A stretch of 52,194 nucleotides of DNA. Origin: Flavobacteriales bacterium. GTDB lineage: Bacteria; Bacteroidota; Bacteroidia; Flavobacteriales_D; UBA2798. The position numbers were made by a program, and so were the translations under genes. The notes under the pieces were generated by a model. The model ran no database searches. It saw nothing but the letters and a program-made list of their open reading frames with translations, and was not told the DNA's origin. The DNA lies in NCBI GenBank assembly GCA_019694795.1, contig JAIBBF010000020.1, positions 1 through 52,194 of the forward strand. The letters run 5' to 3'. Every line of letters starts with the position of its first letter. The first letter of the stretch is position 1. Positions 1-52,194 of the stretch are shown here, piece by piece.

Positions 1-167
1 TCATAGTTAAGATATGGATAAAATCCTTGAACATTTGGCCAAATTGGGGCAAGAACTGAATTTGCATCCTTACAATTCGGTTGCGACACAGAAATTATGT
101 TATTCGTTTGACTAATAGCCAATGGAGAAAGGAAAACTAGAATAAACTTAATAAGTAGTTCTTTCAT
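1..167 (-). CDS. Partial secreted protein, N-terminus only
   Basis: This reading frame starts at an ATG (complement of 165-167) and runs off the left edge of the window, giving 55 codons. The first 19 or so residues look like a signal peptide: a Lys near the start, a hydrophobic stretch (LLIKFILVFLSPLAI) and a likely cleavage site after SQ. The mature part begins with an Asn/Ser/Thr-rich stretch and has no motif that I recognise. It overlaps the 3' end of the upstream lipoprotein gene by 20 bases, so the two are probably cotranscribed. Function unknown; an exported protein is all that can be said. Confidence 0.6.
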   Translation of the reverse strand, partial: MKELLIKFILVFLSPLAISQTNNIISVSQPNCKDANSVLAPIWPNVQGFYPYLNY

Positions 168-606
168 ACATTAAATAAAATTGAATGGTGTAAGAATCTT
201 GAAATAAAATTATTAATACATCTACTGGTTTTGAATTATAAACAGAATTAGCTAAAACAATTTCCAATGTTACCCAACGATCACAAAATCCTTCGTCCTC
301 AAATGGAGAAGAAGATTTAGCTTCAACATTATAATAAATATCCCCTGCATCTAAATAATTACCGGCAACCGTAATTTTTTTAAAATAGCCTCGTTCCTTG
401 CATTTTCCATCCTTCCACTTTTTAATTTTACCGCATTCTAAAAATTCCAATTCATAATAATCATTATCAGTTTGCTGAACCACATATCCACCACCTCCAC
501 CAATCAATTTCCAGCGGCCAATGAGTAGCTGTGCTTCATTATCGAGCTTATCCTTTTTGCAGGAAAAAAGAAGGAGGGAGAGGAGTATAATTAATGTAAA
601 TCTCAT
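148..606 (-). CDS. Small lipoprotein, lipocalin-like, array copy A
   Basis: A 152-residue protein with a type II signal peptide: MRFTLIILLSLLLFSCKKD, with lipobox LFSC and the lipidated Cys at about residue 16. The mature protein has the pattern of small Bacteroidota lipocalin-like lipoproteins (LIGRW near the start, then short beta-strand-like stretches and a YELEFLECGKIKKWKDG segment). It is the most diverged of four related genes on this strand (the others begin at 1398, 1940 and 2433), sharing the lipobox region and the ...EF..xGKI... strand. No ligand or function can be assigned. Lys directly after the lipid Cys gives no clear export prediction to the surface. Start is the ATG at 604-606. 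Confidence 0.75.
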   Translation of the reverse strand: MRFTLIILLSLLLFSCKKDKLDNEAQLLIGRWKLIGGGGGYVVQQTDNDYYELEFLECGKIKKWKDGKCKERGYFKKITVAGNYLDAGDIYYNVEAKSSSPFEDEGFCDRWVTLEIVLANSVYNSKPVDVLIILFQDSYTIQFYLMYERTTY

Positions 607-615
607 AGCGCTTAT

Positions 616-799
616 TTATTTTTTTTCCAATTCAGCAATGCGTTTATTGAGTTCTAAAAGATAGAGAGTAAGTTCCTCAATTTTTTCCTGTTGCTTTATT
701 ATGATTGTTTTTAGTTCTAAGCCTTCCTCTTCAACTACAGGTGCACTGAGCGGACAAGGTTCCTGAAATAAAAAGAAAAAAGAGGAAGAGGTTTTTCAT
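616..799 (-). pseudogene. Gene remnant: signal peptide out of frame with a coiled-coil C-terminus
   Basis: From the ATG at 797-799 the sequence encodes a good signal peptide (MKNLFLFFLFISGTLSAQ) but stops after 22 codons. In another frame of the same strand the DNA then reads EPCPLSAPVVEEEGLELKT followed by a heptad-like stretch ending NKRIAELEKK and a stop at 616-618. That ending resembles the coiled-coil tails found at the C-terminus of many large secreted Bacteroidota proteins (for example those with an endosialidase-chaperone-like domain). The simplest reading is an internal deletion that joined the first and last parts of a larger exported protein out of frame. It sits inside the lipoprotein array. 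A short real peptide is possible but less likely. Confidence 0.5.
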
Positions 800-942
800 A
801 GAAAGGTCAGATTTACTATTTTAAAAATAAAAATTCGAAAAATGATTTTTTAAATTTTTCTTATATTAAGATTATGTTTTTAAATTTTTGCTTTGGATAA
901 AAATTCTTAGAATTTATTTGAAAAAAATTGAATCCATATAGT

Positions 943-1398
943 TTATTTCTCCCGAACAAAGTAATTAGCTCGCGGATAATAATTATATGAAGTGGAATAG
1001 GATGCGTTCAATGGACGACAATTCAAAATTAAAGTATCCGAAGGATATAATTCACAAATTAAATCCATATTTGATGCGTTACAATTATGATTTATTTGAA
1101 AACGAGTGAAGGAGCTTGTGAACATAGAAACACAATTCTTTTTCCAACATTCTATCAATTTGTCATTCTGATAAAAGGAAATCTTTCCATTTGCATGAAA
1201 TTCAACCTCATAATTGTATCCATAATCGTCAGGATATAAGGTGTCAATAACACTAATAAAATTTCCGTTATTAATCCAATATACCTTAGAATAGGTCCAT
1301 TTCCATACACCAACCAATTCATGGTAATCGCCTTTAAAATTATCTTTTTTGCAGGAAAAAAGAAGTAGGGATAAAGCTATGAATAAAAATATGCGCAC
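943..1398 (-). CDS. Small lipoprotein, lipocalin-like, array copy B
   Basis: A 151-residue lipoprotein with signal peptide and lipobox LFSC followed by KKDNFKGDYHELVG. It shares long stretches with the copies at 1482-1940 and 1975-2433, including the YGYNYEVEFHANGKISFYQ region, Trp/Cys pairs (ECWKKNC) and an INHNCN motif. The segment between them (about residues 36-52) differs sharply between copies. The start codon is GTG (complement of 1396-1398), whereas the closely matching copy at 2433 has ATG at the same place, so this copy may be less efficiently translated. Function unknown; membrane-anchored and periplasm- or surface-facing by its signal. Three conserved Cys in the mature part could form disulfides. 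Confidence 0.75.
   Translation of the reverse strand: MRIFLFIALSLLLFSCKKDNFKGDYHELVGVWKWTYSKVYWINNGNFISVIDTLYPDDYGYNYEVEFHANGKISFYQNDKLIECWKKNCVSMFTSSFTRFQINHNCNASNMDLICELYPSDTLILNCRPLNASYSTSYNYYPRANYFVREK
1313..1365 (-). repeat. 53-base repeat, copy 1 of 3
   Basis: This segment encodes the end of the signal peptide, the lipobox and the first mature residues of copy B. By direct reading it is identical base for base to 1855-1907 and differs at three positions from 2348-2400. Identity at synonymous sites in otherwise diverged genes suggests recent duplication or gene conversion. Confidence 0.8.
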
Positions 1399-1481
1399 GT
1401 TAAAGAGGTTGCATTTTAATTAAATAAATTGAATGTTATACATAAATGATATAAAGTAAACCCTGATTTTATAAGTTAAAT

Positions 1482-1940
1482 TTATTCCTTTAAAAAACAG
1501 TTTCCCCGAATATATCCATAATGACCATCACTATAAGTTTCAAAAGGACGAAAGCCCGGAATTACAATGGTGTCTGGACGATATAGTGTTAAATTAGCAT
1601 CTGCGTCACTATCATTACAATTATGGTTAATCCAAAATTCAACTTTTGATCCGTAATCGTGCCAATACTCAATGCAATTCTTTCGCCAACATTCGTTAAG
1701 ATTTCCGTTTTGATAAAATGAGATTCGGCCATTCTCATGAAATTCAATGGAATAAGAATACCCCACATCAGCGGGGTAAATTGTATCACCGATACCTACA
1801 ACTCCGACATTATCTGTAATTAGTGTTTGAGTATAAATCCAATTCCACGTTCCTACCAATTCATGGTAATCGCCTTTAAAATTATCTTTTTTGCAGGAAA
1901 AAAGAAGGAGGGAAAGGAATATGAAAATTGGTAATCTCAT
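1482..1940 (-). CDS. Small lipoprotein, lipocalin-like, array copy C
   Basis: A 152-residue lipoprotein (lipobox LFSC, then KKDNFKGDYHELVG). It has the same layout as its neighbours: a Trp-containing first strand, a variable segment (about residues 36-52), the VGYSYSIEFHENGRISFYQ strand, an ECWRKNC motif and INHNCN. Its DNA is identical to copy B over 53 bases around the lipobox, but its first codons (MRLPIF) and C-terminus differ, so it looks mosaic. ATG start at 1938-1940. It ends 83 bases upstream of copy B and begins 34 bases after copy D, consistent with one transcript. No function can be assigned from sequence. Confidence 0.75.
   Translation of the reverse strand: MRLPIFIFLSLLLFSCKKDNFKGDYHELVGTWNWIYTQTLITDNVGVVGIGDTIYPADVGYSYSIEFHENGRISFYQNGNLNECWRKNCIEYWHDYGSKVEFWINHNCNDSDADANLTLYRPDTIVIPGFRPFETYSDGHYGYIRGNCFLKE
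1855..1907 (-). repeat. 53-base repeat, copy 2 of 3
   Basis: Identical to 1313-1365 by direct reading; it covers the lipobox region of lipoprotein copy C. Confidence 0.8.
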
Positions 1941-1974
1941 TTATTATTTCAGTTTTTGGAAGGCAGAATGCAGT

Positions 1975-2433
1975 TCACTTCTCCCGAACAAAATAATTCC
2001 ATCTGCCATATGCATTATACAAATTAGGATAGGATGCCTCTAAAGGCCTGCAATCGAGCGATAAGGAATCTGGGTGATGAAGATCAACAAATAAATCTGA
2101 TTCAGTGGAGTTGCAATTGTGATTGATATCGTAAGATGCATACGTACCAAGTGTGTACCGATGAACACAGTTTCTTTTCCAGCACTCTACCAATTTATCA
2201 TTCTGGTAAAAGGAAATCTTTCCGTTTGTATGAAATTCAACCTCATAATTGTACCCATAATCCGCAGGATATAAGGTGTCTATTACACCCATCCAACCTC
2301 CAGTAGTTGACCAAGTCACTAAGGTATGAGTCCATTTCCACCTGCCAACTAATTGATGGTAATCGTCTTTAAAATTATCTTTTTTGCAGGAAAAAAGAAG
2401 GAGGGATAGAGCTATGAATAAAAATATGCGCAT
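1975..2433 (-). CDS. Small lipoprotein, lipocalin-like, array copy D
   Basis: A 152-residue lipoprotein with signal peptide MRIFLFIALSLLLFSC, identical in protein sequence to that of copy B. It is otherwise closest to copy B: the YGYNYEVEFHTNGKISFYQ strand, the VECWKRNC motif and the final YFVREK are shared. The variable segment at about residues 36-52 (HTLVTWSTTGGWMGV) is distinct. ATG start at 2431-2433, with 116 bases of AT-rich sequence upstream that probably holds the promoter for the array. Membrane-anchored protein of unknown role. Confidence 0.75.
   Translation of the reverse strand: MRIFLFIALSLLLFSCKKDNFKDDYHQLVGRWKWTHTLVTWSTTGGWMGVIDTLYPADYGYNYEVEFHTNGKISFYQNDKLVECWKRNCVHRYTLGTYASYDINHNCNSTESDLFVDLHHPDSLSLDCRPLEASYPNLYNAYGRWNYFVREK
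2348..2400 (-). repeat. 53-base repeat, copy 3 of 3
   Basis: Matches 1313-1365 and 1855-1907 except at three positions; it covers the lipobox region of lipoprotein copy D. Confidence 0.75.
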
Positions 2434-2549
2434 AATGCTTCAGCTAATATAGTTAAAAATGAAATTGAAAGCTAGCATTGATACGGTCATTTAGGCGAAA
2501 AATGGTTATTTAAGTAAATTGAAATTTACAAGGGAAATTTACCGTTTAA

Positions 2550-3311
2550 TTATTCGGAAAGTAAAGGCTTTTTGTTAAGTAAATTCATTTCTATGCCAAT
2601 GCTAAAATCAATCCATTTAGGTTCTTCATATTGAAATTGATTTCGGCAATTTACCTGCAGAAACCCTCCAAACAAAAAATTTCCTTTTATGTTGAAATTT
2701 TTATGCGCAGAAAAAAATAAATAATAAGGTGGGTCAATTTCTCCTGAATGAAATCCTCGAAATACAACCATCTCATTTTTTTCATCGTTGATATAATAAC
2801 GTTTATTTTTTTCCCAAGTGAAAAGCTTTAATTTTCCTCCAATGGAAAATTCTAGATTATTTTGAAATCTATATCCTATGGAAAGGGGAATATTAATTGA
2901 AAGGCTATTGCTTAAATCCTTATATTTTGCGCTTTCACCATAATAATATAATGCCGTATCTTTATTTAATATTAAAGCATATTTTCTTTCAAAGTAATTA
3001 ATCTCAGCTTGCAAAAATAAATCGCCCAAAAAATATTGTTTAAATCCAAGTGAGAATTGATTTGAAAAAGTATTATAATAACTGAATCGTGATAAGTCGG
3101 GTCTGGACGAGGGAGTAAATGGAATCGAATCAGGCATCTGAATATCTCCATATACAAAATTGTAAACAATGCCATAATTTGCGATGACTGCATTGTTGTC
3201 AAGTTTTTGTTTTAGTTGGGCAGAACAAATTAGAGTTGAAAAATAACAGAAAATCAATAGTAAATGATACACTATTAATTCTCTGCTTTTTAAAATTGTG
3301 AAATAAATCAT
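2550..3311 (-). CDS. Putative outer-membrane beta-barrel protein
   Basis: A 253-residue protein with an N-terminal signal peptide (hydrophobic HLLLIFCYFSTLIC, cleavage probably after SAQ at about residue 31). The rest alternates aromatic and polar residues in strands that end in aromatic residues (FSLGFKQYFLG, LFLQAEINYF, LEFSIGGKLKLF, FLFGGFLQVNCRNQF, IDFSIGIEMNLL). This pattern is typical of small outer-membrane barrels of the PorT/OmpW-like kind in Bacteroidota. No named family can be assigned with certainty. It lies 116 bases upstream of the lipoprotein array on the same strand. An earlier or later Met could be the start; the ATG at 3309-3311 leaves a somewhat long n-region. Confidence 0.55.
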   Translation of the reverse strand: MIYFTILKSRELIVYHLLLIFCYFSTLICSAQLKQKLDNNAVIANYGIVYNFVYGDIQMPDSIPFTPSSRPDLSRFSYYNTFSNQFSLGFKQYFLGDLFLQAEINYFERKYALILNKDTALYYYGESAKYKDLSNSLSINIPLSIGYRFQNNLEFSIGGKLKLFTWEKNKRYYINDEKNEMVVFRGFHSGEIDPPYYLFFSAHKNFNIKGNFLFGGFLQVNCRNQFQYEEPKWIDFSIGIEMNLLNKKPLLSE

Positions 3312-3949
3312 TTATTTTTTATAAAGGATGTACTGTTTTTTCATACCTGAATAAATTTCAGGTTCCAAAATCTAAAAAAAAAAATGAAAAAACAAAACAA
3401 TTCATGACCATTTTTGGTCAATATGACGAAAAAATGAGCTGTCTAAATTTCTTTTACGGTTTACCGCATACCTAATACTTAACCCAGTATAAAATGTACT
3501 TTTTTTTCCTTCAGTAAAATATATTCCGGCCTTGCAGAAAAACGACGAATGGTTTTTGCTAAATGGGGCGACAAAAATGGATATAAACGGATCATTAATC
3601 GTTTAAATTCATTCCTGATAGTTGTTGTAAGCAACATACTTGTTTCAGTACCCCGCTGTTTGTTGGGAAACAAACGGAAGGGTGATTTGCTTTCATTCAT
3701 TGCTCCTTATGCAATTCTGAAGGGTTTGCCCTGCTGATATTTTTTAATTGAAATAAAATGGACCATTTTTTTTGAAATGAAGCAGATTGATAAACCAGGA
3801 TATAATTGAGCAATTAAATAAGCTTCCCCATCAGGTTTTGAACAGTTTACCGCTTTCCTTCTGATAAATTCCTTGTTTTTGTGAATGATTTTTATTCACG
3901 CGTATCATCTTGTTCTTCTTCTGCATTTTTAATTTCCTATCTTTATCCC
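3312..3949. other. Non-coding gap between divergent genes
   Basis: About 640 AT-rich bases between the barrel gene (minus) and holB (plus). Short open frames exist on both strands around 3479-3737, but neither has a recognisable start context, signal or domain and they overlap each other. Two small perfect hairpins are visible: 3345-3363 (7-base stem, 5-base loop) and 3405-3420 (6-base stem, 4-base loop). Neither is followed by a convincing T-run in an orientation that would terminate a known gene. A promoter for holB is expected near the right end; TATCTTTA at 3938-3945 is one base off the TAnnTTTG box. Confidence 0.4.
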
Positions 3950-5077
3950 ATGCTTTTTTCAGAGGTAATTGGTCAGTCTGCCATTAAGGAGCGTCTTGTT
4001 CGCTCGGTGCGCGATAATCGTGTTTCGCATGCGCAGATGTTTTTGGGTCCCGAAGGTTCCGGAACTTTGCCCCTGGCATTGGCTTATGCGCAATTTTTGT
4101 TATGTACCGATAAGCAGGAAAACGATGCCTGCGGTAAATGTCCCTCCTGCATAAAAGCCGCAAAGCTGGAACATCCCGATTTGCATCTTTCATTTCCCAT
4201 TGTAAAAGAGGGGACCAAAGTGGAGAAGGCCGACGACCGCATTGCTGAATTTCGCAAAGTGGTTTTGGAACAACCTTATCTTCCCTTGCGTCATTTTCTG
4301 TCGGAACTCGATGAAGAAAGTAAGCGCCCGATTATCGGTACCGAAGAAGCAGGTTCCATTATTCACAAACTCAATTACAAGGCCTACGGTGGCGAATATA
4401 AAATTCTGGTGATGTGGATGGCGGAGTATATGAATGAAACCGCTGCCAACAATTTGCTTAAAATCATTGAGGAACCACCGGATCAAACGCTTTTTATTCT
4501 GGTAACGGAAAACGCAAGCAGTATTTTGCCAACCATCTTATCGCGTACGCAACTCATCAAAGTACCTGCACTGGGTGATGAGGAAATTATGCAGGTACTG
4601 GTGGCAGATCACCATATTCCCGAAGATGAAGCGCACAATGTATGCATGCTGGCCGAAGGAAATTACTGGGCGGCGCATAGCCTGGTGCTCGACCTCGAAG
4701 ATTCCGGTTATTCCATGCAAACCTTCCGTGCCTGGATGTTGCTTTGCCATAAGAAAAATATTCCCGGAATTCTCGATTGGGTAGAGGAGGCGGCTCGGCT
4801 TACGCGCGAACAGCAAAAGAATTTTGTGCGATACGCCATGCACATTTTCCGTCAGTGCATTATCGGAACCTATACCGACAATGAACTGCTGAGGGCGCGC
4901 GAAGATGAGCGTGATTTTATTTCTAAGTTCGCTCAGTTTGTGCATGGTTACAACATCGTGGATCTTACCGAAGAATTTAATAAGGCCCATTATTACCTGG
5001 AACGAAACGCCAATCCCAAGCTGGTCTTCCTGCAACTTTCCTTTCGGGTAACCACCCTCATGTTTCCTAAAAAATAG
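3950..5077 (+). CDS. holB: DNA polymerase III delta' subunit
   Basis: Clamp-loader subunit delta' of the replicative polymerase, a non-hydrolysing AAA+ protein that helps load the sliding clamp. From ATG 3950 it is 375 residues, beginning MLFSEVIGQ, the usual start for the family. An in-frame ATG at 3881 would add 23 atypical residues. Visible features are the early HAQMF/LGPEGSG segment, which is a degenerate Walker A without the usual Lys, as expected for delta'; a zinc-binding cysteine set (CTDKQENDACGKCPSC); and the conserved EEPPDQTLFILVTE and LPTILSRTQ (SRC-like) motifs. The gene is followed by the PSP1-family gene 157 bases downstream, a neighbour pair often seen across bacteria. Confidence 0.92.
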   Translation: MLFSEVIGQSAIKERLVRSVRDNRVSHAQMFLGPEGSGTLPLALAYAQFLLCTDKQENDACGKCPSCIKAAKLEHPDLHLSFPIVKEGTKVEKADDRIAEFRKVVLEQPYLPLRHFLSELDEESKRPIIGTEEAGSIIHKLNYKAYGGEYKILVMWMAEYMNETAANNLLKIIEEPPDQTLFILVTENASSILPTILSRTQLIKVPALGDEEIMQVLVADHHIPEDEAHNVCMLAEGNYWAAHSLVLDLEDSGYSMQTFRAWMLLCHKKNIPGILDWVEEAARLTREQQKNFVRYAMHIFRQCIIGTYTDNELLRAREDERDFISKFAQFVHGYNIVDLTEEFNKAHYYLERNANPKLVFLQLSFRVTTLMFPKK

Positions 5078-5199
5078 ACATTCCCTCTCCAAACAGAGGT
5101 TATACGGGCTTTTTTTAGCGTCACCCGCAGGGTGATAACAGCCGCAATTTTTAACAGCCGGCCGTGTACAGTTTTTCGCTGTAGAAACGTCCTTTTTCT

Positions 5200-5207
5200 T
5201 ACCTTTG
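5200..5207 (+). promoter_or_regulatory. TAnnTTTG -7 box for the PSP1-gldH-PBP operon
   Basis: TACCTTTG matches the Bacteroidota -7 consensus TAnnTTTG exactly and lies 27 bases before the ATG at 5235. No clear TTG -33 element is visible at the expected distance. Confidence 0.5.
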
Positions 5208-5234
5208 TTCCTTAACCTAAAATCCACTTATAGA

Positions 5235-6656
5235 ATGGCATGTGAATCTTGTTCCAAAAATGGAAGTGGAAGTCCTGCAGGATGCCGCAATAATGGTCTC
5301 TGCAGTACGGGCGGTTGCAATAAAATGGAGGTGTACGACTGGCTTTCCAATATGGAGATGCCCGAAGGACACCGCACTAACGATATGGTTGAGGTCCGCT
5401 TTAAAAACGGACGTAAAGGTTTTTACAAAAACAATCAGAATCTCTCACTTTACACAGGTGATGCGGTAGTGGTGGAAGGAAATCCCGGTTTCGATGTGGG
5501 GATGGTTACCATTGCCGGGGAATTGGTGAAAGTGCAGATGCAAAGAAAAAATGCTTCGCCCGAAGCGCAGGACATCCGCAAAGTACTCCGTAAAGCAAAA
5601 CCGGAGGATATTGAAAAATGGAAAGAAGCCCGCGATCTGGAATATGAAACCATGCATCGCGCCAGAAAAATGGCGATTGATCTGGGACTTGAAATGAAGA
5701 TCAGCGATGTAGAATACCAGGGCGATAAAACCAAGGCCACGTTTTATTACACCGCCGAGGGGAGAGTCGATTTCCGTGAACTGATTAAAGTAATGGCGGA
5801 GCAATTCAAAATCCGCATCGAAATGCGTCAGATCGGCGCGCGTCAGGAAGCATCCCGCCTGGGAGGAATCGGATCTTGCGGAAGAGAACTTTGTTGTTCC
5901 ACCTGGTTAACCGATTTCAGAACTGTATCTACCAATGCAGCGCGATACCAGCAATTGTCGCTTAATCCGCAAAAACTGGCCGGACAATGCGGAAAACTAA
6001 AATGCTGCCTCAATTACGAACTCGATATGTACGTGGAGGCCTTTAAAGATTTTCCGGAAGGAAATGTGCGCTTGCAAACGAAAAAAGGAACGGCTTCGCA
6101 TATTAAATCAGATATCTTCAAAAAAATGATGTGGTTTGCCGTGGAAGGAGAATTCGGAGCGAACAGCATTGTTGCATTGAAAGTGGATCGCGTTAAAGAA
6201 ATTATTTCCATGAACAAACGCGGAGAACAAATTGAAGACCTCTCCGGATTTGTAGAAACTACGGTGGTGGAAAAAGAACCGGCATTCGATAATGTTGTTG
6301 GACAAGATTCGCTCACCCGTTTTGATGAAAAGCGGAAGAAGAAAAACAAAAACAATAACAACAAAGACCGTAGAAATAACGGACCACGCCAGGAGCAAAA
6401 GCAAAATTCGCAACAACCGAATCAGCAAAAGCAACAACGCCCGCCGCAACAAAAACAAAACAACAATCCGCAGCAGCAAAAGCAGCAAAACCCGCAACAG
6501 CGACAACAAAACCCGCAGCAGCAAAACGCAGCGCCGAATCAACAAGGTGCTCAGCAAAAACAGCAGGGAAATCAACAAAAGCATCGTCACTTTAACAAAA
6601 ACAAAAACAGGAACAACCCATCACAGGGTGGACCCAAACAACCGCCACAACCATGA
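5235..6656 (+). CDS. PSP1-domain protein, RicT/YaaT-like
   Basis: A 473-residue cytoplasmic protein. The N-terminus is Cys-rich (MACESCSKNG, then CRNNGLC and GGC). A PSP1 domain follows (about residues 40-310) with family Cys motifs GSCGRELCC and QCGKLKCC. In Bacillus the homologue YaaT/RicT is part of a Fe-S-containing complex affecting RNA maturation; that role is family knowledge and not shown here. The last ~95 residues are extremely rich in Gln, Asn, Lys and Pro (QQKQ/NNNPQQ-type repeats), a disordered basic tail. Start is ATG 5235, preferred because a TAnnTTTG box lies just upstream. The stop overlaps the gldH start by four bases (ATGA), so translation is probably coupled. Confidence 0.85.
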   Translation: MACESCSKNGSGSPAGCRNNGLCSTGGCNKMEVYDWLSNMEMPEGHRTNDMVEVRFKNGRKGFYKNNQNLSLYTGDAVVVEGNPGFDVGMVTIAGELVKVQMQRKNASPEAQDIRKVLRKAKPEDIEKWKEARDLEYETMHRARKMAIDLGLEMKISDVEYQGDKTKATFYYTAEGRVDFRELIKVMAEQFKIRIEMRQIGARQEASRLGGIGSCGRELCCSTWLTDFRTVSTNAARYQQLSLNPQKLAGQCGKLKCCLNYELDMYVEAFKDFPEGNVRLQTKKGTASHIKSDIFKKMMWFAVEGEFGANSIVALKVDRVKEIISMNKRGEQIEDLSGFVETTVVEKEPAFDNVVGQDSLTRFDEKRKKKNKNNNNKDRRNNGPRQEQKQNSQQPNQQKQQRPPQQKQNNNPQQQKQQNPQQRQQNPQQQNAAPNQQGAQQKQQGNQQKHRHFNKNKNRNNPSQGGPKQPPQP

Positions 6657-7123
6657 GGAATTATTTTTCATTGGCTATGTTATGTGCAATTCTGCTTTCA
6701 TCCTGCGGAGAGGCTGCGTTTTTTGATAAGAGCGAAGCCATCGAAGGAGAAAGCTGGAATTGGAATAATCCGGTGGAGTTTAATGTGGATGTAAAAGACA
6801 CCGTAAATGCATTTGATTTTTATTTAAAGCTGCGCACCACCAAGGGGTATGAATACAGCAATATTTTTGTATTTGTCACCACCACCTTTCCCGATGGAAA
6901 AATGAAAAAAGACACGGTGGAATGTCCGCTCGCCGATGAAAGCGGTGCCTGGTATGGAAAATCATCGGGTAGTTTGATCGATAATAAAATCTTATTTTCT
7001 CATAAACGCATATTTCCCCAGCAGGGCAATTACAAATTCATCATTGAACAGGCCATGCGCGAAAAGGAATTATCGGAGATTGCCGATGTGGGATTGCTCA
7101 TCGAAAAAAGTAAATCGAACTAA
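6653..7123 (+). CDS. gldH: Gliding motility lipoprotein GldH
   Basis: A 156-residue lipoprotein with signal peptide and lipobox LSSC (Cys at residue 18). The mature sequence matches the GldH family: WNWNNPVEFNVDVKDT near the start, an FDFYLKLRTTKGYEYSNIF strand and TFPDGKMKKDTVECPLAD. GldH is needed for gliding in Flavobacterium and is kept in many non-gliding Bacteroidota with the type IX secretion system; its exact role is unclear. It lies between a PSP1 gene (4-base overlap) and a class A penicillin-binding protein (1-base overlap), an arrangement common in the phylum. It fits the T9SS-exported protein encoded at 45746-48013. Confidence 0.9.
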   Translation: MRNYFSLAMLCAILLSSCGEAAFFDKSEAIEGESWNWNNPVEFNVDVKDTVNAFDFYLKLRTTKGYEYSNIFVFVTTTFPDGKMKKDTVECPLADESGAWYGKSSGSLIDNKILFSHKRIFPQQGNYKFIIEQAMREKELSEIADVGLLIEKSKSN

Positions 7124-9660
7124 TGGCCAGTCAGGATAAATCGGATAAAAAAAACAATTCGGAAGGATTGGGAAAACGCGGACGAAGAATCATTCTCATC
7201 ATTTGGTGGATGATGGTGCTGGGTCCCTTTTTAGGCGGATGGTTACTGATGTTTCTTGTTTCATTCGGAGATCTTCCCAGTTTTGAAGAACTGGAAAATC
7301 CGAGCAGCAATGAAGCTTCGATTATTTATTCTGCCGACGGACAAACACTCGGAAAATATTTCAAAGAGAATCGCGTCAACGTAAAATTCAATCAGATTTC
7401 TCCTTTTGTATTCGATTGTCTGGTATCCACCGAAGATGAACGTTATTACGAACATACCGGAATCGATTTTAAAGCACTGCCACGCGTTATTTCAGGAGCG
7501 GTAACGGGAAATACCAATCGCGGAGGAGGAAGTACGCTTACGCAGCAATTAGCAAAAATGTTGTTCCATACCAAAGCAGGAAGTACGCTGGAAAGGGTGG
7601 GACAAAAATTTCAGGAGTGGATCATCGCATCACGACTGGAGCGATCCTACACCAAGGAAGAAATCATGACCATGTACCTGAATAAATTCGACTTCATCAA
7701 TAATGCAGTAGGAATTCATTCAGCAGCCCGTGTTTATTTTAATACCACGCCCGACTCCCTGAAATTGCATGAAGCAGCATTATTGGTGGGGATGTGTCAG
7801 AATCCCGCTATGTACAATCCGAAACGCTTTCCGGAACGCGCTTTAAAGCGGAGAGAAATTGTATTGTATCAATTAATGCGCAATGGAGAAAACGAACATG
7901 TGCATACTAAAATTACGAGAGAGCAATACGATTCATTACGACAACTTCCGCTGGGACTCGATTTCCAAACGGTGGATCATATTGAAGGACCTGCACCCTA
8001 TTTCCGTGAAGAATTAAGAAAAGAATTAACGGATTTGTTTGAGAAAAAAGATGAAGACGGAAATTATGTGTATCACAAAAAGGACGGATCCAAATACGAT
8101 ATTTACAAAGACGGTTTACGCATTTACACCACCATCGATTCGCGCATGCAGAAATATGCCGAGTTTGCCGTTTCGGAACATTTAGGAAAAGAATTACAAA
8201 AAGATTTCGATAAGGATAACAAACGCTGGAAACGCGCTCCTTTTTCGAACGACATGACGCAGGAGGATATCGACACCCTGATTCTCGACGCCATGCATCG
8301 CTCTAAACGTTACCGTATACTTTCGGGAATACTGTGTGGCAATTGCGAACGTACGAAAGACATGAAAGAGAGTGGCGGATATCACATTTGTGGTTATTGT
8401 GGCGACTCCATTCCACAACGAAGCGAATCGGCGATTGATAAAATTTTTAATACTAAAACACCAATGCGGGTGTTTACCTGGAATAAAAAAGGAAATGAAT
8501 TTGATACGTTAATGAGTCCGCGCGACTCGATTATCTACTATAAAAAATTCTTGCAGGTAGGATTGGTTTCCATGGATCCGCATACCGGATTTGTTAAAGC
8601 ATGGGTGGGCGGACCAAACTTCAAACACTTCCAGTACGATCACGTTCGTCAGGGAAAACGTCAGGTAGGTTCAACATTTAAACCCTTCGTTTATGCTGCT
8701 GCATTCCGCGATCGCGTTTTAAGTCCATGTTCTTCTGCACCGGATATTGAGCATTGTATTGAAGTCCCGCTTACAGCCAAAACCACCAAATTGTGGTGTC
8801 CGCGCAATGCAGGCGTGAAATATACCGGAGAGCAGATTCCATTGTTCTGGGCGCTTGCCGCATCGATGAATAATATCACGGCATTCATTATGCAAAAAGA
8901 AAAACCTGCATTGGTAATTCGACTGGTGGAAGATTTGGGAATACCAAAAGGATATCTCGATCCGGTTCCTGCCATTTGTTTGGGAGTATGCGATTTATCG
9001 GTACTCCAAATGGTAGGAGCGCAAAGTGCATTTGCCAATAAAGGAGTTTATATAAAACCCATTGTGTATACCCGAATCGAAGACCGCAATGGAAATGTGA
9101 TTTTGGATATTCAACCGGAGACCAATGAAGCAATGGATGAATATACCGCTTATGCCATGCTGGAAATTATGAAGGGTACCACAAGTGGAGCGGTTAATCC
9201 ATTCACGGGAAAAGTGGCAGGTACGGCATTAAGGATACGTAGTAGTCGTCCATACGCCGGATTTAAAAATCCCATTGCAGGTAAAACAGGAACAACGCAG
9301 AACAATTCCGATGGTTGGTTTATGGGATTAACACCTGATCTGGTAACCGGAGTGTGGGTAGGTTGTGAAGACCGCAGTGTGCGTTTTTCGAGAACCGATT
9401 TGGGTCAGGGTGCCAATACCGCCATGCCGATTTGGGGTTATTACATGAAAAAAGTGTTGGCCGATAAATCATTGAAAATTTCCACTTCCGATTTCGAACG
9501 CCCCGAAGGATTTCCGGAAGAGTTTTTGAATTGCCGCGATGCGATCGGTAATTCTGAAATATGGAAAAATGTCCAGCTGAACGATGTGGAAATTGATCAG
9601 TTTGATATGGACAATGGTTCCGGAGAAGATGATATAGATATTAAATCAATTGATAACTGA
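7123..9660 (+). CDS. mrcA: Class A penicillin-binding protein (PBP1A-like)
   Basis: Bifunctional peptidoglycan synthase of 845 residues, anchored in the inner membrane by one N-terminal helix (about 25-48). The GT51 glycosyltransferase domain shows the catalytic TEDERYYEHTG motif (Glu104) and GGSTLTQQLAKML. The transpeptidase domain has the SxxK nucleophile (Ser517 in GSTFKPF), an SMN motif and KTGTT (721-723). An odd feature lies in the linker before the transpeptidase: about 25 residues with two CxxC pairs (Cys405, 408, 423, 426, plus His421), which looks like a zinc ribbon and is not a usual part of this family. The gene is the third of a tightly overlapping PSP1-gldH-PBP operon. The insert is in frame with intact motifs on both sides, so the protein is probably functional. 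Confidence 0.92.
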   Translation: MASQDKSDKKNNSEGLGKRGRRIILIIWWMMVLGPFLGGWLLMFLVSFGDLPSFEELENPSSNEASIIYSADGQTLGKYFKENRVNVKFNQISPFVFDCLVSTEDERYYEHTGIDFKALPRVISGAVTGNTNRGGGSTLTQQLAKMLFHTKAGSTLERVGQKFQEWIIASRLERSYTKEEIMTMYLNKFDFINNAVGIHSAARVYFNTTPDSLKLHEAALLVGMCQNPAMYNPKRFPERALKRREIVLYQLMRNGENEHVHTKITREQYDSLRQLPLGLDFQTVDHIEGPAPYFREELRKELTDLFEKKDEDGNYVYHKKDGSKYDIYKDGLRIYTTIDSRMQKYAEFAVSEHLGKELQKDFDKDNKRWKRAPFSNDMTQEDIDTLILDAMHRSKRYRILSGILCGNCERTKDMKESGGYHICGYCGDSIPQRSESAIDKIFNTKTPMRVFTWNKKGNEFDTLMSPRDSIIYYKKFLQVGLVSMDPHTGFVKAWVGGPNFKHFQYDHVRQGKRQVGSTFKPFVYAAAFRDRVLSPCSSAPDIEHCIEVPLTAKTTKLWCPRNAGVKYTGEQIPLFWALAASMNNITAFIMQKEKPALVIRLVEDLGIPKGYLDPVPAICLGVCDLSVLQMVGAQSAFANKGVYIKPIVYTRIEDRNGNVILDIQPETNEAMDEYTAYAMLEIMKGTTSGAVNPFTGKVAGTALRIRSSRPYAGFKNPIAGKTGTTQNNSDGWFMGLTPDLVTGVWVGCEDRSVRFSRTDLGQGANTAMPIWGYYMKKVLADKSLKISTSDFERPEGFPEEFLNCRDAIGNSEIWKNVQLNDVEIDQFDMDNGSGEDDIDIKSIDN

Positions 9661-9662
9661 TT

Positions 9663-10358
9663 ATGAATAAAGTTGTAAAAAACGCAACAGAAGCGATTCA
9701 AGGAATTGAAGATAATATGACGCTTGCACTTGGTGGTTTCGGCTTATGCGGAATTCCGGAAAATTGCATTGCGGCATTAGTGAAAAAAGGTGTAAAGGGT
9801 TTGACTTGTATTTCTAATAATGCGGGGGTAGATGATTTTGGAATCGGACTCATGCTTCAGCAAAAGCAAGTGAAAAAAATGATTTCGTCGTATGTTGGAG
9901 AAAACGCAGAATTTGAACGTCAGTTATTAAGCGGCGAATTAGAAGTCGATCTGATTCCTCAAGGCACACTGGCTACCCGTTTAATGGCTGCCGGTTACGG
10001 AATGCCGGCTATTTACACACCGGCAGGAGTAGGAACGGAGGTTGCTATAGGTAAAGAAGTGCGTAATTTCAACGGAAAAGATTATCTGATGGAATTTGCC
10101 TTTGAACCGGAATTCGCCATTGTAAAAGCATGGAAAGGGGATACACAGGGGAATTTAATTTTTAAAGCCACATCGCGCAATTTTAATCCGCTGGTTGCAA
10201 TGGCAGGTAAAATTACCATTGCAGAAGTGGAAGAACTGGTTCCGGCAGGAGAATTAAATCCGGACCATATTCATCTCCCGGGAATTTATGTACATCGTAT
10301 TTTTCAGGGAAATAATTATGAAAAGCGCATCGAACAACGCACCGTTCGTAAACACTGA
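9663..10358 (+). CDS. scoA: 3-oxoacid CoA-transferase subunit A
   Basis: Alpha subunit (231 residues) of a succinyl-CoA:3-ketoacid CoA-transferase, which moves CoA between succinyl-CoA and acetoacetate. The CoA-binding glycine-rich motif GGFGLCGIPE is at 24-33. Other family blocks are ISNNAGVDDFGIGLM, LIPQGTLATRLMAAG and GVGTEVAIGKE. It starts two bases after the PBP stop. The partner subunit B gene is not next to it but at 12227-12886, with a large membrane-protein gene between them; normally the two are adjacent or fused. The two subunits are presumably still made together, since all genes run in the same direction with tiny gaps. Confidence 0.93.
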   Translation: MNKVVKNATEAIQGIEDNMTLALGGFGLCGIPENCIAALVKKGVKGLTCISNNAGVDDFGIGLMLQQKQVKKMISSYVGENAEFERQLLSGELEVDLIPQGTLATRLMAAGYGMPAIYTPAGVGTEVAIGKEVRNFNGKDYLMEFAFEPEFAIVKAWKGDTQGNLIFKATSRNFNPLVAMAGKITIAEVEELVPAGELNPDHIHLPGIYVHRIFQGNNYEKRIEQRTVRKH

Positions 10359-10360
10359 AA

Positions 10361-12214
10361 TTGAAATCTATTTTTCATACGCTAACAAACAGCCCGTCCA
10401 TCATAGTGAGCGGGCTGTTGTGTTTTTTCATCAGTGCTTATGTTTTAGGTAAGTCGGGCGGACAATTTATTTCCTGGGATATTTTTGGTTATTACCTCTA
10501 TCTACCCGCAACATTTATTTATCATGATCCCGGTTTACATGATCTTTCTCCGGTACATCATGTTTTGGAAGTGTATCAGTCTACCCCCACACTTTACCAG
10601 GTAGCAGAGGTAGAATCGGGAAATCATATCATCATGTATTCGATGGGAATGGCAATGGTGTATTTGCCGTTTTTTTTATTTGGACATTTAACTGCTTTCA
10701 TCGGTGGATATCCTCCGGATGGTTTCTCTGCTCCTTATGAATTTTGGATGATGGCCGGAGATATATTTTATTTGTTCGCCGGTGTTTTATTATTTCGAAA
10801 ATGGTGTCGATTGTTTTTTTCGGAACAGATCACCACCTGGTTAATTCTTGCACTTGTTGCGGGAACAAATTTTCTTTTTCTGCAAGTCGGCATGATCGGA
10901 ATGCCGCATATTTATCTCTTTGCATGGTTTACACTCGCTTTAATTTTAATGCACCAATGGTACCTGCGTCCAACAAAAAAAACGGCATTTTTTCTGGGAA
11001 TTACATTGGGCGTTTTAACCTTGTGCCGACCTACCGAATTACTGATTTTGCCATTGATGATCGCATGGAAAATTAAATCGTTTGCAGAATTTAAGTCGAG
11101 ATTAAACTGGTTGTTTTCAGACATGAAAATTCATTTGCTCGTTTTGTTTTTAGGTGCATTATTGATTGGCTTTCCGCAATTATTTTATTGGAAATGGTAT
11201 ACCGGAAAATGGCTGTTTATGAGTTATACCAATCCGGGCGAAGGATTCGATTTTTTACATCCGCATATCTGGAACTTTCTTTTCAGTTTCCGGAAAGGTT
11301 GGTTGATTTATACGCCCTTGATGATATTGAGTTTTTGGGGAATGATGGAGTTGTATAAAAAACAAAGAGCTTATTTCTTTCCTGTTTTATTTTTTATCCT
11401 GCTTAATATCTGGGTGCTGTCGAGTTGGTCCAATTGGTGGTATGCGAGTAGTTTCGGTCAACGACCTGTGATCGATTCCTATGCTGTGATGATGCTTCCA
11501 CTGGGTTATTTATTAATGAAAGATGGAACATGGAAAAAAATAATTGATGGATTTTTATTCTGCTTTATATTCCTGAATTTGTTTCAAACCTGGCAAATGG
11601 AGAACCGGATTTTGGACACCTACCGTTTAACGGCAGATTATTATTTTAAAACTTTTTTGCGGACAGAAATTCCTCCTGGTGCAAAAAACGATTTACTGGT
11701 GGACCGCGAAAAAGCATTCCGTGAAAAATGCTTAAGCGACTCCAGCATGTACCGGCACAAATTGGAATTTATTCAGGATTATGAATTTCCGGAAAACAGA
11801 GGGGGCGGATTTTTCACTAGTGATACTTCTTATTCGGGAAAATTAAGTTATTGCCTGGCAGAAAAGGATGCACAAGCCCCGTTTTTAAAGGTGGCCTATC
11901 ATGAAATAACGCAGCTGGATCATTTCTGGACAAAAATAGAAGCAGAGGTAATGCCCTTGAGTCCCATCGATTCCATTCGTCCCGTTTTCTTCGCTACCAT
12001 GCTGAATTTCCGCAATGAGGGCTATGCCTGGGAAGGTCATGATCATTCGGAATTTCCAGAACTTAAGCAGGGACAATGGAACAAGGTTTCTTTCTGGTAT
12101 TTAAGTCCCGAAATTCGCTCTGAAAAAGATATTTTTTGTGTTTCTTTGTGGATGACGGGTTCTGGTCGTATCCTCATTGATAAGTTGACGATTCGTACCT
12201 ATTCCCGCGATTAA
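10361..12214 (+). CDS. Polytopic membrane protein, GT-C glycosyltransferase-like
   Basis: A 617-residue protein with about 11-12 predicted membrane helices in residues 10-420, followed by a soluble C-terminal part (about 430-617) with a beta-sandwich-like pattern. The first extracytoplasmic loop holds an acidic residue in a WDIFGYYLYLPA context, where GT-C enzymes of the ArnT/PMT kind place their catalytic Asp, so a lipid-linked sugar transferase is a reasonable guess, not a proven one. The start appears to be TTG at 10361, two bases after the scoA stop; no ATG fits upstream. It interrupts the scoA/scoB pair. Similar large membrane proteins lie at 12891, 15872 and 17383, suggesting a glycan-related locus. 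Confidence 0.6.
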   Translation: MKSIFHTLTNSPSIIVSGLLCFFISAYVLGKSGGQFISWDIFGYYLYLPATFIYHDPGLHDLSPVHHVLEVYQSTPTLYQVAEVESGNHIIMYSMGMAMVYLPFFLFGHLTAFIGGYPPDGFSAPYEFWMMAGDIFYLFAGVLLFRKWCRLFFSEQITTWLILALVAGTNFLFLQVGMIGMPHIYLFAWFTLALILMHQWYLRPTKKTAFFLGITLGVLTLCRPTELLILPLMIAWKIKSFAEFKSRLNWLFSDMKIHLLVLFLGALLIGFPQLFYWKWYTGKWLFMSYTNPGEGFDFLHPHIWNFLFSFRKGWLIYTPLMILSFWGMMELYKKQRAYFFPVLFFILLNIWVLSSWSNWWYASSFGQRPVIDSYAVMMLPLGYLLMKDGTWKKIIDGFLFCFIFLNLFQTWQMENRILDTYRLTADYYFKTFLRTEIPPGAKNDLLVDREKAFREKCLSDSSMYRHKLEFIQDYEFPENRGGGFFTSDTSYSGKLSYCLAEKDAQAPFLKVAYHEITQLDHFWTKIEAEVMPLSPIDSIRPVFFATMLNFRNEGYAWEGHDHSEFPELKQGQWNKVSFWYLSPEIRSEKDIFCVSLWMTGSGRILIDKLTIRTYSRD

Positions 12215-12226
12215 AATTTTTGAATT

Positions 12227-12886
12227 ATGGCATTGGATAAAAATCAGATTGCACAACGCATTGCTCAGGAGTTGAGAGATGGAATGTATGTTAATCTCGG
12301 TATCGGAATTCCCACACTGGTGGCCAATTATATTCCCGATGGAGTTAATGTGGTCTTGCAATCGGAAAACGGATTGTTAGGGATTGGTCCCTTCCCCTTC
12401 GAAGGACAAGAAGATCCGGATTTAATCAATGCCGGTAAACAAACCATCACCACGGTGCCGGGCTCTGCATTTTTCGATTCGGCATTGAGTTTCGGAATGA
12501 TTCGCGCAGGGAAAGTGGATCTCACTATTCTTGGGGCCATGGAAGTTTCCGATAACGGAGATATTGCCAACTGGAAAATTCCCGGAAAAATGGTGAAAGG
12601 AATGGGCGGTGCAATGGATTTAGTTGCTTCTGCAAAAAATATTATTGTGGCCATGCAACACACCAATCCCAAAGGGGAAAGTAAATTACTTCCGCAATGT
12701 GGTTTACCCATCACCGGTGTGAAATGTGTAAAACGAATTGTTTCTGATTTAGCAGTGTTGGAAGTAACGCCCAAGGATGGTTTTCGTTTAATTGAACGCG
12801 CTCCGGGTGTTAGTGTAGAGGAAATTGTGGCAAAAACGGCAGGCCGGCTGATTGTTGAAGGGGAGATTCCTGAAATGAAATTCTGA
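12227..12886 (+). CDS. scoB: 3-oxoacid CoA-transferase subunit B
   Basis: Beta subunit (219 residues) of the 3-oxoacid CoA-transferase. The catalytic glutamate that forms the enzyme-CoA thioester is Glu47 in [24 protein letters not shown] near the N-terminus and [12 protein letters not shown] in the middle are further family blocks. ATG start at 12227, twelve bases after the membrane-protein gene. It pairs with subunit A at 9663-10358. With glutaryl-CoA dehydrogenase at 30379 the window holds two genes of acyl-CoA catabolism, though they are not linked in an operon. Confidence 0.93.
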
Positions 12887-12890
12887 TTCG

Positions 12891-14435
12891 GTGCTTCGTT
12901 TCATCGAATTTATACGTAACCAGGAACGCTGGTTTTTCTTCTTGTTTGTTGCAGCATCCTGCAGCGTGTTTTTTCTCACGCGCCACTTTGTAACGCTCGA
13001 CGGACCCGCACATTTGTATAACGCAGGTTTGCTGGCCGAGATGATCAAGGGGAATTCATCGCTTTATGATTATTACGAATTTAATTCTCTACTCATCCCG
13101 AATTGGATGGGACATTTTTTCCTCAGCTTCTTTCAGTTGTTTTTGCCCGGTGAGTGGTCGGAAAAATTGTTTCTGGTTTTATATGTATTTGCATTCAGTT
13201 ATTCCTTTCGCTTTTTTGTAAGGCAATACGATCGCAAAAACGGAATGATCAGTATTCTCATTTTGCCATTTGTATTTTCAACTTTTCTCTATTTCGGATT
13301 TTACAACTTCAGCATCGCATTTGTTTTTTTATTTCGATTACTGGGTGTTTTAAAAAAATACGAAGGCAAGTACGATATCCTTTTTTATTTGCGCTTTTCC
13401 GGATTGTTACTCTGCATTTGGTATTCGCATATTACGGTGTTTGTTTTCGCTTTATTATTGACCGCTTCATTGCGTGTTTTCCATCACTATTTGAAAGGCA
13501 TGGTCTGGAAAAAATTTCTGCGTGAATCAGCTTTTCTTTTTATTGCGGTTTTACCGGGAGTAATTCTCACCCTGCTCTATAAACAGAAATACGGGAGTCC
13601 GGATGGATTCAGTTATCTGCCGGTCGATGAAATTCACCATTATTTTTACCGCATACAATCCTTTGTTCATTATACCACCGACGAAGGAAAATTTAATTTC
13701 TATTTTTTCTGGTTTTTTGTCGGCTCCATTGTGGTCTTGCTGTTCTTTCGTATATCTGCAAGGGGACCACACTCTCCGCTGATTTTGGATAGTGATATTT
13801 TATTCATCCTGGCCATTCCTGTAGCCATTCTCTGTTACGTGTTGCCCGATAGCGATTCCAAGGGCGGTTATATCATCATACGGATGAATTACATGTTCTA
13901 CTTGCTGATTTTTTCATGGATTGCCACACAGCGATGGAACTCATTGTTGCAAATGATTTCTGTGGCTGGAATTTTATTGGTTTTTGCTGCAGAAACACGG
14001 TTCAGGACAAAAATTCAACTTGAAGCTTCACGCATGGCTTCCGATATTTATTACGCGGCAGAATTATTACCCGATCAGGCGGTGGTATTGCCGGTGCAGT
14101 TATCCTCCAATTGGGTTACCGGACATTATTCCAATTACCTCGGAGCCGATAAACCGGTTATTATTCTGGAAAATTATGAAGCGGCTCAGGATTATTTTCC
14201 TTTGCGCTGGAAAGCGAATAGTCCTGCCTCAGCCCTGTGGCCCAGTGCAGATGCGATTTGTCTCGAAAAACCTGAGTTTTTTGGGGCACAATATCCGCTT
14301 ATTACTCACGTTTTTATTCTTCATGGCGATTTGCAAGCTTCAGAAAGCTGTAAATCAACCATGAACACTCTCCTGCAAAATAACGCTGAATTAAAATATT
14401 CTTCGCAGTTTTGCAGTCTGTACGAATTGCGATAG
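12891..14435 (+). CDS. Polytopic membrane protein, GT-C-like
   Basis: A 514-residue protein with about 10-11 hydrophobic helices. The first helix is followed by RHFVTLDGPAHLYNAGLL, an Asp-containing first outer loop like that of GT-C glycosyltransferases. The C-terminal ~130 residues are less hydrophobic. I do not recognise a specific family. The start is probably GTG at 12891, four bases after scoB, giving MLRFIEFI; the gene is followed 12 bases later by a flavoprotein gene. Position in the run suggests a role in the same cell-surface glycan process as the neighbouring membrane proteins. That is inference from context only. Confidence 0.55.
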   Translation: MLRFIEFIRNQERWFFFLFVAASCSVFFLTRHFVTLDGPAHLYNAGLLAEMIKGNSSLYDYYEFNSLLIPNWMGHFFLSFFQLFLPGEWSEKLFLVLYVFAFSYSFRFFVRQYDRKNGMISILILPFVFSTFLYFGFYNFSIAFVFLFRLLGVLKKYEGKYDILFYLRFSGLLLCIWYSHITVFVFALLLTASLRVFHHYLKGMVWKKFLRESAFLFIAVLPGVILTLLYKQKYGSPDGFSYLPVDEIHHYFYRIQSFVHYTTDEGKFNFYFFWFFVGSIVVLLFFRISARGPHSPLILDSDILFILAIPVAILCYVLPDSDSKGGYIIIRMNYMFYLLIFSWIATQRWNSLLQMISVAGILLVFAAETRFRTKIQLEASRMASDIYYAAELLPDQAVVLPVQLSSNWVTGHYSNYLGADKPVIILENYEAAQDYFPLRWKANSPASALWPSADAICLEKPEFFGAQYPLITHVFILHGDLQASESCKSTMNTLLQNNAELKYSSQFCSLYELR

Positions 14436-14447
14436 ATCATACAATCA

Positions 14448-15875
14448 ATGAAAAAGAAAGTAGCCGTTATTGGTGCCGGTCCAGCCGGAATTACTGCAGC
14501 CTATGAATTAGCAAAAGCGGGTGTGGAAGTAGAGGTTTTTGAGGCGAGCGATAAAGTGGGCGGGATGGCAAAGACCATTGATTTGTGGGGACAAAAAATC
14601 GATATTGGTCCGCATCGTTTTTTCAGCAACGATACCCGTGTAAATAAATTATGGCTCGAAGTGGCGGGGAAAGATTACCGCATGGTGGATCGTTTAACCC
14701 GGATCTATTACAAGAAAAAATTCTTTTTCTATCCCATCAAAGCATTCGATGCACTATTTAAATTGGGTATTGGTACAGCCACACTATGTGTGACGAGTTA
14801 CATGAAGGAAAAAGTTAAGCCGACTAAAATCGACGGTTCATTCGAAACCTGGGTGACTTCCCGCTTCGGATATAAATTATACTCCATCTTTTTTAAAACG
14901 TATACCGAAAAATTATGGGGAATTTCCTGCACGGAATTGGATGCAGATTTTGCCGCACAACGCATTAAAAAACTTTCGCTGTGGGAAGCCATTAAAAATG
15001 CAGTTAAAGGTGGTAAAGGAAATAAACACAAAACACTCGTTGATCAATTTGCTTACCCCACCGGCGGTACCGGAATGATTTATGAGCGAATGGAAGAATA
15101 CATCAATGCACATGGAGGGAAGGTCCATCTGAAAAAACCGGTAAAACGCGTTTTAACCAAAAATAATTCCGCCTACGCATTAGAATTGGAAGATGGTACC
15201 TTGAATGAATACGATGAAATCGTTTCTTCCATGCCGTTTTCACTGATGGTATCGCGACTCCCGGATGTGCCTGCTGAAATAAGTAAACATGCATCTGATC
15301 TTACTTACCGGAATACCATTATCGTTTATCTGAATGTAGATGCCAAAGATTTATTTCCGGATAACTGGCTGTACGTACACGAAGCGAAATTGCAAATGGG
15401 ACGAATCACCAATTTCAGAAACTGGGTTCCCGAAATCAACAATGGAAAAGAAAGCACCATCATTGCAATGGAATATTGGTGTTACAACGAAGATCAATTG
15501 TGGAACAGCAGCGATGAAGAATTAATTGCGCTTGGAAAAAAAGAATTGCTGGAAACCGGATTAATCGGAAAGGCAACTATTACCGAAGGATTCGTTTATA
15601 AAATCCCACGTTGTTATCCGGTATACTCCAGAGGATATAAAGAGAAACTTAAACCTGTAGAAAAATACCTCAGTTCTATTGATCACCTTCACGTAATCGG
15701 CCGCTATGGAGCCTTTAAATACAACAATCAGGATCATAGTATTCTGATGGGACTACTCACGGCAGAAAACATTACGCTCGGTACAAAACACGATCTTTGG
15801 GAGATCAATACCGACTATGAAGATTATCAGGAGAAATCTACAATTACTGCTACGGGTCTTTCGACCGAAGCATGA
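14448..15875 (+). CDS. FAD-dependent oxidoreductase, UDP-galactopyranose-mutase/protoporphyrinogen-oxidase-like
   Basis: A 475-residue flavoprotein. The N-terminal Rossmann motif VAVIGAGPAGITAAYELAKAG (about 4-24), the acidic FEAS at the end of strand 2 and GGMAKT (GG doublet) define the FAD site. The IDIGPHRFFS segment and the later GRYGAFKYNNQDHSILMG resemble the UDP-galactopyranose-mutase-like subgroup of the amine oxidase superfamily, found next to glycosyltransferase genes in many bacteria. The substrate cannot be told from sequence. No signal peptide, so cytoplasmic. Its stop overlaps the next membrane-protein gene by four bases (ATGA), which links it functionally to the two GT-C-like paralogues downstream. 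Confidence 0.8.
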   Translation: MKKKVAVIGAGPAGITAAYELAKAGVEVEVFEASDKVGGMAKTIDLWGQKIDIGPHRFFSNDTRVNKLWLEVAGKDYRMVDRLTRIYYKKKFFFYPIKAFDALFKLGIGTATLCVTSYMKEKVKPTKIDGSFETWVTSRFGYKLYSIFFKTYTEKLWGISCTELDADFAAQRIKKLSLWEAIKNAVKGGKGNKHKTLVDQFAYPTGGTGMIYERMEEYINAHGGKVHLKKPVKRVLTKNNSAYALELEDGTLNEYDEIVSSMPFSLMVSRLPDVPAEISKHASDLTYRNTIIVYLNVDAKDLFPDNWLYVHEAKLQMGRITNFRNWVPEINNGKESTIIAMEYWCYNEDQLWNSSDEELIALGKKELLETGLIGKATITEGFVYKIPRCYPVYSRGYKEKLKPVEKYLSSIDHLHVIGRYGAFKYNNQDHSILMGLLTAENITLGTKHDLWEINTDYEDYQEKSTITATGLSTEA

Positions 15876-17386
15876 CGTCTTTTTTTCGATCGGATAGAAG
15901 CACCGCAATTTTATTGTGCATCGGATTTTTATTATCACTTGCACTCCGCTGGCAAAACATTCAATCGGAACCCAAACAACATTTCGAAGGCATAACGGCT
16001 CATGCATTGGTCACCATGAAAGTGTGGGAGAAAAGAGGAGGACCATCCGCCTCGCATTTTGCTCCCATTTTTACCTTTCCTGAACCCGGAAATAAATACA
16101 TAGCTAACGGACATCTCCCCGGTATTTACAATGCAGCAGGTGATTTTTATTATGTATCCTATCCGCCGCTATCATTTTTAATTCCTTATTACGTTTTTAA
16201 ATCAATAGGTGCTCCTATCAGTTTTAATTCCATACGGTGGTTTGGACTCCTCATCGAATTGTTGGTGCTGCTTTTTTTATTTGATTTAGTAAAACGCATT
16301 TTTTCTGCCCAACAAAATCCCCAAGCCAAAAACCTTGCACTTACTGCGGCCTTGCTTTATTTGTTTTTACCGGTTACACTCTGGTACCAGTGCAACTTTT
16401 ATTTTGCCGATAGTTTAATGCAATTGTTCTATATCATCATGGTTTGGTTGTATTGGCGACATAAACAGGAAAATAAAATCCTCTTCTTTTTCTTGTTATT
16501 GCTGCTTGCTTTTATTTCTTCTTTAACCGATTGGTTGAGTTATCTGGTCGTTTTTTCCATTTCCATTTTATATGTAAAGCAGAAAAAATATTCCCACGCC
16601 GTATTCATTCTTTTACCAATGGCGCTTGGCTTGATCAGTATGTTATGGTTGTATGCTCAAATTGCAGGTTGGTATGAATTATTAAGCGTATTAAATAAAA
16701 AACTAATTCTGCGAAGTGGTTGGAGTACCGAAGATTTTTCATCCGAGGGATTGTCCTACTTCACCTGGCACTCCTACGAACGTATAATTTGGTTTTTTGC
16801 AAGTGGATTTGGATTACTCTTGCTTTACAGTCTAAGCTCCATTGGGTATAAGCGAAAATTTTCGGTTGCCGATTCAATGTCCGATTTAAAATTTATTTTT
16901 TTTGTCCCCGTTTTATCCCATTTAATTCTGCTGTTTAATTTTAATGTGGTGCACGATTTTTTCGTGTTAAAATGGAGTTTTATTCTCATTTTACTTGCAC
17001 TGCCCCTTTTCTCTTTCATTCTTCAGCAACAGAAAAAGTGGATGTTCATTTCCCTAATAGTTGTATTGCTGGGCAACAGCATTATTTATCGGGCCTTGTA
17101 CTCCCGTTCGGAGGGGAACTATAGGTTGATTGGGAATCAGATCAGGCAATGGGCTACTGACGAAGAACGAATTTATGTGAACAAGGGATTTTATTATAAT
17201 CCCATAGCCGTGTTTTATGCAGAACGAAATTATTGCTCCAAAGGAAATGCAGAGCTGGCATACAGAGATGCCGGGAATTATAATCAGCCATTATTGTTTT
17301 TTGCTTTTTCAGATCATTCACTCGATTCGGTGGTTCATGTTTCGCTTTCCGACGAAAAGAAGATTATCTTTAACCATAGCAAATGA
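15872..17386 (+). CDS. Polytopic membrane protein, tandem paralogue 1
   Basis: A 504-residue protein with about 10-11 membrane helices. After the first helix there is a long conserved outer loop: FEGITAHALVTMKVW, then RGGP, HFAP, a TF pair and GDFYYVSYPPLSFLIPYY. The same loop appears in the following gene (SAHTLVTMKAW, RGGP, HFAP, GDFYYVSYPPLAYLLPYY), so the two are tandem duplicates that have diverged elsewhere. The acidic residue and His in the first loop fit a GT-C-type glycosyltransferase, but no named family is recognised. It overlaps the flavoprotein gene and the next gene by four bases at each end, so all three are likely translated together. Confidence 0.6.
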   Translation: MTSFFRSDRSTAILLCIGFLLSLALRWQNIQSEPKQHFEGITAHALVTMKVWEKRGGPSASHFAPIFTFPEPGNKYIANGHLPGIYNAAGDFYYVSYPPLSFLIPYYVFKSIGAPISFNSIRWFGLLIELLVLLFLFDLVKRIFSAQQNPQAKNLALTAALLYLFLPVTLWYQCNFYFADSLMQLFYIIMVWLYWRHKQENKILFFFLLLLLAFISSLTDWLSYLVVFSISILYVKQKKYSHAVFILLPMALGLISMLWLYAQIAGWYELLSVLNKKLILRSGWSTEDFSSEGLSYFTWHSYERIIWFFASGFGLLLLYSLSSIGYKRKFSVADSMSDLKFIFFVPVLSHLILLFNFNVVHDFFVLKWSFILILLALPLFSFILQQQKKWMFISLIVVLLGNSIIYRALYSRSEGNYRLIGNQIRQWATDEERIYVNKGFYYNPIAVFYAERNYCSKGNAELAYRDAGNYNQPLLFFAFSDHSLDSVVHVSLSDEKKIIFNHSK

Positions 17387-18966
17387 ATTTTAGAAAGGCA
17401 TATCGGTTCTATGTCCAGCTCCTATTAATGCTGGTCCTCTTTGCCTTTTCCATTGTTGTTCGTCAGTCCAATTTCAATCAACCACTCGGTCGTCACCATG
17501 AATGGATTTCCGCTCATACACTGGTTACGATGAAAGCCTGGGCCGAGCGGGGCGGACCTGAACATTTTCATTTTGCACCTCTCTACACCTTTAAAAATGT
17601 ACCCGATAAACATGTGGGAGTATTGGGTGGAGTAGAGGACAGTAATGGCGATTTTTATTACGTTTCGTATCCGCCGCTGGCTTATCTTTTGCCCTATTAC
17701 TCCTTAAAACTATTCAATGCAGGCTTCACCAGTGCCAACTTGCAAATCTATTCACTGGTCTTGCATTTTTTTACGGCCTTCATGCTCTTTTTACTTCTGA
17801 TACAGCTAACAGGAAAAAAAATTTATACCGATTGGTTATTCATTCCGCTCTTAGGTTTTGCCTTATATCTCTTTGCTCCCGGTTACCTTTGGTTTCACTC
17901 CAACGTTTATTTTGTGGATGTGTTAATGCAGTTCTTCCTTTTTGCATTGCTCTTGATTTTTCACAAAGTGTTATTGCTGGAGGAAAAACCTGATTGGAAA
18001 TTTTTGTCACTGCTCTTCGCTATTGTGTTTCTTTCTATTTATACCGAATGGCTCGGTGTATTTATTTCATTTTTCTTTTTCCTCTTTCTATTCGTATGGA
18101 GCATCCTGAAGAAAAGTCGGAAATTTATTTCCGTTATGTTAATCATAGCCGCTGCCACCTCGTGTTCGTTGGGGACCACCTTTTTGCAATACAGTTCTAT
18201 TGCAGGCAGCGATAAGTTCATTCAGGCTTCGGTAGATAAATACAAGATGCGTAGCGGACAAAGCGATGATAAGGCGGAATATGGAATTTCAATTTCAAAT
18301 CCGGAATCCTACACGTTATTAAATCGTCACCTCACGAATAATTTTATTACGGTAGAGAATATTTTAGGCTTTAGTGTTTTACTTTTTCTTATTGGATTAA
18401 TGCTTTCTAAAAAATCATTTGTAACCCTCACACAGGGAATTATTCTTCTGGTTTTTTTATTTGCCATCGGCTTGCACATATTCGTCTTTTTCAATTTTAA
18501 TGCATTGCATGATTTTGGAACACTAAAAACGGGTGCACTCATGATTGTTTTTTCCATGGTGTTTTTTCAGCGTGCCTACCATGCGATTAATAGTAAATGG
18601 CCCCGCTATTCGTATTTGTTTTTTATTCCGGTTCTCCTTTTTTGCGGTGTAAAAATTTTGCAGTCCATCGATATCTATCAGCGCGATAATTCACTTGCTA
18701 CATTGCGCAAAGAAAACCTTGAAATTGGTCATGCCATTAAAACATGTGCACAGGCCGACGAAAAAGTGTTTATCGACATCTGGCCTTGCCCCGAGATCAT
18801 GTATTATGCAGAACGCAATCCGCTTCCCGAAAAGGAAATGAGTAATGCCATCAAATTCATGCGCGATTTCGGAATAGAAAAGGGAGTATATATCCGAAGT
18901 GAAAACGGAGGAGTAAAAGAAGTGTTCCGGATTAATTCGGCGGGCGACAGCTTAAAAATCAAATAA
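17383..18966 (+). CDS. Polytopic membrane protein, tandem paralogue 2
   Basis: A 527-residue protein with about 10-11 membrane helices, closely related in its first outer loop and in the F.FN..HDF motif (FNFNALHDF) to the preceding gene (FNFNVVHDF). Both proteins have a short soluble C-terminus with a YYAERN/FYAERN motif. That shared tail together with the loop argues for a common fold and reaction. It starts at ATG 17383 inside the previous stop and ends 26 bases before the convergent ABC gene, so it closes the plus-strand run that began at 9663. Function unknown; a lipid-linked sugar transferase is the favoured guess. Confidence 0.6.
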   Translation: MNFRKAYRFYVQLLLMLVLFAFSIVVRQSNFNQPLGRHHEWISAHTLVTMKAWAERGGPEHFHFAPLYTFKNVPDKHVGVLGGVEDSNGDFYYVSYPPLAYLLPYYSLKLFNAGFTSANLQIYSLVLHFFTAFMLFLLLIQLTGKKIYTDWLFIPLLGFALYLFAPGYLWFHSNVYFVDVLMQFFLFALLLIFHKVLLLEEKPDWKFLSLLFAIVFLSIYTEWLGVFISFFFFLFLFVWSILKKSRKFISVMLIIAAATSCSLGTTFLQYSSIAGSDKFIQASVDKYKMRSGQSDDKAEYGISISNPESYTLLNRHLTNNFITVENILGFSVLLFLIGLMLSKKSFVTLTQGIILLVFLFAIGLHIFVFFNFNALHDFGTLKTGALMIVFSMVFFQRAYHAINSKWPRYSYLFFIPVLLFCGVKILQSIDIYQRDNSLATLRKENLEIGHAIKTCAQADEKVFIDIWPCPEIMYYAERNPLPEKEMSNAIKFMRDFGIEKGVYIRSENGGVKEVFRINSAGDSLKIK

Positions 18967-18992
18967 GATTTTCAACTAAACGTGGTATTAAA

Positions 18993-20987
18993 TTAAACGA
19001 CCAGATTGGCTTTGCGATCCAGGTTGCGTTTAATATCATCCAATTCGCCTTTCGGAATGGCGTTGATTAATTTCCGGGTGTAGTCGGTTTGTGGATTAGC
19101 GTAAATGCGATCGGCCGAATCCATTTCTTCCACTTTCCCTCTGTTCATCACAATCATCCGGTCGCTCATAAATTTTACCACCGATAAATCGTGCGAAATG
19201 AAAATGTAGGTAAAACCGAATTCACGTTTTAATTCGTTCAATAAATTCAATACCTGAGCCTGTACAGATACATCCAATGCAGAAACGGATTCATCGCAAA
19301 TGATAAATTTCGGTTGTAATGCAAGTGCACGCGCAATGCAGATCCGTTGACGCTGTCCGCCGGAGAATTCGTGGGGATAACGACTAAAATGACTGGCACG
19401 CATGTTTACACGTTCCAGAATTTCTACTACTTTATTTTTTCGTGCTTTGTCCGAATCAAGAATACCGTGAACACGCATGGGTTCCATAATCGCTTCACCA
19501 ATCGTCATGCGCGGATTTAACGATGAATAGGGATCCTGGAAAATTATTTGAATGTCTTTTCGGATAGCACGCATTTCGCTTTGAGATAAGCGTGTAATAT
19601 CTTTTCCGTTGAAAATTATTTTTCCGTCGTGCGGATCAATCAATCGCAATATGGTTCTTCCAAGTGTGGTCTTACCACAACCGGATTCACCGACCAATCC
19701 TAACGTTTCTCCGGGATAAACATCAAAGGAAACATCATCCACTGCTTTAACGTAGTCGGTAACTTTTCCGGTAAGACTTCTTCCAACCGGGAACCAGGTT
19801 TTTAAATTTTTTACATGCAAAATCGGAGTCTTGGCATACATGCTTTCTTGTTCCGACTTCCGTAATTCCGGATTTTCTTCCAGACTGCGAATTAATCCTT
19901 CAACAGAAATATTTGTTTCGGTGATGGTGTCATTGTCGTCGCTCGACATAAAATCGCTTACCGTAGGAAGTTTTCGCAAGCGCCTTCCGAGTTTTGGACG
20001 GCATGCCAATAAACCTTTCGTGTAAGGATGTTGTGGATTGGTAAAAATATCGAGCACGGTTCCCTGTTCAACAATTTTCCCTTTGTACATTACCACTACA
20101 CGATCCGCTAATTCAGCTATAACACCCAGGTCGTGGGTGATGAAAATAATTCCAAGATTATTCTTCACCTGTAAATCATTCATCAGGTCAAGAATGGTCT
20201 TTTGTACGGTTACATCCAGCGCAGTGGTCGGTTCATCCGCAATGAGAATATCCGGATTACAACTCATCGCCATCGCAATCATTACACGCTGTTTTTGTCC
20301 GCCCGATAACTGGTGTGGATAGGCGTCGAAAATTCGTTCGGGACGTGGAAGTTTTACTTGTTTAAACAATTCGATTACGCGTCCTTTTGCCAGTGCTCTG
20401 CTTTTTGAAAAAACGGAATAGAAAATACCGCCGCCAATTAATGCAAAGCCTGCACAAGCTAAAATCAGGGAAACCACAGGAGCCATTCCTTCCGATACAA
20501 ACGTGATCAGGGAAAAGAAAAATGCAACAGTAGAAGCGAGATAAAAAAGATTGCGGTGCGATTCTAAAAAATAGCGCAGCTTACTTAATTCGGGAAAGGA
20601 TTCATGTTTCAGAATGGCTTCGGTAACCTGATCACCACAGGTGAGAACAGGATTCAGCGAGGTCATGGGCTCCTGGAAAATCATCGCCAGTTTGTTACCG
20701 CGATAGGATTGCATTTGCTTTTCGGTAGCCTGTAATAAATCAAGCGGTCCCTTTTGCGCATCATGGTAAATAATCTGACCACCGGAAATTTTCCCCGGGG
20801 GACTCGGAATCAATCGCATCGCCGAGAGGGAAGTCACCGATTTACCAGATCCGGATTCACCCACTATACCAATGGTTTCACCCTTGTGAAGGACAAAAGA
20901 AACATCGTTTACCGCTTTGGTAACAACACCATCACTGGTGAATTCAGTCACCAGATTTCGCACTTCCAATATGGGTTCCTTTGCCAT
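18993..20987 (-). CDS. Oligopeptide/dipeptide ABC transporter ATPase, two domains, with membrane-like insert
   Basis: A 664-residue protein with two ABC ATPase domains of the DppD/DppF type in one chain. Domain 1: Walker A GESGSGKS (43-50), Q-loop [10 protein letters not shown] (Gln105), signature LSGGQ (227-231), Walker B ILIADE (247-252). Domain 2: Walker A GESGCGKT (433-440), signature FSGGQ (541-545), Walker B FIICDE. The Q-loop to signature distance is about 122 residues in domain 1 but 47 in domain 2. The surplus includes two strongly hydrophobic segments (about residues 147-195) joined by SEGMAPV, which look like a membrane hairpin inside the helical subdomain. The start at ATG 20987 ([12 protein letters not shown]) is chosen because upstream residues are atypical. 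No permease genes are adjacent, so its partners lie elsewhere. Confidence 0.88.
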
Positions 20988-21145
20988 GGCAGGTTTTATT
21001 CTGAGGAGGCTAAAAATAAACTTATTTGGCAATAAGAACAAATGAAGTTGGTTCCCTTAGACGAGTAGCGCTTTTCGGCCTTTGGATTCCAATAAAATCA
21101 CTGATTTTGAATGGGGCAAACAGGCAGTATTTTAGGTTCCGGGCA

Positions 21146-21176
21146 TTGCGGGAACCCCTTTAGAGACCTATTTTTG
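21146..21176 (+). promoter_or_regulatory. Promoter of homoserine dehydrogenase
   Basis: TATTTTTG at 21169-21176 matches the TAnnTTTG -7 box. A TTG at 21146-21148 lies 20 bases upstream, in the range of the -33 element. The start codon follows 20 bases after the -7 box. Confidence 0.55.
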
Positions 21177-21196
21177 CTGCTCAATTAGAAAAAATC

Positions 21197-22453
21197 ATGG
21201 AAAATCAGGTAAAGATTGGTCTGTTTGGCTTCGGATGTGTGGGGCAGGGATTGTATGATGTTTTATCCCAAAGCAGGGGATTTAAAACTCAGATCAAGAA
21301 AATTGTGGTGAAGGATAAAAACAAAAAGAGAAGTCTTCCCGAACATTTGTTTTCGTTTGATAAAAATGAAATCCTGAACGATCCGGAAATTAATCTGGTG
21401 GTGGAGTTGATCGACAATGCGGCTGATGCTTTTGAAATTGTTTCTACAGCACTCAGGAAGGGGAAAAACGTAGTGAGCGCAAATAAAAAAATGATTGCGG
21501 AAAATTTTGAAGAATTAGTCCGCATTCAAAATGAATACGGCACATCATTGCTTTACGAGGCTTCATCTTGCGGATCCATTCCCATTGTGCGGAATCTGGA
21601 AGAGTATTACGACAATGAATTACTTCGTGCGGTGAGCGGAATTTTTAATGGTTCTTCTAATTACATCCTCACTAAAGTGCAGAATGAAAATCTCGATTAC
21701 GCCACTGCTTTACATCAGGCACAGGAACTTGGCTTTGCAGAGAGTAATCCGAAACTGGATGTGGAAGGATATGATGCCAAGTTTAAGTTGATTATTGTGG
21801 CCGGACATACCTTCGGCGTTTTCGCAAAACCGGAAGAAGTTTTAAATCTCGGCATTCAAAATCTTGCACTGGGTGATGTTGATTTTGCAAAATCGCGCGA
21901 TAAACGAATCCGCCTGGTAGCAAATACATTTCAACTCGATGATGAACGCATTACCTTATTTGTAACACCGCGACTGGTAGGGAAAGAAGATCAGTTGTAC
22001 AATGTGAATAATGAATACAATGCCGTAATTCTTGAAGCTGCATTTTCCGATAAGCAATTGTTTGTAGGTAAAGGAGCGGGCGGACATCCAACCGGTTCTG
22101 CAGTTCTCTCGGATATTTCTGCAAACACCTATCAATACCGTTACGAGTACAAAAAATTTCATCAGACTTCCCGTTTTGCCTATTCCACAGATTTGGAACT
22201 CGAAGTTTATCTCCGTTCGAATGATCCAAAATTATTTGATGAACTCCATTTTACTTCCATCTCCGAAAAAGGAATCAATTATGTCACCGGAGTGAATTAT
22301 GTCATCGGTGTGCTTTCACTTAAATCATTGATTGAAAATAAAGAAAGAATTAACCAGTCAGGAGCATTCCTTGCTGCCACCGGAGAGGTTATTCTTGGAG
22401 AGGGAACGCAAAAAGAAAAATTGCATCTCACCGAAAACGTAGGGGTGAATTAA
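21197..22453 (+). CDS. hom: Homoserine dehydrogenase
   Basis: Converts aspartate-semialdehyde to homoserine with NAD(P)H, the branch point to threonine and methionine. The protein has 418 residues, with the nucleotide-binding motif GLFGFGCVGQGL (8-19), SANKKMI (94-100), the substrate-domain motif NGSSNYIL (151-158) and the catalytic NPKLDVEGYDAKFK (184-197). The C-terminal ~80 residues have no clear ACT domain, although the tail may be a degenerate one. It is a stand-alone gene with its own promoter; no aspartokinase or homoserine kinase gene is in the window. It ends two bases from the convergent MarC-family gene. Confidence 0.9.
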   Translation: MENQVKIGLFGFGCVGQGLYDVLSQSRGFKTQIKKIVVKDKNKKRSLPEHLFSFDKNEILNDPEINLVVELIDNAADAFEIVSTALRKGKNVVSANKKMIAENFEELVRIQNEYGTSLLYEASSCGSIPIVRNLEEYYDNELLRAVSGIFNGSSNYILTKVQNENLDYATALHQAQELGFAESNPKLDVEGYDAKFKLIIVAGHTFGVFAKPEEVLNLGIQNLALGDVDFAKSRDKRIRLVANTFQLDDERITLFVTPRLVGKEDQLYNVNNEYNAVILEAAFSDKQLFVGKGAGGHPTGSAVLSDISANTYQYRYEYKKFHQTSRFAYSTDLELEVYLRSNDPKLFDELHFTSISEKGINYVTGVNYVIGVLSLKSLIENKERINQSGAFLAATGEVILGEGTQKEKLHLTENVGVN

Positions 22454-22455
22454 AC

Positions 22456-23103
22456 TCAGCCTTGCACAAAGTGAAACTGGATCGATTCTAAAATAGGAAT
22501 TAAACCTGCGAAGAAAAATTCAACAGCAATAACCATTACGATTAATCCCATAATACGCATCAGGACTTTATTTCCTGTTTCTCCAAGGAACTTCTGAATA
22601 CCGGCCGCACCAAAGAGTGATACGAGCGTGATCAGCATTACGACAAACATCGCTGCAATCACTGTTATTTTTGCACCTGCATCTTGTGCATCGTTCATGA
22701 GAATGATGGAATTGGTAATGGCACCCGGACCACAAATCATGGGTATGCCAAGAGGTGTAATGGAAATGTCGGTAATGTATTCTTTCACGGTTTCAGAATC
22801 CATTTTTGTACGGATCAAGCGGGCCTGCAACATATCCCAACCCATGATAAAAAATAAGATTCCGCCTACAATCCGGAATCCATTGGCAGAAATGCCAAAA
22901 AAATCAAAGATGAATTTACCCGCAAATGCAAATATCACCATGGTGAGAAAAGCGGTAATACTGGCTTTAATGGCGGTGCGGCGTTTGTTGGCTGCATCGA
23001 GACTCGCCGTCATGGTCATGTACACCGGTATCAGGCTAAAAGGATTGATGATGGTGATAAAAGTGGTAAAGACCAACAGGAATAAATCGGCGGAGAAGGA
23101 CAT
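22456..23103 (-). CDS. MarC/YchE-family integral membrane protein
   Basis: A 215-residue protein with six predicted membrane helices. Family hallmarks are the NPF motif in the first helix (FITIINPFSLIPVYMTMT), a MGWDMLQAR loop and ITPLGIPMICGPGAITN before helix 4. MarC-family proteins (UPF0056) are widespread inner-membrane proteins whose function is not established; the original link to multiple antibiotic resistance was withdrawn for MarC itself. ATG start at 23101-23103. It is divergent from the glycosyltransferase pair at 23184 and convergent with hom, so it appears to be a single-gene unit. Confidence 0.88.
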   Translation of the reverse strand: MSFSADLFLLVFTTFITIINPFSLIPVYMTMTASLDAANKRRTAIKASITAFLTMVIFAFAGKFIFDFFGISANGFRIVGGILFFIMGWDMLQARLIRTKMDSETVKEYITDISITPLGIPMICGPGAITNSIILMNDAQDAGAKITVIAAMFVVMLITLVSLFGAAGIQKFLGETGNKVLMRIMGLIVMVIAVEFFFAGLIPILESIQFHFVQG

Positions 23104-23164
23104 GAATTCTCAAATTTTTGGCAAATATCAGAATTTAGCCGGTACAAATGAGCATCCGAAAGGC

Positions 23165-23172
23165 TACATTTG
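23165..23172 (+). promoter_or_regulatory. TAnnTTTG -7 box for the glycosyltransferase pair
   Basis: TACATTTG fits the Bacteroidota -7 consensus. Because it lies 5-11 bases before the two candidate ATGs (23178 and 23184), the mRNA leader would be very short or absent. It argues against an upstream ATG at 23148 as the start. Confidence 0.45.
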
Positions 23173-23183
23173 TAAGGATGGAC

Positions 23184-23933
23184 ATGCAAAAACTTTCACT
23201 GGTAGTAATTACGTTCAACGAAGAGCGTAATATCCGCCGTTGTTTGGAAAGCGTGGCCGGACTGGCGGATGAAATTGTAATTGTGGATTCCGGTTCAACA
23301 GATTCTACTTTGCAAATCGCTGAGGAATTTTCTGCTCGTATTGTTCAGCAGAAATGGCTTGGCTATTCAGAACAAAAAAATTCAGGTAATCAACTTGCAT
23401 TGCACGATTGGATATTATCTCTCGATGCAGATGAAGCTTTGAGTCCCGACTTAAAAGCGGAAATCATTCAAATTAAAAATTCAGGCTTCAAAGGCGTTTA
23501 TGAATTTCCACGCTTAACCAATTACTGCGGAACATTTGTTCGTCACGGCGGCTGGTACCCCGATTATAAAGTCCGCATTTTTAATCGGAAAAACGTATGC
23601 TGGCAAGGCACCATACACGAAACACTCAAGGGATTTTCAACAACTGATATTACGCGATTAAAAGGCGATTGTTTGCATTTTTCATACTATACCATTCAGG
23701 AACATATTCGTCAAACCGAAAAATTTACGGATCTGTCGGCGCAGGATTTGTTTGCTAAAAATAAAAACGTGAGCTGGATTAAATCGGTATTTTCCCCCAT
23801 GGCACGTTTTGTTTCAGGTTATTTTTTTAAGTTGGGATTTTTAGATGGTAAAGCCGGATTTTATATAGCGAAAATTTCGGCGATGTCGACACGTTTGAAA
23901 TACAAAAAATTAAAATCACTTTATTCCAAATGA
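23184..23933 (+). CDS. Glycosyltransferase family 2, WaaE/KdtX-like
   Basis: A 249-residue GT-A glycosyltransferase. It begins LSLVVITFNEERNIRRCLES, has EIVIVDSGSTDST (nucleotide-binding strand) and the metal-binding DAD in LSLDADEAL. YPDYKVRIFNRKN and the HETLKG segment are typical of the WaaE/KdtX-like LPS-core branch. The enzyme probably adds a hexose to LPS core or a related surface glycan, with the exact sugar unknown. Starts at ATG 23184 or 23178; an ATG at 23148 lies before the promoter box and is less likely. It overlaps the next glycosyltransferase by four bases, so the two are coupled. Confidence 0.87.
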   Translation: MQKLSLVVITFNEERNIRRCLESVAGLADEIVIVDSGSTDSTLQIAEEFSARIVQQKWLGYSEQKNSGNQLALHDWILSLDADEALSPDLKAEIIQIKNSGFKGVYEFPRLTNYCGTFVRHGGWYPDYKVRIFNRKNVCWQGTIHETLKGFSTTDITRLKGDCLHFSYYTIQEHIRQTEKFTDLSAQDLFAKNKNVSWIKSVFSPMARFVSGYFFKLGFLDGKAGFYIAKISAMSTRLKYKKLKSLYSK

Positions 23934-24982
23934 AACAAATCATCCTCGAAATGGAAAAATTGAAACACCTCGAAACGGGGTTGGGACAATTTTGTTTTCA
24001 TTTGGGGAATGAATTATTGCTTCAGCAACAGGAACAGTTTAAACTGAATTTTTTTCTTCCGGAACAAGCTGCAACTTTGTTTGATAAAAAGGTTGCTGTA
24101 AAATTCAGTAAGCAATGGAACAAACTGTTTATGCCGGGAGCATCGCGTTTTGATTTATGGCATATCCTGCATCAGGATTCGAAATACATTCCCGCTTCAC
24201 CCAAAAAAATGGTGATCACGGTTCATGATTTAAATTTTTTGCAAAAATATTCAGGACGAAAACAACAATCGCGCTTGCAACAACTTCAATCCCGTATTGA
24301 CCGTAGTTCCGGTGTGGCCGTAATTTCCAATTATACGGGTTCAGTTTTAAAAAATCATATTGAATTAAAGGATTGTCCGCTTCGCGTTATTTATAACGGA
24401 AATTCGTTAAAACAATTTCCCCATGCTCAGCGGCCGGGATTTATTCAGGAGGATCACCCTTTCTTTTTTGCATTAGGTGTTTTATCGCCACGTAAAAACT
24501 TTCATGTCTTGCCACCGCTCTTAAAACGCTTTCCTCATCACCGTTTGGTAATTGCAGGACCATCCCATTCTGAATACCCGCAACAAATTTTATCCGCCGC
24601 GAAAGCAGCAGGTGTATCATCGCGTTTGATTCTGGTAAATCAGATTACTGAAGAAGAAAAGTATTGGCTGTATGCGAATATGGATGCGTTTTTATTTCCA
24701 TCGCTTGCAGAAGGATTCGGTCTCCCTGTGGTGGAGGCAATGAGTTTGGGTAAACCGGTATTCCTTTCAAACTTAACTTCATTACCGGAAGTAGGAGGAG
24801 AAATGGCGTTTTATTTTAAAAATTTCGATGCAGAGGAAATGGCCAATCAACTGGAAGCAGGATTGCATAAAGTCGCGCACATTTCCGATTATTCTTCATT
24901 GGTAAAACAACACGCCCATCAATTTTCCTGGCAAAATGCTGCAAAGGAATACCTGAATTTTTATTCAGAGGTTTTATCCTGA
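23930..24982 (+). CDS. Glycosyltransferase family 4 (GT-B)
   Basis: A 350-residue cytoplasmic GT-B glycosyltransferase. The C-terminal domain carries FALGVLSPRKNFHVL, VIAGP and the donor-binding EGFGLPVVEAMSLGKPV (E-x7-E motif), followed by SLPEVGG. The N-terminal half has HDLNFLQKY and the ISNYTGS element. It transfers a nucleotide-activated sugar to a surface glycan precursor; the sugar is not known. It follows the family 2 enzyme with a four-base overlap. Its last 22 bases overlap the 3' end of the convergent O-antigen ligase gene, so neither has room for a terminator between them. Confidence 0.88.
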   Translation: MKQIILEMEKLKHLETGLGQFCFHLGNELLLQQQEQFKLNFFLPEQAATLFDKKVAVKFSKQWNKLFMPGASRFDLWHILHQDSKYIPASPKKMVITVHDLNFLQKYSGRKQQSRLQQLQSRIDRSSGVAVISNYTGSVLKNHIELKDCPLRVIYNGNSLKQFPHAQRPGFIQEDHPFFFALGVLSPRKNFHVLPPLLKRFPHHRLVIAGPSHSEYPQQILSAAKAAGVSSRLILVNQITEEEKYWLYANMDAFLFPSLAEGFGLPVVEAMSLGKPVFLSNLTSLPEVGGEMAFYFKNFDAEEMANQLEAGLHKVAHISDYSSLVKQHAHQFSWQNAAKEYLNFYSEVLS

Positions 24983-26529
24983 AGTTCGGGCATCTGGTAA
25001 TAGAACAAAGCTCCCAGGAAACAAAAATAAGCTACACCGGCCTGCGTTTCCAGGGTGTCTTCCGTTAACAGAGAAATGATCGCACCGGTATAAAAAATTA
25101 AAAACATCAGGTTTCCGGTTTCCCATGCTTTAACAAAGGGAAGGGCAAGATAAATCAGAAACAACATGATGCCAATTATTCCAAAGGCAACACCTATGGC
25201 TAAAAACTGATTATGCGATCGCAATCGGTTGGATGGTGGAAGCAAGGAATGGTTCGCTTCGTATTGTGCATTAAATGCCAATTGTGCATCACCGGTTCCA
25301 ACTCCAATCAAAGGATGATTTTGGATGATTTGTGTAGCGGTTTGCCAGAATTCCAGTCGTTGAGTCACCGAATTTCCGGTAGCGTTTTTATAATAGCGAT
25401 ACACATCAAATTCAAAAAATACTTGCTCAATGCGTTTTCTTAATCCTCGTGTTTTAGTGTAGTTGATGTTCGCAATTCCGTTTTCAATATTCCGGATGTC
25501 TTCATCGCTTAATTGACTGATACCGTCAAGATCTTTTTTTAATCCTTTGGAGGTCATGTAGCGAATCAACGTTTGCGAAAGAGCCTGGTTTTTTTTATCG
25601 AGACTATCATAGGGAATGGAGGAACGCTGATTCCATCCTTTTTTTAATTCGGCGTAGCACACATTGCTCCAGGTGTAATATCCGTTTTCCATCATGTCAT
25701 TATCGAGTTGATGATGGTACATTTCTCCTCGTGGTGTAAATTCCGGAAGGTTGTTTCGGGTTTCTTTTGGTGTACGGAATTCAATAAAAACGCTGCGGAC
25801 AAATAAAAAGGCAACTAATGCGATGAGTAGGAGTGAAAATCCGAAGGTTGCTTTTACCCATCGCTTGCCGGAATGCATAATTTGATAGAAAATATAAAAC
25901 AACATGCTTGCACTCAACACAGAATAAGCAGTGGCCGATTCCAGAATGTAAAGGAAGTAGAGCAACCATGCAATTAAAAAAGGCGCGATAATTTTTTCCG
26001 ATTTTTCCCCAATAAAAATCCAGCGAACCATTACCAAAATTGCGGTTGAAATCACCAGTGATAAGCGGATATGCGATACAAAAGGAGAGATATTTCTCAC
26101 GTCACTGATGTCGCGCGACGATGGAAAAATTTCTAAATAAATTCCGGTAGAAATCAAGGTGGAAACTACAGTGGCAGCGACAAACAGACGCATTAAAATT
26201 TTAAACTGATGTTTGCTTAGTTGCGGAAGTGCGGCGAGTAAAACCGGGAATAAAAGAATCGGAAGTTTAATGCGAAGATCATTAAAGGCAAATGCATAAT
26301 CGGTGGACCAGCATAAACCAATCAGGTGAATTCCAAAAAAACAGGCAGCGGCAATCAGATAGGTATCCTGCTTTACTTTTTTGAGTTGTTGCAGGGGATT
26401 ACCATAAAGCAGAAAAGCGAGAGCTAATCCTATTGATCCCAGGCTCATCAGGAACACGGATGTGCTTAATCCCACGCATAATGCAATTAACGCGGCATAA
26501 TGTACCGGAAAGGCTAATTTCTGCAACAA
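24961..26529 (-). CDS. O-antigen ligase/polymerase family membrane protein
   Basis: A 522-residue protein with about 11 membrane helices and a large soluble loop (about residues 260-400) before the last group of helices. The loop ends in a Wzy_C-like motif: NHPLIGVGTGD and RSHNQFL, seen in O-antigen ligases (WaaL) and polymerases (Wzy). It probably joins or polymerises surface polysaccharide at the periplasmic face, which fits the two glycosyltransferases facing it. The start seems to be TTG (26527-26529), six bases after the S41 protease stop, so it is the last gene of the minus-strand run. Which of ligase or polymerase applies cannot be decided from sequence. Confidence 0.8.
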   Translation of the reverse strand: MLQKLAFPVHYAALIALCVGLSTSVFLMSLGSIGLALAFLLYGNPLQQLKKVKQDTYLIAAACFFGIHLIGLCWSTDYAFAFNDLRIKLPILLFPVLLAALPQLSKHQFKILMRLFVAATVVSTLISTGIYLEIFPSSRDISDVRNISPFVSHIRLSLVISTAILVMVRWIFIGEKSEKIIAPFLIAWLLYFLYILESATAYSVLSASMLFYIFYQIMHSGKRWVKATFGFSLLLIALVAFLFVRSVFIEFRTPKETRNNLPEFTPRGEMYHHQLDNDMMENGYYTWSNVCYAELKKGWNQRSSIPYDSLDKKNQALSQTLIRYMTSKGLKKDLDGISQLSDEDIRNIENGIANINYTKTRGLRKRIEQVFFEFDVYRYYKNATGNSVTQRLEFWQTATQIIQNHPLIGVGTGDAQLAFNAQYEANHSLLPPSNRLRSHNQFLAIGVAFGIIGIMLFLIYLALPFVKAWETGNLMFLIFYTGAIISLLTEDTLETQAGVAYFCFLGALFYYQMPELQDKTSE

Positions 26530-26535
26530 GGAGAG

Positions 26536-28215
26536 TTATTTCTTATCGGTTTTGATGCTTCCGTTAAGAATACCCTTATAACGAGAAGGGTCATTAAATA
26601 TTTTAATGGCTTCAATAATTTCCGGATCGGTGCGCAGGGTGTGTTCTATTTTGCCGTTTTGGTAGTAATAACGACCCACAATTTCCGATTCGATGAATTC
26701 AATGATCTCGTCTTTAAAACGCATTAAGTCGGTTTCTTTGCTGGGTTGTACTTTTTTAAGCAAGGCCTCAAATTCCGATTCGGCTCCCTGAAAATATTTT
26801 TCGCGCTCGGCTGTTTTTTTCAGCTCTTCGAATTTTTCTTCGCTCATGGTCTTGTACGAGTATTCTTTGTTTTTTACAAAAGCAAGAAAATCGTTGTATT
26901 GAGCATCCGTAAAACGGAATTCTTTGGCATTCGTAATCGAATTGTTTTCACGGTGAAACTTAGTGGCGTAATCGAAAATAATATTCTGGGCATAAAGACT
27001 GGCAACGATTCGACTGTATTCCTTCATCTCAACATTCACATCCGGATCAATACCTCTTCCGTCAAAAACTTCCCGGCCATTTTTGGTTTTGAATTTTTTA
27101 ATCAATGAATCAGAAACTACCGTCGCTTTTCCGCTTTGGTCTTTGTGACTGTAATCTAATTTCTGAATACATCTTCCGCTTGGAGTATAATATTTAGCTA
27201 CGGTCAATTTCATCATGCTGTTGTAGGGTAGCGTACGCGTTTGTTGCACCAGACCTTTTCCGTAGGAACGCTGTCCAACTACTACACCACGGTCCAGATC
27301 CTGAATGGAACCGGATACAATTTCAGAGGCAGAGGCGGATCCTTCATCAATTAAAACCACTAATGGCATGTTTAAATCCAGTGGTTCTTCCTTGGCAGGA
27401 TAAACAGCATTCATATTCGGCATCCGGCCTTTTTGGCGAACAATTTCTGTTCCACGTGGGACAAAAATATTGACAATTGCCACTGCTTCAGTCAGCAATC
27501 CACCACCGTTTCCGCGCAAATCAAAAACCAGTTGTTTCATGCCGTGTTTTTCTTTCAGATTTTTAAATGCATCCTTTACTTCGGCGCTCGCTGTATTGGT
27601 AAAACTATTCAGTTTGATGTATCCGGTTTGTTGATCAATCATGCCGTAATAAGGAACATCTTTAATTTTTATTTCTTCACGCACCAGTGTTTTTTCCATG
27701 AAGCCTTCGGTTCCTTCACGTTTGACTTTTAATTTTAAACTTGTACCGGGAGCACCTTTTAAAAAGCGACTCACTTCATCACTGGTCATTCCTTTGATTG
27801 ACTTCCCGTCAATTTCATAAATCATATCACCGGCAATCAGACCGGCTTTCATCGCAGGATATCCTTCATAAGGTTCCGCCACTTGCGAATACTCCCCGTT
27901 TTTGCGAATAACAGCACCGATACCACCATATTGACCTGTAGTCATAAAGCGATAATCTTCAATGTCCGATTCAGGATAAAAAACGGTATAAGGATCCAAT
28001 GATTCCAGCATGGCGTCAATACCATCTTTCATCAATTTTCCGGGCATAGGCTCATCAACGTAATACGCATTCAACTCCTTATACACCGCACCGAAAATCT
28101 CGATGTTTTTCGACATCTCAAATTCATTCGAGGGAACCGGACGAAAAGAATATCCGACTATACCCGAAATTGCTGCCAATAGGCCTACGATAAGAAATTG
28201 TTTACTGCGCTTCAT
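26536..28215 (-). CDS. ctpA: S41-family C-terminal processing protease
   Basis: A 559-residue periplasmic protease anchored or exported by an N-terminal hydrophobic segment (residues 6-24). Then comes a PDZ domain (about 95-175, with YGGIGAVI and AGLIAGDMIYEIDG), then the S41 catalytic core: LRGNGGGLL, the nucleophile Ser295 in GSASASEIV and the general-base Lys320 in SYGKGLVQ. A long C-terminal region (about 400-559) follows, common in the Bacteroidota members. Such proteases cut C-termini of cell-envelope proteins. The gene starts inside the 3' end of rnpA (14-base overlap) and is followed six bases later by the O-antigen ligase gene. Confidence 0.92.
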   Translation of the reverse strand: MKRSKQFLIVGLLAAISGIVGYSFRPVPSNEFEMSKNIEIFGAVYKELNAYYVDEPMPGKLMKDGIDAMLESLDPYTVFYPESDIEDYRFMTTGQYGGIGAVIRKNGEYSQVAEPYEGYPAMKAGLIAGDMIYEIDGKSIKGMTSDEVSRFLKGAPGTSLKLKVKREGTEGFMEKTLVREEIKIKDVPYYGMIDQQTGYIKLNSFTNTASAEVKDAFKNLKEKHGMKQLVFDLRGNGGGLLTEAVAIVNIFVPRGTEIVRQKGRMPNMNAVYPAKEEPLDLNMPLVVLIDEGSASASEIVSGSIQDLDRGVVVGQRSYGKGLVQQTRTLPYNSMMKLTVAKYYTPSGRCIQKLDYSHKDQSGKATVVSDSLIKKFKTKNGREVFDGRGIDPDVNVEMKEYSRIVASLYAQNIIFDYATKFHRENNSITNAKEFRFTDAQYNDFLAFVKNKEYSYKTMSEEKFEELKKTAEREKYFQGAESEFEALLKKVQPSKETDLMRFKDEIIEFIESEIVGRYYYQNGKIEHTLRTDPEIIEAIKIFNDPSRYKGILNGSIKTDKK

Positions 28216-28666
28216 GTTCTGTATTCAAATTTTTAGAAGAATTAAGCTCTTCTGTCAAACGTTGTAAAAGTAAGATTATTTTACGGCTAACCGTTTCCCA
28301 TTCGGGATGCTCATTGCCTGTGAACAGGATCGCCAAAGCAATATGCTTATCCGATTTGTCAAGAGCATCATACAAAATGCCTTTGTTTAACCGATAAGCT
28401 TCCCGCATTTGCCGTTTAATCCGGTTCCGGTCGTGAGCCCGTTTAAATTTCCGTTTCGGAACTGTAAACAAAACCTGTGCCTTGGCTTCCGCATCGGCAT
28501 GCACCCAAAACAAACGAAAGGGAAAAGCATTGATGAACTTTTTTTCCATAAAAAGTGCATCGATGGATTTTTTGCTGCAAAGCCTTTCCGTTTTACGGAA
28601 TGTGTTCAATGGAGAAATGTTTATGCCACAAGATAAGCAACTAATGCCATCTTTCTGGTTTCGCAA
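28202..28666 (-). CDS. rnpA: Ribonuclease P protein component
   Basis: Basic protein subunit of RNase P, which assists the catalytic RNA in removing tRNA 5' leaders. Family marks: TFRKTERLCSKKSIDALF at the start of the domain and the RNR-type box KRAHDRNRIKRQMREAYRLNK. From the ATG at 28664-28666 it has 154 residues; the first ~20 (two CxxC-like Cys) are not typical of the family, and a TTG at 28607-28609 (just before NTFRKTERL) is a plausible true start. It lies between hemD and the S41 protease, far from any rpmH, which is the common arrangement in this phylum. Confidence 0.88.
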   Translation of the reverse strand: MRNQKDGISCLSCGINISPLNTFRKTERLCSKKSIDALFMEKKFINAFPFRLFWVHADAEAKAQVLFTVPKRKFKRAHDRNRIKRQMREAYRLNKGILYDALDKSDKHIALAILFTGNEHPEWETVSRKIILLLQRLTEELNSSKNLNTEHEAQ

Positions 28667-28687
28667 TGGGAAATAAGAGGGGAGGAA

Positions 28688-29434
28688 TTATTTTTCCTTA
28701 TCGTTTTTTATAAAATGCTCAATCGCCATTGTCATACTCGGAGCATTGGGCATCGGTGCCTGAACGTCTAAGCGTAAACCGGCCGACTTAACAGCGGCTG
28801 CAGTGGTAGCCCCAAATGCAGCAATCCTGGTTTTATTCTGCTTGAACTTTGGAAAATTCTTTAACAGCGATTCAATTCCTTGTGGCGAAAAGAATACCAG
28901 CATGTCGTACTTAATATCTGCCAGATCACTCAGGTCACTGGCTACCGTGCGGTACATGATGGATTTGGTGTATTTGATATTGTGCTGGTCCAGTACGTCG
29001 GTGATTTCCTGCTTGTGGATGTCGGAACAGGGAAGAAGAAATACTTCGTCTTTATGTTTCTTTATCACATCCAGTAACTCAATAAATTTCTGTTTGCCGT
29101 GAAAAATTTTGCGTTTGCGGTAAACCACATATTTCTGCAGGTAATAAGCAGTCGATTCGCTGATGCAAAAATATTTCATTGTATCGGGAACGGTATAACG
29201 AAGCTCTTTACAAACACGGAAAAAATGATCCACGGCATTACGACTCGTCATAATCACTGCAGTGTGTTCCTGGATACTTACTTTTTCTTTACGCAGGTCT
29301 TTACTGTCAACACCTTCCACATGGATAAATGGACGAAAGTCAACCTTAAGCTTGTGCTTTTTTGCCAGCTCCGCATAAGGGTTCTTCTCCGATTCCGGAG
29401 GAGCCTGAGAAACGAGAATCGTTTTGATCGCCAA
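28688..29434 (-). CDS. hemD: Uroporphyrinogen-III synthase, stand-alone copy
   Basis: A 248-residue protein of the HemD fold: two alpha/beta domains, with TAVIMTSRNAVDHFF in domain 1, KYFCISESTAYYL, VFLLPCSDIHKQEI and DMLVFFSPQGIESLL plus AAFGATTAAAVKSAG in domain 2. HemD closes hydroxymethylbilane to uroporphyrinogen III with ring inversion. A second HemD-like domain is fused to HemC at 32835-34400, so this copy may be specialised or partly redundant. The start is probably TTG (29432-29434), since no ATG fits. It follows the DUF4271 gene by 41 bases and precedes rnpA by 21, a conserved Bacteroidota neighbourhood. Confidence 0.85.
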   Translation of the reverse strand: MAIKTILVSQAPPESEKNPYAELAKKHKLKVDFRPFIHVEGVDSKDLRKEKVSIQEHTAVIMTSRNAVDHFFRVCKELRYTVPDTMKYFCISESTAYYLQKYVVYRKRKIFHGKQKFIELLDVIKKHKDEVFLLPCSDIHKQEITDVLDQHNIKYTKSIMYRTVASDLSDLADIKYDMLVFFSPQGIESLLKNFPKFKQNKTRIAAFGATTAAAVKSAGLRLDVQAPMPNAPSMTMAIEHFIKNDKEK

Positions 29435-29475
29435 AGCAGTAAATTTTATATCCGTTCCTAATAGTTGTCGGCTAA

Positions 29476-30309
29476 TCAGCCAATTTTGCTCACCAACACC
29501 TTTATCGTTACGATTAAGGGCAGGATTTCAAGCGCGCAAAGATATAAAAAAATAAAAACAACACCACTCCCTGCATTTAGTCCGGCAAGAATTCCCCTTC
29601 CAATCCGGTAGAGGTAGATCATAAGAAACAAGGAACCGGCAATGAGCAGCGACGGAACAAAAAGGTAATCAGGACCAAAACTGGCCAGAATGGCGAAAGG
29701 AAGGAGTAAAATCCCGGTTATTTCAGGAAAAAGTAACAAGGCATACCGGTTTTCAGTTAAGCCCCCGTCTTCCCCAATAATAAATTGGGTAATCAGATGT
29801 ATGATGCTTTTGATCAGTAGAAAAAGAAACAATGCGCCACTAATGATTAAAAATTCTAAAAAATCGGGCAGGTTCAACCAGGAAATGGAGAAAAAGTGCA
29901 AGGCCCAAAAAATTAATAATCCCCCGCTAAAGGCATAGTTCAATAAGAAGGTAATCGAGAAGGGGTGACTTAAAACCAACTCCTCCCGCATCAGTTGCTT
30001 CATGTATCGGGCAGAAATAAATGCGTCGGTGAGTTGACGAAATTTATTGTGATAACCTAACCTTAAAACAGCAACCGTGCCTACCAAAAGGGTCAATAAA
30101 ACAAACATCCATACATCATTCCCCTTTTTCACTTCGTGAAGCTGAAGTCCGCTTCCCCAATCCAGCGATTGTTCAAGACTGCTTTTCATGTTGATCAGGG
30201 CAGAACTGTCGGGTTTTTCTGGTAAGAGCGAACCCTTGCCCAAAAGAACAAATGGAGCGCTTTCTTGTTGTAAACTGTCAATACCCGGCATGGGGTCAAA
30301 AATAGACAT
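29476..30309 (-). CDS. DUF4271 membrane protein
   Basis: A 277-residue protein. About 65 soluble residues come first, then about six or seven membrane helices (near residues 70-90, 122-147, 157-180, 193-215, 217-237, 245-272). This matches DUF4271, an uncharacterised family that in Bacteroidota almost always precedes hemD, as it does here. The tight link suggests a role around tetrapyrrole synthesis or the envelope, but nothing in the sequence shows one. ATG start at 30307-30309, divergent from the acyl-CoA dehydrogenase. It is the first gene of the DUF4271-hemD-rnpA-ctpA-ligase run. Confidence 0.75.
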   Translation of the reverse strand: MSIFDPMPGIDSLQQESAPFVLLGKGSLLPEKPDSSALINMKSSLEQSLDWGSGLQLHEVKKGNDVWMFVLLTLLVGTVAVLRLGYHNKFRQLTDAFISARYMKQLMREELVLSHPFSITFLLNYAFSGGLLIFWALHFFSISWLNLPDFLEFLIISGALFLFLLIKSIIHLITQFIIGEDGGLTENRYALLLFPEITGILLLPFAILASFGPDYLFVPSLLIAGSLFLMIYLYRIGRGILAGLNAGSGVVFIFLYLCALEILPLIVTIKVLVSKIG

Positions 30310-30353
30310 ATTGCCGATAACAAGTGTGTAAGTCCGACTGTGATTTTTTTAGT

Positions 30354-30361
30354 TATTTTTG
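30354..30361 (+). promoter_or_regulatory. TAnnTTTG -7 box for glutaryl-CoA dehydrogenase
   Basis: TATTTTTG matches the consensus and lies 17 bases before the ATG at 30379. No TTG element is visible at the usual distance. Confidence 0.5.
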
Positions 30362-30378
30362 TCGCAAACAGTTAAAAA

Positions 30379-31578
30379 ATGGCAAAGACCGATTTATTCC
30401 AGGCTCCCGATTATTATCAGCTCGACGATTTGCTTACCGACGAACATAAAATGGTTCGCGATGCAGCACGTGCATGGGTGAAAAAAGAAGTTTCACCAAT
30501 TATTGAGGAGCATTATGAAAAAGCAACCTTCCCTCACAATGTGGTTAAAGGATTAGCCGAAGTCGGCGCATTCGGACCCTATATTCCAACTGAATATGGC
30601 GGTGCAGGATTAGATCAGATTTCATACGGATTAATCATGCAGGAATTAGAGCGTTGCGATAGCGGATTACGTTCTACTGCTTCAGTTCAAAGTTCATTGG
30701 TGATGTATCCGATTTATAAATTCGGATCGGAAGAACAAAAAAAGAAATACCTGCCAAAACTGGCATCCGGTGAATGGATCGGATGTTTCGGATTAACAGA
30801 GCCCGACTACGGATCCAATCCGGGTGGAATGATCACCAATTTTAAAGACGCCGGCGATCATGTTATCCTTAACGGAGCAAAAATGTGGATCAGCAATGCA
30901 CCCTTTGCACAAATTGCAGTGGTTTGGGCAAAAGATGAAAGCGGAAGAATTCACGGTTTAATCGTTGAACGCGGAATGGAAGGATTTTCCACTCCCGAAA
31001 TGCACGGTAAATGGAGTTTGCGCGCATCGGCCACCGGTGAATTGATTTTTAATAATGTGAAAGTACCAAAAGCAAATATCCTTCCCGGTAAATCAGGACT
31101 CGGTGCTCCTTTAAGCTGTCTCGATTCGGCACGTTTCGGAATTGCCTGGGGTGCAATTGGTGCAGCAATGGATTGCTACGATTCAGCATTAAGATATTCC
31201 ATGGAACGCATTCAGTTCGATGTTCCTATTGCAGCGTTTCAGTTGACGCAAAAAAAATTAGCTGAGATGTTAACCGAAATTACAAAAGCGCAATTGCTCA
31301 CCTGGAGATTAGGTGTATTGCGTAATGAAGGAAGAGCAACATCTGCGCAAATTTCAATGGCAAAACGAAACAATGTGCATATGGCAATTTCCATTGCAAG
31401 AGAAGCGCGACAAATTCACGGAGCGATGGGTATTACCAATGAATATTCCATTATGCGTCATATGATGAATCTGGAATCGGTTATCACTTACGAAGGAACA
31501 CATGATGTTCACTTGCTGATTACCGGTGCCGATATCACAGGAATCTCTGCATTCAAAACAGCGCCTTTGTCGAAATAA
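30379..31578 (+). CDS. gcdH: Glutaryl-CoA dehydrogenase
   Basis: A 399-residue flavoenzyme of the acyl-CoA dehydrogenase family. It matches glutaryl-CoA dehydrogenase in particular: Arg98 in the LRSTASVQSSLVMYPIY block, which binds the glutaryl carboxylate in characterised enzymes, and the catalytic Glu372 in TYEGTHDVH. FAD-binding GCFGLTEPDYGSNPG and MWISNAPFA are also present. The enzyme oxidises and decarboxylates glutaryl-CoA to crotonyl-CoA in lysine and tryptophan breakdown, feeding electrons to ETF. It is a single-gene unit with a -7 box upstream and a strong terminator hairpin at 31601-31630. Confidence 0.92.
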   Translation: MAKTDLFQAPDYYQLDDLLTDEHKMVRDAARAWVKKEVSPIIEEHYEKATFPHNVVKGLAEVGAFGPYIPTEYGGAGLDQISYGLIMQELERCDSGLRSTASVQSSLVMYPIYKFGSEEQKKKYLPKLASGEWIGCFGLTEPDYGSNPGGMITNFKDAGDHVILNGAKMWISNAPFAQIAVVWAKDESGRIHGLIVERGMEGFSTPEMHGKWSLRASATGELIFNNVKVPKANILPGKSGLGAPLSCLDSARFGIAWGAIGAAMDCYDSALRYSMERIQFDVPIAAFQLTQKKLAEMLTEITKAQLLTWRLGVLRNEGRATSAQISMAKRNNVHMAISIAREARQIHGAMGITNEYSIMRHMMNLESVITYEGTHDVHLLITGADITGISAFKTAPLSK

Positions 31579-31600
31579 TTGATTATTTAAAATACTACGA

Positions 31601-31630
31601 AAGCCTCCTGAACATCGGAGGCTTTTTTAT
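31601..31630 (+). terminator. Intrinsic terminator of gcdH
   Basis: An 8-base perfect stem (AAGCCTCC / GGAGGCTT) with an 8-base loop is followed by a run of T on the plus strand. It touches the stop codon of the convergent histidine kinase gene (31627). Confidence 0.85.
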
Positions 31631-32838
31631 TTTTCACTTAGAGCGAACTTCATTTCAAATAACAAACCATGATCGTTGGTGAACGAATATTTTGCATCCA
31701 CTTGTTCACATAAAGCATCAATCAGGGTCATGCCTAATGAATCGGAATTCGATTTTTTATCGGGTAAACCGCGACCATCATCTTTAATGGAAAACTGAAT
31801 TTGTTTATTCTGTTCCTTCAAACGAATTTCTATTTTTCCTTTATTATCCGGAAAGGCGTGCTTATAGGCATTGGTCAGAATTTCATTGGTGATCAGTCCG
31901 AGCGGAATGGCCACTGCTATATCACATAAAACGGAATCATAATCCTGGAATATTTCAATCTGCTTTTGATCGCCCATTGAATTTAAAATTTCCTGACTAA
32001 GTTCTTTTAAGTAAGCATCCAATTCAATCCGGTGCAACGATTTACTATGGTAAATACGGTTATGAACCATGGCCATCGACATCACACGCATGTGACATTG
32101 GTGAAGTGCATCGATGGTTTCCGGGTTTTCTGATTGGTATTTTTTCAGATTAATTAATCCCAGAATTACCGCCATGTTATTTTTCACACGGTGAAATACT
32201 TCAGAGAGAAGAATTTCTTTTTCATGCAGCGCTTTTTTTAATTCGTTTTGTTGTCGGCTAAACGTAATGATCACAATCACGGAAAAGAAAAGCGAAACAA
32301 ACAGTAAAATAAAAAAATGAAGATTACGGGTCGATTCTAATTCTTCCTTAGTAAAAGGAACCGTATTCCATTTCAATTGAAAACTGACAAGGACAAGAAT
32401 AATGCAGGCCAGCGTAAATCCGAAATTGATGAAAAAATAAACCACCGATTCTTTGCGGGCAAACATTATGGTGGTGCCAATAATAACCGAAATAAAATGC
32501 AAATGAACCATCGAATCTGCCCCATCCCGAATAGAAAAAAAGGTAAGGATGGTTCCGCAACTCAGATTCAGTAATGTTATCGCCAGATTGGTTTTGCCTT
32601 TTACATTAAGCCATAAAACCAAAAATTGAAACAGTACAACGGGGGGTAGGACTTTCGGTCCAAGTGAAGTAGAAATGTTGCCGTTCACAAAATCATACGC
32701 AACCGCAAACAACAACCAAAACATGGCGTTAATGGTCAGTAAATTCGTTGCACGAAAAAGTCGGCGTTGTATCTGATCGGGTAGAGGGGCTCTTCCTAAA
32801 TCAGCAAGTTTTAATATGGGCTTTAAAACATCCATCAT
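31627..32838 (-). CDS. Membrane sensor histidine kinase, HisKA_2 type
   Basis: A 403-residue protein from the ATG at 32836-32838. Six membrane helices fill the first ~195 residues with no recognisable ligand domain between them. A short coiled linker leads to the HisKA_2 phospho-acceptor box (EVFHRVKNN, His at 216), then a HATPase with NEILTNAYKHAF (N-box) and DDGRGLP (G1). HisKA_2 kinases often act on response regulators encoded elsewhere, and no regulator is near. The start codon overlaps the stop of the hemC-hemD fusion (ATGA), so it is cotranslated with haem-pathway genes. Signal unknown; a link to tetrapyrrole status or to the membrane redox state is only a guess. Confidence 0.83.
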   Translation of the reverse strand: MMDVLKPILKLADLGRAPLPDQIQRRLFRATNLLTINAMFWLLFAVAYDFVNGNISTSLGPKVLPPVVLFQFLVLWLNVKGKTNLAITLLNLSCGTILTFFSIRDGADSMVHLHFISVIIGTTIMFARKESVVYFFINFGFTLACIILVLVSFQLKWNTVPFTKEELESTRNLHFFILLFVSLFFSVIVIITFSRQQNELKKALHEKEILLSEVFHRVKNNMAVILGLINLKKYQSENPETIDALHQCHMRVMSMAMVHNRIYHSKSLHRIELDAYLKELSQEILNSMGDQKQIEIFQDYDSVLCDIAVAIPLGLITNEILTNAYKHAFPDNKGKIEIRLKEQNKQIQFSIKDDGRGLPDKKSNSDSLGMTLIDALCEQVDAKYSFTNDHGLLFEMKFALSEK

Positions 32839-34400
32839 CCTAATGAGCAAACGGCATCGGCCATTGCCAGTTCACTGGTGTTCCAGGGTAAAATCATCTG
32901 TTGTACGCCGTTGTTTTTTAATTCTTCGGCGGTCGATTTTCCAATGGCAATTACAATTTGATGGGCAGATATTTTCTTTTTGCGCAGGTAAATGAGAGCG
33001 TTGGTTGGACTGGTAAACACTAATATATCGGCATCAGGAATTTCTGCTTCATCATCGGCAATGGTTTCGTAAACGACCATTTCGGTCAGCTGCTTCTGAT
33101 CGCGAAATTGTTTTTGAACGGTTCTGAAACTTGCGGTAGATTGTGGAAACAATATTTGTTTTCCATCAGCAATCTCAGCAAACTGTTTTCCGATTTCAAC
33201 GGTATCATTCGATGTTCCGGTAAAATCGCACAGAATTCCTTTTTTCTTTAAGGCTTCGGCTGTAGAACCGCCAATGCTTCCGATTTTTACTCCTTTCGGA
33301 ATTTTTGGATTCTGGCTGAAAAAATATTTTACGCAGTTTTTAGAAGAGAAAAAGATCCAATCACAATCCGGAATTCCGGTAAAAGGTACTTCCTGATAAC
33401 GTGTCATGGAAACCCCATGTACCGAATAACCATTGGCGGCAAGAGCACGATAGAAATAATCGGCAGGTTTCAGATTTCTGCTGATGTAAACTCGTTTTCC
33501 GCTTTTTTGTTGGATTAATCGCAGTGCATCGTTCACCAGATTTTCAGGTTGATTGGTCTCCAGATATAATCGCTTGGGAATCGAATTCCAGGTATTGGCT
33601 ACAGAAACCCACAATTTGGTTTTTTCTTTTTCAGCAATGCAATAAGCACCAAGGGGAAGCTGACATCCTCCCTGTAGTTGATTTAATAGTTTACGTTCAA
33701 TTTCAATGTTCGACTGAATATCGCCATGGTTGAGCTTCGCAATCGCCATGGAAAGTTCAGGATCGTTATCGCGAATTTGTAAAGCTAAAACGCCTTGTGC
33801 AGGTGCAGGAACAAATTCCCGGGGATCCAGGCATTCGGTGAAAAAATCGCTGAGGTCAATTTGCAAACGTTCTACTCCCGCTTTTGCCAGCATGATGGCA
33901 TCGTATTGACCATCTTTTAATTTTTGTATACGGGTAGGGACATTTCCGCGCAGATCTTTTAAATCCAGATCGGGTCTGTAAAGTAATAATTGCGATTTAC
34001 GTCGGGCCGATGAGGTTCCTACATTGGCATTTTTTTTCAGATTGAATTTCTCCGTACGATCCACCGCTTCTTTACGAATCAGCAATAAATCCGAAGGATC
34101 TTCACGATAGCTAACGGCAGCAATTTTTAATCCTTTTACCTCAGTCGTTTCCAAATCCTTATGCGAATGAACGGCCAGGTCAATTTTTTTCTGGAGCAGC
34201 GCTTCTTCAATTTCTTTGGTGAAGAATCCTTTTCCTTCCATTTTATCAAAGCTCAGGTGTTGAATCTGATCACCCTGGGTTTTAATAATCTCAATGGTAG
34301 ATTCAATTCCGATGCGTTTTAATTCCAATTGTACAAAATGAGCTTGCCATAAAGCAAGGTCACTGCCTCTTGATCCTATAGTAATGTGTTTCATGTTCAT
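32835..34400 (-). CDS. hemC: Hydroxymethylbilane synthase fused to uroporphyrinogen-III synthase
   Basis: A 521-residue bifunctional protein. Residues 1-295 are HemC: GSRGSDLALWQA at the start, the catalytic Asp region VHSHKDLET, SSARRKSQLL and RGNVPTRIQKL for pyrrole binding, and Cys246 (QGGCQLPLG), which attaches the dipyrromethane cofactor. Residues about 301-521 form a HemD-like two-domain module (KRVYISRNLKPADYFYRAL, DWIFFSSKNCVKYFF, IGSIGGSTAEALKKKG, DILVFTSPTNALIYL, VIAIGKSTAEELKNNG). It would take porphobilinogen to uroporphyrinogen III in one chain. Starts at ATG 34400 or two codons later. It follows hemA, with a terminator-like hairpin between, and overlaps the kinase gene. A separate hemD also exists at 28688. 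Confidence 0.9.
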   Translation of the reverse strand: MNMKHITIGSRGSDLALWQAHFVQLELKRIGIESTIEIIKTQGDQIQHLSFDKMEGKGFFTKEIEEALLQKKIDLAVHSHKDLETTEVKGLKIAAVSYREDPSDLLLIRKEAVDRTEKFNLKKNANVGTSSARRKSQLLLYRPDLDLKDLRGNVPTRIQKLKDGQYDAIMLAKAGVERLQIDLSDFFTECLDPREFVPAPAQGVLALQIRDNDPELSMAIAKLNHGDIQSNIEIERKLLNQLQGGCQLPLGAYCIAEKEKTKLWVSVANTWNSIPKRLYLETNQPENLVNDALRLIQQKSGKRVYISRNLKPADYFYRALAANGYSVHGVSMTRYQEVPFTGIPDCDWIFFSSKNCVKYFFSQNPKIPKGVKIGSIGGSTAEALKKKGILCDFTGTSNDTVEIGKQFAEIADGKQILFPQSTASFRTVQKQFRDQKQLTEMVVYETIADDEAEIPDADILVFTSPTNALIYLRKKKISAHQIVIAIGKSTAEELKNNGVQQMILPWNTSELAMADAVCSLG

Positions 34401-34429
34401 TAAAAAAATAAACCCCTCACGGAGAGGGG
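34401..34429 (-). terminator. Hairpin plus T-run between hemA and hemC
   Basis: On the minus strand, a 6-base GC-rich stem (CCCCTC / GAGGGG, 5-base loop, 34413-34429) is followed directly by TTTATTTTTTT and then the hemC start codon. It has the form of an intrinsic terminator or attenuator lying within the operon. It could reduce readthrough from hemA into hemC or mask the hemC start region. No alternative antiterminator fold was established by eye. Confidence 0.55.
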
Positions 34430-34455
34430 AAAGATAAGAAATATCGTTAACAGAA

Positions 34456-35727
34456 TCAGGAGAGTTGTTCTGTTTTTTCCTCTTGTTTTTTCTGCGAATC
34501 AGCTGCGTTGTCGAGCAGAATTTCTTTTGCCATTTTCATTGGCAGACTGATGTATTTTTTTTCCAGATAAGCCAGAATTTTATCCAGCGTTTCTTTGGAA
34601 TGTTCATCCATCGAAGCAATTTCTTTCGCAAAAATGGATTGAATCGCCAGTTCTTTTATTTCCTTCATTTTATGCGGAACTTCCGACATGGCGCGTTCTA
34701 CCTGACGTGCTCTGTATACTTCACGGAACTCATCCATCAGATGATCAATAATCGCATTGCAACGGTGCAATTCCTTTTCGCGTTCTTTCAAATTGATTTC
34801 TGCTTCTTCTTTCAGATTTTCCACATCAATCAATTTCACTTTGTGAATTCCACAAATGGATTTATCGAAATCATTCGGAATAGCTAAATCTACTACTACT
34901 TTAGCATGCTGATCACCTTCCAGAAGCGATTCATAAATTTCGCGTGTAATAATCGGCTCCGCAGAGGCCGTGCAGGTAATGATAACGTCAAATCCTTCTT
35001 TGTATGCAGATAAATCTTTGAGCTCTCTTAATTCGCATTTCAATTCATTGGCCAGGGCAAGACCATTTCCCATTGAGCGATTGAAAACGATGAAATTTTT
35101 AAATCCGTTTTTCTTTAGGAATCGAGCCATGTTGGTGTTGGTTTGACCCGCACCAATAAATAATATCCGTGCATCTTCATGCACATTATGTTCTTTTAAT
35201 TTACGAAATGCCAATGAAACTACACTTACCGGTTTGGTAGCAATATCGGTATGCGTATAAACTTCTTTTGCTGCTTCAACTGTTTTTTTCATTACCAGAC
35301 GAATCATGTCGCCGGTTAAACCCATTTGCTGACTCTTCTCGTAAGATGTTCTAACCTGAGTAATAATTTCGCGTTCTCCAATTACCATTGAGTCTAATGA
35401 AGAAGCTACGTTAAATACGTGGCGAATGGCTTTTTCTCCCTTATAGTATTCGCAGGAACGAACTGCTTTTTGCAATTGCGTTTCTGTCCAACCCGGATTA
35501 AATGCATGAAAGAATTCAATTAAAAAATCATCATCATTTTCTTCACGGTTCACAAAATAAAATTCAACCCTGTTGCAGGTAGATAAATACATTAACTCTT
35601 CTAAGCGCGCATTCGATTTCAAATTGCGTAAACGCATTTCCTGCTGACTATCCTCGATGTGGAATTGTCCGATATCTTCTAAATTTGCCTTCTTGTGTGT
35701 TAAGGCAATAACTCTGAAATTCTTCAC
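34456..35727 (-). CDS. hemA: Glutamyl-tRNA reductase
   Basis: First committed enzyme of the C5 pathway to tetrapyrroles: reduces glutamyl-tRNA(Glu) to glutamate-1-semialdehyde with NADPH. From a GTG at 35725-35727 (VKNFRVIALTHKKA) it has 423 residues; a TTG eight codons upstream is an alternative. The catalytic Cys51 is in LSTCNRVEFYF, GEREI is the substrate-binding loop, and ILFIGAGQTNTNMARFLKK is the NADPH site. The C-terminal helical dimerisation domain is present. The stop is 55 bases before the hemC-hemD fusion, giving a hemA-hemC/D-kinase operon. Confidence 0.92.
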   Translation of the reverse strand: MKNFRVIALTHKKANLEDIGQFHIEDSQQEMRLRNLKSNARLEELMYLSTCNRVEFYFVNREENDDDFLIEFFHAFNPGWTETQLQKAVRSCEYYKGEKAIRHVFNVASSLDSMVIGEREIITQVRTSYEKSQQMGLTGDMIRLVMKKTVEAAKEVYTHTDIATKPVSVVSLAFRKLKEHNVHEDARILFIGAGQTNTNMARFLKKNGFKNFIVFNRSMGNGLALANELKCELRELKDLSAYKEGFDVIITCTASAEPIITREIYESLLEGDQHAKVVVDLAIPNDFDKSICGIHKVKLIDVENLKEEAEINLKEREKELHRCNAIIDHLMDEFREVYRARQVERAMSEVPHKMKEIKELAIQSIFAKEIASMDEHSKETLDKILAYLEKKYISLPMKMAKEILLDNAADSQKKQEEKTEQLS

Positions 35728-35924
35728 GCTTCTCTGTATTTTCCTTCTCAAATTTCAACAATGGACTTTTTTGTATTGTCATGAAATTGTCATAGGAGCT
35801 TTTTAGAGTCGTTCTAAATAAGACGAAGCCGCTATACCCCTTTATTTTCAATGGTTTCAGCGTGTTTCTGACTTTCATCAGGATTTGTTGTAACCATTTT
35901 AGCCTTATCTGCATATATAGGAAA

Positions 35925-35931
35925 AAGGAGG
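35925..35931 (+). promoter_or_regulatory. Strong Shine-Dalgarno sequence
   Basis: AAGGAGG lies 4 bases before the ATG at 35936. I saw no comparable SD at other starts in the window, as expected for Bacteroidota. Confidence 0.6.
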
Positions 35932-35935
35932 AGCT

Positions 35936-36808
35936 ATGAGTAAAAAGCATTTGTTTGTCGGTTCAATTTTTATGTGTTGCGCTTTTACCAGTCAGGTAAT
36001 TATTCCTGAACCGGACACCATATCACTACGTGAAGCAATAGATAAAAAAATGATTTCGGTGGATGCTACCTCCTTAGGTGGATACAGTGGGGAGTGTGTC
36101 CAGTTGGATGTGGTGAACACCAGCGGAAAAAAAATTAATGTTGTCATTCCTTCCGGTGGAGTTTTTCATCCTGCCGACGAAGGGATGCAAGATATTTTTG
36201 TGGTAACCGATCAGGTTCTGGCTTTGCAAAAAGGTCAAAAACTTCCGTTTAAAGTGAAAGGTTATTGTTGTCAGGCCTCCGACCGGTCGCCATCTGGTGG
36301 AATTGGTTTTTCATTTGAACAATCATCTAATCCTGCCTTGCTGGAGTTGGCAAAATTTATGAATGGGAAAAAATTTTCTGATGGAGTTTCTCAGGAGGCG
36401 GTTTGGTGTGTTTCTGATGGAAATTCAGTTTCCGGAATTTATAATGAGGAGGGAAGTCCCACCAATGATTTGCGGAAAGAAGTTTGCAGAATTACCAAAC
36501 AAAAAGATGTGTGGTTTTCTAAACGATCCAACCATACCATTGCAGAAGATGGCTTTATTAATAGTGATCCGGTATCAGTGGAGGGCATGATTGAATTTAG
36601 AACAGAAGCACCCATGGACATAACTGCTTTAATTAAATCGGGGAATGGCTCCAACGATTATAAGCTCCCAGGTTCAATGCATGTGCCGCGGGCGGGAAAA
36701 TTTGCCTACGACTTTAATTTGCGCGTTAAAGGCTGGGAAAAGGGGAAATACGAGGTGGTTATTAATGGGGGCGACAAAGTATTACTTGTGCAGGAATTCG
36801 AAATTTGA
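35936..36808 (+). CDS. Exported protein of unknown function
   Basis: A 290-residue protein with an N-terminal hydrophobic stretch (HLFVGSIFMCCAFTSQV) that may be a signal peptide. The body has a beta-rich look with an LDVVNTSGKKINVVIPSGGVF strand pair, a KVKGYCCQASDRSP double-Cys loop and VWCVSDG. I do not recognise a family. Unusually for this phylum, the ATG is preceded by a perfect AAGGAGG (35925-35931) with a 4-base spacer. It stands alone, divergent from hemA and ended by a strong bidirectional terminator, so it is its own transcription unit. Possible acquired gene, but codon use is not obviously different from its neighbours. Confidence 0.6.
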   Translation: MSKKHLFVGSIFMCCAFTSQVIIPEPDTISLREAIDKKMISVDATSLGGYSGECVQLDVVNTSGKKINVVIPSGGVFHPADEGMQDIFVVTDQVLALQKGQKLPFKVKGYCCQASDRSPSGGIGFSFEQSSNPALLELAKFMNGKKFSDGVSQEAVWCVSDGNSVSGIYNEEGSPTNDLRKEVCRITKQKDVWFSKRSNHTIAEDGFINSDPVSVEGMIEFRTEAPMDITALIKSGNGSNDYKLPGSMHVPRAGKFAYDFNLRVKGWEKGKYEVVINGGDKVLLVQEFEI

Positions 36809-36832
36809 TGAAATAGGAAAATGGCATACAAG

Positions 36833-36867
36833 AAAAAAAGCCCGGGCAATCTGTCCGGGCTTTTTTT
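36833..36867. terminator. Bidirectional intrinsic terminator
   Basis: A 13-base perfect inverted repeat with a GC-rich core (GCCCGG / CCGGGC), a 9-base loop and flanking A and T runs of seven, so it works on both strands. It separates the unknown exported protein gene (plus) from nrdA (minus). Confidence 0.9.
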
Positions 36868-36931
36868 AGGAGGTAGTTGTTGTTGATGTTCCGGCATTTC
36901 AGGAGGACCGGAACAGCGCGTTGAATACGTA

Positions 36932-39319
36932 TTAGCTTCCGCACATCTCGCAACCTTCCGGATTGTCGAGTGAACAAGCAATAGCAGCCATGTCTTGCTC
37001 TTTCTGAGCTTCAATCTCTGCATTGGTGCGTTCTTTAAGCGGAAGTATTTCTTTTTGTGCTTGTTTTTCGAGTGTGAATTTAATGGGATCAGTAGCGGCT
37101 TTAGTACGCAAATAGTACATACCGGTTTTTAATCCTTTTTTCCAACCATAGAAATGCATGGAGGTCAGTTTACCGAAATTGGCATTTTCCATAAAGATGT
37201 TAAGCGACTGACTTTGGTCAATAAACGCTCCACGGTCGGCAGCCATTTCAATGATGGATTTCTGACTGATTTCCCAAGCGGTTTTATAGATGTCCTTAAG
37301 GTTCTGCGGAATTTCAGGAATGTCCTGAACGGAACCGTTTGCGGCAACAATTTTATTTTTTAATCCTTCATTCCAGATACCCAATTTCACGAGGTCTCTC
37401 ATGAGGTGTTTGTTCACCACAATAAACTCACCGGCTAATACACGACGTGTGAAAATGTTGCTGGTGTATGGTTCAAAGCACTCATTGTTTCCAAGGATTT
37501 GTGCAGTAGATGCAGTTGGCATTGGTGCGAGCAATAATGAATTGCGTACACCATGTTGTTTGATCTCATCGCGCAATACATCCCATTCCCAACGTGAACT
37601 TGGACTTACTCCCCACATGTCTTGTTGGAAGATACCTTGAGAAATGGGTGAACCTTCGTAGGTTTCGTAAGGACCAAATTCTTTTGCAAGATCTTTGGAT
37701 GAAGTCAATGAAGCGTAATAAATCGTTTCGAAAATCTCCTGATTTAATTTGCGGGCTTCCGGACTGTCAAATGAATAACGCATCAGAATGAATGCATCAG
37801 CAAGACCTTGTACTCCAATTCCGATCGGACGGTGACGTAAATTACTTTTACGCGCTTCCGGTACCGGATAGTAATTGTAATCGATAATCTTATTCAGATT
37901 TTTTGTTACATGATAAGTGATCTCAAACAAACGCTGATGATCAAACTCACCATCTTTCACAAATTTTGGTAATGCGATAGAAGCAAGATTACAAACAGCA
38001 ACTTCGTCCGGTGCTGTGTACTCCATAATCTCAGTACACAAATTGGATGATTTAATTACACCAAGATTCTTCTGATTGGATTTCTCATTACATGCATCTT
38101 TGTAAAGCATATACGGAGTTCCTGTTTCAATTTGAGATTCCATGATCTTGAACCAGAGATCTTGCGCTTTAATCGTTTTGCGGCCTTTACCTTCGCGTTC
38201 GTAGCGGGTGTAAAGTTCTTCAAACGCTTTTCCATAGGTGTCGCTCAGACCTGGACATTCATTCGGACACATTAACGTCCAGTCGCCATTGTCTTCTACA
38301 CGTTGCATGAACAAATCCGGAATCCAGAGAGCGTAGAATAGGTCACGTGCACGTTGTTCTTCTTTACCGTGATTCTTTTTCAAATCAAGGAAATCAAAAA
38401 CATCAGCATGCCATGGCTCGAGGTAAATTGCAAAGGATCCTTTACGTTTTCCTCCGCCTTGGTCTACATAGCGAGCTGTATCGTTAAATACACGCAGCAT
38501 CGGCACGATACCATTTGAAGTTCCGTTGGTTCCTTTAATGTAAGAACCTGTAGCACGGATATCGTGGATGCTTAATCCAATACCACCTGCACTTTGTGAA
38601 ATCTTAGCACATTGTGTAAGTGTATCGTAAATTCCACTGATCGAATCTTTCTTCATGGTAAGAAGGAAGCAAGATGACATCTGTGGTTTTGGGGTACCGG
38701 CGTTAAATAAAGTTGGTGTGGCGTGTGTAAACCATCCTTCACTCATTAAGTGATAGGTTTCAATCGCACTTTTCAAATCTTCTTTGTGGATTCCGATAGC
38801 AACACGCATAAACATGTGCTGCGGACGCTCTGCTACTTTACCGTGAAGCTTGAGGAGGTATGAACGCTCAAGGGTTTTAAATCCGAAATAATCAAAACGG
38901 AAATCGCGGTCGTAAATAATAGTTGAATCTAAAAATTCAGCATTCTTTTGAATGATATCATAAACATCATCTGCAAGAAGCGAAGCGCGCTCATTGGTGC
39001 GGGCGTCTACATAGTCGTACAAATCTTTCATTGCTAACGAGAAGGATTTTCTCGTGTTCTTATGAAGATTGGAAACTGCAATACGTGATGCAAGCAGGGC
39101 ATAATCCGGATGCTTGATCGTGTTTGTTGCTGCTACTTCTGCGGCCAGATTGTCCAGCTCGGAAGTGGTAACTCCGTCGTAAATCCCTTCCACTACTTTA
39201 ATCGCAACAGATACCGGGTCTACAATCGGATTCAGTCCGTAACACAATTTCTTGATACGGGCAGTGATTTTGTCGAATTGTACCGATTCCTTGCGGCCAT
39301 CTCTTTTTACTACAAACAT
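36932..39319 (-). CDS. nrdA: Ribonucleoside-diphosphate reductase, alpha subunit (class Ia)
   Basis: Catalytic subunit that reduces ribonucleotides to deoxyribonucleotides; 795 residues. An N-terminal ATP-cone (about 1-95, [17 protein letters not shown]) provides allosteric activity control. The catalytic core has [11 protein letters not shown] (redox Cys), the [14 protein letters not shown] loop, NLCTEIMEY (active-site Cys) and [15 protein letters not shown]. The tail ends CEMCGS, the mobile Cys pair reduced by thioredoxin or glutaredoxin. It is closest to the eukaryotic-like NrdA group common in Bacteroidota. It follows nrdB by 51 bases on the same strand, and the strong hairpin at 36833-36867 ends the operon. 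Confidence 0.95.
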
Positions 39320-39370
39320 GCTACTGGTTGGTTTAGGCTGTTAATATTTGGTTTAGTCTGGTGGGTTCGT

Positions 39371-40345
39371 TTAAAAGTCTTCGTCGAGACTGAATTTGTT
39401 TTCTTCTTTGTTGGATAATACACCGGCTTTCTGGTATTCTCCAACACGTTTTTCGAAGAAGTTGGTTTTACCCTGCAGGTTAATCATATCCATAAAGTCG
39501 AATGGATTGGTAACATTATACACTTTAGGGTTTCCTAATTCTACTAATAAACGGTCGGCAACAAACTCAATGTATTGCTTCATCAGGTCAGCATTCATCC
39601 CGATGAGTTTAACCGGTAAAGCATCACCAACAAATTCCTTCTCAATTTCTACTGCTTCCGTAATAATACGTTCTACGATTTTCTTGTCGAGTTTGTTCAC
39701 CAGGTGATTGTTGTAAAGCAAACAAGCAAAATCACAATGCAGTCCTTCGTCGCGCGAGATAAGTTCGTTCGAGAAGCTTAGACCAGGCATCAGTCCACGC
39801 TTTTTTAACCAGAAAATAGAACAGAAGCTACCAGAGAAGAAAATACCCTCAACCGCAGCAAAAGCAACAAGTCTTTCTGCAAACGTACCCTTAGAAATCC
39901 AGTTGAGGGCCCACTCTGCTTTTTTCTGTACGAAACTCAAGGTTTCAATGGCATGGAACAAACGGTCTTTTTCAATCGGATCCTTGATGTAAGTGTCAAT
40001 CAACAGTGAATAGGTTTCACTGTGAATGTTCTCAATCGTAAGCTGGAATCCATAAAAGAATTTAGCTTCTGTGTACTGTACTTCTCGTACGAAATTTTCA
40101 GCGAGATTCTCGTTTACAATTCCGTCACTCGCCGCGAAGAAGGCCAGCACGTGCTTGATGAAGTGACGCTCATCATCGTTTAATTTATTCTCCCAATCCC
40201 ACAAATCTGCACCAAGGTCAATCTCCTCGGCTGTCCAGAAACTGGCTTCCGCCTTTTTGTAAAACGACCAAATGTCGTTATGTACAATAGGAAAGAGCAC
40301 AAAGCGGTCTTTGTTCTCTTTTAATATAGGCTCAAACTGTTCCAT
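39371..40345 (-). CDS. nrdB: Ribonucleoside-diphosphate reductase, beta subunit (class Ia)
   Basis: Radical-generating subunit, 324 residues. All metal and radical residues can be placed: Asp74, Glu105 and His108 in the first half ([12 protein letters not shown] and ENIHSETY), the radical Tyr112, then Glu166 (AAVEG) and Glu200/His203 ([10 protein letters not shown]). The sequence is of the eukaryotic-like R2 type. It assembles a di-iron tyrosyl radical and passes it to NrdA. It comes first in the nrdB-nrdA order. The C-terminal FSLDEDF provides the usual NrdA-docking peptide. The 565-base gap upstream likely holds its promoter and a structured leader. Confidence 0.95.
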
Positions 40346-40910
40346 ATAATTCGTTTCAATTAGTATCGTTTTGTTTCCCTTCCGCTTTCATTAGAGGCGA
40401 CAATCCTACCTTCAGGCCGGCAATTCAGCCTGATATTCAGTAAGTCTGTCTCTTCTATGTTGGTTTCCTTTTTGCAGTGATTTGTCGGCAAAAAGAACGC
40501 GTTGAGCGGGGAGACAAAAATTGGAAAAAAAGAATCCTTCGGCAAAGCATTTTAATCCACATTAAGTTTAAGTTTTCAACATGACTTTTTTAACCAATAC
40601 AACATGCCTTTATTATTAAGGCTTCCCGACAATAGATGTTCTGAAAGCCTTGCTATTCGGGCTTTGTACGATTGTTAATCAATTCATGAAAAAAGAAATA
40701 AACAATTGCGTTCAATGCAAAAAAATTGTTTCCTCCATGTCAAAAAACGATAAGATTCGTCACCGAATCCGGATAACAATTTCTATAAAATGCAGCCTTA
40801 AAAGGAAGGCATGCAAATCATAGTTTTAACAAAAAGTAGGTGAATAAAATTTCGACAAAAATTCCTTGCTTTTCAGGCAGAGAATCTTATTTTATATGCG
40901 GTAAACGGAT
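40346..40910. other. Long non-coding gap upstream of nrdB
   Basis: This gap separates nrdB (start 40345) from the end of the DUF3109 gene (40911), both on the minus strand, so it should hold the nrdB promoter. A perfect inverted repeat TCAGGC / GCCTGA (40412-40417 and 40428-40433) would form a hairpin in the nrdB leader. A second perfect hairpin is at 40754-40769 (6-base stem, TCAC loop). A plus-strand open frame of 45 codons at 40686-40823 is listed separately. No NrdR box pair or known riboswitch was recognised. Confidence 0.4.
40686..40823 (+). CDS. Possible small basic Cys-containing protein
   Basis: A 45-codon frame from ATG to TAG in the gap upstream of nrdB, opposite in strand to its neighbours. 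The peptide is rich in Lys, Arg and Ile and has a CxxC near the start (NCVQCKK) plus two more Cys. There is no ribosome site (not expected here), no -7 box and no family. It may be a chance frame in AT-rich DNA, and is listed so that it can be tested. Confidence 0.15.
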   Translation: MKKEINNCVQCKKIVSSMSKNDKIRHRIRITISIKCSLKRKACKS

Positions 40911-41510
40911 TTAGGACTTCGGTTTCCTGCTTGATTTCTTTTCATCCTCAAGCAATTGATCGGCTTCAGCCAGCTGGGCGAAAAATTCTTCTCCGTATTT
41001 GCGGATGATAGGTTCCTTTAAAAAACGATAAACCTTCACATTTAACTTATCACCACAGGTGCAGGCCGGTTTACAAATGGGCCATTGATGATAATTTAAA
41101 GCATCCCCCGCTTTGGTTTTGGAAACGCGAATGGGGTAGAGCTGACAACTGATCGGCTTGCGGTAATTTACTTTTCCCTTTTCCCAGGCAAGTTCAATAC
41201 CACATTTCGTTATCCCTTTTTCATCGAAAATTACATAGGCACACTCAGCTCCGTTTACCAAGGGAGTAACAAATTCACCATCATCGTCCTTCACATAGGT
41301 GCCTTGCTCTTCAATGGCTTTAATGCCCTCTTTCCTTAAAAAAGGTTTTACCTTCTTATAAATGGAATCGAGTATTTCCAGTTCATCATCTTCTAAAGGA
41401 GCTCCGGAATCACCTTCAATACAACAAGCACCTTTACAGGCGTTTAAATCGCAAACGAACTTTTTTTCCAAAAGATCATCCGAAACCAACTTATCGTCAA
41501 TAATTATCAT
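40911..41510 (-). CDS. DUF3109 protein (YkgJ-like cysteine cluster)
   Basis: A 199-residue protein. FVCDLNACKGACCIEGDSGAPL near the N-terminus is a Cys cluster (C...C...CC) like that of YkgJ-type putative zinc or Fe-S proteins; further Cys occur at ECAYV, TKCGIE, SCQLYPIRV and WPICKPACTCG. This pattern matches DUF3109, a conserved Bacteroidota family of unknown function. The start at the ATG 41508-41510 is preferred to a TTG two codons upstream; a TATTTTTG box lies only a few bases before it, so the message may be nearly leaderless. It ends just before the long gap upstream of nrdB. Confidence 0.8.
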   Translation of the reverse strand: MIIIDDKLVSDDLLEKKFVCDLNACKGACCIEGDSGAPLEDDELEILDSIYKKVKPFLRKEGIKAIEEQGTYVKDDDGEFVTPLVNGAECAYVIFDEKGITKCGIELAWEKGKVNYRKPISCQLYPIRVSKTKAGDALNYHQWPICKPACTCGDKLNVKVYRFLKEPIIRKYGEEFFAQLAEADQLLEDEKKSSRKPKS

Positions 41511-41546
41511 GCTCAAAAATAAGAAAAGTAAAAAAAGGGACAGAAA

Positions 41547-41945
41547 CTAAATTTCGGTCATGGCATTCCGTCCGGCAAGCGTTATTAGTCCACCCGTGGT
41601 GATGTGCAGCAGAATCAACAGCACCATTAAACTGAGAGGGGCGTCGGGAATTCCTACCGGACCCAAACAGGATAAAATCCCAAACAAAACGGAAATACTG
41701 GTAAACACGATTTTCCCTGAATCCAGAAATCGAAAGCAGAGATAAGCCATTAAATAACCTACCAGGGCGGGGACAATACTCGCCATGAGGATATGAAACC
41801 AGGTAATTGGACCCTCGGTCTCTTCCACATAAAAGTCGGAAGGAACGATACCACTAGAGGTGGCCAGAAGAAAAATAGCCTGATTCAATCCGATCAAGAT
41901 TAATCCAAATTGCAATAAAGGCTTGATAACAAATACACGTTGCAT
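41547..41945 (-). CDS. Small four-helix membrane protein, DUF6069-like
   Basis: A 132-residue protein with four predicted membrane helices (about 10-30, 51-72, 78-97, 105-123) and no soluble domain. The layout (Gly/Ile-rich helix 1, acidic outer loop SDFYVEETEGPITW, conserved TGGLITL in helix 4) resembles the DUF6069 group, though I give this with reserve. Function unknown. It is divergent from glyS, with 83 bases between the starts, and it lies 36 bases upstream of DUF3109 on the same strand, so the two may be cotranscribed. Confidence 0.6.
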   Translation of the reverse strand: MQRVFVIKPLLQFGLILIGLNQAIFLLATSSGIVPSDFYVEETEGPITWFHILMASIVPALVGYLMAYLCFRFLDSGKIVFTSISVLFGILSCLGPVGIPDAPLSLMVLLILLHITTGGLITLAGRNAMTEI

Positions 41946-42012
41946 AGCGCAAAATTAGACTATTTATTTTCAATCGGCCGAAAGGAATTCACCACAATTC
42001 ATCGACTTATTT

Positions 42013-42020
42013 TACATTTG
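42013..42020 (+). promoter_or_regulatory. TAnnTTTG -7 box for glyS
   Basis: TACATTTG matches the consensus and ends 8 bases before the glyS ATG, implying a very short leader. Confidence 0.55.
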
Positions 42021-42028
42021 CATCCATT

Positions 42029-43576
42029 ATGAGCGCAACAAACGAAGACAAACTAAAGCTGATTATCAGTCACTGTAAGGAATATGGATTTGTATTTCCA
42101 TCCAGTGAGATTTATGATGGCTTATCCGCAACCTATGATTATGGTCAACTCGGATCGGAGTTGAAATCCAATATCCGCCAGTATTGGTGGAAGAGTATGG
42201 TACAAATGCATGAAAACATTGTTGGTATCGATGCAGCCATCTTTATGCACCCCACCACCTGGAAAGCTTCCGGACATGTGGATGCGTTTAATGATCCATT
42301 AATTGATAATAAAGACTCGAAAAAAAGATACCGTGCTGATGTACTGCTTGAGGAACACATTGAAAAAATTCGCCAGAAAATCATCAAAGAGGTAGAAAAG
42401 GCCGCTAAAAAGTTCGGAGGATCTTTCGAGGAAGCTTTGTTTTTGCAAACCAATCCGAATGTTCTCCGCAACAAAGAGAAAATTGATCATATCGAGGCAA
42501 CAATGAAACGTTGTTTAGAAGAGAATGACCTCGAAGGCTTGCGTCAGTTAATAATCGATCAGGAAATTGTTTGTCCCATTTCGGGGACTAAAAACTGGAC
42601 CGAGGTTCGTCAGTTTAACCTGATGTTTTCTACCGAACTCGGATCAGTGGCCGGCGAATCGGCTACCATCTATCTGCGTCCGGAAACCGCGCAGGGTATT
42701 TTCGTGAATTTTCTCAATGTGCAAAAAACAGGACGAATGAAAATTCCTTTTGGAATTGCACAAACCGGAAAAGCATTCCGTAATGAGATTGTTGCCCGTC
42801 AGTTTATTTTCCGTATGCGTGAGTTCGAACAAATGGAAATGCAGTTTTTTGTTCGTCCCGGTACCGAAATGGAATGGTACAACTACTGGAAAGAAGCACG
42901 TATCAAATGGCATAAATCGCTGGGCATGGGAGATGAAAATTATCGCTTTCATGATCATTTAAAATTGGCGCATTATGCCAATGCGGCTTGCGATATTGAA
43001 TTTAATTTCCCGATGGGCTTTAAGGAATTGGAGGGTATTCACTCACGTACCGATTTCGACTTAGGTAATCATGAAAAATTTTCCGGTAAAAAATTACAGT
43101 ATTTCGATCCGGAGTTAAATCAAAATTACGTTCCATATGTAGTGGAAACTTCCATCGGATTGGATCGTATGTTCCTGGCAGTCCTTTCCAATGCATTTGC
43201 CGAAGAAAAACTGGAAGACGGTTCCGAACGTGTAGTATTGCGTATTCCGCCTGTATTAGCACCGGTAAAAGCGGCCGTGTTTCCTTTATTAAATAAAGAT
43301 GGATTACCGGAAAAGGCAAGAGAAATTTTTAATCAGTTAAAAATGGATCACATGTGCCAATATGAAGAGAAAGATGCCATCGGAAAACGATACCGTCGTC
43401 AGGATGCCATCGGTACCCCATATTGCATAACGGTAGATCACCAAACCTTGGAAGATAATACCGTAACTATTCGTGAACGCGATTCCATGAAACAGGAACG
43501 TGTGTCTATCGATCAGCTTGCTTCTATAATTGACGGACGTGTAAACATTAAAAACGCACTCGCTCAATTAAAATAA
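42029..43576 (+). CDS. glyS: Glycyl-tRNA synthetase, single-chain type
   Basis: A 515-residue class II synthetase of the homodimeric (archaeal/eukaryotic-like) type, which charges tRNA(Gly). Visible marks: CKEYGFVFPSSEIYDGL and TYDYGQLG near the start; LRPETAQGIFVNF; motif 2 FRNEIVARQFIFRMREFEQMEMQFF-type stretch (about 250-274); motif 3 ETSIGLDRMFLAVL; and a C-terminal anticodon-binding domain from about residue 405 (APVKAAVFPLL to TIRERDSM). No glyQ-glyS split genes are present. It has its own -7 box and ends 13 bases from the convergent repeat-protein gene. Confidence 0.95.
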   Translation: MSATNEDKLKLIISHCKEYGFVFPSSEIYDGLSATYDYGQLGSELKSNIRQYWWKSMVQMHENIVGIDAAIFMHPTTWKASGHVDAFNDPLIDNKDSKKRYRADVLLEEHIEKIRQKIIKEVEKAAKKFGGSFEEALFLQTNPNVLRNKEKIDHIEATMKRCLEENDLEGLRQLIIDQEIVCPISGTKNWTEVRQFNLMFSTELGSVAGESATIYLRPETAQGIFVNFLNVQKTGRMKIPFGIAQTGKAFRNEIVARQFIFRMREFEQMEMQFFVRPGTEMEWYNYWKEARIKWHKSLGMGDENYRFHDHLKLAHYANAACDIEFNFPMGFKELEGIHSRTDFDLGNHEKFSGKKLQYFDPELNQNYVPYVVETSIGLDRMFLAVLSNAFAEEKLEDGSERVVLRIPPVLAPVKAAVFPLLNKDGLPEKAREIFNQLKMDHMCQYEEKDAIGKRYRRQDAIGTPYCITVDHQTLEDNTVTIRERDSMKQERVSIDQLASIIDGRVNIKNALAQLK

Positions 43577-43589
43577 GTCAAGTACTCAG

Positions 43590-45680
43590 CTACCATTTAA
43601 TGGTTCGGGTAAACCCTAAATTTGTTTTTTGGGGCTCCATTTGATTTTGATATTCAATTTCCAGGTCGGGATAAATGACTAATGTGAAATTGTAATACTC
43701 GTCATGTGCACAATGTTGAAAATGCGAAGCAGTCAGAATTTCAACACCGTTTTCTTTGTTCAATGAAATTTGGTAAGTGAAATTAAAATCATTGGTCACC
43801 GGTAAATTAAAGTAGAGTTGGCAATGTCTTGCTTTTTCTTTTTGAAGAAAATTAAAGACGCCGGGATCCACGCAATTTTTGTTTTTTAATTCGAACACAT
43901 TTAGATTTCCACTGCTTGTTTTCATGACTATTTCAAATTCCAAATGTTTCAACAAGGAATCTATTTCATTAGAGGGAATGGTAAGGTCCATTTCCAGGAT
44001 ATAATGAAAGTAAGGGTCAAATTCAGTTTCAATCAGGGGTATACAAAGACTATCCTTTAGAATGAATTGTTCACAGGCAGAAATGGTTTTACTTATGGCG
44101 TAAATGTTTTTTTGAGGAATGACCAATGGGGGAATGTTGTTGGTGTCGCGGTTTTGACTAAAGTTGCTAAGCCGGCTGTATAATATCTTTTTGGCTTGCT
44201 CATAAACCGCTTTTTCTCTTTGCGTTAATTCCTTAAAATTAAAATCCGGTGATGTAATGGGATAGTTCTTCTCCAGAATGATCACCTCCTTTTCATATTG
44301 CCTGCATTCTCCGTTTCTTAACCCGTCCTTATAGTGAAACTGTTTTACGATTTTTCCCTCTGACGAATACTCCAGGTACGCGCCATCTATTTTATAATTT
44401 TTGAGTTGATAGCTGCGCTGAAGTTCTCCGTTTTTGTGAAAGTTTTTAATTTCTATTTGCACAGGATTTTGAAAAATTGAAGTTCTGATTTCACGGATGC
44501 TGTTGCAGGAGTAATATTTTATTTCGGTGGTTTTAATGAAGCGGTTAGAAAAATAGTCTTTGATATGGGATTGTTGCGGACATCCCTGTTCATCAAAATT
44601 AATTTCAGTTTCCCGGGTAGTGTCCTTAAAGATCATAGTGGTTTTTAAACAACGCAATGTTCCGTTTTCGTCCCATGAAGCATAAGTGGTGTCGGAATTC
44701 GAAAACGCTGTACGGATTTTTTTTCTTCCATTTTCGAAATTCGCGAATTCGGGATTCCCGGGTCTGTTGTTCTGGTAAGGAATAATGGAAATTAAATCCC
44801 CGTTTTCGTTCCAGTTTCTTAGAACCCCGTTCCCTTCCTTATTTAATCTGATTTCCGATTTTATTTTTTTGTTTTTGTGCTTTTCAAAGCCTGCACGCTG
44901 AAATCCTTCTCCATACCTGAAATATTCGGAAGTATCTCCGTCTTCAAAATAGGCAATGCCATCTTTTATTAACGTTCCATTTTGATAATGCTCTATTTTT
45001 AAAATCCTGCCATTGGGGTAGAATTGAATATATTTTCCGTTGAGGTTTCCATTGTTTCGTTGGGATTGACTTAACATCTTCCCGTTGGGATAAAATTCCT
45101 GTACGGTTGAAAATTCTCCTTCATCGCTACAATTATTTGCTGAAAAGATTTCTTTACGAATTAATTTTCCGTTGTCGTCATACGATAAATTTTCGCCGCA
45201 ATTGCAGGATGAATACGCGTTTTCTTTCAGACAGCTTTCCGTTGTACTTTTTGTTTTCCCATTTGGAAGAAAGTAAGAAGTGCGGGTAACAATTTGTCCG
45301 CTTTTATTTTTATAATAGATATAACGCTCCGCTGGTTGTCCGTTGGGGTTCATTCGTGTGAAAATACCGTAGAGCGTATCTTTACCCTGAGCACCCGGAT
45401 TTTCCGAATAGCGGATAAACTCACTTATTTTTTTATTGGTGCTTAAATCAAAATAAGCTTCATAATAGAGATAACCATTTTTCAAATAAGAAAGCCGGTA
45501 CGGTTTTCCGTTCGAAAATAAATTGCAGGAGTCGTTCTGGATAAGCGTTTTCCGGTCCGATGAATAAAATTGCTTTACGATCCAGGGTTTCTGAGTGGAG
45601 TTATAAATATCATAGCAATTGTTTTGCCCATTTACATAGGAAAGAATGAATAGATATGAAATCAGAAATAAATACTTCAT
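43590..45680 (-). CDS. Secreted MORN-variant (YwqK-like) repeat protein
   Basis: A 696-residue protein with a signal peptide (MKYLFLISYLFILSYVNGQ). Residues about 20-480 contain many short repeats of the form FYPNGKxLxxxxYxNGxxxGxxxxYxxNG (clear at KEFYPNG-type and YIQFYPNGRILKIEHYQNG), the MORN_2 variant annotated as YwqK-like. A C-terminal ~150-residue region has no repeats and includes a Cys pair. The family's function is unknown; such proteins are frequent in marine Bacteroidota. Start at the ATG 45678-45680 gives the best signal peptide; an ATG nine codons upstream is possible. It ends 13 bases from glyS, and its own promoter must lie close to the terminator of the next upstream gene. 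Confidence 0.75.
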   Translation of the reverse strand: MKYLFLISYLFILSYVNGQNNCYDIYNSTQKPWIVKQFYSSDRKTLIQNDSCNLFSNGKPYRLSYLKNGYLYYEAYFDLSTNKKISEFIRYSENPGAQGKDTLYGIFTRMNPNGQPAERYIYYKNKSGQIVTRTSYFLPNGKTKSTTESCLKENAYSSCNCGENLSYDDNGKLIRKEIFSANNCSDEGEFSTVQEFYPNGKMLSQSQRNNGNLNGKYIQFYPNGRILKIEHYQNGTLIKDGIAYFEDGDTSEYFRYGEGFQRAGFEKHKNKKIKSEIRLNKEGNGVLRNWNENGDLISIIPYQNNRPGNPEFANFENGRKKIRTAFSNSDTTYASWDENGTLRCLKTTMIFKDTTRETEINFDEQGCPQQSHIKDYFSNRFIKTTEIKYYSCNSIREIRTSIFQNPVQIEIKNFHKNGELQRSYQLKNYKIDGAYLEYSSEGKIVKQFHYKDGLRNGECRQYEKEVIILEKNYPITSPDFNFKELTQREKAVYEQAKKILYSRLSNFSQNRDTNNIPPLVIPQKNIYAISKTISACEQFILKDSLCIPLIETEFDPYFHYILEMDLTIPSNEIDSLLKHLEFEIVMKTSSGNLNVFELKNKNCVDPGVFNFLQKEKARHCQLYFNLPVTNDFNFTYQISLNKENGVEILTASHFQHCAHDEYYNFTLVIYPDLEIEYQNQMEPQKTNLGFTRTIKW

Positions 45681-45712
45681 GTTTTGTTTTACACCCGAGA
45701 CCATCATTGGTT

Positions 45713-45741
45713 CAAAAAAAAGGCCGGATTAACCGGCCTTT
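45713..45741 (-). terminator. Intrinsic terminator of the T9SS protein gene
   Basis: A 9-base perfect stem (AAAGGCCGG / CCGGCCTTT) with a 5-base loop is followed on the minus strand by a run of T. It starts five bases after the stop of the gene at 45746-48013. Confidence 0.88.
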
Positions 45742-45745
45742 ATGA

Positions 45746-48013
45746 TTAACTCATTTTAATGAGTTTTATTGTTCGTGTTTTTTTGCCATCATTTATCTTA
45801 ATAAAATAAGTTCCGGCCGGAATTGAAGAGAGATTGATGGATGTCTTTTTGGTGGAATTCATTTGTTGGGTAAACACAATTTTACCAATGAGATCGAAGA
45901 GTTCTACCGTATAAGAACTGCTTTGTTCCATCCCGCTTAGCGTAATAATTCCATTGAAAGGATTGGGATAAACCTGAATTAATTCTAGATGGTTTTCCGA
46001 TACTCCGGTTGGATAAATGTATTCGCAGAAAATGGATTCGCATCCTTCGTTATTGGTAACGGTTAAGCAGGCATAAACTGTATCACTTGTGTTGCTCATT
46101 GTGTAACTTGGATTCACATTGGTGAAATTCACGGTGGTCCCATCTTCGGTTATTGACCAAAAATAAGTGATGGCATTCGTTGCAGTTGAGGTGAAGTCGA
46201 TGGTAGAACCATTCACCGAATAATTAAATCCGGAGGTAGGAGCAGCTGCTACGCTGATTAATATTGAATCGATATCGCCACATAATCCGGAAATGGTGTA
46301 CACGGCGTAATAATCACCCGGTGCAATTGCGGCCGACGAAAAGAATCCGTTTCCATTGCTGTTATCATTCACGAAAGTGCCGGACCAGGTACCACCACTT
46401 TGTGCTGATAAGAAAATCCCGAAAATATCATTGCAGATTACGGTGTCGGCAGAAAGAATCATTACTTCCTGATTCGCATTTACGGTGATACTGGTTGTTG
46501 CAACATCGCCGCAATTTCCACTAATGGTATAGGTAATTGTATGAGTTCCCACTCCCGCAGCAGAGGGATCAAATGTTCCGGCGTTAATGTCAACAATTCC
46601 ATTTCCACTCCAAACACCACCTGCTGTTGCTGCAGTGAGGGTAAATGGACTGGTTAATTCGCAAACAGGACTCACCGGTGTTATGCTTGCATCTGCACCC
46701 GTAGCACTGATGTTAATGTTGAAGGTAGAAACTGCAGAACAAGTACCAGATGTGGTGTAGGTAACGGTATAAGAACCATTGCCCGAATTCGCAATGTCAA
46801 TTTCACCGGTACTTGAATTAATCAAACAACCATTGCAGGAATAGGTACCACCCGAAGTTCCAGTTAATGTTGGAAGCGGATTGGGAGAACTTGGACAATA
46901 ATTTACATCGCTGTAAGAAATACTTGCATCGTCCTGAGGGTTCACCGTAAAGTTGCTGCTGCTGGTAGAAGAACATCCGTTCACATCGCTTGCAGTTAAC
47001 ACCACAGTGTAGGTTCCTGCACTATAAATTTCAGCAGAAGGATTACTTTGATTCGATGTATTTCCATTATCGAAATCCCAACTATAAGCTATCGGTGCTG
47101 TTCCTCCTGTACTGGTATTTGTAACTGTTAAGGTATCGTGTTCACACTGATCCATCGGTGCAGAAGTGAATGAAGCAACAGGACCTGCAGGAAATGCATT
47201 TATGGAATAAACTTCAGAATAAACATTGTTGCTGGCATCAGTTACAACAAAGGTTACATTGTAATTTCCCGCCGAAGCAAATGTGTAGGATCCGTTTTGG
47301 GTTGACACCACATTAACAGTGCCGTCTCCAAATTCCCATGCATAAGTGTAAGGGGCTGTTCCTCCACTTGGATTGGAAGTAAAATTAAATCCGTTATTCA
47401 TACAGAAGTCCGCAACGGAATTAGAACTTATCAGTAATGATCCACAGGTATTCATTACATGAAATCCGAGATAGGTAAATGTATTTACGGGATAAACATT
47501 CCATGTGTTTTCGCCATCACCGGTCCATACAGTAGTTCCGCTTTGTACATTCGGTTTTCTGCGCAGGGTATGATCCAACGTTCCGGCGGTAACTCCGTTA
47601 ACGGTCCATCCTGTTCCCGGATCATTTCCAACCAGCCCGATTACGTCAATTACATTTCCGGTGGTAATATTAAACAGTTCATAAGCATCATTTCCATTAT
47701 GAGAAATGTTACCTGAAGTTAGATCCGTTGACGCTAAAATTATCGGAGAAGAGGATCCATTACTCACAACAAATACATCATAGGGATTAATGGTTCCTGT
47801 TAAGGTAATGGGAGTAGCAATCGTACCACCATTAGTATATCTTTTAATCGAGTAATTCCCTGTTAACGTAATTGGATTTGGAGTGGGATTATAAATCTCC
47901 AGCGATTTATTATTGCTGGTTCCTTCAATGTATTCCGAAAAGAATAAGTCGGTGCACTGTGCATTGGACACAAGAGGTGATGCCAGCAATAGCATGCCGA
48001 GTAGTTTTTTCAT
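45746..48013 (-). CDS. T9SS-exported protein with lamin-tail and PKD domains
   Basis: A 755-residue secreted protein. A signal peptide (1-18, ending SNA) is followed by a lamin-tail-like domain (about 20-180: FFSEYIEGTSNNKSLEIYNP), two PKD domains (about 195-275 with YAWEFGDG and YNVTFVVTD; about 280-358 with YSWDFDNG and YTVVLTASD), several Gly/Thr/Ser-rich Ig-like or SprB-like repeats (about 360-590) and a type A T9SS sorting domain (about 672-755: VYPNPFNGIITL, VELFDLIGK, LSSIPAGTYFIKI). It is probably exported through the outer membrane by T9SS and anchored or released at the surface, as an adhesin or matrix protein. No catalytic site was seen. It fits the presence of gldH. A strong terminator follows it. 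Confidence 0.88.
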   Translation of the reverse strand: MKKLLGMLLLASPLVSNAQCTDLFFSEYIEGTSNNKSLEIYNPTPNPITLTGNYSIKRYTNGGTIATPITLTGTINPYDVFVVSNGSSSPIILASTDLTSGNISHNGNDAYELFNITTGNVIDVIGLVGNDPGTGWTVNGVTAGTLDHTLRRKPNVQSGTTVWTGDGENTWNVYPVNTFTYLGFHVMNTCGSLLISSNSVADFCMNNGFNFTSNPSGGTAPYTYAWEFGDGTVNVVSTQNGSYTFASAGNYNVTFVVTDASNNVYSEVYSINAFPAGPVASFTSAPMDQCEHDTLTVTNTSTGGTAPIAYSWDFDNGNTSNQSNPSAEIYSAGTYTVVLTASDVNGCSSTSSSNFTVNPQDDASISYSDVNYCPSSPNPLPTLTGTSGGTYSCNGCLINSSTGEIDIANSGNGSYTVTYTTSGTCSAVSTFNINISATGADASITPVSPVCELTSPFTLTAATAGGVWSGNGIVDINAGTFDPSAAGVGTHTITYTISGNCGDVATTSITVNANQEVMILSADTVICNDIFGIFLSAQSGGTWSGTFVNDNSNGNGFFSSAAIAPGDYYAVYTISGLCGDIDSILISVAAAPTSGFNYSVNGSTIDFTSTATNAITYFWSITEDGTTVNFTNVNPSYTMSNTSDTVYACLTVTNNEGCESIFCEYIYPTGVSENHLELIQVYPNPFNGIITLSGMEQSSSYTVELFDLIGKIVFTQQMNSTKKTSINLSSIPAGTYFIKINDGKKTRTIKLIKMS

Positions 48014-48062
48014 AGCAATAGATTTTTAATAAATATAAGGTAGAATTGCCCTGAAGCAATAA

Positions 48063-48353
48063 TTACTTATTTAAAACTTTAGGTACCCTGAAATAATCGG
48101 AATCTTTTCTGGGTGCGTTTTTTAAGGCCTCCACCTGGGTGATGGTGCTTTTATCTTCATCCTCTCGCAGCACATTGATTTCTTCACTCATGAAAATAAG
48201 CGGTTCGGTGTTGGAGGTGTCTAATTCTTCCAGCTTATCGATAAAACCCAAAATCCGATTTAAATCTTGTTTGATTTCTTCTTTCGACGCAGCATCAAAT
48301 TCAAGTCGCGATAACTCGGCAATACGGTCAACACTTTTGTCGTCAATTTTCAT
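48063..48353 (-). CDS. gatC: Asp-tRNA(Asn)/Glu-tRNA(Gln) amidotransferase subunit C
   Basis: Small subunit (96 residues) of the GatCAB complex, which converts mischarged Glu-tRNA(Gln) or Asp-tRNA(Asn) to the amide forms. The family pattern is clear: VDRIAELSRLEFDAASKEEIKQDLN at the start, then ILGFIDKLEELDTSNTEPL and the C-terminal PRKDSDYFRVPKVL. GatC holds GatA and GatB together; neither of those genes is in the window. The start overlaps the stop of the acyltransferase by four bases (ATGA), indicating coupling with lipid synthesis genes rather than with gatA/B. Confidence 0.92.
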   Translation of the reverse strand: MKIDDKSVDRIAELSRLEFDAASKEEIKQDLNRILGFIDKLEELDTSNTEPLIFMSEEINVLREDEDKSTITQVEALKNAPRKDSDYFRVPKVLNK

Positions 48354-49117
48354 TTCAAATAGAGTTTTGGATAAGCTTCCCGGAGATCCTGCTCAATAAG
48401 GAGCTGAACCTTCTCCTGCAAAGATAATAAATCATCTAAAACCATACCCCGGGTGGAAATGGGGGGGTGACAAACCACTTTCATTATTCCGGGTCGGGTA
48501 GGTCCGGTTAGCTTATTGACTTTCGATAGCAGCTTGTAGTTATTCAAAAAGGTAATGGGTACAACAGGAACCTGTTTTTCAATAGCCACCTTAAATGCAC
48601 CCGCTTTAAAGGGATTCATCACAGGTGCCATTTTCGACTGAGTCCCTTCCGGGAAAATCACAATGGGAAACCCATCATCAATTCTTGAAGCAATAATTTT
48701 TAAGGATTGTGAAGAATCACTTTTGTTTTCCCGAATAATCGGGACATGTAAATGGGGAGCTTTGAAAAATAAACCGATAATCGGAAATTTTTTTAACGAT
48801 TCCTTTCCAAGAAAAAAGAAAACACGTCCCCGCATCAATGAAAAAATGGCAAGAATGTCGAGATAACTTTGATGATTGGCAACGAGAACAAATGGTCCCT
48901 CCGGAAAATAAAAACCTTGTTTTTTAATTCGTTTTATAGGATAAAATAAAAAGAGTTGAAGTAAAGGCCACCAAAAATAGGTCTGAAGAAAAAATAAAGT
49001 GCGGGTAAATTTCAGGCGGACAAGCAACCATGCAAAAGGATAAAACACTATTCCTATTGCCATAAAAATGAGGGCGAACCAGATTTTATAAATTACATGA
49101 AAGATTCCTGCTAACAT
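48350..49117 (-). CDS. plsC: 1-acyl-sn-glycerol-3-phosphate acyltransferase
   Basis: Adds the second acyl chain to lysophosphatidic acid in phospholipid synthesis. From the ATG 49115-49117 it has 255 residues: MLAGIFHVIYKIWF and a second hydrophobic stretch, then the catalytic NHQSYLDIL (HX4D), the glycerol-phosphate-binding FPEGTQS and the PVVPITFLNNY block. An in-frame ATG at 49142-49144 is also possible. A longer frame continues further upstream but would overlap the thiamine-binding gene on the other strand, so it is rejected. It overlaps gatC by four bases. Confidence 0.9.
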   Translation of the reverse strand: MLAGIFHVIYKIWFALIFMAIGIVFYPFAWLLVRLKFTRTLFFLQTYFWWPLLQLFLFYPIKRIKKQGFYFPEGPFVLVANHQSYLDILAIFSLMRGRVFFFLGKESLKKFPIIGLFFKAPHLHVPIIRENKSDSSQSLKIIASRIDDGFPIVIFPEGTQSKMAPVMNPFKAGAFKVAIEKQVPVVPITFLNNYKLLSKVNKLTGPTRPGIMKVVCHPPISTRGMVLDDLLSLQEKVQLLIEQDLREAYPKLYLK

Positions 49118-49172
49118 TGCACTGGCAAAATAAACAGAATTCATTAATACCGAATCATTAAATTGCACAAAA

Positions 49173-49415
49173 ATGAAAGCAATTGCAGAAATAAGCCTGT
49201 ATCCTTTAAAGGATTCCTTTATCCCGCCCATTGATGCATTTATTGAAGCATTAAACAAGTACGATTCACTTGAAGTTAGCACCAATGCATTAAGTACAAT
49301 GATTAAAGGGGAATATGATGTGCTAATGGAAAAGTTGACGAAAGAAATCAAATTGCATTTTGAAGGAGGAATTCCATCCGTCTTTGTTTTAAAAATTCAC
49401 GCCATTGCCGAATAA
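49173..49415 (+). CDS. YkoF/MTH1187-like thiamine-binding protein
   Basis: An 80-residue protein with the MTH1187/YkoF ferredoxin-like fold pattern: KAIAEISLYPLKDSF strand, a helix with FIEALNKYDSLEV, a TMIKGEYDVLMEKL segment and a last strand SVFVLKI. YkoF binds thiamine or its pyrimidine in Bacillus, and this small form is usually annotated as thiamine-binding. The site residues cannot be confirmed by eye. It precedes the NadR-like kinase gene with an 11-base overlap and lies just before a TPP riboswitch and TonB receptor, which supports a role with thiamine. It is divergent from plsC. Confidence 0.65.
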   Translation: MKAIAEISLYPLKDSFIPPIDAFIEALNKYDSLEVSTNALSTMIKGEYDVLMEKLTKEIKLHFEGGIPSVFVLKIHAIAE

Positions 49416-49938
49416 AAAACCCATACGAATAGCAGTGACGGGTCCTGAATCTACAGGTAAAACAACCCTGGCACTTGCATTATCCCAAGAGTTAAATGCT
49501 GTTTATGTTCCTGAATTTGCCCGGGAATATTTAACGGACCTTCATCGCGAGTATACTATACAAGATTTAACTAAAATTGCAGAAGGACAGAATAAATTAA
49601 TCGAAGCATCTTTGAAAAATGATTGCGATTATGTGGTTGTGGATACGGATATGACGGTGATGAAAATCTGGAGTGAATTTAAGTATCAAACATGTGATGA
49701 ATCCATTTTAGATGCGTATCAAAAGCAGGAATTTGATTTATATATTTTATGTGGCACTTCGATCGAATGGGAGTATGATGAATTAAGAGAGCATCCGCAT
49801 TTAAGAGATTATTTTTATATGGTTTATAAAAACGAGTTGAAATTGCAGAAACGAAATTTTCTGGAGGTGGATGGCTCTGTGAAAGAGCGAGTTCAAATGG
49901 TTCTGGAAAAAATTTCATCTCAGAACTTGCACAATTGA
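49405..49938 (+). CDS. NadR-like P-loop kinase, candidate thiamine kinase
   Basis: A 177-residue P-loop NTPase: Walker A GPESTGKTT at residues 13-21, EFAREYL (substrate-region motif found in NadR ribosylnicotinamide kinases), then CDYVVVDTDMTVMKIW for the Walker B-like Asp. It matches the kinase domain of NadR without the nucleotidyltransferase part. In NadR the domain phosphorylates nicotinamide riboside. Next to a thiamine-binding-type protein, a TPP riboswitch and a TonB receptor, phosphorylation of thiamine or a precursor is an attractive alternative, but it is inference. The start is most likely TTG at 49405, inside the end of the previous gene, so translation is coupled. Confidence 0.75.
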   Translation: MPNKKPIRIAVTGPESTGKTTLALALSQELNAVYVPEFAREYLTDLHREYTIQDLTKIAEGQNKLIEASLKNDCDYVVVDTDMTVMKIWSEFKYQTCDESILDAYQKQEFDLYILCGTSIEWEYDELREHPHLRDYFYMVYKNELKLQKRNFLEVDGSVKERVQMVLEKISSQNLHN

Positions 49939-49958
49939 ATAATCTATTGATAATTTTG
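49927..49958 (+). promoter_or_regulatory. Promoter of the TPP-riboswitch/TonB receptor unit
   Basis: TAATTTTG at 49951-49958 matches the TAnnTTTG box, with a TTG at 49927-49929 twenty-one bases upstream. The promoter overlaps the end of the kinase gene, so the riboswitch would be transcribed from its own start and not only by readthrough. Confidence 0.6.
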
Positions 49959-49967
49959 TCTCACAAT

Positions 49968-50064
49968 TACACGGGGTGCCTTAATACGAAGGGCTGAGAT
50001 CATACCCGTTTCCCGTTAGCTTTTCGGGAAGAACCTGATCAGGGTAATGCCTGCGTAGGAATAA
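49968..50064 (+). ncRNA. TPP riboswitch (THI element)
   Basis: The conserved blocks of the thiamine pyrophosphate riboswitch are present in order: ACGGGGTGCC (49971-49980), GGCTGAGA, ACCC, an extra P3 hairpin (TCCCG / CGGGA), GAACCTGATC and GGGTAATGCCTGCGTAGGA. It lies 65 bases before the TonB receptor ATG. The expression platform is not obvious; a weak stem AACAAAA / TTTTGTT (50063-50069 and 50089-50095) may be part of it. By family knowledge TPP binding lowers expression of the downstream uptake gene. Confidence 0.95.
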
Positions 50065-50129
50065 CAAAAGCAGAAAGAAATAAGGTTGTTTTGTTGACAT
50101 GTCTCAGTGTTGGCTTAATAATTTAAACG

Positions 50130-52194
50130 ATGAAAAAAACAGTAATGATTTTCATGGGTATGTTGTTATACCTATCCATGAACGCACAATGTGTTTTATC
50201 GGGTACGATTTTCGATGAAACAAAAAAACCTTTAACAGGTGTCAGCATTCATCTCCAAAACACACAAATGGGTACCACCAGTGATGCAGAAGGAAAATTT
50301 CGTTTGACAAAAATTCCAAAGGGCATCTATACCATTGTTTTCTCCATGGTGGGTTATGAAACGCAAAACCATAAAATCGAATTAAGTAATCAAATTTCCG
50401 ACCTGACCATTCAGCTAAAATTATCGGTCAACCAATTGGAAGAATTTACCATTGAAAGTACCAGGGCAGATGAGAAAACAGGAATTGCATTTACTAACGT
50501 CGACAAATCTTCCATTGAAAAAAATAACCTCGGAGTCGATTTGCCTTATCTTTTGGATCAAACGCCGTCGGTAGTAGTTACCTCCGATGCAGGAACAGGT
50601 ATTGGCTATACAGGAATCCGTATACGGGGAAGTGATCCCACGCGAATTAATATGACCATTAACGGAATTCCACTCAACGATGCTGAATCGCAGGGAACCT
50701 ATTGGGTCGATTTACCCGATTTTGCTAGTTCTGTAGATAATATACAAATACAACGAGGGGTGGGTACATCCACCAATGGAGCAGGAGCTTTTGGCGGTAG
50801 CGTGAATCTTCAAACAAATACAGTAAATGAAAAACCATATGCTTCCTTCGGGAATTCATTTGGTTCATTTAATACACTTCGCAATAACTTGAAAGTAGGA
50901 ACAGGATTAATTGATGGCAAATTTTCATTTGATGCACGTCTTTCTTCTTTAAAATCGGATGGATATATTGACAGAGCATTTTCCGATTTGAAATCTTTCT
51001 ATACTTCATCTGCTTGGTTTGGAAAAAAATCTTCAGTCCGTTTGAATATCTTTTCAGGTAAAGAACGCACCTATCAGGCATGGGGAGGTGTTCCATACGA
51101 TTCACTCGAGACCAATCCTACTTTTAATCCGTATTCCTATAAAAATGAAACGGACAATTATTGGCAAACCCATTATCAGCTTTTTTATAATCAACAATTC
51201 AAAGAAAAATGGTTTGCCAATATCGCACTACACTATACCCGCGGATATGGCTATTATGAGCAATACAAAACAGATAAATCATTTTATGAAATCGGAGTCC
51301 CTGATCCTGTCATTGGTGGCGATACGATTTTGTATGCCGATATGATTCAGCAGAAATGGCTCGATAATCATTTTTTTGGAACAGTTTATAGTTTGCGTTT
51401 TCAACCAAATGAAAAATTAAATTTAGTTGCCGGAGGTGGTTGGAATGAATATCGCGGTTATCATTACGGAAGAATTATTTGGTCAGAAATTTCATCCGGT
51501 GTAGAAAAAGATCACGAATTCTACCGCGATACAGCCACAAAACGCGATGCAAATGTGTACCTGCGCGCTAATTACGATTTCAATGAAAAATTGTCCTTCT
51601 ACATCGATGTTCAGGAGCGATTGGTGTCCTACACGTTTTTAGGATTTGGAGTGTTGTCTAATGACTCCGTTCAAACGGTGAAATACAATTTTTTTAATCC
51701 CAAGGCTGGAATCAGTTATTCATTGTCCAAACAGCATGCAGTTTATGCATCTTATGGGAGAGGAAACAAAGAACCGAACCGCGATGATTTTGTTTCATCC
51801 CGACCAGGTACTTATCCCAAACCGGAACAAATGGATGATATAGAAGCAGGTTATCGTTTTCGTTCCGGCAAACTCAATGTTGGGATTAATATTTATTATA
51901 TGATTTATAAAAATCAATTAGCGCTAACCGGAAAAATTAATGATGTGGGGAATTACATCCGTACCAACATCGATAAAAGTTTTCGCCGGGGGGCAGAATT
52001 AGATTTAAAGTGGCAAATTCATAAGCGGTTATCCTGGGCCGGAAATATTACGCTGAGTCAAAACAAAGTAGTACAGTACAAAGAATTTATCGATAATTGG
52101 GATACATGGTCACAAGATACCATTGAATATAAAAATACAGAATTGGCATTTTCTCCTTCGGTTATCGGCGGACAGGAATTAACGTTTAACCTAT
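50130..52194 (+). CDS. TonB-dependent outer-membrane receptor, probable thiamine uptake (partial)
   Basis: The gene runs off the right edge: 688 codons are visible from the ATG at 50130. A signal peptide (MKKTVMIFMGMLLYLSMNAQ) is followed by a carboxypeptidase-D-like N-terminal domain (about 20-105, SGTIFDETKKPLTGVSIHLQ and GTTSDAEGKFRLTKIPKG), the plug domain (about 110-235, TPSVVVTSDAGTGIGYTGIR, MTINGIPLNDAESQGTYWVD, RGVGTSTNGAGAFGGSV) and the start of the beta barrel with a plausible strand pattern. It lies directly after a TPP riboswitch, so the cargo is most likely thiamine or a precursor. A PnuT-type inner-membrane transporter may follow outside the window. Confidence 0.9.
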   Translation, partial: MKKTVMIFMGMLLYLSMNAQCVLSGTIFDETKKPLTGVSIHLQNTQMGTTSDAEGKFRLTKIPKGIYTIVFSMVGYETQNHKIELSNQISDLTIQLKLSVNQLEEFTIESTRADEKTGIAFTNVDKSSIEKNNLGVDLPYLLDQTPSVVVTSDAGTGIGYTGIRIRGSDPTRINMTINGIPLNDAESQGTYWVDLPDFASSVDNIQIQRGVGTSTNGAGAFGGSVNLQTNTVNEKPYASFGNSFGSFNTLRNNLKVGTGLIDGKFSFDARLSSLKSDGYIDRAFSDLKSFYTSSAWFGKKSSVRLNIFSGKERTYQAWGGVPYDSLETNPTFNPYSYKNETDNYWQTHYQLFYNQQFKEKWFANIALHYTRGYGYYEQYKTDKSFYEIGVPDPVIGGDTILYADMIQQKWLDNHFFGTVYSLRFQPNEKLNLVAGGGWNEYRGYHYGRIIWSEISSGVEKDHEFYRDTATKRDANVYLRANYDFNEKLSFYIDVQERLVSYTFLGFGVLSNDSVQTVKYNFFNPKAGISYSLSKQHAVYASYGRGNKEPNRDDFVSSRPGTYPKPEQMDDIEAGYRFRSGKLNVGINIYYMIYKNQLALTGKINDVGNYIRTNIDKSFRRGAELDLKWQIHKRLSWAGNITLSQNKVVQYKEFIDNWDTWSQDTIEYKNTELAFSPSVIGGQELTFNL

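Follow-up and report, generated by a model that had tools for sequence, protein, structure and literature searches.

Synthesis of vitamin B1 is beyond many environmental Bacteroidota, which depend on the thiamine of others. A locus in a Flavobacteriales bacterium raises the question of what a NadR-like kinase is doing among thiamine genes. The locus lies at the end of a stretch of 52,194 nucleotides, here called the window, which is contig C20 of genome G000 from base 1 to 52194. The answer favored here, with a probability of roughly three in four, is that the kinase would be a non-orthologous thiamine kinase, making thiamine monophosphate (TMP) from imported thiamine within a locus for B1 scavenging. 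We infer its substrate, and thus the role of EC 2.7.1.89, from gene content.

Genes at the Locus

A YkoF-like gene overlaps the gene for the NadR-like kinase, and a TPP riboswitch and a TonB-dependent receptor follow, all on the forward strand. The first-pass annotation had described this order, and every element was confirmed by model matches. The same layout is found again in many genomes and is thus not due to chance.

The YkoF-like gene (49173..49415, + strand) encodes a single-domain protein of 80 aa in which no signal peptide was seen by eye. It scores 28.3 bits against PF01910 (Thiamine_BP; cut-off 24.9, E 1.8e-6) and is far under the cut-off of NCBIfam model TIGR00106, at 16.9 against 54.7. 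The YkoF family profile matches the YkoF structures 1s7h and 1s99, and also MJ1052. YkoF of Bacillus, to which these two structures belong, binds thiamine. By profile, it shares a sequence family with the window protein; it is a chain of 200 residues with two domains, whereas the window protein has one domain and adjoins the kinase. The small protein may act as a thiamine carrier.

Fold and Phylogeny of the Kinase

The kinase gene (49405..49938, + strand) begins with TTG, encodes 177 aa, and overlaps the YkoF-like frame by 11 nt. Its product is a P-loop kinase matched by AAA_28 at E 6.8e-28. The NadR model TIGR01526 also matches it (E 1.1e-21), scoring 77.5 bits where a full-length match needs 341, and only over the kinase part, model positions 164–322 of 325. 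No CTP_transf_like match appears at E 1, so the protein is not a bifunctional NadR with an adenylyltransferase domain. The predicted fold has a mean pLDDT of 96; its best structural match is NadR 8x7f (Z 21.8, rmsd 2.2 over 176 residues, 22% identity). A profile match to 1lw7 (E 2.9e-24) likewise points to the fold and P-loop skeleton of a NadR kinase domain. Of the known thiamine-phosphorylating families, neither the NCBIfam model TIGR02721 (ThiK) nor the Pfam model PF04263 (TPK/ThiN/Tnr3) matches the kinase at E 1, and neither matches anything in G000.

This likeness allows another reading, in which the protein is an ordinary nicotinamide riboside (NR) kinase that partners PnuC, and its place beside a TPP-controlled receptor is only an old neighborhood. 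Its nearest solved relatives are indeed NadR kinase domains; the lack of an adenylyltransferase domain in the window kinase argues the other way.

The kinase tree has a single clade of 77 kinases (95/78); its SH-aLRT value of 78 is slightly below the starred threshold, and nine other single-kinase rows lie outside. Every row with a TPP hit at its locus falls inside this clade, and all 13 NadR rows fall outside. A comparison of residues, which omits those nine rows and the long-branched L253, finds that NadR shares most of the columns conserved in the kinase (G18/K19, E37, R40, D80, R128, and mostly D125) and that the classes differ at few (P14, A39, and W89). Thus, the window kinase resembles the ribosylnicotinamide kinase domain of NadR (1lw7, 8x7f, 6gye) in fold, P-loop, D80, R128, and pairing with PnuC. 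It differs in its missing adenylyltransferase domain, its separate clade, the conserved W89 and P14, and its thiamine neighborhood. A DUF4301 partner gave no clue to its function.

Distribution of Kinase and Thiamine Genes

Evidence on the substrate can be provided by the genes that accompany the kinase. In a sample of 40 genomes of the order, G000 included, the kinase is present in 33. The PnuC family is found in 34, including all 33 with the kinase. ThiL scores over its cut-off in 38 genomes, among them 32 of the 33 with the kinase; to these can be added G036, in which it is split over two contigs. TPK is found in 0/40, and so is ThiK over its cut-off. The five genomes with ThiC all lack both kinase and PnuC; in these the TPP switch has the orientation of ThiC and lies 5' of it (in G008, 5' of thiS-thiC). 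ThiE exceeds its cut-off in six genomes, none of which has the kinase, and in 19 of the 33 kinase genomes its model has no match at E 0.001. Since ThiL needs TMP and no other known source of TMP was found in the 33 genomes, the kinase most likely makes it. Linkage of the kinase to thiamine genes in other genomes, on which the first-pass annotation had staked its proposal, is seen widely, with YkoF adjoining the kinase in the smaller share of loci (5' of it in 14/33 in the order).

It is very improbable that the kinase acts instead on a salvaged precursor, HMP or hydroxyethylthiazole. Several relatives have a TenI/ThiE-like gene next to the receptor, as G000 does by synteny, and this would suit such a role, but ThiE is required to join the two halves of thiamine and, as noted above, is over its cut-off in 0/33 kinase genomes.

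A second sample, of 105 genomes from the class, was counted genome-wide for kinase, TPK, and ThiC. A genome was scored as kinase-positive at 155 bits or more, with the split hits of G329, G401, and G407 added. Weaker or adenylyltransferase-bearing hits, as in G227, were scored negative, as was G392, whose single-domain kinase sits among the NadR rows of the tree. By genus, 42 have the kinase and no TPK, 10 have TPK and no kinase, and three are exceptions; per-genome statistics ignore shared ancestry, an effect that counting genera lessens and does not remove. The only class genome lacking both enzymes has ThiC. In genus g32, kinase and TPK occur together in 20 of 25 genomes, 16 of these with ThiC too, and ThiC without TPK is found in eight further kinase genomes of the class. 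The kinase is therefore not confined to auxotrophs.

For comparison, 13 NadR loci were assigned, five confirmed by Pfam and the others by frame length and domain spacing. None has a TPP switch or YkoF (0/13 each), and PnuC is adjacent in 12. Seven genomes (G086, G109, G183, G219, G223, G239, and G368) carry a NadR-type protein and the kinase at separate loci, so that NR is probably served separately there. These observations make it improbable that the kinase is an ordinary NR kinase. In the order its presence goes with a lack of ThiC and in the class with a lack of TPK, a pattern that NAD metabolism leaves unexplained; both kinds of kinase occur together in seven genomes; and ThiL would be left without a known source of TMP in 33.

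Several kinase loci lack the thiamine surroundings. For instance, within the 16 kb examined, five f15 loci (L221, L235, and L240–L242) have PnuC and neither a TPP switch, nor YkoF, nor a receptor that scores well.

Inner-Membrane Transport

PnuC lies within 800 nt 5' of the kinase at 24 of the 33 order loci. In G003, transporter and kinase are fused in one frame of 397 aa, located behind YkoF. The sole PnuC-family match of G000 is on another contig, unlinked to the kinase. It falls, like that of G001, in the NadR-linked PnuC clade (100/99), and it scores above the cut-off of TIGR01528, a model of NR transporters. This placement would fit a carrier of nicotinamide riboside, and it is the second point in favor of an ordinary NR kinase.

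A single clade for all kinase-linked PnuC proteins is rejected (p-AU 1.6e-5). Thiamine carriers and NR carriers do not come apart in the PnuC tree, which is therefore not used to assign specificity; class-wise conserved residues, tried beside the tree, gave no clean signature.

The NadR-linked lone PnuC in the window's genus could also be explained by a kinase that accepts both thiamine and NR. Dual specificity is a special case of the preferred explanation, so the odds of the two are not exclusive, and it is unlikely. The position of the G000 carrier and the mixed PnuC tree speak for it, and so does the apparent lack of a bifunctional NadR in G000, which has one kinase match plus a second weak one. 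Making NAD from NMN, however, would require a further enzyme.

Regulation and the Outer-Membrane Receptor

The TPP riboswitch aptamer (THI box) occupies 49962..50078 on the + strand. RF00059 matches it over all 105 positions, with a conserved THI box, at 43.9 bits and E 4.5e-7. Because this score is below the Rfam gathering score of 54.3, a default Rfam scan of the window reported nothing, and the aptamer was found in a scan by E-value. Such scores are usual among relatives: 38 of the 40 order genomes have a TPP match, and 13 reach 54.3. The aptamer is the sole TPP match in G000. The minimum-energy fold of 49960–50140 is not more stable than shuffles (z -0.71).

A model of relatives, R1, gives the window aptamer 77 bits; among its 30 TPP rows are the window and most of the order's TPP hits, and its matches at those loci are by construction. 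R1 owes nothing to the named and class loci, apart from those on identical contigs. R1 replaced a simple TPP regular expression, which was dropped as insensitive (6/29 known loci).

Just 5' of the aptamer is the sequence TAATTTTG (49951..49958, + strand), which fits TAnnTTTG and is the likely -7 box of a promoter that would drive the riboswitch transcript. Close to the start of the aptamer, 60 of 75 TPP hits carry TAnnTTTG, where first-order Markov resamples lead one to expect 4.8. A possible -33 TTG (49927..49929, + strand) within the 3' end of the kinase gene gives the spacing TTG-N21-TAATTTTG; both the element and the spacing were read by eye. The boxes are named after the Bacteroidota promoter consensus (-33 TTG, -7 TAnnTTTG).

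The position of the -7 box suggests that TPP control is limited to the receptor, as the first-pass annotation had predicted. It had also called this arrangement uncommon. On the contrary, 15 of 33 order loci and 41 of 80 named loci have the TPP switch 3' of the kinase; the two groups overlap by at least six identical contigs (L131, L132, L138, L154, L155, and L194). We infer that the aptamer binds TPP and controls the receptor, and likewise the direction and level of regulation.

The receptor gene (50130..52194, + strand) has Plug, barrel, and CarbopepD_reg_2 domains over cut-off; its frame leaves the contig end, so the C-terminus is missing. As a TonB receptor behind a TPP riboswitch it has the arrangement of OMthi/omr1, and from domains and position it is a predicted outer-membrane thiamine receptor. 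All 31 kinase genomes of the order with a TPP match have a receptor homologue behind the switch. The PnuT gene sought 3' of the receptor seems, by synteny, not to be there. By the same synteny the next gene is TenI/ThiE-like, as it is beside the receptor of several relatives.

A Proposed Model for Thiamine Scavenging

The host, a member of the Flavobacteriales, has no ThiC and so no de novo B1 synthesis, and it would live by scavenging thiamine. Thiamine would cross the outer membrane through the TonB receptor and the inner membrane through the PnuC-family carrier, which is encoded elsewhere in G000 and adjoins the kinase in most relatives. The small YkoF-like protein may bind it, and the NadR-like kinase would convert it to TMP, which is trapped; ThiL would then turn TMP into TPP. 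Since the kinase gene ends where the riboswitch and a likely separate promoter lie, TPP would turn off the receptor only, while the binding protein and kinase remain on. Gene content and linkage lend good support, as a predicted activity, to the view of the first-pass annotation that the kinase traps imported vitamin by acting on thiamine rather than NR.

A broader form of this model is somewhat favored. NadR-derived thiamine kinases, widespread in the class, would replace TPK and form a vectorial trap with PnuC-type carriers (fused once) and YkoF-type carriers. Facilitated diffusion would be made one-way by TMP formation, and TPP would gate the outer-membrane receptor only.

Comparison with Known Systems

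ThiK and TPK/ThiN have the role predicted for the window kinase, forming a phosphate ester from thiamine, but it matches the model of neither, and in the 40 genomes neither exceeds its cut-off. Beside these two, the kinase would represent a third thiamine-phosphorylating family that is not orthologous to them.

Tnr3 is an enzyme of the TPK type. A Bacteroides study describes OMthi, pnuT, and tnr3 as a thiamine uptake operon and terms Tnr3 a thiamine pyrophosphorylase (PMC5613172). The operon and the window system both have a TPP riboswitch, a TonB receptor, a PnuC-family carrier, and a phosphorylating enzyme. The window system differs in having a NadR-like kinase in place of Tnr3, so that the second phosphate would fall to ThiL; in addition, it has YkoF, and a separate promoter seems to serve its receptor.

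A 2025 survey reports, in the part drawn on here, genomes of Flavobacteriales and Cytophagales with omr1 and ThiL that lack key biosynthetic enzymes, and that part names no thiamine kinase for them (PMC12236431). No earlier proposal of a NadR-like thiamine kinase was found in titles and abstract openings, with subscription journals and bioRxiv mostly uncovered, and priority is not proven.

Implications

In the genomes examined, receptor and ThiL are present and no known family for the step from thiamine to TMP was found, leaving a gap in the pathway. If the kinase fills it, auxotrophy calls and models of B1 flux for these groups would change, and a family otherwise named after NadR, of vitamin B3 salvage, would gain a new function.

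The locus and its riboswitch

At the right end of the window, the gene set read by the first-pass annotation is confirmed, all of it on the forward strand. A YkoF-like protein of 80 residues (49173-49415) overlaps by 11 nt a P-loop kinase of 177 residues (49405-49938), whose TTG start lies inside the YkoF gene. A TPP riboswitch (49962-50078) comes next, followed by a TonB-dependent receptor whose frame runs past the contig end. The source genome is a draft of 3.45 Mb in 124 contigs, 99.9% complete, and the window spans bases 1-52194 of its contig C20.

The riboswitch scores 43.9 bits against an Rfam gathering score of 54.3, and thus falls below the default threshold. This RF00059 cut-off is reached in 13 of the 40 genomes sampled from the order, and a match at E 0.001 in 38. 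Default annotation therefore under-calls, missing most TPP switches of the order.

Thiamine genes in the order and class

Of the 40 genomes in the order sample, 35 reach 90% completeness or more and stay within 5% contamination. The kinase was found in 33 of the 40, the source genome included, and the PnuC family in 34, among them every kinase genome. In G014, the one genome with PnuC but no kinase hit, the contig ends inside the PnuC gene; in its genus-mate G003, the part that G014 is missing holds the kinase. ThiL is over cut-off in 38 genomes, the exceptions being G036, where it is split over two contigs, and G014, with a remote hit only. TPK is found in none of the 40, nor is ThiK over cut-off (G007 and G016 give weak, partial matches). 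ThiC is present in five (G007, G008, G022, G032 and G034), all without kinase and PnuC, and their TPP switch sits upstream of ThiC (before thiS-thiC in G008). ThiE is over cut-off in six: these five and G013, a 78% complete genome with neither a kinase nor a PnuC hit.

All 33 kinase genomes lack ThiC, ThiE over cut-off and any known thiamine-phosphorylating enzyme. They nevertheless keep ThiL, which acts on thiamine monophosphate (TMP). Among the genes searched, the kinase is the sole candidate source of TMP. ThiC is carried by 0/33 genomes with the kinase versus 5/7 without it (Fisher p 3e-5, ancestry ignored).

The phylum sample holds 392 genomes, 105 of them in the class. Among the 83 class genomes with the kinase, 54 have neither TPK nor ThiC, 8 have ThiC only, 16 both and 5 TPK only. 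Of the 22 without it, 21 have TPK and the last, G377, has ThiC, so that every one of the 105 has TPK, kinase or ThiC. By genus (n=55), 42 have the kinase without TPK, 10 TPK without the kinase, and three differ: g32 has both (5 of its 25 genomes lack the kinase, all have TPK), g33 has TPK in one of four genomes, and g73 has neither. This pattern is as expected if the kinase and ThiL, the latter searched in the 40 order genomes only, do the job of TPK. Counting against a thiamine kinase, ThiC is present in 24 of the 83 kinase genomes, so the enzyme is found in likely prototrophs too.

Neighbourhood of the kinase

At its fullest, the locus runs YkoF, PnuC-family transporter, kinase, TPP switch, receptor; many loci lack some of these. 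Neighbours were counted on the kinase strand, PnuC within 800 nt upstream. The 33 order loci have PnuC upstream in 24, YkoF upstream in 14, and switch plus receptor downstream in 15. Eighty named loci, at least six of which share their contig with an order locus and many of which are shortened by contig ends, have PnuC in 53, YkoF in 7 and a downstream switch in 41, with the receptor directly behind it in 40. For 43 further class and phylum loci, nine of them outside the kinase clade of interest, the counts are 29, 7 and 18. Where the switch lies apart from the kinase in kinase genomes of the order, it precedes a receptor like that of the window (16/16); with adjacent cases included, this holds for 31/31. 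A genome scan gave no TPP hit in kinase genomes G027 and G038.

In G003, PnuC and kinase domains share a single open frame of 397 codons directly after YkoF. G002 has a second TPP switch ahead of YkoF.

The refuting case named by the first-pass annotation, in which the two upstream genes have no link to thiamine genes in other genomes, did not arise. Two results do weigh against the thiamine reading: YkoF adjoins the kinase in a minority of loci, and several kinase loci have, within the stretch inspected, neither a TPP switch nor YkoF nor a receptor that scores well. Among the latter are five f15 loci (L221, L235, L240-L242) in which PnuC and kinase are paired.

Contrast with NadR

By family name alone, the protein would be annotated as a nicotinamide riboside kinase. 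Among domain models it hits AAA_28 and, of the NadR model, just the kinase half; no adenylyltransferase domain is among the matches. For a profile from 29 relatives, the top-ranking hits are NadR structures (1lw7, E 2.9e-24). The predicted fold, with a mean pLDDT of 96, best matches NadR 8x7f (Z 21.8), with an rmsd of 2.2 over 176 residues at 22% identity.

The kinase tree has 99 rows, and 77 of them group in one clade (support 95/78) that holds every kinase with a TPP hit at its locus and no NadR row; nine further kinase rows fall outside. The window kinase lies in a subclade of 62 (100/99). Few conserved columns separate this clade from the NadR group: P14 versus mostly A, A39 versus mostly G, and W89 versus mostly Y. 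These differences are compatible with a new acceptor, without being proof.

Thirteen loci were taken as NadR, by fusion to the adenylyltransferase or by the corresponding frame length and spacing; five were confirmed with Pfam. PnuC is adjacent in 12, and none of the 13 has a TPP switch, YkoF or downstream receptor. Seven genomes (G086, G109, G183, G219, G223, G239 and G368) carry NadR-type and present kinases in separate loci.

The only PnuC-family hit of the source genome is on another contig, C39 (L095:6005-6646). Against the thiamine reading, it groups, together with that of G001, with NadR-linked PnuC (100/99), and the data reject placing all kinase-linked PnuC in one clade (p-AU 1.6e-5), whether these two are included or not. 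Both results indicate that carrier and kinase have swapped partners. The inner-membrane carrier of the source genome may take thiamine, nicotinamide riboside or both. The source genome has this NadR-linked type as its lone PnuC, yet showed no bifunctional NadR.

Other kinase arrangements were also seen. In family f17, a DUF4301 gene, weakly similar to UDP-glucose pyrophosphorylase, follows the kinase (L220:8183-9727 and L222:8471-10009) or is fused to it (L211:7769-9889, checked with Pfam); other f17 frames of about 700-800 codons resemble this fusion. Further fusions are to aldose 1-epimerase (L243:6663-8108, G109) and GNAT acetyltransferase (L034:8021-9007, G026). The kinase was further found in records bearing the titles Saccharospirillaceae, Sphingomonadales and Pseudomonadales (L138, L179, L199); at least the title of L138 is probably wrong, its contig having the length of one in G024, of this order.

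Predicted regulation of the receptor

Of 75 TPP hits (74 sources, some the same contig twice, so not all independent), 60 have a TAnnTTTG box, which we take to be a Bacteroidota promoter, in the interval from 80 nt before to 10 nt past the aptamer start; first-order Markov resamples give an expectation of 4.8. TTG-N17-23-TAnnTTTG occurs in 27 of the 75, against 0.7 expected. Upstream of kinase domains, 14 of 169 loci carry the box and 5 the full pattern. In the window it reads TAATTTTG (49951-49958, TTG at 49927), and none was found before YkoF.

Given this promoter-like box at the aptamer start, transcription of the receptor most likely begins there, at a site of its own. YkoF and the kinase would be transcribed from further upstream and TPP would gate the receptor alone, which supports the earlier claim to that effect. 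Since the box ends 0-5 nt before the modelled aptamer start in 54 of the 60, aptamer and promoter seem one fixed unit, and transcription seems to start at the first helix.

Beyond the contig end

Downstream of the receptor in G001, of the same genus, lie a TMP-TENI gene in convergent orientation, then a PcrB-type synthase and a phosphopantetheinyl transferase-like gene; farther along is a protein of 438 residues that shares 93% identity with its counterpart in the source genome. Contig C54 of the source genome starts within the same TMP-TENI gene and continues in the same order. By this synteny, the window receptor is most likely followed by the TMP-TENI gene, and not by PnuT, which the first-pass annotation advised looking for there. 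This divergent ThiE/TenI-like gene (L114:1-330 on C54; L032:4714-5379; L033:4757-5386) scores far below the ThiE cut-off. The genomes in which it lies convergent to the receptor have neither ThiC nor a ThiE above cut-off.

Relation to known systems

Excerpts of published work describe related systems. PnuC homologues linked to TPP have been described in Bacteroides (PMC6281302) and Helicobacter (PMC2258182), and omr1 and pnuC dominate Bacteroidetes B1 expression in a Baltic metatranscriptome (PMC12442306). The signature B1 salvage enzymes of a gut vitamin reconstruction are ThiK, ThiM and ThiN (PMC6593275). A marine genome survey that knows of thiK reports omr1 and ThiL in Flavobacteriales and Cytophagales, and its excerpted text names no thiamine kinase for them (PMC12236431). 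Among open-licence papers, no proposal of a NadR-like thiamine kinase was found.

The counterpart set in Bacteroides thetaiotaomicron is OMthi, pnuT and tnr3 (PMC5613172); in the present locus, the position of Tnr3 is filled by a NadR-like kinase. Gene content, linkage, the TPK/kinase pattern of the class and the contrast with NadR all argue for the proposed activity. With a probability of a little over three in four, the NadR-like kinase would be a thiamine kinase.
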